64,000 bases of DNA from Cloeon dipterum (Eukaryota > Arthropoda > Insecta > Ephemeroptera > Baetidae). The stretch is taken from the NCBI RefSeq assembly GCF_949628265.1, contig NC_088788.1:24972335-25036334 (forward strand), written 5' to 3'. The position numbers and the translations under genes were made by a program. Below, piece after piece: positions 1 to 64,000 of this stretch. Below the pieces are notes generated by a model, which ran no database searches, was not told where the DNA came from, and saw nothing but the letters and a program-made list of their open reading frames with translations. How positions within the stretch are numbered: the first letter of the stretch is position 1; every line of letters starts with the position of its first letter.

Positions 1-214
1 GTGACAGCTGGGTAAATTTGAATTACGTACACACATATCGCACACACACACAATGTACGTACATATGATGAGTGATGGGTGCAGGCTTAGAGTTTTGAGC
101 ACGGACCATCTCTCACACGCCAGAGCGGCGCGCGTGTGTGCGTTTGTGCGCGCGAGGGAGGATCACAGAATAAAACGCATTAATGAGATGTGCAGGAATA
201 GATAATTATTCAAG

Positions 215-216
<2 letters not shown>

Positions 217-253
<37 letters not shown>
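217..253. repeat. (AG)n microsatellite
   Basis: An uninterrupted AG dinucleotide run of 37 bp. It is the first of several long AG/CT tracts in the window. Confidence 0.97.
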
Positions 254-254
<1 letters not shown>

Positions 255-2981
255 GCGTGTTTTTCAGCCTCAGGAGGGAGGAGAGGGCGGAATGATTAGG
301 GCGCCGGCACGAATTGTGCCGTCGATGTTACAGGGTGGCCCTCATTTGCATTGCCAAAACCGACCGAGTAACGGCTGCTCTCTTCCTCTTTGGCCCACCT
401 ATAATCGCAAAGCAGCGCTGATTATGCAAACGACCAAGATTTACCAGCTACTTTACGGCGGATTCACACAATGTGGTAGCAAGCGAGAGTGAAAGCGCCG
501 GGGTTGGATACTGTCTGCGAGAACGAATGAAATGAAAATTTTAGCACCGTTTCGCTCCACACGTATAGTGGAGGTTGACTCCTCGGAGAAATTATGTAAA
601 AGAGGGCGTTTTAAATTTCTTCAAAAAGAAAAAAAATGTTTTTTTTAATAAATGTGTGTAGTGAAAAAAGTTGAAATATACTTAAGACAAAAGTAAAGAT
701 TTTTACTTTATTGGACACCATCGGTGTACGACTTAAGAACATTTTGTTTTTTGATTTCTAGGAGATAGCTTGGGTCAATGATAGAGATTTTAAAAAAAGA
801 TTTCAATTATTTTTTCCACAAATAATGGTCTTCATATTTTTCAAAGTACTTTTAACGTGAGAAGGAAAAGAAATTAGAATAGAAAAATTGTTATACACGT
901 TCTTGTAATGGACAGTTGCTATTTCAGCCCCTAAGGCAGTGCCTAAAATCAAGAATGCAGCAAAACTCAGATAAAGTAGAAAACGACTGACAGCGTACTA
1001 ACAATAAGCATGCTGATCGCAATAAAAATCAGAATGAATTAATAACCAATCCTGTGTGTGTGCCACCGCGCACTTTCTCTACGATAAAGTCATCAATAAA
1101 ACTTCATTCAATTTATTTTTTGAGAAGTGATTTCAAAGGGGGGGGGGAATCTTAAATTTCGAAAAAACATGAAGGTTTTAAATGGAATTTGATTATCAAA
1201 TTAAAAAAAATGTTGTGATTCGAGTATCGTCAAACTAGGAAAGGTTTTAAAAGGAATTGTAAGATTTTACCTTTCCCCAGTTAAAAATAAAGGAAAAAAA
1301 CGAATTTTCGATTTTTTTTTCTTTACTAAACATTAAGCATGGTTGAATTTTGGCTAGGCTGAGCATATTGTTTTATTTTAAATGCGAGGCTGAGGCAACA
1401 ATGGACACTGGCGTGGGACGATGTAGCCGGCGTGCGTACGTATTGACACAGCTTTGGCCGCCAGAGCTGCGCGTCGGGAGAGCGTCAGTCGGCAATGATC
1501 CTTTCTCTTGCGGTATACATTTGATTATATTATATGAAATGAGAAAAGGGATTATCATATGCACGCTCAGCGAATTTATTATAACGCTAGCTCTCGACGC
1601 CCATCCGCCGCCATTCGCTCTCTCGCACAAGCAACACCGCAGAAAAGCGTCCCCATTCATGCTAGCTATACATATTTGTGTGTACAAGCAGAGAGAGGAC
1701 GAAGAGCGGCGCGAATTCGCGCACAAAGATCCTCTTCCGCAAGCGCGCAAATCGCTGCCGAGATTGCCGTTGACAATGAGAGAGAGCCGACGAAACTCGG
1801 CAGCGACGGGTCCATCCATCCAGAAATGAGGAGACAAGACCGCGAGAGATAATTATTATTAGCATACGCGTACAGCAGAGAAGACGAGAGCGCCAGACAA
1901 GTGGCGCGTATGTGCCTAATATCGCCGCCGCGTGTCACCCACCGACACATGCACTTGGCGGATTGATTCCAATCAAGGGTGCACGCCTTTGTGATTGCAA
2001 TTTCGCGTGCCGCCTGCCAAATTTGATCACTGAGAACTATCTCGCTGTTCACCCTTGGCTGCCATTTCCTATGGTAGTATATAATTTTACAACTAAAGGG
2101 AGTTGTGGACGCTTTGAATGTTATAAAAAGTTCAATCAGGTTGGATCATGGCGGCATCGTTTATATAGAGTTTGAGCTTTCAGAACTTGATGGAAACACC
2201 CCGAGAACGACTACTCATGTGCGGTTGACAGAAACCTGAACAGTCAGGCAGAGCTCACCAATTTTGCAGAAACGTACACCTAATTGTTGCGCAGGTACCA
2301 GGTGGAAAATTGTTGTTGTGTTTTTCTACATTTTATTGAAAAATAAGAGGACATAATGAGAAAAATTCTAATAATTATTAAAACAAGCAACCAAAATTCG
2401 ATATTTAATAGTTCGTTTATCCAATACAATGCTAATAATTATCAATGCACAAGATTAACCCGGAGTTGTGTTTTTACATTGCAGTGTTCTTGCTCAGAAA
2501 AGTTTCAGTGATGTTTTTAATCTAATCTAAATAATAAAGTAAGTAGCATTGCACATCTCCCCGAATTTCTAAGGGTTCACCTGCCCTAATTAAACACTCA
2601 CGTGTGACCTTAATTAAATTATGCGCAATATATATCGCAAGCGAGATAAAGCGATATGCACCCCTCTCTCATAACTCCAAAGTTATCCAGCCGCGGCAGC
2701 GGCCACAAACACCTAGTAAGTCGGAGCAGCGAATTAAACGCTACACTCGGGCTGGCAGTTCCACAATTATAGCAAAGTTTGCACGTCCAGCAGCAGGCTC
2801 GGTGCACCAGTTATTAAATCTGGCCGTCTGGCTTCAGAGCGAGAGGACGGCACACAGCATCTCTCACCTTATATGCAATAAAACAATCGTCGCGCGCGCG
2901 CCTTCATTATAATAGCGAATGAGCAGGCTCGGACAAACGGACAACGGACACTAATTCGAGCGAGTTGAGGCACATAAATTT

Positions 2982-2984
<3 letters not shown>

Positions 2985-3052
<68 letters not shown>

Positions 3053-3071
3053 CTCTCTCTCGCTCTCTCTC
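2985..3071. repeat. (CT)n microsatellite
   Basis: A CT dinucleotide run of about 87 bp with two CG interruptions near its right end. It creates artificial Leu-Ser and Arg-Glu open frames that are not genes. Confidence 0.97.
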
Positions 3072-4691
3072 CGACTCGAGTATTTATTCGGAGAGCTGGC
3101 TGCTCCGGCTGACTGCCTCATTTTCCATTGCTCGCCCCCAACCAACCCTTTCCTCCGCCACTTGCTCATTATGTCTGGATGTAATGGAAAGAGGGTATAT
3201 GGGGGCAACTTCAGTTTAGAAAGGGTGCAATCGATAAAGCAAGTCACACGAAAATGTTACACACTACTGTATGTACACCAACGCTCACACTGTCGGTGCT
3301 GGCGGCTGCGTTTGCATGTATGTGCGCGCTTACTTTTGGCCCCGCAGAGTGATATATATTAGTGGCCCTGGTTACACCACATTTAGTTTGCAGAGAGAAA
3401 CGGTCAAGCAGACGCCTCGGCCAGCACTATGCCGCGCTGATTTTCCCTAAATAAGACCATGATGCATAAATTTTATTCGGAAACTACGGCTCCGACGTTC
3501 ACGTCGCCCTAGCTCTTGTTGCGAGCGAGTTGTTGGAACTTTTCGGCCAGGGAGCAGGATCCGAATGGAGTGTGATTGTAAACGTGCAGAATGCAATAAC
3601 CTTAGCTAAAAATCCAAACTAAATGCCCAATTTTCCCCTGAAAGAGATTTTATGGGATGGATTTTGAATTTCTATTGAACTATGTAGTATTTGAAACATC
3701 TCAAAACAATGGAAAAAATAAATTCCAGATGGGATTGTTAATTTTCTTTTTGATTGTTTAGCCAGTAAGAAAAAAATCGCCAAATATTTGCTAAAATAAT
3801 TCTGTTCTTATATAGTCTCCATACGCCTTACTTTCAATACAGGTTGAATAATCCGAAGCTGTATAATATCATCAGGAATTATCTTTTCCTTCTTTAGATA
3901 TCGTGAAAAATTTAGTCTTTTATTTTACGTTTTTGTGGCCTGCGAGCTCAGCATTGGAGCAAAAATCCGCTTCATATAAAAAGGCAGTTTGCAAGCTCTA
4001 GACTTTCACACGTAAGAATTCCTCTTTTTGTGAGAGGTTTTTATTCAAAATAGTCTTTTGCGGATTAGAAGGGTGTAGCTTTACTCCATCCCCATGTATA
4101 AATAATCCAACAAATAATTCAATACAACATTACTAGGTTTATTTTGCACCATTATGCAGCAGTTCCTACACTTCATACTAACCATTTTTCACGCAATTTC
4201 TTCGAGTTTTTTTATTTAAAATAATCGTTACGTTTGGTATATGCTTAAAAAATGGCTATTAAAAGTAAATAAAAAGTAGTCAGACGGAAATTTTTTTGTT
4301 TAAGATTTCCATTAAAAGTTTAGCTTAGTCTGCATGCAATTAGCTGGAGTTTTAGCAGCATTTCTTTCAAATAGGCTCAATGCACGCTGATTACTTCAGG
4401 TGGAATGCAAAAACCACATCCAGCTCCCTTCGCTCGGTGGTCGCACGCGTTATGTATAGCCAGTTAATCAAATTCTTTTTTAGCACCGACGCTCACCACA
4501 CACACATTCGCGCATATAAGGGTGACAGCAGAAATAAAATCAGCCGCGTGTGTGCAGTGACGGCGGAGCAGAGACTACATTTTTCCGCCGTATTAGTCGG
4601 AAAACCATGCCACGGTCGGAAAATAATTAATTCAACTTCTGTACGGCGCACACAGAGCTGAAATGAAATTACAACAACACAGCGGAGGCGG

Positions 4692-4694
<3 letters not shown>

Positions 4695-4768
<74 letters not shown>
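4695..4768. repeat. (GA)n microsatellite
   Basis: An uninterrupted GA run of about 74 bp in a GC-richer block. Confidence 0.97.
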
Positions 4769-4773
<5 letters not shown>

Positions 4774-5688
4774 CAAAAATCTACAGCGGCTGTCCGGGGA
4801 TGAAATGATAATTTATTTTCTATTCTCCTCGTCTAATCGGATTTAATTAATTAAAAAAGTTTTCGGCGCTAATTTAAATTATAATTGGGTTATTTTTTAC
4901 TGCTTAAGCCGTGACACGCACACCCCAGCTGCGCGTCTGTGCCGACTTGAAGCGTGCCCGAGTGGTCTGATTGCTCTTCGGTCGTGCGCGGGGGATGAAT
5001 CTCGCCTCTCTACTGTAAAAATACATTCCATTCTCACGATCACGTGCTGCAATGAATGACCTACGAATTTGATTCATATTAGGGTGCTGAAAACCAGCAC
5101 TGAAGAGGGTGGCCGTACTTTCAGCCAGTCTAAATCAAATGCAGAATGGATGAGAATGCTCTGATGGGAAATACGAAAAAAATATAACTCTTTATAACTC
5201 TTCATCATTGTTTCTGTCGTTTAATTGGATGCTCTAGCATGAGATTGATTCTTGATTAGTAATAGAGGTTACTAAGAAATCACCCCTGACCATCTAAAAA
5301 AGTTAAATAGACAACTATTGTTCTTTTCATGATACAGTTTTTTGCCTCTGACACTTACGAAAAATCACCACAGTTCCTTGTAGTTGGCTACTATGTTGCA
5401 ATTGGCGAAGAGTTGGCCTGATAGCTTTGACAACAAGTGTTTGAACCACTATTTTCATTCCCCTGCTTTTTAGGATTTGCTCTACTCGTGTATTCGAGCC
5501 GACACGTAGGGAATCTTGCGAGAACACGCCTCAGAATTAGCTCATCCGCCGGGGAGAGCGAAGGAAATTAAGCCCCAAAAAGTTTCATATTATTTATGCA
5601 AATTAGCCACGCCGTTGCCGGCTCGGCTGCTGCTATTATTATGAGAATGATTAACTTGCTGCGAGAGTGTGAAAGTGCCAACGCGAAG

Positions 5689-5690
<2 letters not shown>

Positions 5691-5750
<60 letters not shown>
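5691..5750. repeat. (GA)n microsatellite
   Basis: An uninterrupted GA run of about 60 bp. Confidence 0.97.
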
Positions 5751-5755
<5 letters not shown>

Positions 5756-7994
5756 AGGAAAAGAGACCGCGGAGCGCGCAACTGCGGAGACTCTCTCACT
5801 CTCTCGCATTCAGCTTCTTTCTCCACACGGAAAAAATTTTGACTAGCCTTGGCTGACACTCGGCACTCTTTTTTCGCTTTTTACGTATTCTTTTCACGCT
5901 GTATTTGAAGTCTCTCTGCAGCTGGTGCCGTATTGTTTTTAAGTCATTCTCTCTCCGTCGCAAGAGTGGGACATTTGCACGACGAGATTCACCCCTACTC
6001 GACAGATACGACTAGCGTTTTATGCATTTGACAACGTGTGACAATGTGAATTTTAGCACGCAAAAACGCCTAAGCTTTGAATGAATTTCTTTAAACTAGC
6101 TTGAAATCCACTACGTATACTGATATCGCCAAAAATATTAAAGGCTGTTTCAAAAGTCAGGCAAACAAAAAGGGTTCGGTATTGTGAAGTACCGTTACAA
6201 TCATTTTATAATACATACTTACAACTAATATAAATTCAAACAATGTCACATTTGGAAAAAAAGCTTCAGAATTACTTGACAATAGGATTAATAACAAGAC
6301 TTTTTATCCCATTAATTTAAAGGGGGGCGAAACCTTGTCATTCATTTTCCTGTCAAGAATGCAACAAACCTTGAGTGAAATACTTTTTTCAAGCATTACG
6401 TTTACACTCAGAGCTTATTACTTATTTTAGTAATAGATTTCTGATGACGTACCGAGTTAAATATTTATTTTTTGCTGTCTTATTGGTTTATTAACAAGCA
6501 AAAAATACAGATAAAAGCGTTTCTTTCTTGAAAACTCTTTCGATCCAAGTAAAATGTTTTTATTAACTTAATTTGGATCCTTTAAGAAGAAATTATTTAA
6601 TTAAAAAGTTCTTGCAGCGACAGCAGGACGCGCGTGTGACAGCCGCTCTATATTCAAGAAAAAACAAACGCAAACCCCTAATAATAATTATAATACAGCG
6701 TACCACGTTGAAGACGAAATGAAAGGAAAAATGCGGGCGAAAGGGGCGCACGGAGAGGCTCATTTTCATATCTAGAGGCGGCACAAACATTGGAAAAGGC
6801 TTTTTTATTCGCACGCCCGACGCTCCCACTTCATTTTCCTCCGCTGGAACTATGCAATGAAAGCCACCCATTAATTATAAAAAAGAAGTATCAAGAGAAA
6901 TAAATGAGATGGGGTGGCGTTGGCGCGCGGAAAGCAGAAGCCCTTAAATACGGCGCGTAAGGAGGAAAAGTACATTAAGGAAGGGACACTTTACATAATA
7001 AAAAGGAGAGGAGCTCGGCCGAGATGTAATTTCGCCATAGATTTTAATTTCATTCCGACGCTTGCTTGATTGCCAATTTTTTATGCTATAAATCTTGCTC
7101 CCCTGATTGGAGTCTGCACCCAGCATTAATGACGGAGCACACACACACTCACACCGCACTTTCGCAGCGCAAAAAGATGAGGAGCTGCGTGTGTAGCGCG
7201 CAGAAAGGCAAGAAATCTGGAGGAAAAGCCTGTTCTTTTCAATTAAAACACAACATACTCATAAACGTGGCGGACGCAATAATGGAGATTGTCTGCTGTG
7301 TGTTTGTTTTGGTAATGAGAAAGAAAGAAATTCTCATTTATTTATTTATTAAGGAAGGCGAACGGGCGAGGCCACACAGCTCGCGTTGCCGCGCGCTCTC
7401 CGGTAGCCGGAGATTTTGACAGCCGCATCTAACTGAATGTCGGCCCGGCGTTGCGATTGTACGCTATACTTACACGCGGCATCAAAAGAATACAGGTATT
7501 TTAATGCGGAATGTAGCGTGCTTTCCTGGCCGCAGAGGAAAACAATTAGTACGACAGCGGCTGCTGGGTGCACGATGATAACTTTTTTCACGAGAAAACA
7601 AACCGCCTGGACGGTAGGTTTAATAGAATTGTGTTTTTTCCAAATTGAATCACTCAAGGCGAGGTTGCTGTCTGTGTTTAATTAACAGTTCGCTGTTATC
7701 TGCTGGGCTGATTGTTTCACTGTTTCACCAGTGCGAATTAGAAATAAATAAGAAGGAAATTAGTTGGCCCTGCAGCGGACGAGGCCACTGCCAAAGTGGG
7801 GATTCAATTGTTACATTTCGCTTTAAAATGATTAAAAATAGGAGGGGAATTGCATTTATTTGTTGAGAAAATTATTGCGATATCTGTAAGTTCTTGAGGA
7901 GTTCTGTACAGTATGCTTCAACATTTGCTTTTATTTTCATTAAGACATCATGCCGAGGTAGATCAGATTAATTTTCATTTCGTCTGACAATCAC

Positions 7995-8030
7995 ATTTTA
8001 GTCACATTTCGTTAACAATGTGACTAAAAT
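7995..8030. repeat. perfect 14-bp inverted repeat
   Basis: Arms 7995-8008 (ATTTTAGTCACATT) and 8017-8030 are exact reverse complements, separated by an 8-nt loop (8009-8016). It lies about 320 bp before the first hammerhead-like motif. It could be a small mobile-element terminus or an RNA hairpin; nothing else identifies it. Confidence 0.8.
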
Positions 8031-8348
8031 CATACCATAAAAGCAGAAATTTTCAATTACTATCTTCCCGTGCTGTGAGGACTTTTGTCTTAATCTGATC
8101 ACAAGAAAACCAATTCTTTGCTAACCGTCGACAATATCAATAGAATAAAAAATAAGCTATTAACTGATGACGAATTTTTTATGGAAATTTTTACAATTAT
8201 CAGGAAGTGTGACAAGAGTCGAATTGATAGAAGGGAAAACTTTTGCTGGACAAGTTTTTTTACGGTTTCCTCTCGCTATCAGCAATCAACCGTCGTATTC
8301 AGCAACCGGTGATTCAGAATCGTCTGTGTAGTTAACACTTGCAACTAA

Positions 8349-8401
8349 TGTATCCTGCTGATGAGGCCTGAGGGGCTAAAACAACAGTTGTCAAGTATAC
8401 A
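8349..8401 (+). ncRNA. hammerhead ribozyme-like motif, copy A
   Basis: The sequence folds in register as a type I hammerhead. The core CTGATGA is at 8358-8364. Stem II is GGCCT (8365-8369) with GGGCT (8373-8377) around a GAG loop, including G-U pairs. AAA at 8378-8380 replaces the usual GAA. Stem III is ACAA (8381-8384) with TTGT (8388-8391) around CAG. The cleavage-site C is at 8392. Stem I pairs 8349-8357 with 8393-8401, seven of nine positions matching. The G12-to-A change would be expected to weaken or abolish self-cleavage. Short stem III and open stem I are typical of animal retrozyme and Penelope-associated hammerheads. Mobile origin is inference. Confidence 0.72.
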
Positions 8402-8603
8402 AGATCGTGTGGATTTAATTTTACTCTCCAATTAATCCATATACTCTTGCCACCCACGGAGAAGAGCTGTGTTGTAGTATTTAATTAAATTTCAAATAAA
8501 TAGTACATTAGTCCCTATGTCCCTATTATTTACTATACAGATTGATTGTCAGCTAGTATTGAGGAGAATATCGAGGACAAAAGAAAATGCTCATTATTAT
8601 TTT

Positions 8604-8650
8604 ACTGGATAGTATAGATTCTATCCAAACAGGAAGATATCATCAGCAGT
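8604..8650 (-). ncRNA. hammerhead-like motif, copy C (decayed)
   Basis: Read on the minus strand, ACTG then CTGATGA (8646-8640) is followed by a region whose ends pair as stem II (TATCT with GGATA), then GAA, ten bases, C, and CAGT, which pairs exactly with the leading ACTG as stem I. The flanks resemble copy B at both ends (AGGACTGCTGATGA and TCCAGTnAAAATAA). Stem III does not pair in register, so this looks inactive. It is inverted relative to copy A and about 200 bp from it. GGATAG/CTATCC forms an alternative 6-bp hairpin in the same segment. Confidence 0.45.
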
Positions 8651-8997
8651 CCTTCAATTTTCACTTATTCAGTGTGCAAGAAATCCTACTTTTTCATAAG
8701 TTTATGAAACGAATAGTTATTGCTAAACATTTAACCTGATTTGCACACCTGTTTCAAAAAATTACCATAAAAATGGTTGCTATATTTGCGACCAAGCAAG
8801 CTCACCTGCGCAATTTTAAAAAATTTTGCACGAAAATCGTTTGTATTTTTTTTGCGACTGCATCAATCTTTCGGGGGCATTTGATCATATAATCTGTCAC
8901 CCGCGGCCACGGTGTGGCGCAACCAGCTGCCGCCATCGGGGCCGATTTTCATTCTCGGCACTCGCGGGGAAACGCGTGCGTATGCAGCTATACGTAT

Positions 8998-9101
<104 letters not shown>

Positions 9102-12100
9102 CCGTGTGCGTTCCATCACTTTGATCCGCGCGCAGCATGTGTCGCGATAATGTTTTTAAGCACACGCAAACGGCCAGCGCGCACGGGTGAATTATTATTT
9201 TTACAGCAACAAGATAAGCTTTTTGGATCAGTGCTGCTTGCTCTCGGCCCCATAAAAAGGAGAGGAAGGCATTATTGCCATAAAAAAGCAGCGAACCGCT
9301 CTCTCGCTCGCTCGCTCGCACCGGGGACATTATTTTTTCAATACTTTCCATCAGCAGAAAAATAATAATAACAAAACAGCAGCGAGAGCCGCGCGTTTCG
9401 CCGCTCTCCGCATTTGTGTGTGTATATCTGCAATGAGGGAAAATACATCAACGCGAATAAATGTCCCCAAGTGTAATCTCTTTCCAACCCTTTCGTCCCA
9501 CCCGCCGCCACCGCCGCCACCACCACTCACACGCAAATATTATCTCTCAACGCGCACCTATATGGGCATGACGAGTGAGCTCCGAAAACACACACAGCAC
9601 ATTTTGTACTTTAGCTCGTCATTTTTTCCAGCATTCAAATATTGAAATATCCATCATGCGCGATATGAAGTTATGTCCTGTGCCCGGTCGACGTTTTGTA
9701 TCTGCTCGCACTGCCACCGCCGCCGCCGCGCGCTTTTATAATGTGTATTTTTATTATTACTCTCGGCAGCTCTCCATCAGCCCAGAGAACTGGTCCGGCC
9801 GGGCCTTTATTATTTTTTCAAATACGCGTACACGCCGATGATGGACAGTTGTGCAGCTTCTGGTTATTGATATACAATTTATTATCCTCTCGTCCAGGGT
9901 GATAAGTACATTAAAATTGCGAGCGCTCGCTTTTTTCCCTGCCGCGCGCACCGAACGAAAAAAGCACCACCCTCCAACGCCCTCCGGCACTTTTCCATTA
10001 ATATTTTTATCATTACGTGTCCGGCTGTGCGCCCCACGCAATTTATTGTGGCCACTCTTTCACCCGGCTTCCGAGCAAACGAGCGCTGCACACGTGAAAT
10101 CTCATTATGTTTTTTTAACAGTTCAAAAGAAATTTTAACCGTTGAGCGCCATCCCTTGCCGAGAGAAATATTTAAATTCCTGCTCAATATTGTGAGGTTG
10201 AAAATTTGTACGTCTTACATTAAAAAACAAATATGATGCAATTATACTGGTCAGCTTAGCCATCTTCTATGTGGATTTTTTTAGAAAAATATTGCTGCGT
10301 AACAAAGCAGTCTCCTTCATTCTTTAGGTGGCAGTATTTTAACAAAGCATAATCTTCTGTTTTTTCTATGTTTTCTCTAATTAATATACAACGCCTAGAA
10401 ATTACAACTTTTAGAATAAAATTTGCAGTTTCCGTATAGCAATGGCTATCCAGACCTTCATAAAACAACAGGAAGAAAATCGCTTAAATCCTACCTAAAA
10501 TTGGCTCTGTTTGTCATGACTGTTACAATAGTGGGAAATAATTTTACTCCTCAAATGTACTGGATTACAATGAGGGCAGACTTGGTAAATCTAATTTCCA
10601 CAACTTTTCAAGGTGAAAGGTGAAATTGCGGATGGAATCTTAAATTCGCGTCTCTAATTCGGTTTCAGAGCTTGCACACACAAGAAGAGACTAAAGCGGC
10701 GTAATGAAGTCGATTGGTGATTACAATTCAAGGTATGCCCTCTCACACAAAGTTGGGAATAATAATTATCAAGTCTGCGCCGGTGGTACGGCTTGAGCGG
10801 CGGCGGCAGCGGCAGCGGCATCCTCTCGCTCGTTCGTCACTGGCTGCGCTCGTCGGCTGTTTCTTGGGCTCGTTTCTTTGCATCTTCCTGCTCCTTCTCT
10901 CGGCAGTGGTGGCTGAGCCAAGCAGCCAGATAACAAGTAAAATATGCTAATGAACCATAATTACAACTGGCTCTGAATTGCTGCCGCTTTTGCAATTACA
11001 GTTAAGTAATTAGTGATTAAAATTAGATTTCTCTTCGTCGTCGTCGCGCGCGCGCTCCTTCCTTCTTCTCTCTCGCTCGCACTCCAAAGACAAACTTAAT
11101 TAGAAGGCTGCAAGCGGGCTGCCGGGGCTGCAAAATATACGTGCTGCTCTCTACTGTGTGCAGAAAGGGTTGAGCCGCTCTGGGAAATAATGAGCCGCCG
11201 ATAATCAGCAAGGCAGCAGCGACAACCACCCTTCGCCCATTTTTACTCGCGCGCGCGCTTGATTCGGCTCGAACACGCCGCGAGATGCAGTTCCACCTGA
11301 CACATTGTAGCCCTGGGCACGCTCCTTTCTTGCACGCATTTATTTGAAAAGCTACGTTCCGTTTCGTTTTGCTGCCAAATCCGGTTCAACTTTAAATGAG
11401 GCGTATGCATCCAACTCAAAAGCTGTGCACGAAAACTTTGTTTAGCTCACAATCGTGTAAAATGTTTCTAAAAGTTGTGAAATGGAGCTATTATTTTTTA
11501 GCCTTTGTTTCTTAATCTTCTACAAGCTAATGTTGTAAATTAGAATAAATGGAAAGTATTGTGAAATTAGAACTGCGCATTATCCCTTTCATTTAGTTTT
11601 TCTGGTGCGTGCTACAATAAACCAATGGATTTGTAATGTGTGCGGATTGTTGATTTTTAGGAATATTTTATAATTAAAATTGTCGTGGTATAGCGGAAAA
11701 ATTGCACAAAGCTCAACAACCAAACGCGAATTTCCTTGTTGCAAAAAAGGGCAACAATACATACATTCACCAATTAAAACTTATGTGTTTGTTGAGCGAT
11801 GAGCTATTTTTCCGGCTACCAATCAACCTATTTTGCCATTTTCCGAGGTTATGTCCTTATTTCTGTTAATTTTTGTAATGAAACTCAATGTCTTACAAAT
11901 AATTTTCAAAGTATAAATTTAAATTGTAGTCAGCTAAAATTCGAAACTATAGATATCGCTTTGTGAGTGATATATTTCACGAAAAGATTGTCACGTCAAT
12001 ACATAAATTGATTCAACAAAGTGAACTGAATTAACTTTTAAAATCAACTCAATTGGAAGCGTAAAAGCATACATACTGAATTAGTCAGCTTTATGAACCT

Positions 12101-12303
12101 ACAAAAATAAACTGAAACGTGCAACGTGGTTTAAAGAGACAAATAATTCTTCAATATAATTTGACTTGTCCAAAAATTGTTTTATAATAAAAAAATTGTT
12201 GTACTTTATTAAACCAATTATAGCAGATAATATGTGGGCAAAAAAGGTTTGGCGATTTAAAATATATCGAAATTTCGTTTATTTGCAACGGATTTGTATT
12301 AAA

Positions 12304-12324
12304 ATATGGCCAGAATGGCCATAT
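12304..12324. repeat. 9-bp inverted repeat with triloop
   Basis: ATATGGCCA (12304-12312) and TGGCCATAT (12316-12324) are perfect reverse complements around GAA. This is a short hairpin in AT-rich DNA with no assignable function. Confidence 0.7.
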
Positions 12325-13882
12325 AGTTGAATTGATATGTAGATGCGAAAACATCATATTTTTATTCTTGGGGCAGGTTGTTCTTGCTGAGCATATGCTT
12401 CACGTGTAGAAATAGAATTTCATGGCAATTAACTTCGGAAATCCTGGCTTTGCTTTAAAATGCAAGAGCATTTTTCAAAGAAAATTATTTAAAAATTCTT
12501 GGTAATGACTTCAGACTAAAGATAGCCACTAGCATCAATTCTCGAACGTTTCGATTTCGCAAATTTCTTGGCACAGCGTATATAATAAGTGCATGCGCCA
12601 ACACTAAAAAACGGCGGTCCACTTTATTTAATGCTTGTGAGCAGCGGATGTACACATTCAGTGACCAACAGCAGTAGCGAGCGTCTGATTAATGGGCTTT
12701 TAAGCAAACCAAAACCAAACGGCCGCACCACGTTTATTAGACAGTGCCGCCTCGTTAATTTATGCACCGGCGGGTGACTTCTTCCTTTTTTTCATTTAAT
12801 TACCCGGACGACTTTATTAGGCAAACTCGCTATTTGCACGCGACCGGGACGGAATTTATTTTGCAGCGGTGAGAAATGGCGACGGTTAGCGCAGAGATCA
12901 GATCCAGCTAGAGCGCAGCACGGTATTAATTAAGCGGCTGGGGGATTTTTTCGCGGCATTATTTGCATTTGCGCCTGCAGCACACTCTCTGCTCTTTTTT
13001 ATTTATAAACGCGAGACCAGAAATTCATTGCTGGCAGCCAAGTGCACGCGCTGGCCACTTTTTCCCCTGCAGCGCACCACCGCAGGTATATGCTGATGCA
13101 TTTCAATGACACTCTGCTCTGCATTCTTCTGCGCTCACTTGCAAATGCAAATCGCAGCCGACCGATTAAATCGCGCTCTGCTGTTTCAGTCAGAAAGAAA
13201 TGCGCTTAATTGCCATGGAAATTATGACATCACGGAGGTGGTGCGGAGTTCAAAGAAATAATTATTATAATTGCAAATTGTAAGAGATTAAGGTATACTA
13301 TTGCAATTTTAATAATTGAAAGTGATTATACATCTGTGTGTATTTTTTGCTTCATTGACGATCTGCATCAAATTAACTGATAATTGCGAAATTTCATTTT
13401 TTCTTGGGTCACTGTAAGATTTTTTACTTGAATCGGTTCTGCAGAAGAATTACCAAACAAATATTTTAACTTAAAATTTGGAGATTTAATGTAAAATTTT
13501 TTGAAATAAAAAAGAACCAGCTATTAATTGTTAGTTATTATTCAACTAGTGTCAACGTGGAAGCTATTGCCCTATTTGATGAGAGCATTCATCAAAGTAA
13601 ATTTAGAAGTCTTAGCCATTTTTTTAAAATGTAGGTGTAAAATTTAGTCGTTACCATCTGTAGAATTTTCTGTAACCTTGAGTAGGTTTAAGTTCTTATC
13701 AGTAACTCAATAATTAGTTTTTTTTAAATTTTTTACGAATAGATCACATTATGAATTTAGGTAGTGCCAACTTCTTTGACAAAATTTTTAAAATTGGTTA
13801 GAATTTCATCATAATTTTAACAAGGACCAATTTTTCGCATTTGTTTTTATATTTTGTTTCATAACGTTTTATAGTTAAAAAG

Positions 13883-13934
13883 GACTGCTGATGAGGGCTG
13901 ATTGTGAGGAGCTGAACACAATAGTTGTCCAGTT
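13883..13934 (+). ncRNA. hammerhead ribozyme-like motif, copy B
   Basis: The core CTGATGA is at 13888-13894. Stem I is GACTG (13883-13887) with CAGTT (13930-13934), including one G-U pair. GAA is at 13914-13916. After one extra C, stem III is ACAA (13918-13921) with TTGT (13925-13928) around TAG, and the cleavage-site C is at 13929. The stem II segment (13895-13913) pairs GGCT with AGCT if one G is bulged. The extra base between GAA and stem III suggests decay. Both copies A and B are followed by a GAGAAGAGCT word (8458 and 14026), so the repeat unit is probably longer than the ribozyme. Confidence 0.6.
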
Positions 13935-16900
13935 AAAATAACAAGCGAGAAAATTTTCAAATAATTTTCCTTTGATTCAGAATTTTGCTCATTGTGACCG
14001 TGACCCGTCCTTGTGAAGCCGTGCCGAGAAGAGCTATATTATTTGTAGTTTCCTTTTTTATTTTAAACAGTTTCAATTTTTGTTAAAATTCAAGTTTTCT
14101 TTCGTTGAGCTTTAACGTGAAATCATAATTAAACATTAAATTTTTTCCACAGTTATACATTTTATTCGTGCGAAGATTGGACGAGGTTACCAGCAGTTAA
14201 TGAACCGTCCGCGCTACTGCTTAACAATTCCCAATTCAGCCCAATTATTGCAATTATTTGCATGCACACGGCGCACGGCCAACTTGTATGGCCGAATTAG
14301 CATATTATTACGGACAAGATTCTCTAGCTGGCAGGGCGTCAGGCCAGATTGAATGGCGCGATCGGAAGAATATTCATATGTAAATGGCACGATTATTGAC
14401 CGCAGACGTGCATTTGCTCTAAAATATAATTACGTCTCTGCGCAAATTATCAGCCTCTGCAATGCATGCAATTTCTCGCCAGCCCTTCTTCGCGCAGCCC
14501 AATTAAATCGAACATCTAACCGAGGAAATAAGCGTCTCCTTTGCCTTGATGCTTTTCTTTCCTTCGCACCTGGCCCACAGGCGATAATAAGTAGCACTGG
14601 ATACCGTCACTAAACGCATGTTAAAATTCCTTGCGTCTTGGTTATACCATCGATCTCTCTGGAAATCCTTTTAAAATTTAAATATATTTGATAAATCATT
14701 TTGCAATTTTTGAAATTGATCTTTATATACGTCTAATAGAAATCAACATTGATGTGATTCATAAAATTCTGCCCATAGTATTATATGAATTACAATTGAA
14801 AGTTTGTATTTGAATAATAAAGGGGCAAATTTTGTTAATTAAATTGGAAATTAATTAATAAAAAGAGTTATCATTGTATGATATGTTTAAAATGCGACTG
14901 TATATAATTTTCATAAGTCGGAGATATGAGTATACCCCCACCCGACGGTAAGAAAACAGGTAGCTAGAACTCGTGTGTATTACAGTGGCAGAAGACAAAT
15001 AATAAAATTAATTAAAAACGAAGTCAAGTGTAAAAATACCTGTCCTTCTAATGACGCGGGATTCCATCTCGATAGAAAATAAAAAGCATGCTGATGGGGC
15101 GATGACAAGCGAGTGTCTCTCTTGGCAGACAACACAAAAAAGCGGCTGCTGTGTAGCGCTCTCAATGAAGGCTATTTGACGCGTCGACACGCGTTTTTTC
15201 ACCAGGGCGTAAGAGCACAAATTATACACCAAACTCACTTAAGGGACTCCCCCCAGAGCGCAGCGAAAGACGAGACAATAAATGAAACAGCAGCTCGTAT
15301 TGCCTGCTTAGAAGTAATTTCGCCTCAGTCATGCAGTCTTATTAACGCATACGCATTCACACAAACTCTCCAGCCGCCCCACCACTCATCCAGTTGCATT
15401 CAAAATTCCTGCTGCTTTTTGTAAATCGGCGTCTACATAATTAACGTTGCCGTAATGAAGCACGACACCTGTTTGAAATGCTTTTTTTTCAGACACGGAA
15501 TTCGTGGGTGGGTGGGTGCGAGATGTGTCTGATCCGCGGCAAAGGGCACAAAACGCGATCGATTGTCCGCGCGTTAATTGGATCGGCGCGACTCTGTTGC
15601 CTTGATGAAGAGGTTCGGATCTCAGACGATGAGCTTCGTTTTTTTTTTAATTTGGTGCTTGCCCCTGCTAATAGCAGAGGAATTCTTAATAATTAATCAC
15701 CTCCGGTCTCAGAAACCAAAGAGGAGAACGCCTAAATCGTCATTGGCGGCTTAAAAGCAATCAGTGTCTCGTAATGAAAAATACTTTCAAATTGACATCA
15801 ACTGTGTGATTTTCTGATCTTGCAAGGCGCGGTAGTTTTTCGCATAGGTCCCTAAAAATATTCAGGCTAATAATGCACAATTTTTACAATAAATTTGTGA
15901 AGATATCTTTATGAGCACGAATGTTGTTTGTCATAGATATATCAGATGAAAAGTAGAACATTAAAAAATTTGAAGTATTACATTAATTTCAGTTTTTAAT
16001 AAATAAATATAAATAGCACTGGAAGGTGACCGCACTCCTTAATGAGCAACTTGATGACGTGCAGAAGTGAATTTTGGTGATTATGTAGTACAATTTACTG
16101 AAGCTGTCTTTACGATGTGCACATTTTGTAGTTCAAACCAAAAGCATCGAAAAAAACGGGATGAATTTTTACCAAGCACTTGGGAGCCACCCCGACGCAA
16201 AGATTTACTATCTAACCTGTTCCGATGATCATGTCTGAACTTAAGGGTGACCCCTAACAGATATAAATAAAACAGAGTGATCAAACTCGAATTTCTGATT
16301 AACTGAAATCGAATAATCCTTAAGGCAACATAATATCTAAAAATTAGAGAAACTGTTTTTCACATTTTTAAAATCGGGAGTCACTTGATAAATCAGTTTA
16401 AAACCAGCTATTCAAGATATCTCAGATTAAGCCTAAATTCTATGGCACGCAAGCAATCGTTTATGAATCAAACATTATTGACTGGGATTCCGAAATGTTT
16501 TGAACAATCCTAATCCGTTAGCCTGCATACCTTGTTCAATTACATAACACCGTGAAAAAGAAAGCTAAAATATCCAGTAAAAGATAAACTTTTACCATTT
16601 TCTCTCCAGTAATATGAATAACTCTATAGTTTAACTCAAGCTTCTAAGACTGCAATGCCAAAACAGTGATCCAAAAACTTATTAAATTTTGTTGTAAACG
16701 ATTGTGTGTTTAATAAAGATACATAATATACCCAGAAGTTCTTCTGGCCCCAGTTTGAAAAAGAGATACAATTCGTCCGGTCTGCATGGGGCTAAAATTC
16801 GATTAGCGCGGCCACTGATACTTTCAACACGGGGTGCATCACGCAATGACAAACTACCTCATCGCGAGCCGGCGATTATAATGGCAAAAATCAGCAGAGT

Positions 16901-19900
16901 CCATCCGCCAAAAATCGCGCAGACCACACTCGGGCCAAAACAGCTTTTCGGCGTCAATCACAGCCGCTGGTACACGGGCCCGACGTAAATCAAATTTTCC
17001 TCATCGAGCTGGCTTTTATTTTTTGCCCCGGCTGGCCACGATTACACTCGCACGCTGACATTTATCCAGCCGGCCTGAATGGCTGGAGAGCATTACGTGA
17101 GAGATATTCGCGTCCAGCCAGGATAATACACGCACGCCGAGAATAATAATACTCCCCCTGTACTTATGGGCAGAGCATGATGATAATAACGGTCCTCGCG
17201 TGTCATTACTGCTAGGCGGGCTAGCCTAATAGAATGTCACTTGCAGCAGATAACTTCATTCCAAATCTCGCCCGCCAGCATCATAACAAGCCGCCTGCTC
17301 CCCATGTGAGTGTGTGTATGTGTTTGTGTGCCGTTGAGGTGCGAATGAATGGCCGGCTCGAGAGCGAATTTCACACATTCTCTCACAAAGCAGCCAGCAC
17401 GGGCGCCGCCACCACCGCCGCTCGTCCGCCTCATTTTTATATTCCTGCCTCTCTCTCCGCTCTCTGGGGAAAGGCAATTTAAAACAGATTGAAACTGGCA
17501 TAATAATTCAATTACTGAGATGAAAGGAAATCGAGCCTCGTCCCCTGTTGGCCTCCCCCAGCCGTGCGGCAGCCGACAGTCCCGGAAGCCCTGGCACCGG
17601 TCGGACTTTGGGCAACGCTCACACTTGCCCAAAACAAGCTAGGGCACATCACCAGGTCAGTGGGCGATTCTCACTATGTTATATACAGACACTGAATCTG
17701 AAATAAATTCAGCTGCTTTTGAAGTTTATTTCTAGTCTTTACTTATGTTAACGATATAATTGAAAAAATTTAAAGACTTATTGGATTGCGACGATTGCGT
17801 TGTAAGTATAATTTTCTTACTTTCTTCAATTATTTTAATTTCTATGCTAGTCAAGTTCGTTAATAATTTAATTTTGAGATGACTAATTTTAAAACTGCTT
17901 TAGAAATACGCATTTTGTCAAAAATCTTAATTTTTCTCTTGTCATGAACATACAGAACACCGAAACAGGTGGATTAATTGCTTCAAGGTAAAAATATTGT
18001 TTTCGTGATGTTCAGTATTACAAAATCATCACTTCAATAAAATTGGAAAATATGGTTATGCAGCAGAATATCAACCGCGGGCAGCGAAAAATTATTCTTA
18101 ATTGGTGAAACAAACTTTTGTTATTTTTCTCAATCACAACTCATTTTTCCAAACAGGCCCAAAGACATATTACGGCGAGGAATAACAACGTTATGTATAT
18201 GCGCGTCCAGGGAAAGAAATTATACGTATTTTAGATGCGATGATGTGAAAAGTAAACAACCCTTAAATCCACACAAGCGTGCGCGAGGACATAAATAATA
18301 AAAAAGCAGCATCCACGCGCGCATTTACGCGAATCGAAAATAAAAAAATATGGCATTAATTTCCTCTGGCTACTCTTCCGTTTGAATTCAGCTCCTGTTA
18401 TTTTTTACGCTGGCTACTGTAGAAAATTAAAGCCCTGCGTTTCGCCTGCGTCTTTTCCGATCGTGCGTATAGTATGCACGCAAAACAGCGTATTAATTGG
18501 AAAAGCGGCAAATAAAAGGCAAAAATTAATGGAAATAAATAAATTCCTGTTTTTTGCTGCTGCTCAAAGATAAAAAAGGCTTCTGCGTGTGAGCTGCGAA
18601 AAATGATGAAAGGAAACTTTCAGCAGCAGCACCACAATGTATGGAAATATTTTCATTTCATTTAAACCTTGCCTTGAGCTTCATCAAATATATAGATTTG
18701 CTCTCGGTAATAAAATATTAAGTCTCGTGTTTTGCTGTGCAAAAACCCTGTGCTTTTGATGAATGAAACAGATTTGCTACTGGAACAAAGTTTATCGCTT
18801 TGACTTTGCGATGTCAAATTAATAAAATAAAACACTCAACTTTTATGTGAAACGATGAGAGAATTATACCTTTTAGGCTTTTAGCGGAATAAAAATTAAT
18901 AAAACAAAATATGCTGGCGCAAAAGTCCTCTCTCTACGGTTGGTTGCAACGACTATGGCTGCCGCAGTCACAAGATTGAAGTGATCACTGATGAAAAACA
19001 TATAAATAATATCGCTTTTGCAAGCAACAAGCCGCACACTTTGTCAGGGATGCAAGCAAAGTACGTCATTTTGCTGAGTGCCTTGGGTATACAGAGTAGA
19101 TATGCAGCACGCTTAACACTATTGTTTGCCAGGCTGCTTGATTCAGTGTTGCAGGCGGTAAAGCTGAGCAGCTTTCACTCCAACGTTATTGCAAATATAT
19201 AATACGTTTTCTAGCAATGAGAACAGCGCTGCATTACTGTTTGTAGAGTTTTTGGACTAAAAATAAAGTAAGTTATATTGAAATCATCATGGGTTACTCG
19301 ACAGCAGCGATGAGAAAATAATTCAGCTAATTCAACGTTTAGAAGATCAGTTTGATGTTGCTTACAAGGAAATTCTGTGAAACGAACACATCTTATATTA
19401 TTCCTTTTACATTTTTGTGTAGTAAACCAGGAATGTTTTTCATTAGAAAAAACGTTATGTGAATCGTGAAAATAAATCATGAATTGACAAACTATCACAC
19501 ATGTAATGAATTGATATTTATTAGCAGAGTATGAATATGGTTATATAAATTCCGTTGCAAAGAAGTTTTTTCAAAAGAGTTCCTGGCAAACTGAGCAAAA
19601 CAGATTGGAGAGAAACTCTGACGAGGGGCGACGAATAGTCCCACTATTCCCGGATTGTCAATTTTTCATATCTGCTGAGCATTTGAAGAGAAAAAAACAT
19701 GATTTCCTCTCCTCTGCATAATGCTTTCACCCCGCTGAATAATTCGTATCAGAGAAGCAGCCGGAAAAATGGACAGAGCATTACTCACGAGATTGGAAAA
19801 GCAGGGGCTATTCTCGATTTGAAAATATTGTAAATTGGAGGGATCAAGACGAGGAGAGTTGCCATGCACGTGCCATAAAGTTGTATCGTCCACACATTTA

Positions 19901-20665
19901 CACGCCGATCGCGCGCGCGGCGCTCACTCCTCTGGCTGATAAATGAGAAAATATATGTGTATGTGTACGAATGCGAGTTTGGTCATGGAAATCGCTTTTT
20001 ATGAGCTGCTAGATAGGGTCGCCGGACGAGCGCATTAGGCGAGTGTGCATAAGCTGGTTCGACGCTTGTAAAATGCGCGGCGCATCATTTTTTAAGGAAG
20101 ATCATATATTATAATAACACGGGGCTGAGAAAGCAATTTCCTGTGGGCCGGCCCCGGTCCATCATCCCTCTCTATCAGACGCGCCACCTGACTGCATTTG
20201 ATACACTGCGAGGGCACTGCACACCCGCTGCTCCCCTTGAACTTGCAAAGCTGAACGCTGGCCCCTTCTTTACAGCGGCCAGAAATCAGCTATAGTTGGC
20301 CGCTAGCACCGTTAAATTAACTGCTAGAATTTTAACTAAAATCATTCTAACAATCGTGACCACATACTCATCGATGATAATGGCAATCAATTCAGTAGAT
20401 GAATCTTGCATTCCTAAGTTTCCATTGAGGAAACTCTGTTACATGGCCACAGAACGGCAGCAAAAAATAATTGTTTGGCGTAAATAGAGATACCAGATTA
20501 TAAAAAGGATGTTAACTCTATGCATACAAAAATGACCGAAAAGTTTTATCTCTTGATTTTTTTAACTTCAATACTTATGGAACCTTACAAATTTTTAATT
20601 CGTTTAAAAAACTAAAACTTGATTCAAGAGAAAAGCATTTATTTTGTAACAAAAACGCAAGCTGC

Positions 20666-20671
20666 TTTATT
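20666..20671 (-). terminator. poly(A) signal of the USP gene
   Basis: AATAAA on the minus strand, about 20 nt downstream of the USP stop codon. A second AATAAA lies about 28 nt further downstream. Confidence 0.6.
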
Positions 20672-20691
20672 CTTCACAAACAAATTATATG

Positions 20692-22428
20692 CTACAAGCC
20701 TGAAATTTTGCTGTAAAGAAGGAGGTAGCAATTTGTAGTCACCTCCTCCGAATCCAATTCCGCTTTATCAGTACGTTTGACAATACTGTCATCGCAGCAG
20801 ATCCATTCTTGGTCGACGCTCCTGTGGAGGTAGGTGTAGTAATGTCCTCTATCCACTTCATTCCCTTGGTGCACAATCAAACCGGTCAACTCATAGTGAG
20901 TGTCGTGGATCTAGAATCACACTTTATTAGTTTTTTTTTCAAAGCGAAAAGATTGAATTTGTTGCCTCAGTGTTCTGATCATCGTCATCTTCTGGGATAC
21001 TCAGCAAAGTTCCGTCCGCGCTTCTTTCGTTTCCCCTTAAAGGCGAAGATTTTATGCAGTCTAATACTTTAAACATAAAAACTTACCTTTCGTAGGAGAG
21101 GAGGACCAAGTTCAAAGTTACCTCCACAGGCACCAAGTTTTTGACCGGCTCTTTTTCTTTCTCATTCCACATGCATCTTCCCAGTTGAATTAAGAGAAGA
21201 CTGAATAAGGTGTCAGACATGAAACCAAACTCAAATGAAAAAATAACATACTCAGGCATGTCCACAAAATTGTTGGTTGAAGGCTGGATATCTTCAAGGC
21301 TCTGCCCTATCAGCGTTTGAATTGATTTTTCATCATTTCCCAACATGATACGATAGATGTATTCAACATTTTTAGTGCCAGATGGATTCGGGCATCTAAA
21401 GAAATAAATTTTTAACTTCAAATACCGACAAAATACAGTTTTTACCTGGTGCTGGTGGCATTGGTGATTACTCGGAAAAACTGAGAAATCTCCTGTTCAC
21501 TTTGAGAATTAATGAATTCAAAGAGTTTTGCTATGAATTCTGCTGGGTCATGCTGGTCTTTTTGTCTGAAACCAAATTTTTCCTCTGCAAATTTTCCCAG
21601 CTCCAAGATGTGTTTGTCCAGTTCGTTTTGAGACAATCTCATCGACTGCTTTATGTGATTGCTGATTCCTTTGAATGCATTGAACAAGGTCCTTTCGTAT
21701 TCACCTTCAATGCTATCAATGTTCCAATTAACAAAGTAGTTGACAATCTTTGGAGATGAAAGGAGGAGTTGGATCGATGAAATGATGTAGCACAGGTAGC
21801 GAGGGTTTTTGAATCTAATCACAATGAACAGAGTTCAAATTATTCTAACCCTAATCAAAATGATTGAATATTACCCTGGGTGGTTGATTTTATTTGTTGC
21901 TGGTGTAGGCCTCTCAGCAGGAATATTCTGGAAAGCCTTGCTGCAATAATATTTTCAATATAAAATCGGTAAAAACACAAGACTCAGCTTACAATATTGT
22001 GTTCGCTGGAGCATTGACCTTGACTGTTATACTTATTTCCGGTTCTACTGGCAGAGAATTGTGGGAATCTTCTTTGTTGTTTACAACGGGTTTGCTCGTT
22101 TCAGCCCTGAGTGACGTAGTAAAATTTTTGAAGTGATTATGATAAACGTTGCAAACAACAATCTTTAATTCAAATAAATTTTAAATGAAAACCTTTTACG
22201 TTGACGTTCATTTCGATCCTTGAAATATTCCCTCATCGTCGACGCCATCCTTGATTCAACCATTTGTGGCCCCGCAGCATAAGCGTTTTCCTCGATGTAT
22301 TTCAGGAATTCCTTATCTTCACACAGGGGTGGGGGATTTTTAAATCTTGTATTTAGCTTCGCAAATCCAACTGCTCTCTTGTGGCTCACGCAGGGACCAG
22401 AATTTGGCTTTGCGACCGTTTTTCCCAT
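20692..22428 (-). CDS. divergent ubiquitin-specific protease (USP, peptidase C19)
   Basis: Model of seven exons: 22428-22193, 22106-21993, 21940-21875, 21814-21446, 21395-21087, 21035-20966, 20910-20692; 1383 nt, 460 aa, all phases closing. It should remove ubiquitin from substrates. The Cys box is GFKNPRYLCYIISSIQ, with catalytic Cys147 and oxyanion Asn142 kept but the usual GNT before Cys replaced by RYL. RQKDQHDPAEF is the QD motif. The His box is GLIVHQGN...RGHYYTY with His411, and Asp428 follows Trp424. The N-terminal 138 residues are basic, polar and unrecognised. Introns are 50-86 bp. The sixth starts with GC, not GT: GAG|GCAACA to TTCTAG, 55 bp; only this joins the frames. Reading through it gives a stop before the His box. 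The exon 1 donor AAAG|GTTTTC is weak. No orthologue subgroup is assigned. Confidence 0.85.
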
Positions 22429-25400
22429 GATAAGATTTACAAAACTGTGAACAAAGAGTGAAGTTTAAAGCAACAATTGATTTTCAAAAGTTGTTATGTA
22501 ACAAATTTTTAAAGCAAAAATGTTGTTTACAAAGGAACTCATTGTCAGGGTAAGTTTCGCTGTAACATGCAAATTTATTGCATCTATTAACTTTCATGAA
22601 ATTAGAGGAAAATGACCAATACAAATTTCAATCCAGCACAATTTCCGAGTTAAAAAAGGCCAAACATTGGTTTTGAATCTCTTAGGGATTCCCATGTTAA
22701 ATATATGAAAATGGACAATTTTCATCCAATATGTGATGAGACAAATCAATCGATAATTAAATTTAGGCAAATAGCTACTTTTATAAGCTCTTTAGGCGTA
22801 AATTTAAAATAAATGTTGATAAAATTAAAGCGTTAATAAGAAAAACGCTTTACGTGAATTTGGAAAGCTTGATTTGAAAATACAGAAAACATTAAAATCG
22901 CAAACCTAGTAGTTATTGAGATCGAATTTAAAAAAATGCATAACCATACACATGAACGGAAAATCGCAAGCGCTCACTAGGGAGAAATTTTCATTTTACA
23001 CCAGTGGCGCAGTTCTGACGTATGGCCGAGCAAATGAAATCCCGTCATGCGTGAGACTCACACTTATAAAATTACTCATAAAATATTATTTATTCATACG
23101 TGTGCGCGAGCAACGAGTGTTTATTTTTATTTTGAAAAAATTTACGGTTCAGTTGGACCCATCAGGTAAAAATTTACTCTCTGGAGGGAGATGAATAGAT
23201 GGTTGGTTGGACGGCCGGGTGGGTGGCTGGTTGGCCGGGTGAATGGCCAGTGGGAGGGCACTGGATGTGCATGAGGATACTGGAAAAACACACGCAGGTG
23301 TTTCTCTACGTTAATTTACAGAGAGCGATCTCCTATGGTTCCGCGCACGCTGGGCACAAATTTCGTTGGCTTAATGGCAAAAACATAAAATGTTTGCAAA
23401 TATACAGTCGTTTGTGTTTGAACTAAATTAAATTGTGAATGTGAATTTTTAAAAGAGAAAGAAGATTGCACTTTCAAACATGTCCGCAGCTCAACAATAG
23501 CAAAAATTGATATCTTCTCCTGGCCTTCTAAAAAATAAACAACCGTGTAAAATCATTTGAAAGTGAAAAATGGTAAATTGACATTAATTGAAACTGCCAT
23601 GTTAAGAAGATCATTTATAAAACCTAGTTTTCGGTTTAATTCAAATAACATTCTTGAAATCGTGTGAGAAAGTTTCATTGTCTAATTCTAATTCGTTTCG
23701 CTCATGCCTGCCAGTTTTTGTCAATTTTAATAAAAAAGCAACTCCAGATGAATAATAATTAAAAATAGGATTCAATGTTCAGGAAAAAGCACAATCAAAA
23801 ATTGTTGTATGCACACAAAAAATAAAGTTAAAAAACCGTGAGAAAAGGAGTACGATTTGCGAGGAACCGCCAAACTCAGTCATAGAGTCGTCTGGTTGGC
23901 TGATACGACTGGTCACAATCGTCATAACAAATGAATCTGGAACCAGCGGCAAGCACACACATAAAGTAGAATGAATAAATATGCGACAGCATCATACACA
24001 CTCACATGCTGCTCTGTGCACCGGTATATGTATAAACATAAGCGCGCGTGGCGGCGGAGAGAGTGAGCGAGCGAGCGAGTGAGTGGGCGAGCGAGGGAAG
24101 CAGCACTTTTCATTGTCACAATATTAAATAAACGAGCTCATAACTTATTTATAAACACATTTTTTATTTCACCCTGCCGGTGGAATTGTGCAAAAAAACC
24201 ACCGGGCCAAATGCAACAGAGGCAGTTAGTGATGCCGAGAAATAAAAGTCCGGTTGGTCCGGAATAAAAGTATAAATTTGAAATTGATCCCGACGCTTAG
24301 CTCACTTTTACGAGTGCCTGCTGAATTCTGGGCTTAACTGCTGTGACGCTACCCTCTCTCTCTCTGGCGACATATTTGCGCTGTGGTAACGAGATGTGTT
24401 TGCATTGATTTTGGCGAACCTTTCACACTTTAGTTAAGAGAAAAATATTGTATCGATGGAATTTGGGCATTGAGTGAAAAAATCGCTGCGAGAAAAAATT
24501 GCACTAACACTACCCCTAACTAAGATTTTGAAATGATGTATGATTTCACCATCTCAGGTAATTTGCTGATGGTCGGATTATTTTGATGGACTCTCTGGTT
24601 AGCACTCCGAAACAAATGTAGCAAAGCAAGAAAGGATAAGCTTGTTTGTGGACAGTTCTATTTCTATGCATCTCTATTTGAAAAGTTAATGCTGGCAAAC
24701 ACATATATTTGATCCAGCTCGCTGGACAACTAATCCAATATATAATTTTCAGCAGTTCACATGTCCCGAGGGCGTTTATTAAGCAAATATTTTGCCAAAA
24801 TCATAATTTGCCTCGCCACGAGAGTTGACTGAAACCCAACCAAAACAGCAGATGCCCCTTCCGTCGTTTCCTGCGCGCTTGGCCAGCCGTGCTCGGCGAG
24901 GACTTAAATCGCCGGCAAATATTTCAGCAAGTGCTTACGGCGCAGCATTAAATCAGAAGGATTATTAATGCGGTCGGTCACTTCGGTTCATTTATTTGCG
25001 CATTGGATCCAGGCAGACCTTAGAATTATTAAGTAGCGCCGATTCCTTGCGCAAATACACACAAATGCGCAGAGGGCCTGGTTTGGATTGGACGGCGAAA
25101 GCGGGGATGAAGAAATTTATGCAACGACGGGAACATTTTAATCGGGCCTATCCAAGCAAACGCCTCCGAGCAGCACGGCGTGTTTGCCAGGGCAAACACA
25201 CGCGGACGCATTTGTCCCGGTCCCGGTGGATTTAATTTGCGAGCAGAAAATAGTGCGAAATATGGTGGCTTTCGCGCGAGGTATGCCGAGCCGCAACATT
25301 AATTTGCAGCTGACAATATGGCTCTTTGATTAATGTGTCACTTCACTTACAACAATATGCGTGAAAGATGCGGTTATTTGGAAATTATGCTCTGCACGCT

Positions 25401-26326
25401 GCAGCCGTGGTGCGGCAGCGGCAAACTAGATTAATATGAATGTGGATTGCAGAACCTATTGTTTTCAAATAGGGGCGATGGAAAATTTCAGTCGCCCATT
25501 TTTGAGTCAGCAAAATAATGGTCAAACGTTTGTCAAGTTTAGCTTTAAATAGTTTGTAGGGTTGTACATGAATTCCATAGCTTCACATAGAACTCGACTG
25601 TAGAATTCACAAATTCCTAACTCGAAAATTTTTAACAATGCTGTATTTTGGTGCAAGGGATATTTCAATCTAATTCATAACTAGTGTTGCAAGAATCCGA
25701 CCAGCAAATTGCGGCAAGGGCCATTTCTTTAGTTTATTTATAAACAAAATTTATATATATATATATTAAAATTCAATTTCTCTTATTCTTTTTTTTCTCC
25801 CGAAGAAATATTTCTTCTCGCACTGCACTTTTATGTGATTGAGACTTTTATCTATTACAAATTGTTGCAAATCGAAATTTAGTTAACTTAATACATTTGA
25901 TATTTAGGATATTTCACGCTGTGAAAGTCAAATTTGGAGCTTTCGATATGTAGTTGATTGACAGGAAAAGTAATCATTTTTATGGATAAAAGAGCTTCCT
26001 TGAATCATTAATTTATCAGGCCAAATCCACTGCTGGCAAACTCATTTAGCCGGGCACAGAAAATCGCTGGAAATCGCATTTGGCGTGGTCTGGACTCGGT
26101 GCGCGTCATTCGGATCCAATAAATGCAAAGCAGCAACCCTTCCAAATTGTCTTTGCACTCGAGCAATCCATCCATCTATCTCTGGCATATACACGCACGC
26201 AGACCGACCCAAACCGAACGAGCCAGCCAACATATACGTGTGTACAAATTCTAATTCCAAACCCTTTTCTCGGCCCCTAATTATACAGGCTGTCTGGTGA
26301 TTCTAATGGTCAGGGAAAGAGGGAAC

Positions 26327-26349
26327 GAGAGAGAGAGAGAGAGAGAGAG
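26327..26349. repeat. (GA)n microsatellite
   Basis: A short GA run of 23 bp. Confidence 0.9.
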
Positions 26350-29300
26350 CGTGTGAGCGAACGAGAGAGTATAATTTAGTTGCTGGTAATATAAAGGCCC
26401 CCCATCATCCTTTATTCTTACTGCTGCTAATGCTGGCTGCACCGCCGCCCTGGCTTGTATGTGAGGATATTTGCGAAATTGTCTGCGCTTAATATATATT
26501 GGCCTCATTCGAGCTTAATACGGCAGATCGCCCCTCCACCCCCTGCCCGGCCGTCCGCCTCGTCGCTCTCTTGCTGTGTAATTTAAATGGCCGGACTGTA
26601 ATTACTTTAAAGGCCTTATTAAAAGCCCTAGTCCAATGACATCTAATTCATAATGGCCGCTGTAATCAAAACATTTCTATGTTAATATGCGAACCAGCAG
26701 TTCCAAATGACGCCTGCCGGCCGACATGTCCAAATGCCATGAGTGTGTGCGTTTCCTAAATTACGATTTAGTGACACCAATTATGCAAGACCTGGCAGCT
26801 CGGACCGAAATTTGATCATTTTCTATAATTTATCTACGCGATTATTTGAGGCTTAAAAATTTTGCATAGCATAACAAGACAGATCAATATAGCTTACATA
26901 ATATTCAGGAGGGCAAGAGTGAATTTACTATACGCGCTTTAGATTCCGGTCTACTTAGTCAATTTTCTAATAGATTTTTAACCTTTTCTCCTCTGCTATG
27001 AAAATGAACCATTTTAATTTTTTACAGTAAGACCTTTTACCATGAATAGACAGAGATATTATATAACAATACTGCATAACATTACAAGGTTTTTTCAGAT
27101 TGTAAATTCCTCTCCTTAAAAGAATTCAAGTTTTAATATAACCATTTAATATTGACTAAAAATATTGCTAAGGTTTTCCGACTGCCCTTGAATAAATGAA
27201 CCATCAAATTTCAGCTAAATCCTTTCATAAATCCCTTTGCATCAGCCAGAATACAATGAAATGCTAAAAAGAATAGCTGGTTAAATGAGATCCAACGGCA
27301 ATTTTTTTCAGAGCTAACAGAAGCCAATTTACAATGAGTGGAAATAACACACACGTGCGAGTCCCTGGTGAGCCAATGTTTGCTCAGAAGATCAATTTTG
27401 CGCGGTTTGCAAGCGTAATGAGAGACATTTCAGCGCTATCAATTAGCACAAGCACGGAAAACTTGGCGTTGGCGAGCGACGGACGGAGGACACGCGCGTG
27501 TATTTTAATCATTCACCAGAGCGGACCGCAGCATGTGATGCGAATTTCCCGAATTTTCTCTCTCACCTCACGCCCGAATTTTCAGCGCACTGCCCCGCAA
27601 TTAGATTAAAATTATGCTTGGTGCGCTGTCTAATTAAAAGGACTGACCAAACAGACGCGAGAGAGAGAGCGAGGGAGCAGAGACTCTGGGAGAACTCGTC
27701 ATTTAAATATTAAATAAATGCAGATGAGCTACGCCAGTGCTCTCTCTTTCACATTTTTTACTCCGCCGTGAAACGATGACACCAAACCAAATAAAATATT
27801 ATAATTAAAAAAATTACCCTGCAGCCTGACTTGTGCAGGAAATGCAAATGTCCCCGCACTCGCGCACACAGACGGTTTGGATGAATGGGATTATAGTCTC
27901 TCTCTCACATCTTTTCACAGCGCAGTGATATACTAATTATCGCGGCACTCTTCTTTGTTTGAAATCGCTGCGAGGTGCGCGATGCAAACGAACCTTTTGT
28001 GCATTAATGGAAATCTCATCTCCCGTTTTTCCGCTTATTTTTGCTCGTCCGTCGCGCTGTTTTATTTTCGTCGGCTGCCGTCAAATCAGGTAATAAATAT
28101 CACCGTTCTGCGACGCCGAACTTTTTGATGCTCCACCAATTTTCCCTAAAAAAAAGAGATGGGTATTTATGGCCGTGGATTCATATTTTATGACTACGGC
28201 GTGGATTCGACAGTTGTAGGGAGTCGCTCGCCGGACAAATGTACTTGCGAGCGGCAGGGAGTGTCGGGGCGATATTTTTCATTGTCGGTTCCATTTTTTT
28301 GGTGACTTGCTTTGCTTTTTTTCATTTTCCCTCGCGAAGCAAAACTGGGCCTGTTTTGGGGAGCAATTTTGTTACCGGTTACAACTAACTGGTGAGCAGT
28401 AGCAAACGGCTTCTAATTGGCACCAAAAAATGATATCGCTTTTAAAAAGACTGATTTTTATCGTTGTTATGACAGTAAAATTCATTCTTTTGGAAGTGTT
28501 TCTTTTAAAAGTATTCATGTAAGGATAAAAATGTGAATCCTTTATAAATATAATAAGGCTTTTGTGAAATAAAAGTACAAAGAGCACACAATTAGAACGC
28601 TGAGAAGGGCATAAATTGGATGTAAAAATACATTATCAAATCCAGACTGCCCCTCACTATCAGTGGTCAGCCAGAGCAACCAAGCAATTAGTCCGTTTTA
28701 TTTCGGAAATAGTGCCTGGAAAAAAGGGAAAATGAGATTGGAAGTAGCTGCGTTTGCTGAAGATATAGCAATTATTGACGATTGCAGAGGATTTAAGTCT
28801 TTAAAATTGCCAACACTCGGCGTGCTGAACGGTCAGCAGGAGAGCAGAGACAAGCAGGGAGACAAAAAGTGACAAAAAGGCTGGCAGGCGTTTTATTTCG
28901 CTCGCCCTGCTTTTAAACACTTTGCATGTTGGCCTCTTTTTAACTCTATTTTCTCATCCTCGTCCGGTGTCGTGCGCGCGCAGAAAAAGGGTTGTCTGTC
29001 TGCCTGACTTTGCTTTATCGTGTGTTATGTGCGGACGCGGACGTATTAATGAAAGACAGTTTTACAACCGAAAGGGGGAGACGCAAAAAGTGTGGAAAAT
29101 ATAATAAAATGCATGACTGTCACTTTTTTCGTGCGGACGACCCTCTCTAAAATGTTGCTGAATAACTCTATTAGGCGAATGAATAATAACTCTTTCACTG
29201 CTGGTGCGCGCGGCGCAAAGCAGGCAAAAACGCGCCCGACGCGCTGGCGTGGGGAAACGAAGAAAAATTGTTTTTAATGCCAGTCGCGACTGGCTCTGCA

Positions 29301-32300
29301 CTATGTGATTTTAGCTAATTAAATGCGTTGCGGAAAGGGATTTGCGACTTCGTTGAAGCCGAAAGCGTCAGATTTTGCATGAAACGCTCACTTTATTATG
29401 CAAATCAACCCTCCAACTACTAAAATTTCGAACAGAAATACAAAACGATGGGAATTACTTATGGAGAGTTAACTCTAACTGGAAAAATGAGTTCAAACTA
29501 TTTTAATCCTAAAATATTTATAAATGAAGATATGCACGAAAAACGTGTGTGCCTGTAATTTTTTGCTTTAGATATTTTCCCTCGCTAAACTCATTGATTG
29601 TCCTGGAATTATTAGTGTGTATTTTTTGCGAGTAAAATAACCGAAAGCTAATTTAATAATTTACTGAAGAGTTTTGATTGTAATTAAAAATATCATATAG
29701 CAATGTCAGCTTACTTCTCTTCCATCCAATGTATATAACTTTTTAAAAAAAATATTGATCTTGGGTAAACGCTAATCGGGCAATAGTTAACCGTCTGCCC
29801 AGTGAGCAAACGCCATTAGGCCAAGCAGTCCAAAACAGCGCCGGCGGCCGACGAAGATAATAAATAAATTAATGGCCCTCGGCCGGAGAAATTAATTAAA
29901 GTCGTTCTTGCGGCCGAGCGGCGTTTGAGACGAATTACGCTCGTGAGAATTGCGCACCCCACACGTCGGTGACCTCCCACCCCGAACCGCCCTTAATGTA
30001 CATTTCGCACTCAAACTGGTGGCCCCTAATTCAGCAGGCGGGCGGGCAGCCTTAACGATGCCCGCCGAGATGTCAACCAGCGGCGAGAGAGAGAGCTCCT
30101 TATTCGGCGGGGCACACATTAAAAGACCGTACCGAGAAATATCATCTGCAGACACCAGCGAGCAGCACCCTTTTATATTCTTGATGCCACCCTTTGCATG
30201 CACGAGGGTGGCCCCGCAAGTAGCCTCATCAACTAGACTGCTAACGATCATTATTAAGCAGCGGCTGAGTGAGCTATGCGACCAGAGGACCCGGCGCGTC
30301 TCCAGCGCACTCCTTTGCTTCCCATTCTTCTCTCTCGCTCTTTTAATCAAGGCCGAATGAAATTTATGCTAATTTTTTCTTCATTTAATATAAAATAAAA
30401 GAAGAGAGGAGCACTGCGCGCGCGGCATAAGAAACTTTTTCCATTAAGCAAAAAATTATTATACGCGCGTACACTGGCTCGCCTCCGACTGTCTGCTTGA
30501 TGATGAAAAATGAAGATTCGAAGCGGCTCTTCTGGGCTCTCGTTCGCGCGCGCCAAATCTTCTCCCCAAAGGTTAATGGAATTTTGATACCATTTTCCCT
30601 TCATAATCGGAAGGGAATATAAGCATTATAAAAATAATCAGTCGTGGGCGACACCATCAAGAGAATTCCGCCCGTCGCCAACACGCCGCCAACAGCTAGT
30701 TCATTTCTTTAATGATATGATAAGCTGATGATCCTCTCCCCAGCGCAATATCTTAATGCCAAAACTCGCAAAATGGGATTTGGGCCTTACAAAATTTGAT
30801 TTTGACAATGGTTGAATGGACCCCCGTTGTTGATTGCTAAGTCAGAAGTGAAAAAACGGAATAAAATAAAACTTTCATCTCATTGCTAATTTTAGATAAA
30901 GCATCTTTTTTTGTTTTGGTTTTATGCCGGAAAAGCTACTCGTGTTTTGGAAAATGTTACTTTTTCATGATATTCAGTATATTTAGTGCGAATAAACGAC
31001 CACGCATCATACTCCAGTAAGTTAAATTGTTTTAAATTTCACACGCTCCTTTCAAACAAATGTCTCGTTTAAAAACGTTTACATATTATGTTATTTTCGT
31101 TCTTTCCGCTCTTGAGCAATATTTACGTAACGCTCCCCTTGTAAGTGACTTTGCATGCTGATTCTATACCAATTTCATTCTGCACGCAGCCATGCATTTC
31201 CATTTTGCACGGGTGCATAAGGTTTTCCTTTTTTCTCCTCTGCGCAGCGCGTCAAATTAAAACCCGGCAGAAAATCTGCATACATAATTCAAATAAGCTT
31301 TTTAATACAACTGCAGGGGGTGACGCGATCACCCATTCTCTGTTCTCTCTTTTCCTGACATAAAAGCAAAAAATGTGCTGAGAGTGGTTTTATTTTAACT
31401 TCAGCAGCGGTGGTGGCGGCACAAAGTGAGTGTACGCTTCGAATGGCTCTCTTTTTATTATTCAGTAAAATCAATGAAGCGATGGTAATTATAAATGAGG
31501 GAGTGCAAAAGGGAAGAGGGCCGTGTGTTCTGCAGCTGAGAGAGCAGAACGCCATCAAGCAGGCACAAGTGTCCTTTAATTTATTATCAGAATAGAATTA
31601 TAGGACACTTAACTTTATAATATTCATTCCTTTGTATAATAAAAATGGGCTGGCGCTCGCTCTCGCTCGCCTCTGCTGGTTTTTATGTCTCAGCAAGGTA
31701 ATGGCCTGCCTGCTCTGCTGAGGAGGAACATCAAATAAAAATTTTCAGCCGGGCAATTTTTTTGTGAGTAATAATGAAAGGCCATTATGAAGACATTAAG
31801 GACTCCGTTCCGTCCTCCATCCTCGGAAAGCTCTCTCGCTCGCAATCGGCACCCTTTGCTATTCAGTCCTTCCAGAAAGCAGATGATCGCATTGACTAAA
31901 TCACGGAGGAAAAATAATTGCAGAATGTGCTAGGTTGCAGTGTACTCTGCGAAAGAAAATCGTAAGTAGTGTGCTTATATCCAACATTTCAAAACATGAT
32001 TTTCTCTGACAAGTTAATTTAATCTGCGTGGTGACATGGATACGCTTCCAAGCTCATAGACAGCCAATTGCAATTTTTTAATATAATGCTAGAGCAAATT
32101 TTATGTCTGTTGTAAAGCGAAACTTAAAAAAATACTGGTATCTGATATTTCACGAGGAAAAACTGGCAGAAAATCCACTAATCAAACCTCAAAAAATATT
32201 TCTTTGACACAAAAATTGGGCAGCTTTGTACAATTTTTTACGTGATATTTTCAATGATATGTTACTTCCTTAACTTCAGCAGAAAGGAAAAAATAGTAAA

Positions 32301-32556
32301 ATAAAACATAATTTTGGCCCAAACCAATGGGATGATAGAAGCGTTCTTACAATTAGTATTAAGTTTTGCCAGAAGTCAGAAAATAAACTAGAAGAAAATA
32401 ATGCAAACTTAACCGAAAGAAATAAACACAAGTTTCACTTTGTCACAAACCAATGCAAAACACGATACCACTTTAGATTCCTCGTTTCCCAGTTAAACGT
32501 GAATTGAAACTCCTCTTCTTGGACAAATCTTAATTTTATGTAAGACATCATGCCCC

Positions 32557-32573
32557 GTCGCTAGATGGCGCAG
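32557..32573 (+). promoter_or_regulatory. CTCF-like motif
   Basis: TCGCTAGATGGCGC differs at two of 14 positions from the CCACTAGATGGCGC form of the CTCF core. CTCF is an insulator protein conserved in arthropods. Occupancy cannot be judged from sequence, and a single match in 64 kb could be chance. Confidence 0.4.
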
Positions 32574-32586
32574 TCATTCCCCGTAA

Positions 32587-32599
32587 TGACCTATGACCT
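32587..32599 (-). promoter_or_regulatory. DR1 nuclear-receptor half-site repeat
   Basis: TGACCT-A-TGACCT on the plus strand reads AGGTCA-T-AGGTCA on the minus strand. It is a perfect direct repeat with one-base spacing, the preferred site of HNF4 and RXR/Ultraspiracle-type receptors. It sits 14 bp after the CTCF-like motif. Regulatory use is inference. Confidence 0.5.
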
Positions 32600-35131
32600 C
32601 TGCTGCTCAAACCAGAGCTCGACCCATGAGCAACTTTGCAATTTAAGTTGGTAGCCGATCTAGCTAATGTTTAATTGGCTTTCCATGTGTTCGCTGTAAT
32701 TACGGCATCTTCAGAATTGAGTGGCTTAGAGCGCCAAACCACCACTCGCTCGCTCGCGCCGTGCTCCAAGCATTAGTAATTACTCTTCTTGAGTCGAATC
32801 GAGATAAAGTTTCTCTAATTCCACGTACCAACGGCAGCAACACGGCCAGACAACAATAGCATCAAACCGGCTGGCGGCTGCGGCCAAGATGTGTACCCCC
32901 GCGCGGCCAGAGAAGCCAGCAACGCAGCGCTGAAGAAGCAGGCCAGGTGATCAAATAAACATGGGCAGGGAATTTGGCGCAGAGCATCCCCAGCTCCTGC
33001 TCTCAGACACGCTGGCTGGACGCAGCTTCAGCGTTAAAGTCAATTTGCTTGAAAACTCAGTCTTCGTTTTAATGCTCTGTTATTGTGTATCTCATTCACC
33101 CTCTTAATAAGTTAAGCATGGCTTTATTTTCTGACAACCATGGTTTTATCAGTTATTTTTTACTGATTGCACGAGCAATTTTCTGCTTTTGATGTTATTC
33201 ACGTAGTTTCAATAAAAAAAATGGTAAAATCTCTTTGAGAAAAAAAAATGCTTCTTGTGTTCAATTTCTTTTTATTTACTTTTTAGACTTTCGCTCAGCG
33301 ATCTTAAAACTATTGCAAAATGAAAGCAAGATATTATGGTTCACGTGTCATCAATGATTATTTTGTTCGCTCCACAGTTCACAGGTAATGTCTTGCTAGA
33401 AATCAAATTTTCTAATTAATAATTGACCACTTCAGAGAGCACGTAGAGTGAAATACCAAAAAGGATGGGAATCAAAGCGAAAGTTGGTCGGCAAGAGAGC
33501 GAGCAGGCACACACATATGATAATTTATTGGCGGAAAGTGGACCCTCACCGCGCTGGTCCCCGAAGACCACCTCTGACATGGGCAAGTGATGGTGGCAAA
33601 CGAAGATCATTATGCGAGTTGCGTTGCCATGGAAACATTATGAGGTGCCACACGATGAGGGTGGACGCACCCGCCCGATTGTAATGTTCTGATTGAAGGG
33701 CTGCGCGAGGCAGTAATTTGGTCCAGCCACCGAGAGCAAGCGTGTGCTTATGCTGATTTCCAGCGCTCGGCGTTAAATAATGATTGTGCCGCGTGCTAAG
33801 CCTGGTGAGAGAGCAGCCCGAGCCTTCATTGTCAAAGGAACTGTTCACTCACTTTCCAGCCGCATTCAAGTGTTAAGCAATCGCTGGTGTGTTCGCTTTG
33901 TCCCCTCGAAACAAAACTTGTTGGAAATTAAAAATTAGAGGGAGATGTAATGACTGTTTCTACGACTGGCTTCATTGACGAAATAATTCATCAAAGACGC
34001 TAATTATTTTTTAAACAAAAAAGTATTACTGCTGACTTCCTTAAGGCACGATATCATTTATTTGACTAACATCAAATATGCAGGACATTAATTTTGGGTT
34101 AATTTAAATGAAATTTTGCTACGTTACCAATAATTAATTAATTATTTTCCTTTTTGGTATTTGGTTGAATGAAAATCTATCCATACTTCTGATGGGGATA
34201 TCTATTTTAGTGTAATCAACTCAAAATCAGAAAAATCACCAAAAATTATACCATTGCTTCCAATCAAATCAAATAGAGCAAAGGAGAGAGAAATTATGAT
34301 AAATATTAATTAAAATGTATACCGAAGGTTTACAGTTTAAAGTTAAAAAATATCCCAGTATGAAAAAAGCTGTTCGAAAAGTTAAATTTTGATCGGCTAT
34401 GGTTTATGAATTAGAAAAAAATGGAAAATATTAAAAAATGTAAAAATTATTAATGTTTTTATATCAATAATAATTTTTGGTTAGTCGCAAATTCACATTG
34501 GTTCTAATTTAATATTTTTTATTCTTAAAATTTTATAATTATTTTTTCACATAATATATATACCAACAACCAATCAAATAACTTATTATGTTGGCTCAGC
34601 AGGTTTTCATTGGCCACTGAATTTGCTCAAACACTGCTAGAAAATACCAAAAACCCCGTTTAATTTTTCTCCCTATTATAATTTTTAAACTCAATGCCTG
34701 AAACGCACATCGAGGCCATAATAGGTATTAATAAAATACATCATGTCATGCGTTAGGAAATGACATCAGTTCCAAAGTTCCAATTATGTATTATGAAATT
34801 CTAAGAAAGTGTGAAGTCTCACACGAAATTGTCCGAGGGTATTGTTGTGTGGTTAGGGCAGTGTCATCATCCTATCCCTTTACTCAGCTTAATCACCCTA
34901 ATAGCGCAAGAGGCAACAAAGAAAATCAACAATCACACGCAATCGATGCGCGATATTAATCGCACCTCTCACGTGGGAAATAAAAGTCTAATGGTGGTCT
35001 ATGTATGTAGATACATTTTAGAACCCATTCAGTTTCAGCTTATAGTTCAAGGCCACAAAGAAATTTACAAACTTACCTACTTCTCCTTTCCAGCTAGTGG
35101 TCACTGCGAGCAGCAATCGTCGGCCGCCAGG

Positions 35132-36680
35132 ATGGATCTTCTGCGTGCGTTGCGATTCTCAGATGCGCTCGCCACCCTGCTGGGTCTCAACTGTCACTTT
35201 AGCACCAGCTGGAAGCACGCTGCAAACGTCGTCTACTGCATTTTTGGTCTGGCGATGAAAGTCTTAGTCAGCGTGGCGTGTCTGTGTGGCGTGTTGCAGC
35301 ACATGGTTCAGTCGGACAAGGAGGACCTGAACGTGACAAACATGTTGCTGCTTGCCTCTTACAAAGCCACGTCTGTTCTCCTCTTCCTCGGCATTGGCTA
35401 CTACCACCTGCGGAAACACGCACAATATGTCGGAATTTTTCAGTCAATGACCACAGTAGCAGGCCGGCTGGGAGTTCTCGCGGATTTATTTACGTTTCTT
35501 CAGAATTACGCGACGTGCGTGGGAGTGATAAGCGTTTGTTCCGTCTGGGGTCTATTTTTCTATCAGATAACCCAACTGGGATTTTACCGGATTTTACGGC
35601 AAAAAAGTGGACTTCGCTCACTCCGCCGTTACCGCCTACGCAACCGTTTACTTCGAGCTAAAATATACGATTGTTGCGAAATCTACGCAGTTTCTGTTTG
35701 ATAAAGTGAACTTAAAAGTTGCGTCACTGAAAAAAAATCCAAAAATGCTGCTGGACGCTTATCCCTGCCTGAGGATGATCCATGCTGATATTTACCACCT
35801 GATTTGTGATACCAATAAATTCTTTGGGCCTCTGCTCATCTTAACTCAAATGCTGCAGTTTCAAGTGCTGCTCTACTCGGGATACGTTTTTGTAATTGCG
35901 TGCTTTGATCTTGAAGACGCCTTTGCTAGAGTGAAATATGAAATTATGCTTATTTCGTCATTTTACTGGGTCTTCATCTTTTGCAATTATTTGCATTTGA
36001 CAGCAACTTGCTCAATGGCGCTGCAAAAGGTTTGCATTTTTAAATAAAATATTATTTGAAATACATTCACTTCGCACAATTGAAATCTCGTTACAATCCT
36101 AATTTATTAAATAAACTAATAATAAATTATAGAATTTTCAATCCAGTTTGGATTTTTTTTCAAAAACACTGCGTGGTGAATTGATATATGAGGTTTTTTG
36201 AACATGTATATTCACTGGAAAAAATACAAAAATATGGCTAGAAATTCAAATGCGACCACAAATTTTCAGGGTCAAGAAACCGCTTGCAAGCTACTGAGTG
36301 TAGAAACTGATACTTCCAACGTTTGGGCGAGAGAAGAGGTGAAAGGAAATTTCTTTGATTTTTAATATTTCATAAAATAATAACCTTAGACCTTAGAAAT
36401 TAGAAAAGTGCAATTGCAAATAATGACTCTATAAAATTTTAGGCTGCTTTATTCCGAGAACAATTGCTCCACTATAGAACATTCACTTTCAACATTTCCG
36501 GCCTTTGCACAATCAACAACGCCTATATTTTCATTGTAAAATCGAGGTGTGATACAAATGTACTAGCTTTACGACACATAATCAATTTTACAGGTGTTTG
36601 GTGCTTTGGCCACTTACCTGGCAACTTTGGTGCAGTTCCACTTGCTAGCCCTGCAGTTAAAGCAAGATCCAAATGCATGA
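35132..36680 (+). pseudogene. insect gustatory receptor (7tm_7) with a one-base frameshift
   Basis: Exons: 35132-36029, 36270-36338, 36443-36535, 36594-36680; all three introns are phase 0, as is usual for insect GRs. The product would be a seven-helix ligand-gated chemoreceptor of about 380 aa in the sensory neuron membrane. The last exon carries TYLATLVQF, the TYhhhhhQF hallmark before the C-terminus. Hydrophobic segments fit seven helices, the last in exon 4. A splice-acceptor-like CCTTTCCAG at 35085-35093 suggests a 5' UTR exon, so I start at the ATG at 35132. The frame breaks inside exon 1: the first frame is sensible to about 35,600, and the second, offset by +1, from there on. The A6 run at 35601-35606 is the obvious place; A5 would join the frames without loss. 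Either it is a recent pseudogene or the homopolymer is miscounted. No subfamily is assigned. Confidence 0.85.
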
Positions 36681-36714
36681 AAAAGGATCGGCACATAAAA
36701 GGAAATATTAAACA

Positions 36715-36720
36715 AATAAA
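36715..36720 (+). terminator. poly(A) signal of the GR gene
   Basis: AATAAA 35 bp after the GR stop codon. Confidence 0.6.
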
Positions 36721-37994
36721 TATACATCGCAGCTTAATTTATTCAAGGAGAGCGCGCGCCTCACCAAAAACATGATGTTGTATAAATGTATAATGGCTGA
36801 TTCTCATAAATTCAGATGCCGATTGAAAGGATTCGGTGGGCAATTTGTATGCTAATAAAAGGAATTCTGCTTTTCTATCAATAAATTTGCATAAATCACA
36901 TTACGCGAGCGCTGTTTTAATAATGAGGCTGCGCCGAGAGTTTAATCACAGTCAAAGAACAGCAGCGGCGGCGGCAGAACAAAACGACGGGCAAAGAATT
37001 ATTATTTATTTTGCGAGTTCCTCTCCCGTCATTTTCTTCCTCCCTAAGTACTAATTTCTGACATAGCAAATTATTCAAATGAGAAAAATTTATGCATAAG
37101 CAAATTCTTGGCCCTCCCAACTTGGCAGCGCTTTCATTATAAACAAAAACTCAATTCTCTCGCCTCGAACTCCAAAAGAAACGGCTGCACAATTAAAAAT
37201 TTTCCATTATTCAACTTCATTTTGTGCCAAAGTATGTGAGAAATGTGATATTTTTTAGGAAATTTTTGGAAATTGAATAAAGTGGGTTGTTATAAAGATT
37301 AGTGTTGCAGTACCTTCATGAATACAATTTTGTAAGTGTATATTATAGTTGTTGGTTTCTTAGATCGAAGCTTATAAATAATGGAGGATGTATTATTTTA
37401 AGTTGGTTTTTCGTAATGTTTTGAAATTACGATTAACTATTGGTTTTATATCGACTAAACAAAAATATATCATCTCCCTTTACTGTTCAACAATCAATCG
37501 TAATTTATTGACGATTTCATTTGTTTTTCGTTTGCATCCACGGCATATGAATTCTTTTTGAATTAGGAAGTGTTAACGACATAAATTTTTGTTTTTAAAC
37601 AACAAGAAAATGAAAAATGACTGGATTTGTTATATTTCTGGCAACGACTTCAATTCGTTTTAATATAACAAATGAATTACTACATCGATCAAGCTCCATC
37701 TCCCCTACCGCAGGTTGTGATTACTTGCGGTTTCTCGCTGAAAATGCTACCAAACAATCCAAAAATGGCGTGTATAGAAATTTTATTGTGATTAAATAAG
37801 ACGCAGAAAATGGGGTGCAAGCACGAATAAAGTCAAACGATCCTTGTCAAGTCGGCAGGGGGTTGGTTTTGTAATAGTGTGTAGAGTAGAGGGTGTATCT
37901 CCGGCTCCCCATCGCTTTCGCGCTGCTTCTTGTTCAAATCTGCTCCCTCAAGGTGGTGTGTGCATGCAGAGAACATTTAATTTCGACGCGAAAG

Positions 37995-38000
<6 letters not shown>

Positions 38001-38029
<29 letters not shown>
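38001..38029. repeat. (GA)n microsatellite
   Basis: A GA run of 29 bp. Confidence 0.95.
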
Positions 38030-38031
<2 letters not shown>

Positions 38032-39181
38032 GTGCAATAAAGAGAGTTGGGACTTTGAACGACGCGATCTCATTTCAATTACAAATCGATGTAATCATCA
38101 TTAAGCCCAATAGTATTGCGCTCGTATTAAGCCAAGCGGCTGCTGATGAAGACGAGACGCTTTAATCTTCCAAGATTTTAGGTCTAATGAAAAATAAAAG
38201 TAATTAAACTTATGTTAATGAACTCTTTTCTGCGACTGCTAAACCCTTCCTGTTCTCTGTGTGCCTTGCTTAAACTCACCACGCGCCCCCGAACAACTTA
38301 TTCCCAGCGGGGTGAAACTTAACCTGCTGCCTACTATGCCCTCTCACTCGTTCTCTCCGCCGGCTAAATTAGCTCAACTTTTACTCGCGCAATAATTGGA
38401 AATTTAAATCTCCTTTGCCCCTGCCACTGCCTCGGATCGCGATTTTACAGTCAATCTGATTGTCCCTGATTTGGCAAAGCGACCCTTTAGTCGCGTAATC
38501 TCTCTGCGCCAGCGATTGGAACCCAAATCAATTCCACTTTAGGGAAGCAAATGTCGTCTGTGCGACGCAAAATTAAGTTTTGCTCTAATTAGAAGAGAAC
38601 TTTTACCGAGTTGTGCATCAAATCGAGTTAGCAGAAAATAGCTTGGTTAGATGACAATTCCTTTGTACAAATTTAAAGCTGTTAAACGCATGATTACTCA
38701 TTTAAAAATATTTGTTCTTAAAAAATTATTGTAACAATTTTTGGTTGTTGTAAATGCATAATTCTCGTTCTTTTTTAAAAAATTTAGTTGTCAGGTTGAA
38801 AAATAATACTTTAAACTGAGAATTGCCAATTGTCATGAATGAAATATAAGATAAGGACTTAATCAGTTTATTTACTTAACTTCTTATATGGGTATACAAT
38901 ACCAATAATTTGCAAAGCATGTTTAAAGGCTTCTCTTTAAACCTTTTAAGCGCAACGCAGCACAAATTTATGTTGAAAGAATTGCCTGTCCCTTTTTTAA
39001 AGTCACCTGTTTATAGAAACAGGAGTATCCAAAAAGCTGTGGATGGGTGGATGCTAGACATTCAATTCCGGGTGTGTTACCATGCACTTATCCACTAGTT
39101 AAAATTTCACGATTTTAGGTCCAATGAAAATTCTAAACGCAGTGCCTTAACCCGGAAAAACGGTGCTGCGAATAAAAAACA

Positions 39182-39184
<3 letters not shown>

Positions 39185-39269
<85 letters not shown>

Positions 39270-39302
39270 TCCCTATATATATATATATATTGCCTCCCTC
39301 CA

Positions 39303-39344
<42 letters not shown>

Positions 39345-39357
39345 TGGAGGGAGGCAA
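39185..39357. repeat. compound (TA)n repeat with GCCTCCCT spacers and palindrome
   Basis: An AT run (39185-39266), GCCTCCCT, a second AT run, TTGCCTCCCTCCATGCA (39290-39306), (TA)17 (39307-39340), then the exact reverse complement TGCATGGAGGGAGGCAA (39341-39357). Because (TA)17 is self-complementary, 39290-39357 is a perfect 68-bp palindrome able to form a cruciform or hairpin. Confidence 0.95.
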
Positions 39358-39810
39358 AAGCGGAGCGAGTGTCAGAGTGGCACGGGAAACGCATTATCAG
39401 CCGGCGATAATCCCAGCTGACACTGACACACGAATAATCAAGAGAGCGGGCGGCAGGGTCGGTTAATGAGATGCACACGTACGGACGGCCGGCTTGCCTG
39501 GCTGAGCGGAGATTCGCGCGCGCATAAATAAATTCCGCGCGCCTAGCTAATGATTGCATTAACGAAGCCACCGCCGACGGACGGACGAGCGGGCAGTCGG
39601 CGGCTGGGTTCAAATCACGGCCGGCTTTAATTAACTGCCACAAAAGCAGCTCGATAGTGACATTATATGGAGAGGAAGGAGAGCAAGCAGGACCTGGCGA
39701 GAGAATCGGAATTAAAAAAGTAGAGGAGCAGGTATATATGAAGGCTGGCTGCTGGGTTCCGAGCAGAGCAGGCAGGGGTTCGTTCGGTTTGATGGGGTGT
39801 TAGAGGGTGG

Positions 39811-39813
<3 letters not shown>

Positions 39814-39891
<78 letters not shown>
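39814..39891. repeat. (AG)n microsatellite
   Basis: An uninterrupted AG run of 78 bp. Confidence 0.97.
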
Positions 39892-39892
<1 letters not shown>

Positions 39893-40944
39893 CACAGAGT
39901 GAGAGAAAAGAGTTGAATATACATGCACAGACTCTTCATTTTCTATTTTAAATCTTGTTTGCATATTGATGGGATGCTAAATATTCAGCATACAGCTCTG
40001 CATAAATTCATTTCATTACACCAAATATTGCCCCTCATGCATATTAATGATTTCATTATAAAGCCTTTTCAATGTATAATTTACTTTGGGTGACTCACAT
40101 ACACTCTTGCGCTCGCTCTCTTTCGATGGAAAGGAGCACCATCCAGGCTGAAATATATTTATTGTCCTCTCCGCGCCGTTTTTTTCCCTTTGTTGTTGTC
40201 AGCGGGTGCCAACAGATAAGTAGCTTTTATGCATTTTTCAACTCGGCTGCACACATCTTGTAATTGGCGTCATGCTTTGAACAATGCTAATCGGCGTGGC
40301 AAGGAGGGTAATGTTGAACCCCTTCGCGCTAGTCTAAGCGTTTTTGACAATAATTTAGAGTTAGCAAGTGACTTGGCATTTTCAATATGAAGTGTTCTGA
40401 TTTTTCTCAATGCTTTTAACGTGATAAGCAAAATGTCAAGTCTCAGTTTTAAAATCTCAAGTGGTTCTTAACATTTATTACAAATTAAAATTTATGATTA
40501 AATGCGATTAAAAGTAAAAATAACTTTTATATAAATTAAGTACAAAGAAAAATAACAAAACTACAAGTTAATTGGTTTTGAGAAACTGACCTAAAAATCG
40601 CTTCAAGGGAGCCAAAAACCACCAAAAAGAGGTCCAAAAACTATCTTAAATTATGTATTAGTTTTTTAGTATAAATTCCTAACCCCAAAAATAGGTATAA
40701 TTTTCATTCAATTCATTAACAAATTATTCCGCACAATTTTCTACGCTTTGAAGCGTCTATATTCCAATACATCTCAATGTCCATTATAGTAATTTTAAAT
40801 CGCGCTTAACTAACAGGGGGTGGTCGTTACTCGGATTTATCAAAAGCTTAGAGTCCGCGCTCCCTAATTCGAGCAGACGCCAATCAGCCCTCATGGGGGC
40901 ATCAGGAACCGAGCGAGCAGCCAAATCGAGCAGGCAGGCTGGTG

Positions 40945-40966
40945 CACACACACACACACACACACA
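40945..40966. repeat. (CA)n microsatellite
   Basis: A short CA run of about 22 bp. Confidence 0.9.
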
Positions 40967-43024
40967 TACAATTCAGGTGTGACCGGTCGGAATCCAAACA
41001 ACAAAGGTGCGAGCAAACCAGAGAGCAAGCGAGAGCGAAATTATTCGCATGCAAATAAATAAACAACGGCGCAGCTAATATGCATATTGGCTGCAAATAA
41101 AAAGAGCGGGCGCACCGAGGGTGCCTGCCCGAATGACTGGTTAGTTCGCCCACTGTGTGTGTGTGATTAGCCCGGCTCTCACTCGCAGTTTGTTATGCAG
41201 ATACGCTCGAATAATAAGTCGAGATTGCCACTGCGCGCGCTGTATGCGGTAGACTTTAAACAAGTAGCTGTTGTTACATGTTAATTATGTTGTCGGCCAA
41301 CTCGCGAGAGCATTTTGCTGGATGGGTGCGTGAGTACACATAAACGCACACCGCACACCGCCCACTTTCAATTTTCAGCTATTCGCCGGTGGAAATTTCG
41401 CTGATGTTTAGGCACTTCTCTAGAATTCCTATTTTCCAAAGAGCCGCCGTAGAAAGAAACTTCGACGGCCCTTGCATGGCTTAGTCTGTTTAATATTATA
41501 TTTACATGAAAAATGCAGCTAATTAGACGAGAGGACGATAATTTTTATACAGAAAAAAAGGGTTTAAGATTATATGTATGGGTTTCATCAAAATTTTAAA
41601 AAAATTCTCTCACAAAGAACACTCACACAAAAATATTTTTATGACATTTACATAGCTTTTAAACCTGCTAATAATATTTTTGACACAATAAAAAACACGA
41701 TCCCTAGAATTTCTTTCAATATTTCCGAGGCCTATGAAGTTTATGGATTTTAATTTAGATGTTAGGCAACCAGCTCAGCTATGATGTGTAAACGGTTGTC
41801 ATGGTTGTCAGAGGCATTGAAAAAGAGAACATTTCCCAAAGTGCTTTTTTAGTTTTCTTGATAACAACAAATTTTTTTCAAACAAGGCGAATTTTACACA
41901 CGAGCAACATAAAATCTTTGGCTCTCTGTCAATCAAGGTTAATATTTAAATTCTTTTTCGATTGATTAAATCAGCAAAATTGCCACTACCACCACCACCG
42001 GTCCTTGCAAACACAAACCAACGATTGTGCGTGAAACAGTGATCCAAACAACACGCGCTCGTTTGGGGATCAAACCCACCCTCTCGGCTAAATTATTATT
42101 CCCTCCCGCTCAGAAGTCCGCCTATATATATGGATGTAGCAGTGCGTCTCTCGTGTTTGGTTGTTACTGCACACGTATACGCTCTCCTCTTCGTGTTCTG
42201 GTGGCAAAATCTTAAATAATAATCTTCCTCCCTCTCACTCGCCCTTTATTTAGTGGCAAGAACACACACACAATATTATACGCGTTCATTCATTCACTCC
42301 CGCTCGCTCGTCGACATACACACAGAAAACGCACTCGAGCGCGCGAGCGCGTTTTATTTCAATTACACGCGCGCTGAGATTTGAGGAGATTGGCACTCTT
42401 GCTACTTGCCTTTATTACATCATTAAACGCTCTTGCTGCTCCCTGCCGCCTCCTACGCCCACATGTTGATGTGCGCGAATGAGCGATTATTGAATTTAAA
42501 TTGGAATAAATTTGCAAATTTCACTCGAGCGGAATTGAAATTTGATTGGCGCTGTAATTACCGACACTGCGCTCGCATGTGCTTTTGCCGTGTGTGCAAG
42601 AGAGAGGTGTCGACATTTCGGGGGTGGATTTGGAAATTTATTGCAGCCAGGGTGGTGAGTCACTGATTTTGCACTGTGTATGCAAATCATGGCGGTGCAG
42701 ATTGGAGTTTTATTGGATTTGATTCGGAAGCTTTATATATTGATATTCGATGAAATTGAATAAAACCTTCTGCATCTCCTGATAGCAATTTAAATAAAGT
42801 ACTGACTTGCTGATAGATTTTAAATTGGATAAAGTCAGATTATTAGTGTTTTCTTGAAAATATTTCAAAGCTATTTTCGCGGCAGTCAAGATTTTAATAA
42901 ACGAATTCAATAAAGGATTTTTATACCGCATATATTTATCTTAATAAAAAATAGTTAGAGCATAGTGCACAGACCAACAAAGACATCGCTATGGTATCTG
43001 ACCCAAAAAATCTTACATAATTAT

Positions 43025-43792
43025 CTATACTTTGGGAATCATCTTACACAGGAGAAAATCAACATTTTGAACATGAGGATTCTGGCCTTTTCTCATTGTA
43101 TCATCAATTTGACAATTACGCCAATTGGCATTGCAAACTCTTACAATGTCTTGTGTGTCTTCTCCATCAAACCTAATATAGCTGGCCTAGCCTCAAGTTA
43201 GAGTTTAAATTCCACTGGGTTGGTTTTGTGTTTTCCCGATTCTATAGCAAAAACAACTCTTTTTGTACTCTTGAAATTCTGGTGGAACTTGCACCTCATT
43301 AAGTTTTTCTCCTTTGTCATGCATGACACTTTTGTACCTTTTTCAGCTCGGGAATAAGTGGAATACCCGAAGTCTTTTTGGACTAATTTAATAAGCGAAT
43401 GTATATTTTTTGAAATAGGTTAAGATCTCAATTCGTATATTCCCTTTTATAAGATTTCCATTTATCAAAGAGTATTCAGAGCCATCAACATATTGCAAGA
43501 CACTTAAATTTTCAAGTTAATGTGTATTTATTTCTTACTAACGCAAGTTAAGTGAAATACGATCTTTATAAAAAGCTGAAAATTGTCCTATTTCGAAAGC
43601 TGCCTTTTCCAAGAATCTATAACTGTTATAAGTAAAAAGGAAAAGTTTGCTTGTAACACAAAAATTCAATACTCATTTCCTTCCATTCACACCCTCAAAA
43701 CGTTCTACAACGTTGCCACCAATTATGAAATAAATGCCGTTGAAACTAGCACCTTGTCTGCAGCACTCACGACTCTGCGCTAGTCGTTCAAG
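43025..43792 (-). pseudogene. unrecognised multi-exon coding remnant
   Basis: Several protein-like open segments line up on the minus strand. One (about 43792-43673, ending at a stop) contains RQGASFNGIYFIIGGNV. The next exon is 43622-43539 after a good TTTTTACTTATAACAG acceptor. It joins in phase, across a very short 36-bp intron, to a segment from 43502 containing YVDGSEYSLINGNLIKGNIR. The frame then shifts by one at an A6 run (minus strand of 43406-43411) and continues to a stop at 43198. A further open segment (43181-43025) reads RFDGEDTQDIVRVCNANWRN. I do not recognise the family. The breaks suggest a decaying gene, or an intact gene with homopolymer errors. Exon joins other than 43539/43502 are uncertain. 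Confidence 0.35.
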
Positions 43793-45077
43793 TCAATTTC
43801 TCCAAGCAATTATGCCCGAGTCGTGGGCGTAATAAATGAGGCGCCAGAGCAATTGCGTGCCCAGCGGCCGCATTCTCACCGAGGGCGCGCGCAGAGTCGA
43901 ATTCCTCCATCATCCCCTCCGATGCTAATTTCGAGCAGCCGGGGCGAGTACGGCGGGCGGGCGAGAGGTGCGGGTGAATCACCACCGCACATACACGCAC
44001 ATTCAAACATATAACCATGGAAGCGTTGGTGACGGCTCTGGGGCGCGATTATAAATGCTAAGTAATGCATCGAGAGCGTTTGTGTGCTCAGGTGCAGCGC
44101 GAATTTAATTCATTGTTTTAATCTGGCTGGCTGGCTGGCCGCCCGCGCTGGTTGGTTGCCGGCTAATATTAGCAATATTTATACCCTTCACGCCGAATGC
44201 GAGCTAATTTATCAAGCGAATGGTGTATCATGTTGATTGATAGCCATGATTACATTTGCCGCCTGCCTGCCAGGCGCGGGCAGCTCACTCGCACTCGCAC
44301 ACTCGTCGACGCTAATGTTCCATGCGTACGCACTGCTGCGTCTAATTATTTAAATCATAGAATTCGAAATTCCATCTCTTCCCCGTCACGCACTAATAAC
44401 GCCGTATGTATGCAACCGGCGCGCGCCTGCACGTGAGGGAGATGAGCGGCAGAGCGCCGTGCGCGCGGGGGCCACTAATTGTAAGTGGAGGACTTTAATG
44501 AAATGTGACGTATTAATGAGAAAATGTGGTCGCCTGTTTCGTCGTCATTAAAAACGAGAGAGCGAAGCGAACGCTTGGATCGTCCGTCTGTCCGCCCGCA
44601 CACACACACACACAGTATCCCTGCCAAATGGTAAAAAATGCGATTCGCGGCCAGCAATAAGAATTTCCAATTAGGACTGGTAGATTGCGAAGGCAATTAA
44701 ATCGAGTTTTGAGCGATCGATTGAGCCAGGTTTTGAAACAGCTCCTCGCGGGATTGCAAATTGTTCTAATTTAGACATTTTTCTTTCTGTGTTCGTTCCT
44801 TACCAGGTCCATGTGCCGAGAATAAAGAGCGATACAAATATGATGTTCAATTTAAACACCCATATTAGAAATTTAAAAGCGATAGTTCGACTGTTCTTTT
44901 AATGGTAAAATCCAGTTGTTTTTTCTCCTGATTTTTCATAATTTCAGTAAGTCGCTTTCAAACGCTGAAATAAATTGAACGCCTCGGTGATTTTTCCATT
45001 AATTTTAATTCTTGACCTGCTTTTCACATTTAATAAAAAACTGTAAATCGTAAATTTATCTAAAACAATAATTATAT
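43793..45077. other. gene-poor stretch
   Basis: I see no gene. A GC-rich, CpG-rich segment (about 43.8-44.5 kb) includes tandem CTGG near 44.13 kb and a short (AC)n at 44.6 kb; an AT-rich segment leads to the Methuselah-like gene's 3' end. Confidence 0.45.
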
Positions 45078-47390
45078 TCAGGTCAATCGAATCATTTCCA
45101 AACTTTCACCGCTACCGGTGGATTTAACACCACTTACGCTAGTTAACTTAGACGAACTCTCAATCTCATCAAGCTTTTGAGTCTGAAATTTCCTTTTGTT
45201 ACAGCATTTACAGCTCCTAAATCTACTAGCAGTGCGCCCATAAAGTCTCTTCGCTGCAGGATATTGCTCGCCTAAGGAACTCCAAACCTTAAATTCAAAA
45301 AATATTAAATGAACATCAAGCTACGAGCGTTAGCATTTCAAACAAACCTTTCGGTTGCAGCAGAATACGACGAAAATTAAAACAGCTCGAAAAGCTATTG
45401 CCACGTTTGAAGCGTACCAGTAGTACGATGAAATGTAATTAATCCAAGACACAAATTCGGACACGTACGTCAAGCCCATGAGAAGCGATAGCTTTGCGAA
45501 TAGCTTCATCCTAAAATCACAGTGCATCAAAGAGGAGGAAGCGAAGAAATTTAACTTTACTTCTCCATGTCAAATTGAAGAGATTCCTTGATGGTGTTGG
45601 TGCTGTGTTTCGACTTCAGAATGTTTGCGTTCTCTTTCTTGAATGCTAAGATCTTAATCAACGTAATGACGAAGAGACAAATATTCAAAATCAGAACTAT
45701 TCCCATGGGTAAGGAAAAGTAGACAGCTCGACCCAGTGGAGCTAAAATATTGGATATGCGAATTAAGGTATTTAATAAAATGACTATTTTTTATCTCACA
45801 TCTAAACCAGCAAGCAGCCTCATCAAGGTCTGGCCACACAATCCAATAAGGAAGATCATCTTCGTCAGTGAACTGAACCCAGGCCATAAAGCCGGATATG
45901 AAAACCGGCACGCCAAGTGCGTACAGAGCATACGCTGGAAAACTGCGCGTCTTCATAGAAAGTCCACTCAAAACTGAATTCCAAGACCTACTAATATGAA
46001 AAAATGGGTGACAAAAATTGTATGACTCTTCAGATGATACCTGAACGTTGCGTAAATGATAATTGCTCTCACATTGAGCCAGTAAAATGCTGACAGGAGA
46101 AAGAAATGTGTGAATACACCTATAACAGTTTGTTAAGATTCGATTTTAATCCTAACTTTTTACATACCTAGCAATGTGCAAGCGTCACTTTCGTCTGCCC
46201 AGACCAACGGGCGTAAGGCCATGGTGAGGTAGGCGCCAAGCACACAGGCACAGTGAGCAATTAAACTGACACCTTTGATACCATGGCGCAAATCCTTCAC
46301 CATCACGTGGATGAACAGGGTTAGCAGCGTAAACGCTGCACCGACGCCGGCTAATATACTCTGTGTGTACGCGTCGTCAAAAGAAATTGCGAATTCGGTG
46401 GTATCACACAAGAGAGCAACAGTCATTATTGTTCCGTGCACGTCAGCTTCGGTAAGGCAGTAGGTCCATCGATTTGCAAAGTACCTTTAATACAATTTAA
46501 GAACTAATTTTCGAATAAATTTTTTTGTATACTTGCCTTTCCGATTTTAAATTTCCAACTGCATCAATTTCAAAATTCCGGAGTTCTTTTGACCTTCTTG
46601 TTATGCTGTAGTTATTGCGCCCCGAGTGAATGCAGTTCACCTTATACTCTTCTACTGTCACTGCACGGATTAACCAAGGTTTTTGGTTGTCCTTTGACAG
46701 AGCTAGGTCTGCGGCTGTCGCCGGATCCCAGTCAGACGCGACCTCGTCCGCGCACATATTTTGAAATGCCATTACTGATGCCCTTGAAAAATTTCGTATA
46801 TTCAGAATTTCAATTGATTTAATTAAAATCCTACTTATGCTTATTAGAATGCACGTGGCCTCCTTTACAGCATCTGGGAATGCAGATCTCGTGCAAACAT
46901 GTACAAGACAGTACCACCCATTGCTCGCCTAAATTTTGCTTTCCACGCACTTTTTCAAAGCACCATTGGTCGTATGATTGGTTGTTAGCGAATAAACTTG
47001 CACTCTGTATGGGTTGTAGTTGCACATAGGTGCTCGAAGACACGTAAAAAGGCTTTTTGTTTCCTTCTAAGAAATACGGGCATGGACTAAAACGAAAATC
47101 AAACTCTTCAAGCAATGGCACGGAAAGTCGGAAAGCTCTGAAAATATTTTCATGCAAATTATTCTCAACAACAAATTGATGCCATATAATCATACATACC
47201 TATTATTTAATATTTTCTGTTTTTTCACTTGATTTGGTATCCAGTCTAGGCCTAAGTTATTTCCAGCATACTCGCACTTTTCCGTTTGACGATCGAACGC
47301 AAATTGTTGCGGACAACACTTTTGCAAAATCAGTTGATTACTTTTAACGCCATAAAATATTTGCACGGCAAATAAAAAAAGCAGTTTCAT
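45078..47390 (-). CDS. Methuselah-like secretin-family GPCR
   Basis: Nine exons: 47390-47200, 47137-46835, 46782-46537, 46484-46168, 46119-46041, 45987-45800, 45741-45561, 45510-45348, 45287-45078; 1878 nt, 625 aa, all phases closing. It begins with a signal peptide (MKLLFLFAVQIFYGVKS); the frame opens upstream only with TTG, so the ATG at 47390 is chosen. The Cys-rich ectodomain (about residues 18-285) has QKCCPQQ near its start and CIPRCCKGG, the Mth-type CCxxG motif. TM1 starts near residue 288; TM3 (FYWLNVRAIIIYATFR), TM5 with preceding CWFRSPLGRAVYF, and TM6-7 (FAKLSLLMGLTYVSEF, AVLIFVVF) are typical. The last exon (45287-45078) adds a 69-residue Cys- and Ser-rich tail joined in phase 0. 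Intron 3 is GC-AG (AAAG|GCAAGT, 52 bp), the only join that keeps phase. Ligand and pathway cannot be inferred. Confidence 0.9.
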
Positions 47391-50300
47391 TTTGCTGCCT
47401 GTGCCGTCGGCTCTTCCTCGCAAAATATAAGAATGCGATACGAGGACGTGAGGATTAATCTAGAGAGTTCAGCTAGCTACATGACGTATCGCAAGGTTAT
47501 CAAATTTGCGGTGAAATATTTGTTGGGGGAAGTTGAGTGATGTTTCCTAACCACAAGGACGCGTTTCCTCTAAAAATTAATCCTCGTCAATATTAAATTG
47601 CGTCGCGTGAGTAACCAAAGTTTGTTAAGAAGTCTGAAGTTGAAATCCATAAAATTTTAAAATTTGATTATTGAACTGGTACGGAAATGATTTTGTTGAA
47701 AACAAATCATTTGTTTTAAAAGAGACAACTATACAACATACAACTGAATTTGCACGAAAAAAATATGCTACTTTTGAGCTTACTTTTTAAGGATAACATG
47801 AGCACTTGTACGGGTTTGCAATCAAAATGAGAATCTTCCCACTCATAAAAAAGTACTTTTTGCGGTCAATAAAGGAAGATTACTTCCCTTTTGTGGTTAT
47901 ATGACTTACAGGAAAGGTCAAATAACTAAGCGTTAATTTTTCAGTTTTGCAGTGCACTCATAATCATGAGTCAATTCGAGTGCGACATTTACAATTTTGG
48001 TTCTTTCGTTTCAGAAACCACAAAAACCTCCGTAATGATGAAGGAATTCTTTGTCAAATCTTCTTGTTGCATAAATTTTGAAAATTTTAAGGTATTTTAA
48101 TTGAGATTTCCACCCAAAATAATGCTCATATTGCCAAACGATTTCAATATTATAAGCTATATTAAATAGCTTCATCAAACCACGGGTGATGGTACGCAAC
48201 AAAAAGTCTCAAGGGCTGACATTGATTTATTCCAATAAATTTAAAATTAATAACAAGCAGAACAGTGCTCTCGCCTCTCTCAAATTATTACCATAGAGAC
48301 GAGTTGCTTTCCTCTTCTTATAATCAAACATCACATCAGGCCGAATGAAACCGACGGCATTTATGTATGCTAATAAAGTCTTCCTCCGCGCGCTCTGCTC
48401 GGCGTTGTTGTTTAATTTATCGCTCTTCTTGACTTAAAAACCCGATGCCGGTGAATATTAATAAAAATAAGTTTTTAACGTCGATATTACGCACCATTAC
48501 GAATGCATATTACGGCCGTCTCATTAGCATACTTTAATAAAATAGCTACTGTATAATAATCATCATAATAATGGGCCGATGTGATAATTATTACGCGCGC
48601 GGCCGACACTGCCGAAGGGAGCACCCCATCCCATATAAGTAGGCTTAAACGACGAGTAATTACGTAGTCCATCAAGGCCATTGTGCGTGTCTGATCGGAC
48701 GTGCATCGAATACGCCGCACTTTCTTAATTTTTATATATAAGTTACGACACTCACTAATACTCTGGTAATTATAAAGTTGACTCCGGCAGCAGCGGAGTA
48801 GCACGCGGAACCTCTATATGGAGGCGTCGAAAAATCGCTTTTGGGAGAGAAATGATGTGTCTCAACGTTGAAAGATATTTATCGATTATCGGCTGCCCAG
48901 CTTTTTCTGGCGTATATGATTAAATCATAATTATTGGGCGCGCATAATAAGCTTTTTAATTGAATTATATTTTTGAAGCTAGAACAGCGTGGATTTAGGT
49001 CAACAGCGTTTCGCCAGATAGCTGGATTGTAATCAAGTTTTAGAATCATGCATGTTTTAACTGCGATATAAACAACAAACATGTCATTTCTCTGATTAAA
49101 TAGTTCCAATTAATGAACGCTCAATTGACTAATGCATATTGGCGGTGTTTGATTATTATTGACGAGGTCAGGTGGCTGAATAACATTATTTTGGCTGTAC
49201 TCGAATAATGTAATTCATAATATCAGAGGTTTTTACCAAATGTTTATATGGTGTAGAAAATAGTATGAGTTTTGTAAATAAACCATGTAGAAATCAAGAA
49301 AACTAAATTTTTTTGCTCTTTTTATCCCTGCACCGAGGACCGGGAAGGGCGCGCACTGCACTAGCACGAATGCTGAAACCCGGGTCCCAATAACACCGCG
49401 AACGGATAACATGGGCGCACCAGGCCACACAGGGACCCAGCCCACTCAAGGGCCACTTGCCTCCGCACCGAGGACTGCATTGAAACGCTAGACATTCGTC
49501 CCGTGAAGCCAATTCACGCATGCTGGAAAGGTGGGAACCAGCAAGGAGCGAGTAAATTAAGAGATTAAGTTACTTTGAAAAAATTATTTGAGTATACATA
49601 TTCGACGGGATTTTAATAAAAACAGTAATTAGAAGTTTTCTACCATCAAATTCAATATAGGTCCTGTATCGAAATTTCCAGCTGAAAAGTTTTGAGTGAA
49701 AATTCGCGGGAAACGCACCTGCTAGGCCGACCGGCACTCACCACTGCTATTTATTCATAATATTCCATTCGAAACGATTGAGAGGCAGTGCAAACATTAA
49801 CAAACAAATTCGCAGGCGGGGGATTAAATAAAATAGCGACGGACGAAAATTTTGTCACCTGCGTGTGAGCGCTAGCTGCTGGGTTTTCGGCGACGAAAAT
49901 TACATTTTTCGCGCATTAAATGGTGCGTCGGGCAGCGGCGGCACACGTGTGTGCTTATTTGGATGAAAATAATCCTCCTTTTGTTTGGCCACTTTTAAAA
50001 ATCAGCAATCTGTGAAACTGGCACACCCTAATGGATTTCATAAATAAACAGAAATAAATAAAACAAATAAAGCCGAGTGGCATCAACGGCGCAAAATATT
50101 CGCGCGCAGAGTTGTCAGTCAGCGTGCTCCACATATAAGTTGATTCGCGCGCGGCCATTTTTTTTTTTATTATCGCACCGTGGACACGGACGGGGAAAAT
50201 GTGTGTGCGAGAGAGCGGGCGGGCGCGATCCAATCTCATTATTCAGTCCATCTTTTTCCATTCGGAAAGAGCGAGCACGGAAATTATTCATTTTTTCGAC

Positions 50301-53202
50301 CAATATTGTTGCTTACTGCTGGCTTATTTGATTAGCACATTGGACGCGTGCACTTGAAATGAAAAACAGCGGCAGCAGCGCGCGAAAAAGGGAGAAAAAA
50401 CGCGTAGAGTGCCCATATCACTTTGACATTTTTAATTCGCGGCACAATGGACCAGCAAACACAACTCACAGCGCGCGTGTTTGTGCCTGTTGTGTGCGTG
50501 TGTGTGATGCATTCACATGGCCGCGTTTTCATTATTTTCGGCTCCAAATGAAGTAATAACGCGCGCTTTTTTATCGGAATTAAACAGAAATCAGATAGCA
50601 CCCACCGCGAGAGCTTTTCGTAATTCCAAAAAACGTCCAGTGGCCTCCCCCCTCGCCCCCCTACACCATCAGCACTGTTTGTGTGACATAGAGGACGCAT
50701 CAGGACAAATTTGTCATGCCTTTTTATCCTGTGATCTCATGCATGAAATCTATGTTGCCGGAGAAAGTGAATCGAGGTGAGATGTTCACAAAATCAGGCA
50801 CCGCGTTCTTCTGCACACTTGATGTTGGAGAGGCATTAATTAAACTGAGTTTAACTGGCGGTGAGAATGGTATGAGACATGAGTTGAGACTATGCAACCG
50901 GTTCGTCAGATGAGCAGCGCCGGTTGCCGTGTGAGAAATTTAAATATATTTTAACGCAGTTTTTGCAGTTGGTAATGACAGATGGAACACGCTGTTTGGA
51001 ATTTAAGAGTATAGCTTTATGTGGCATTTAATTGACCATCTAATTCCACAGTCCCTGTGTATTTTTCCCATGAAATTTCGCAGCGCGTACGATGACAGAG
51101 TAAAGTGCGTGCAACGTGCAGACAAATAGCAGAATCCCAGGCATACATAGTTCAGATAAAATAGGCCTACCACGAGGAGAGAGGTTACGATCTCTAGCAC
51201 GTTAGGTCAGTCAGTTGAACCAATAAACCCCAGCCGGTCAACCTTTCGCTGCATAGCTCTAATTTAAACTAGCTGTAAGGTTGGCAAAATAATGGAAACG
51301 CTCAATATGGATATTTTATGCAATCTTTGTGTAAAATATCAAGAGAATAAAAACGAGTAAAAATGCAGTTGTTTACAAAAATGAGTAGCATTAAACAACG
51401 TATTTTGAAATTTTAAATTTGTAAGTACAAAAATTGACAGAAGTGAATTCTTGATGACCAACGAATCCTACAGAACCTGAAAATGTGAAAACAACTCGGT
51501 GTTCTGTAACTTTAAATGTAATTTCATTCAACCTAATTTTTGCACTTTTAGTGATCAAATGAAGGCTTCCATCGCCTTTTGTGAAAGAAAAAACTGACTA
51601 AATGCAGGACTACGGTGATTTTTCAAGGGATTTTATAGATTTAACTGAGCTAGTTTGATGTACAATGCAGTCTTATAAGGGAGCATTCTAGAAAAAAATT
51701 GCGATGAGTTTTGGAACTATTCTGAATCAGATTTTACCAGTTTTTATCCAAACGATTAAACTATCTGTGCATTAAGTCAGAGGTATCACAGAGAAGTGGA
51801 GCAGTTCATTAACGGTTAAAATTTCACCGTGTCACTGCTCATTGTGTGTGAGTGTAGCATAATCCTAATAATCGCACGAGATCATCCAACGAGTGATTGA
51901 AGCTGTGTTTACTGTGAATCGCGTTGAACAGAGAATGCCTAACTAAGCAAAGGCCGCCTGCAGGGAATCAGAGTTAAGCACTTGCATATCCGAGAGGCCG
52001 CAGAGAGTGAGCACAAGAGGAGCAGCCGGTGCAAGGAATGAAAGTGCTCCCCGTCCGACCTCAAATCACACGAACTGGCATTGAATCAGCAGCGGCCATG
52101 GCGAACAAACAGCAGTGATATGGAGTGCTGGTGTACGGCCGAGCGGCCAGGCAGGCGGCAGATGTGGATAACATTGATTCCAAATGATTGACACCGCAAA
52201 ACGCATTAAAATGGCTGGTGCGTGTGCGAGAGCAGCGAGATCGGGCTGGAATCCTCCCGAGACTGATGATGCCAGCACCGCAAACAGCGCACTGCACGTT
52301 TAATGTATGTGCGGTGTATGTGTGTGTGTATTTATTTTTTTATCATTAGCCGAACGGCCGGCCGGCCGGCCGCTCGCTCGCTCTCACTCTTGTTTGTGTG
52401 AATGTCACACGATTTCGCAAAACACCAAACACCCTTCGCTCTGCACACACTGACGGATATAATTCCCAATCTAAAACATATTACGCGAACATGTTGTGCG
52501 CCCGGCGCATTTGATATATGATTATGTGTGCGCGCGAGTGACGGCGCTTTCCATACTTTCCTAACAGGCAGCACCCGTTTTATTGCCCCCGCCGATGCAT
52601 GACAAGTTTTCCAAATTGTAAATTATTATTCGAGCAACTCATTAGCTTGCGCGGATGCGATGTGCCTGTCCATCTTTTTCCTGCTGATGCCTGCTAAAAC
52701 GCACGCCCGCCAGCAAACCAGGCCGATTTTTGCATGCACGCACCGCAATTAATCCATCCTGCTGCTGTGCTGAAAGCCGCTCTTTCCAACTGCTTGTTGT
52801 GAAATTTAAAACACGCGGCTAGATTACATCGCATGAAAAATTCTGGTGCGTGTGCATATTTCATGATTGGTTTGGCACATAACTAAAAATGGAATAACAG
52901 CACCGCTGCGAAAAATTCTAATTGCACAGAAAATAAAATGCAACATTATTTTCAATGTTATAGTCTCTAAATGAGTTAAACGCCATTTATTTGGAAATTG
53001 TGAGAAAGATGATCGGTATTTAAAGGTAATCAATACGACAGTCCAAAACACATCTCTTTTCCAAATATTTTTCCTATTCAGATTTTATTTTTGGTCAGGT
53101 CACAAAGGTGTTAAAGAATAAATTTTCATTTGTTGCAAAGGGCAACAGTCGTCTCTAAATAATTTCCTTAAATATTATAAAAAAACTACATTTTACCTAC
53201 TT
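47391..53202. other. gene-poor region
   Basis: No supported gene. A compositionally distinct GC-rich island at about 49,320-49,555 sits in AT-rich surroundings and repeats GCACCGAGGAC. A G+C block at 52.0-52.8 kb includes tandem GGCC and CGCT. A hydrophobic open stretch on the minus strand at 51.1-51.2 kb has no partner exon. Confidence 0.45.
53084..53089 (-). terminator. poly(A) signal of CENP-S
   Basis: AATAAA on the minus strand, about 115 nt downstream of the CENP-S stop. Confidence 0.5.
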
Positions 53203-54605
53203 TCAGTCTGATAAATATATAGGTGAGTCCGCTCTAAATACAGGGCTATTTGCACCTTCTTCATTGATATCTGAAGATGGTCCTGGATCTGTTTCCATCT
53301 TTTGCTGTACAGGCAACTCTTTTTCTTTTTTGTTCTTGGACTTCCTTGGCTCTTTCTTTGACTTGATTTCATCAGCAAGTTCACTTATGTATGCTTTCTA
53401 AAATTGAAACAATGACCAAAATTAGTTTCATGGAAAGAAGTAGAAAGTTTTTATTTGGCTTACTAAAATTGGATTTCTGCGAGCTAACAATTTTACATCT
53501 TCAGGATTAGCAGTTGTTCTTTTTGCGTGCCTAGAACACAAATGAGAGTTTACAGAGATTAAAAAACAATAAGAGGTATGAAGGTGTCATAAATACTTTG
53601 CAAACGCTTCCAAATCACTTCCAGCAACAATAAGTTTTTTCCAAACAAGTTCTCCGATGAGATCAGTGGAATTTTTTGTAAATGCAAACTGAATATTTCC
53701 TCCAACTTCTTCTATCACTTTTCTCACTTCCAAAAGTAAGGCGACTTTGACTTTCTGCAACAAGAAAAATATAACAATTACAGATTTATTTTACATTTTG
53801 AATTTTGACCCGTTTGACTACAACAGCCTCTTTATGCTGGCTTTTTCCATTTCTGGGTGACAAAAAGTTGGAAACGGTCAATCGATATGATGTAGGAAGC
53901 CCTTAATCAATAAAGATTCAAATTTTGGATTTTCGATCTGATTTTGAGCATAATATTGTTGTCTATCACATCTACTCCGTGAATTGTAAATTATTTTTAT
54001 GACACATACTGATTTGGGGGTTTTAATTAATTAATTAACCCCTCAGAGGGTCACCGTCCGAGAATCTTATATTTTCAAGACCAAAAATCAGGCACAAAAA
54101 TTCTATTATATTACAAAAAATTATGAAGGCATACAACTTTTAGGTGTGAAGTGAAGCACGCATTATTGTACTCAAGCTACTCAAAACACGCTGAAATAGA
54201 AATATTAATGTGTGCTCGTGCTCTTTCTCTTTAATTAAATAAAAAAATCAGTAAGAACATTATTTCATTTTCTCATTAATGAATACAGAATTAAAAAAGA
54301 TATCACCCAACAAACCATATTATATCATACATACGAAAATACTGAATTAAATTCAATTCTAACATTGAGAGGCACAAAAATTGATACTATAATACCTATA
54401 ATAAAATGTAATTAAGTAACATAATAATCTACTATGCATTATTATTATTATTACCATACATACATACATACATACTGCTCTCTGATTTATGGAAGCAAAA
54501 TTCATTTAACACGTTACAACACATATATGTATGTATGCATGATATTACATTTAATGGCATTATACAAACTTTTTCAAAAGTAAGATCATTGATCTTTCCT
54601 TCCAT
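53203..54605 (-). CDS. CENPS: centromere protein S / MHF1 histone-fold protein
   Basis: Exons: 54605-54570, 53754-53597, 53530-53464, 53397-53203; 456 nt, 151 aa. CENP-S pairs with CENP-X to form the MHF complex, which acts in the CCAN kinetochore and with FANCM at stalled forks. The histone fold spans about residues 13-90. The third helix region reads HAKRTTANPEDVKLLARRNPIL, nearly the vertebrate HAKRTTxNxEDVKLLARR. The C-terminal tail is Lys-rich then acidic, as in other CENP-S proteins; human CENP-S is 138 aa. Exons 2-4 are firm. Exon 1 (12 codons, MEGKINDLTFEK) is inferred from phase 0, an AAAA|GTTTGT donor and its place opposite EXOSC7; the implied intron is 815 bp. It is divergently arranged with EXOSC7, with about 390 bp between the start codons. 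Confidence 0.85.
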
Positions 54606-54997
54606 TGTTCACACAGAAAAATTCAGCACAGTCAAAAGAATAAAAATACAGCGAATGAGTTAAGTCTGAACTTTTACTTGTCAAGTGTCCAGCTGTAAGT
54701 AAAGAATCTAAGCTCGCTCAAGGTGCGTGTTTACTTCCACCAATCAGCACCAGGGTTCACTCGAGTACAGCGGGCTGTGTTTGCCACGCCTATTTTATTC
54801 CCTCGTGCTTCTTGCTCCGCTGTGCACACTGTGACTGTGCTGTGATTCTGGCTCTGGCGAATCTGCCTTGTTTTGTATCGGGTTGCCGGCGTGCTGCAGC
54901 GAACGCTCAACGCAGTAAACGTCTAAACGAGCGAACACTGAGCAGTGAGCAGTAAAATTCAAGTCGCTGTTAATTTTAAGAAGAGTTTAAAGTAGAG
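54606..54997. promoter_or_regulatory. shared CENP-S / EXOSC7 promoter region
   Basis: The 392 bp between the two divergent start codons is relatively CpG-containing. It has a CCAAT box (54740-54744) within CCACCAATCAGCACC. If exon 1 of CENP-S is correct, this short interval must hold both promoters. I see no clear TATA box, consistent with housekeeping expression. Confidence 0.5.
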
Positions 54998-57900
54998 ATG
55001 GCAGATATCTTACTCAGCGAGGCAGAAAAGACATTTATTCTCCATGGAGTCAGAGTAATTACATTAATTACATACATATAATGGATCTGAAACGTTTTAT
55101 TTTAATCGATTTAATCTTAAATTTACATACGAGCTCAACGGACTATTAATGTTGCATCGCAAAAATTGATTAACATTTTTCTCTGCTTTTACAGGACAAT
55201 GTTCGTAACGATGGCCGATCTTGTTCAGAATTTCGGCCTATTGAATTGGAGCTTGGACTAGTTGAAAATGCCAATGGGTCAGCCCGAGTCAGACTAGCGA
55301 ATACAGATGTACTCGTTGCAGTCAAATGTGAAATCGACAACCCTTCCAGCAACTTTCCAGATGAAGGAAAGCTGGATTTCTTTGTCGACTGGTAAATATT
55401 TGTTAGTGGTTCTTGCAATCCTTTTACTCTAATAGTGATTTATTTCAGCTCTGCCAACGCCACACCACAATTCGAAGGAAAAGGCGGGGAGCAGTTGGCT
55501 GTAGAATTAGCAGCTCTAATGTCCAGAGCTTATCAAACTAGGGAATCGTTTAATCTAAGCACTCTTTCCATTATTAAAGGCATGAAGTGTTGGAAATTGT
55601 GCATCGATGTGTTGGTAAGCAAGCCAGCAAGCATTACATGTCTTATTCACAAGTGCCCATACATCCACAGATTTTAGAGTGTGGTGGTAGTCTAATTGAC
55701 GCCATATCTATGGGGACAAAAGCAGCTTTGGCGGACACAAAAATTCCTAAGGTGTCTGTCATTGGCAGTGATGAAGGGAGTTTGGAATTGGAGCTTGCAG
55801 ATGAAGCTGATGGCAGAGAGGAGCCCCTTGATTGGCATCATGCACCTTGCTTAGTTACCCTAAATAAGGTAAATGATACAGAGGGAAGGATCCAAATCAA
55901 GTGACACCCCCCTTGGCAAGTGGTCTTCAGATTTTGCTGAAATTCGGTGGAGATGTTGCCCTAGGGGACCTAAGTTGAACCCTAGAATATTAGGTGAAAA
56001 TTCCAAAAATTGCCCATTTTACAGGGGTTCAAAATTTGAGATTTTTGAAAAAGGTGATGTTTTCAACCATTTGTAACTTTGACTCTGTTTGTGGTTAACA
56101 CAAAAATTTTGTATCCAAAATGATCTACGTTTAACGCCAAACAACTTCCCCAAGATTAAAAACTTCGTAGGTCAAAGGTCAAGGTCACTAAATTGGGGTC
56201 AAACTTTTCGAAAAAATCCCACATACCCTAGTACATAAAATTTTGAAAATTCAAAATAGCCAAAATGTGCCTCATATCCATGGTAACAACATATAAAAAA
56301 TTGGCGAGACTTATTTTTTTCTTTTTCGAGATATTTTGAATTGAGTGTTAAAAATCGATGTTTTCCGGGTCTTTTGATCGCAAATAAAAACACGTTTTCC
56401 GCTTAATCTCAGCTTCTATGGGTCCGATTTAGAAAAACCGCACACCATTTGATACGTAATGACCTCCCCTAGGTAGCGCAAGTGATCATAAGGGTGCCCA
56501 CCCCCTTCGAACCCTTAACCACCCCCTGGAAATCCGAAAAAATTATTTTTTCATATATTTACTATCTAAATCAATTAATTAAGCAAACTACTAATCAAAT
56601 ATGTTCCAAAATAATTAAAATATAAAATATTTCTATTTTCTTTGTAGAAAACTCTGTAAAAAAGTAAAATTGCTCATAAAAAATTATTTAAGTTTATTTT
56701 AAATATATAATAATTTTGCATTTTTTTGTTTATTCAAAATGACTGAATTTTATATTTTTAAATTGAATTTTTGAATATATTTTCTATTTTACAGTGTTTA
56801 TTTTATTATTATAAATAAATGCAACTATTAATAATTGTTTTACCATTGGCATTTGGTTAAAATTGTGTGTTTTAAACATTGTTGCTAATGGTTGCATTTC
56901 TTTATATTTATAAAAAAACACTGTAAAATAGAAAATATATTCAAAAATTCATTGTAAAAATAAAAAATTCAGTCATTTTGAATAAACAAAAAAATGCAAA
57001 ATTATTATATATTTAAAATAAACTTAAATAATTTTTTATGAGCAATTTTACGTTTTTACAGTTATTTCTACAAAGAATTGAAATATTTTATATTTTAATT
57101 ATTTTGGAACATATTTGATTAGTAGTTTGCTTAATTAATCGATTTAGATAGTAAATATATGAAAAAATAAATTTTTCAGATTTCCAGGGGGTGGTTAAGG
57201 GTTCGAAGGGGGTGGGCACCCTTATGATCACTTGTGCTACCTAGGGGAGGTCATTACGTATCAAATGGTGTGCGGTTTTTCTAAATCGGACCCATAGAAG
57301 CTGAGATTAAGCGGAAAACGTGTTTTTATTTGCGATCAAAAGACCCGGAAAACATCGATTTTTAACACTCAATTCAATATATCTCGAAAAAGAAAAAAAT
57401 AAGTCTCGCCAATTTTTTATATGTTGTTACCATGGATATGAGGCACATTTTGGCTATTTTGAATTTTCAAAATTTTATGTACTAGGGTATGTGGGATTTT
57501 TTCGAAAAGTTTGACCCCAATTTAGTGACCTTGACCATTGACCTACGAAGTTTTTTATCTTGGGGAAGTTGTTTGGCATTAAACGTAGATCATTTTGGAT
57601 ACAAAATTTTTGTGTTAACCACAAACAGAGTCAAAGTTACAAATGGTTGAAAACATCACCTTTTTCAAAAATCTCAAATTTTGAACCCCTGTAAAATGGG
57701 CAATTTTTGGAATTTTCACCTAATATTCTAGGGTTCAACTTAGGTCCCCTAGGGCAACATCTCCACCGAATTTCAGCAAAATCTGAAGACCACTTGCCAA
57801 GGGGGGTGTCACTTGATTTAGATCCTTCCAGAGGCAAGAATAGAAAATTGGTCTCTTTTAAGTTTGGTTATAAGTATGAAATTTCAAAGCAGAAATAATA

Positions 57901-58256
57901 TCTTATCAAATGGATGGAAAAAAATATAATGAGCACATCTGAAGCACGTTCTGCGCATCTATGCAAATTTGATAAAGCTATAATTATTTTTTAAGCTTGA
58001 GGACTCTTTGCTGGTGGATGCGAGTGCTGAGGAGGAGGCTTGCTGCGCAGCTGCCCTCATTGTAGGTGTGTCACCAAATAAGAAAATCACCACCACGTCG
58101 ATACCTGGCCATGGCAGTTTTCTGGCAGACTCAAAAGTATTCACAAGGGCTCTTAATTTGGCAGTTGATGTAGGTGTTAAGTTGAATACAGCTCTTGAAG
58201 CTGCTATCAAGAAACACCAAACCCTAAAGCCACCACCGAGAGGTTTTCTTGATTAA
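54998..58256 (+). CDS. EXOSC7: exosome complex component RRP42 (EXOSC7)
   Basis: Exons: 54998-55054, 55195-55391, 55449-55614, 55671-55868, 57996-58256; 879 nt, 292 aa (human EXOSC7 is 291). It is a subunit of the hexameric RNase PH-like ring of the RNA exosome, which threads RNA for 3'-5' decay in nucleus and cytoplasm; animal ring subunits are structural, not catalytic. The N-terminus MADILLSEAEKTFILHGV and the NDGRSCSEFRPIELELG stretch are family hallmarks. The first RNase PH fold covers roughly residues 25-150 and the second continues through LVDASAEEEACCAAALIVGV. Introns 1-3 are short (57-140 bp). Intron 4 is 2,127 bp because it carries a foldback element. Stop is TAA with AATAAA 35 bp later. 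Confidence 0.95.
55885..57828. mobile_element. foldback (long inverted repeat) element in EXOSC7 intron 4
   Basis: A 1,944-bp near-perfect palindrome centred at about 56,856. The left arm (55885 to about 56,841) is mirrored by the right arm (about 56,872 to 57828) with few substitutions and only about 2-3 bp net indel near the middle, around a spacer of about 30 bp. The ends begin GAAGGATC(C/T)AAATCAAG. CAGAGG directly flanks both ends (55879-55884 and 57829-57834), a 6-bp target-site duplication. No transposase is encoded; the matching 64-66-codon open frames on opposite strands are mirror shadows of the arms. It is probably a non-autonomous foldback/MITE-like DNA element; the superfamily is unknown to me. 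Confidence 0.9.
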
Positions 58257-58290
58257 AGTTTTGTTTATCTGTAAGTATAACCACATTTGT

Positions 58291-58296
58291 AATAAA
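58291..58296 (+). terminator. poly(A) signal of EXOSC7
   Basis: AATAAA 35 bp after the EXOSC7 stop codon. Confidence 0.7.
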
Positions 58297-58871
58297 ATCA
58301 AGGAATATCCTGAAAACTTATTGGGTTTATTTTTACCATGTCGATTTAAAAAAAATAACTTGTACAAAATTTTCGCGTCAACATTTTACTTTTAACATGG
58401 ATTGTGATGGATTTGAAGAAATGATTATAGAATTATATTTGAGTCTTTTTATGTATCAAATTTGAGAAAGCTTGAATCACTAACTAATATTTTCAATTAA
58501 ATTTTATAAATATCTTAGGGAAAATTTTTATTTTGGCTCTGCGCTTATAATCATTTATTTGCCAAAAGACGCGAGATGCGTATTGCGTCTGCGTGTTCAT
58601 ACCTTAACGGTTTCCATGGTCTCCACCAGTGCTCCCCTCCTCCAATCTCGTGATCCCATGACCCATCCCCCCTTGTTGAATAAAAATCATAGGAAAGCAA
58701 CCACTTGTTGATGCTCTTCACAAGTCTTCTCTAGCTCTTTAACTCTCCTGTTTGAAGAGCTGTCACTGGCATACGTCCACTTTACATCTTCCTCTTCGCG
58801 TCATTGTTGCTATATCTTTCACTTTATTTCAATATTTTCAACTTTTTCGCCAAAATCAACACTGTGTGGCC
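58297..58871. other. EXOSC7-PAICS intergenic region
   Basis: The interval should hold the PAICS promoter. A minus-strand open stretch (about 58,793-58,688) reads EEDVKWTYASDSSSNRRVKE and onwards to a stop, 35 codons after a possible AG acceptor. It has no recognised family or partner exon and may be a gene fragment. Confidence 0.4.
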
Positions 58872-61516
58872 ATGACAACGCCAAGTTAGTATAATTTATC
58901 AATTATTTCTATTTTGTCTATGATATAAAGTTTCTAATTTTTTCCAGTTTATTTCTCAATATATTGCTCTTAAATAAATTGTTTGCGATTTTTCAGAGTT
59001 GGGCAAATTGGTAATTGAGGGAAAGACGAAGCGTGTCATCGACCTGCCAGACAGTCCAGGTCTTGTGTATGTCGAGAGCAAGGACCGAATTACTGCCGGC
59101 GATGGTGTCAAGGCGCATGACCTTGAGGGCAAAGCAGCCATCTCGACGGCCACCACAGCCAAAGTATTTGAACTGCTCAATTCAGCAGGTGTGTTATAGC
59201 TTCAAAACGTTTGTTAATAGGGTGCGCCGAACAAAAAATACTTTGTGCTCTCCATTGCTTAATTAATTAGAAGTAAAAATTTTATTTAAGTGGGAATTAA
59301 TCTCGGCATATATAATGCATCTTTGTTTTTCTATTGTTAATATGTGCTGATTGAGGAACCTTGGATGTTACTTAATTTGTTTATTGAATGACCTAGTTAA
59401 TTGACCTGGGGTCTTATGACAGGTTCAATAATAATAGCTGGATTAAAAGATAGATTAACTCTCATTACTCTTTGAACTGACGTTAAGATACTTCTTCACT
59501 TTGATCAATATAAATGTCAATTTTTATCTTTTGAATATTTAATGAACTGGGAAGGTTCCTTTTTGGGGACCGATCATGTTAACGCTTAAGATTTTTAATA
59601 ATAATTAAAATATTTATATAGAATGCCTTTTGTCTGCATGAGTATTTCAAACTAAAGCAATCTTTTGGTCCTGCTCAAACTGGTTTTTTTAAATAGTCCA
59701 TAATTACATGCCAATATCTCAACGGCCTTGGAGAAATAGGCGTATAATTATGGTATATTACAAATTGCTTGAAAGCATCCTGTAATTGCTTTAAAAAAAT
59801 TCTAGGAATCCCCACGCACTTTAAGCAGCTGAACGGTCCTACATCCTTCATAGCTGAAAAGTGTGCAATGGTACCCATCGAGTGGGTTACCCGTCGGTTG
59901 GCCACTGGTTCATTCCTGAAGCGCAACCCTGGTGTCCCTGAGGGATTCAGATTTGCTCCACCCTGCCAAGAGACTTTCTTCAAGGACGATGCTAACCACG
60001 ATCCTCAATGGTCTCAAGAGCAGATCATTAGTGCCAAATTCACGCTCAATGGCCTTACTATCGGACAGGCTGAAGTTCTCGCCATGCAGAGAATGACCAT
60101 TTGTGTCTTTGAGGTGAGTTTATTTAGTAACACAAAACTACGCAACAGTATCAATCATATTCAATTGAAAAACTAGTTAAAACTGGTTGATTTTTAATTA
60201 AGGTTCTGGAACGAGCTTGGTCGACACTCGACTGCGCCTTGGTGGACATGAAAATCGAGTTCGGCATCACTGAGGATGGCCGCTTGGTCGTGGCTGATGT
60301 TATTGACAGTGACTCGTGGCGTCTGTGGCCCAGTGGAGACAAGAGGCTGATGAAGGACAAGCAGGTCTACCGCGACTTGGGAACCAATGTCACCCAACAA
60401 CATCTTGAGACTGTTAAGAGGAATTTCCAGTGGGTTGCTGACCAGCTAGAAAAGCTTCTACCACAGCCCCGTGGAAGGGTAAGAATTTTTTATCGCCTAA
60501 ATTACGTATGAAGCCCTCTGAGCATCTCAAAAGACAAAATATTATCTGCTAATTAATATTTGACTTTCCATCAGTGTTGGAGACTTGAATAGATAGATGC
60601 GTTAGTTATGGACTAATGATATTCTTTCAATACAGAAGTTTATATGGATTTAAAACCATTTATTAGTCATATGGGAAATTAATCACAAAAATGTTTGAAA
60701 CTAAATAAATTTATCTATTTTGACCAATTTTTATCATATTTGCATTTTGGTCTTCAACACCCAGTCTGTTATAAACAAACCATATCAATGGAATCATCTG
60801 GTTCTACCCTTGAACCAACAATTTTCAACTTTTGCAATGTCATCATAATTTTTTTAAGTGAGCAAAATATATATACAAAATATTTCAAAACTGTCGTGAG
60901 TACTAATCAACTGAGGTTAAAAAAGGTACTGCTTGATTATAAATTTATTTGCCGATCCTAACATCGGGAGTGCTATATATGGATTTAACTCTTTTTCAAT
61001 TCGGAAAGGATTAAACTACAATACTCATAGACTGACCTAAAATTTTCTCCTCAGGTCGTGGTCTTCATGGGCTCTGCTAGTGACGTTGCTCACTGCCGTG
61101 AAATCAAGCGCCACTGCACAGAACTTGGTGTGCCTTGCGAGCTTCGCGTGTCTTCGGCTCACAAGGGTCCTCATGACACCCTCCGCATGGCGGCCGAGTA
61201 TGAAGCAGACGCCGACCGGCCTCTAGTGATCATCGCCGTGGCTGGCCGAAGCAACGGCCTCGGTCCGGTGCTCTCCGGCAACGTCAGCTGCCCTGTTATC
61301 AACTGTCCCCCTGGTGCGACCACCGGCAACGATGTTTGGTCTTCCCTGAACGTTCCGTCAGGCCTGGGCTGCACCACTGTGCTCTATCCTGGGGCAGCTG
61401 CCTTGGCCGCCGCCTCCATTCTCGGCCAAACCGACCATGTCATTTGGTCCAAGCTGAGGGCCAAGCAGATGAACACAGCTGTCGGACTGCTGCAGACCGA
61501 CAAGAATCTAGAATAG
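58872..61516 (+). CDS. PAICS: bifunctional SAICAR synthetase / AIR carboxylase (PAICS)
   Basis: Exons: 58872-58884, 58997-59188, 59806-60113, 60203-60478, 61055-61516; 1251 nt, 416 aa (human 425). It catalyses two consecutive steps of cytosolic de novo purine synthesis: carboxylation of AIR to CAIR, then ATP-dependent ligation of aspartate to give SAICAR. The SAICAR synthetase domain (1-263) shows EGKTKRV, the signature [27 protein letters not shown] and [11 protein letters not shown]. The AIR carboxylase domain (264-416) shows [21 protein letters not shown] (SAHK is the animal class II form), [16 protein letters not shown] and [14 protein letters not shown]. The last intron falls exactly between the two domains, so exon 5 alone encodes the carboxylase. 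Exon 1 is only 13 nt (MTTP plus one base), chosen by donor GTTAGT and phase; another start is possible. Confidence 0.95.
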
Positions 61517-61700
61517 AGTTTTGCTCGCCTTTGAGATTGCCAAAAGCGGTGATGGTTTGAAAATCTAAGCGTTATGATCTTATTTACTTTCTATGGAAAC
61601 TTTTTTGTCTTAACTGGGTCTAAACGGAAATGTTGTTTTTCTTTGAAACAATTTTTTGATAAAAGTCATTTCATTTATACTGTGTGCCATTCCTGAATGC

Positions 61701-61706
61701 AATAAA
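61701..61706 (+). terminator. poly(A) signal of PAICS
   Basis: AATAAA 185 bp after the PAICS stop codon, the first match in the 3' region. Confidence 0.65.
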
Positions 61707-62030
61707 TCAAATTTATATTCCTTAAATCATGTGTTTCAGTTTTAAATATAATGTTTTTAATGTTTCTATGGAAAATTTCAAAAACCGTCACGTTTTAATG
61801 TATTCATATTCATTGATATTTATTAGCAACAAACATGTAGCTACCCACATTATAACTTGCACACGGCCCTCACTAGAACTAGACTTACGCAGGATATACG
61901 CGTTATCAAACACATTTTCTCTAGTGGTATGATTAAACTATGGAAGATCACATGACACATTACACAAAAAGGTTATCTTTTAACATATATTTTAATTATA
62001 ATTTATGCTTTGATCGAACTTGCGTGTTGA
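61707..62030. other. convergent 3' region between PAICS and the zinc-finger gene
   Basis: AT-rich sequence lying between the PAICS poly(A) signal and the stop codon of the oppositely oriented zinc-finger gene. The two transcripts converge here and their 3' UTRs may overlap. I see no other feature. Confidence 0.5.
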
Positions 62031-64000
62031 TTAAGTAGGTTGCACTTCAGTGCGTTGAAGAACAGCCATGATTAGTTGCGCTTCCAAAACCATTTTTTGC
62101 ATGGCAAATTGTTGCTGTTCTTGCTCGTGTTGCTGTTGTTGCTGTCTGAAGAACATAGTTTTTTAATTGAAGAGATTTATGAAAGCAGGAAGATTAGGTT
62201 AGTCATTATATTGATTAAATATATATGTATATAGCTTTTCTAAAATTGATTCAATATGATTTTGTGAGCTTATTTTGAGCTTTTCTAGTTAGCCGTAAAA
62301 ATAGAAACTAGTACCAATAAGGGAGATGCAAAGTAATAATCAATAACTTAATAACGAAGTGAAAGTGGGCTAATTTTTAAATCGATTTTGAACTACACCT
62401 CATGAGCCCTTTAAACACCTCGAAAGTGCACGGTCCATAGAGAAATCTAAAAGCTGGAGATATCATAGTCAATCACCAGTTTCCTCCTTGTTAATGGCGG
62501 AACATTCCTCTACAGGAATATAACTCTAATAAGAACATATTAATACCTGAGATCTCAATTTTTAATGTGGTTTCAATGCTTAACTTTTTTCAAACAATAT
62601 TTTTTTATAATTCGATAAATAATTACCAAAAACATCATACCTCCATTTGTCCACGTTCTGCTGCTGCTCCTGTTGCTGTGCGTGCGTCTTGAGGTGTGCG
62701 CGCAGGTTGCACGCGAGTGCGAAGCGCTTGGCGCAGATGAGGCAGGCGTGCGGCCGGTCGCCGGTGTGGAGGAGCGCGTGGTTGCGCAGGTTGGTCAGCT
62801 TGCTGAAGCCGCGGCCGCAGGCGGCACATCGGAAAGGCCAGGCGCCGCTGTGCACGTACTGGTGGCTGCGCAGGTCACCCGGCGTCGGGAACGACTTGAG
62901 GCACAAGCGGCACTTGTGCGGCTTCTCCTTGGTGTGCGTCATGCGATGGTAATACAGGTTGGACGACGCCGTAAATCGCTTTCCGCAAACTGAACATGCG
63001 TGTGGCTTTTCGCCGCTGTGGATGCGACGGTGCGTATTCAGCGAGCTGGATGTGCTGAAGCGTTTGTGACACACGTCGCAGCCGTGAGGACGCTCACCTG
63101 AAAGTTCACGACAAAAATTGGCAATTTTTCATGTAATATAACTTTTTTGAGTGGGACGAGCTAGACCATGAATGTCTCTCTGGACACTCTGGGACAGAGT
63201 TGGTTTTAAAGTTTGAGTAAAATTCTGTATGTTTTTCCTAAGGGTTGGTTTGATAATAGCCGTTATATTAATTACCTCTGGGTGCATCTGATCGAATGTT
63301 ACGCTTTTTACATTTAAGGGTATGGTTTACAAGAAGGGCTAATAATTAGGACCTACACGTATCAGTTTCCAAATTTTAAAGAAATTAACAACGTCTTCAA
63401 GTGAACATCACATCAGCCTTTGCTTCAAATCTTTCAGAAGAAGGAAATTTTTCCAGAATCATGCAAGTTGGTCTTATGTTGACGGGACAAACTGTAATTG
63501 TGAAGAAGGTTGCCTTGGATGATTTGAACTCCTTAAATTCGGTGAATATGCAACTTTGGGGCACGAACGCTGCGCAGGTTGCATACCTCGATTAATTTTA
63601 CGCAGTTATAGCACAAAATAGTTTTAACACAGTAGATATATGTTCTAAAATGTTCCCTGGGCTTAAAATGCGAAGTAAAAATAAATAAAAACCTGTATGT
63701 GTTCTCATATGGCGTTTGAGTAAAGATGGCCGGTCAAATGTTTTCGCACAAACTTCGCAGGGAAGCATTGTGCGTCCGCTTTTTGCAGGCCGAAGTCGCA
63801 GATCCAGAGGAGCATCTGAGAAAAATTATTTGAGATTCAGATATTTATGTGGTTTCCCTTTCGCTAATTTAAATTTTGGGAATCATTGATAACAAAATAA
63901 ATAGAGGGCGATTTTATTCAAATTAATAAAGGTGGATATTATATAAAATACTTTAACCGCACCTTGCGGCATATCCAGCTGCTCAATTACAGCCAAAATG
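62031..64000 (-). CDS. C2H2 zinc-finger protein, six fingers, 5' end outside the window
   Basis: Exons seen: 64000(edge)-63963, 63815-63693, 63097-62641, 62145-62031; all joins are in phase. Six consecutive C2H2 fingers (C-x2-C-x12-H-x3-H) with mostly TGE(K/R)P-type linkers: CEVCAKTF in the second exon, then CDVCHKRF, CSVCGKRF, CRLCLKSF, CAACGRGF and CLICAKRF in the third. Such arrays bind DNA, so a nuclear transcription factor is likely; I cannot name the subfamily. The C-terminus is Gln-rich (QQQEQQQ, then QQQQHEQEQQQ) and helical, ending VLQRTEVQPT. The third exon is markedly GC-richer than its surroundings. The first visible exon encodes VIEQLDMPQ and continues past position 64,000. If the last intron were retained, the protein would end in a different 19-residue tail. 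Confidence 0.9.

Follow-up and report, generated by a model that had tools for sequence, protein, structure and literature searches.

For many foldback elements the source is not known, and there is no agreed account of the origin of their arms or of what keeps them similar. The question of where such hairpins come from, and whether they act to silence the elements from which they derive, is raised by a 64,000-nt stretch of the genome of the mayfly Cloeon dipterum (here called the window), in which a foldback lies in an intron of a housekeeping gene. We examined what this element is, where it comes from, and how its arms may have been kept alike.

The host gene was recognised from five exons, with joins read by eye, which together encode an EXOSC7/RRP42 protein with both RNase_PH domains. 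This protein is 99% identical over its full length to a 292-aa C. dipterum protein (P0031), differing by eye at 4 of the 292 residues, and the exon join at intron 4 is the same in that published protein. The exon joins, the domains and the close relative thus bear out the placement of the foldback in EXOSC7 intron 4, which had been proposed in an earlier reading of the letters without database searches (the sequence-only reading). The element begins at nucleotide 16 of the intron, and the intron minus the element and one copy of the target-site duplication (TSD) is 177 nt long. PAICS-like gene fragments (SAICAR synthetase, AIR carboxylase), named by eye from open reading frames, lie just downstream of EXOSC7 at window positions 58978-61516. 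Elsewhere in the window, a gustatory-receptor-like open reading frame at 34805-35701 has as its only match a Neocloeon triangulifer protein with PF08395 (59% over 51%).

Features of the foldback, its host intron and the two transposase-encoding elements (window positions unless a C2 position is given)
Feature	Position	Strand	Basis or remark
Whole foldback element	55884-57829		Between two AGAG copies
Left TSD, AGAG	55880..55883		TSD comparison of paired elements
Left arm, 947 nt, starts GGAAGGATCC	55884..56830	+	Self-alignment
Spacer, asymmetric, 55 nt	56831..56885		Recognisably common to foldbacks of both subfamilies
Right arm, 944 nt, inverted copy, end GATCCTTCC	56886..57829	-	Self-alignment
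Right TSD, AGAG	57830..57833		TSD comparison of paired elements
EXOSC7 intron 4	55869..57995	+	2127 nt, phase 0; exon joins
EXOSC7 exon 5, coding portion up to the stop codon	57996..58256	+	Open reading frame, exon joins
L050, ~4-kb autonomous partner, subfamily A	C2:34853300-34858100		
L051, ~4-kb autonomous partner, subfamily B	C2:6499900-6504700		

Self-alignment confirmed that the arms are mirror images with few indels: they differ in 23 columns (20 substitutions and 3 gap columns), up to arm position 940. The dimensions given in the sequence-only reading needed correction, since the arms measure about 946 nt rather than ~957 bp, the spacer is 55 nt rather than about 30 bp, and the true terminus, GGAAGGATC, lies one base further out than the one proposed, GAAGGATC. 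The element is indeed an insertion flanked by a real duplication, which is however not the 6-bp CAGAGG first claimed but the 4-bp AGAG; the longer duplication is only apparent, as the flanking C and G coincide by chance with the C and G at the element's termini. With two long inverted arms, a short middle, a TSD and no transposase (the longest open frames within it are about 67 aa), the element belongs to the foldback structural class. A repeat listing revealed no internal tandem array in the arms, only weak direct repeats of 20-33 nt. Computed folding of the element RNA gave -1535.9 kcal/mol with 933 pairs and a longest uninterrupted helix of 241 bp, so that the predicted RNA can form a hairpin of ~945 bp, in line with the dsRNA of about 950 bp suggested before. 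As the sequence-only reading proposed, such a hairpin might be a substrate for Dicer-2 or ADAR, or might hamper splicing.

We then searched the 190-Mb genome (ten contigs, five of them of 33-43 Mb) for further copies. With the left arm as query, at least 79 sequences of 85-100% identity were recovered, counting the two arms of the window copy, a lower bound because 40 of the 305 candidates were scored; this count, which had been suggested as a check, indicates a multi-copy family. The terminal 23 nt, with up to 3 mismatches, matched at least 56 times in the forward and at least 55 times in the reverse direction, with 0 matches for the reversed control. From the genome, 61 loci were taken, and TSDs were counted in the window element and L011-L069, which gave 46 elements with both ends; two further elements with a TSD (L070 and L071) lie beyond these 46. 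At least 37 foldbacks are near full length (over 1900 nt). The family is dispersed and has a single kind of terminus, in two variants that define subfamilies A (GGAAGGATCYAAATCAAG) and B (GGAAGGATCCATATTAAG; 20+22 ends). An assembly artefact was ruled out by this dispersal, with differing flanks and TSDs.

A 4-bp TSD was found in 39 of the 46 paired elements, while duplications of 5, 3, 2 and 6 bp were counted in 0, 3, 8 and 1, respectively; the perfect 4-bp TSD was absent from L023, L026, L031, L047, L052, L058 and L069. Neither the GAAGGATC end nor the 6-bp duplication of the sequence-only reading is supported by these copies, the proposed 6-bp frame fitting only 4 of the 46. The TSDs are AT-rich and have no fixed sequence, ATAT being the commonest (6 of 39). 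At L052 (C2:13075400-13085000), a 928-nt inverted duplication of 99.8% identity occupies positions 139-1066 and 8573-9500; it reaches ~300 nt beyond the element ends, which lie 8.76 kb apart, and has mirrored flanks in place of a TSD. In both L056 (C3:658800-) and L057 (C3:10116000-), a related left end is preceded by the octamer acgctgac, so that the two may be copies of a larger repeat that includes this end.

The family's ends, which the sequence-only reading could assign to no named family, also delimit two elements of ~4 kb that encode a transposase, L050 in subfamily A and L051 in subfamily B, and these share with the foldbacks the termini, the 4-bp duplications and terminal inverted repeats (TIRs) of 0.7 kb. 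The transposase, of 692/682 aa, is encoded by two exons, and its gene is open in both elements. No Pfam match, with the MULE and rve models included, was obtained for the exon-2 frames of L050 and L051 or for 29 homologues. The transposase has a conserved D/D/D, and an RNase-H-like core is predicted, the fold being that of a metagenomic homologue (P0001) and not of the mayfly protein. In a 29-row alignment with fragments included, D430 alone is invariant, and D557 falls below 90%. Foldseek with the predicted fold gave no match at E<=0.001 in the PDB or BFVD, retroviral integrase cores ranked first when its own candidates were re-aligned, and a sequence search of the PDB with the transposase returned nothing relevant. 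L050 and L051 appear to be intact source elements, and no Pfam model covers their transposase lineage. Upstream of the main transposase frame, both L050 (1371-1659) and L051 have a small exon containing Cys residues, and a short intron; the homologues have a longer Cys-rich N-terminus.

How the foldback form arose is suggested by the extent of the match between its arms and these elements. In their outer 0.7 kb, the arms match both TIRs of L050 and L051, and beyond that they continue on the transposase-upstream side only, which indicates that both arms represent the 5' non-coding end. The match reaches 951-955 in L051 (start codon at 985) and, with a gap, 939-943 in L050 (start codon at 965), so that the arms end about 20-35 nt short of the transposase start codon; the L050 upstream region fits the inner arm only in part (69-76% over about 90-130 nt). 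We conclude that the window element is very probably a non-autonomous "promoter-end" foldback of a DDD transposon with a 4-bp TSD, moved in trans by the transposase of L050 and L051. In an ancestral copy, the transposase and the far end would have been lost and the 5' promoter-side 0.95 kb duplicated in inverted orientation, and the resulting form would then have spread through cut-and-paste. The EXOSC7 copy would be a passenger that is spliced out with its intron. Of 37 full-length foldbacks, 27 have a TATAAAT-like motif in each inner arm and 10 have it in one arm only; since 51% of shuffled arm ends also contain it, the motif was not taken as evidence of a core promoter.

The similarity of the two arms could also mean that each foldback arose separately, and not long ago, by inverted duplication of a single end. 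Such a history would agree with the finding that in both subfamilies the arms of one element are more alike than those of different elements: over the outer 680 nt, the identity is 0.994 within (28 elements) and 0.966 between elements in A, and 0.997 (10 elements) and 0.986 in B, and 0 of 2000 random re-pairings of arms reached the observed mean in either subfamily. However, the asymmetric spacer is recognisably common to A and B foldbacks, which suggests a single origin before the subfamilies parted. Moreover, the number of positions separating left from right arms across elements is 0 in the outer 700 nt and 3 (A) and 19 (B) at 701-948, and since fresh duplications would be alike over their whole length, these inner differences speak against them. 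Repeated formation is therefore largely contradicted already, and we regard it as very improbable.

We infer instead that the arms of one element repeatedly converted each other during the history of the family, mostly in the outer ~700 nt. Within-element identity is 0.996 at the terminus but has fallen to 0.840 (A) or 0.702 (B) by the centre. In a tree of the outer region, which like the other arm trees took in 14 of 40 elements, both arms were sisters in 8 (support 85-100), while in the inner region the grouping was more by side. The picture is not uniform, however: for 26 of 80 arms, the nearest arm belongs to another element. Repair starting from the ends, for example gap repair after excision, would copy one arm from the other and produce such a gradient, while extrusion from the centre would predict the opposite one. 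The outer-arm tree groups the B foldbacks with L051 (support 100) and the inner-arm tree L050 with L051 (91), a conflict that hints at TIR exchange between source elements and foldbacks; the inner tree was not relied on, as its branches are long and it draws on only about 245 AT-rich nt.

Conversion would be superfluous if arm identity were upheld by selection on the terminal repeat as a transposase substrate, and it is true that the arms are most similar over just the stretch that forms the 0.7-kb TIR in the autonomous elements. Selection towards one shared sequence would, however, not place element-private variants on both arms, where they were found at 36 of 75 outer positions in A (39 on one arm) and 16 of 35 in B (19 on one arm); in the inner region, the counts for both arms and one arm were 12 and 64 (A) and 6 and 28 (B). 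Furthermore, four short copies of 367-1160 nt, with a repeat of ~60-117 nt at one end, carry perfect 4-bp TSDs, so that long repeats seem unnecessary for movement. Both observations count against selection, which appears quite unlikely as the cause. While arm conversion has taken place in the family, the claim of recent insertion or continuing conversion suits the window copy poorly. At 0.988, the identity of its outer arms ranks among the six lowest values of the 38 foldbacks, and 15 of its 23 arm-difference columns recur in L011, the copy closest to it (13 mismatches over 1948 columns). These differences were thus inherited, and the window copy has remained unconverted there since the two parted.

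A different role for the intronic copy would be that of a regulator retained by the host, whose hairpin feeds endo-siRNAs against the parent transposon, as in Mu killer, or tunes EXOSC7 splicing. The structure parallels Mu killer, in which the promoter-side end is duplicated in inverted orientation within or beside a gene (PMC3440606); of the 1926 21-mers of the window element, 339 are found exactly in L050 and 112 in L051, while 0 occur in window positions 1-55000, and the search brought up only two copies of the transposase, as compared with at least 37 foldbacks. All this would equally be expected of ordinary non-autonomous elements that outnumber their source, the exact 21-mer sharing with the partners is 6-18%, and a hairpin closing inside the intron could equally help or hinder splicing. 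We consider host retention unlikely. A broader, speculative proposal, likewise unlikely, is that promoter-end foldbacks might form a self-limiting arm of the transposon system, in which conversion would keep the hairpins near-perfect and intronic copies such as that in EXOSC7 intron 4 would be a constant source of dsRNA directed at the terminal repeats and 5' leader of the autonomous element, as an animal counterpart of Mu killer. In maize, antisense RNA from inside the inverted duplication accompanies silencing (PMC3440606), and this parallel makes a silencing role worth testing.

The foldbacks and two seemingly intact source elements, whose transposase lineage has no Pfam model, thus occur together in one mayfly genome, with promoter-side-only arms, a spacer common to two subfamilies and a measurable homogenisation gradient. 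The inverted-duplication origin, the model of conversion by end repair and the silencing role are each testable in this laboratory insect. We found no report of this foldback family in the open-licence literature, which is not proof of absence.

Among known systems, Galileo (P superfamily) and Drosophila FB likewise have long inverted arms with little between them, and there too transposase-less copies were known first and an autonomous relative later (PMC3573991). They differ from the mayfly family in their TSD of 7-10 bp, in arms made of internal tandem repeats and in a transposase that is unrelated at the Pfam level. Tetris, a Mutator-type foldback, is also non-autonomous, but it has an 8-10-bp TSD and no autonomous partner was found for it, while the mayfly family has a 4-bp TSD and partners; its description proposes that foldbacks may come from different lineages through transposase loss and longer TIRs (PMC4079207). 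By TSD length, both Mutator (MULE; 8-10 bp) and P/Galileo (7-10 bp) were rejected. IS3EU, suspected from the supposed 6-bp duplication, was likewise rejected, as its definition specifies a 6-bp TSD with TA..TA termini (PMC10045372), a combination that the family does not show. The 4-bp TSD fits Ginger, whose core is of the integrase (rve) type by sequence; here the predicted fold resembles integrase cores, with no Pfam rve match. The Sola transposase is said, after work by Bao et al. in 2009, to be of the DDD type, and the mayfly family shares this triad, in an RNase-H-like fold predicted for its homologue. The 4-bp, AT-rich TSD is also that of Sola2, whose TIRs of 12-21 bp differ from the 0.7 kb found here (PMC3627910). 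The family may therefore be called Sola-like for its 4-bp TSD and DDD, a likeness of features. In structure, the foldback resembles Mu killer of maize: both are inverted duplications derived from the promoter-side end of an autonomous transposon, both lie in genic surroundings, and both can form hairpin RNA (PMC3440606). Mu killer is a rearranged locus with part of the transposase gene, whereas the mayfly foldbacks are a mobile family with TSDs of their own and without coding sequence.
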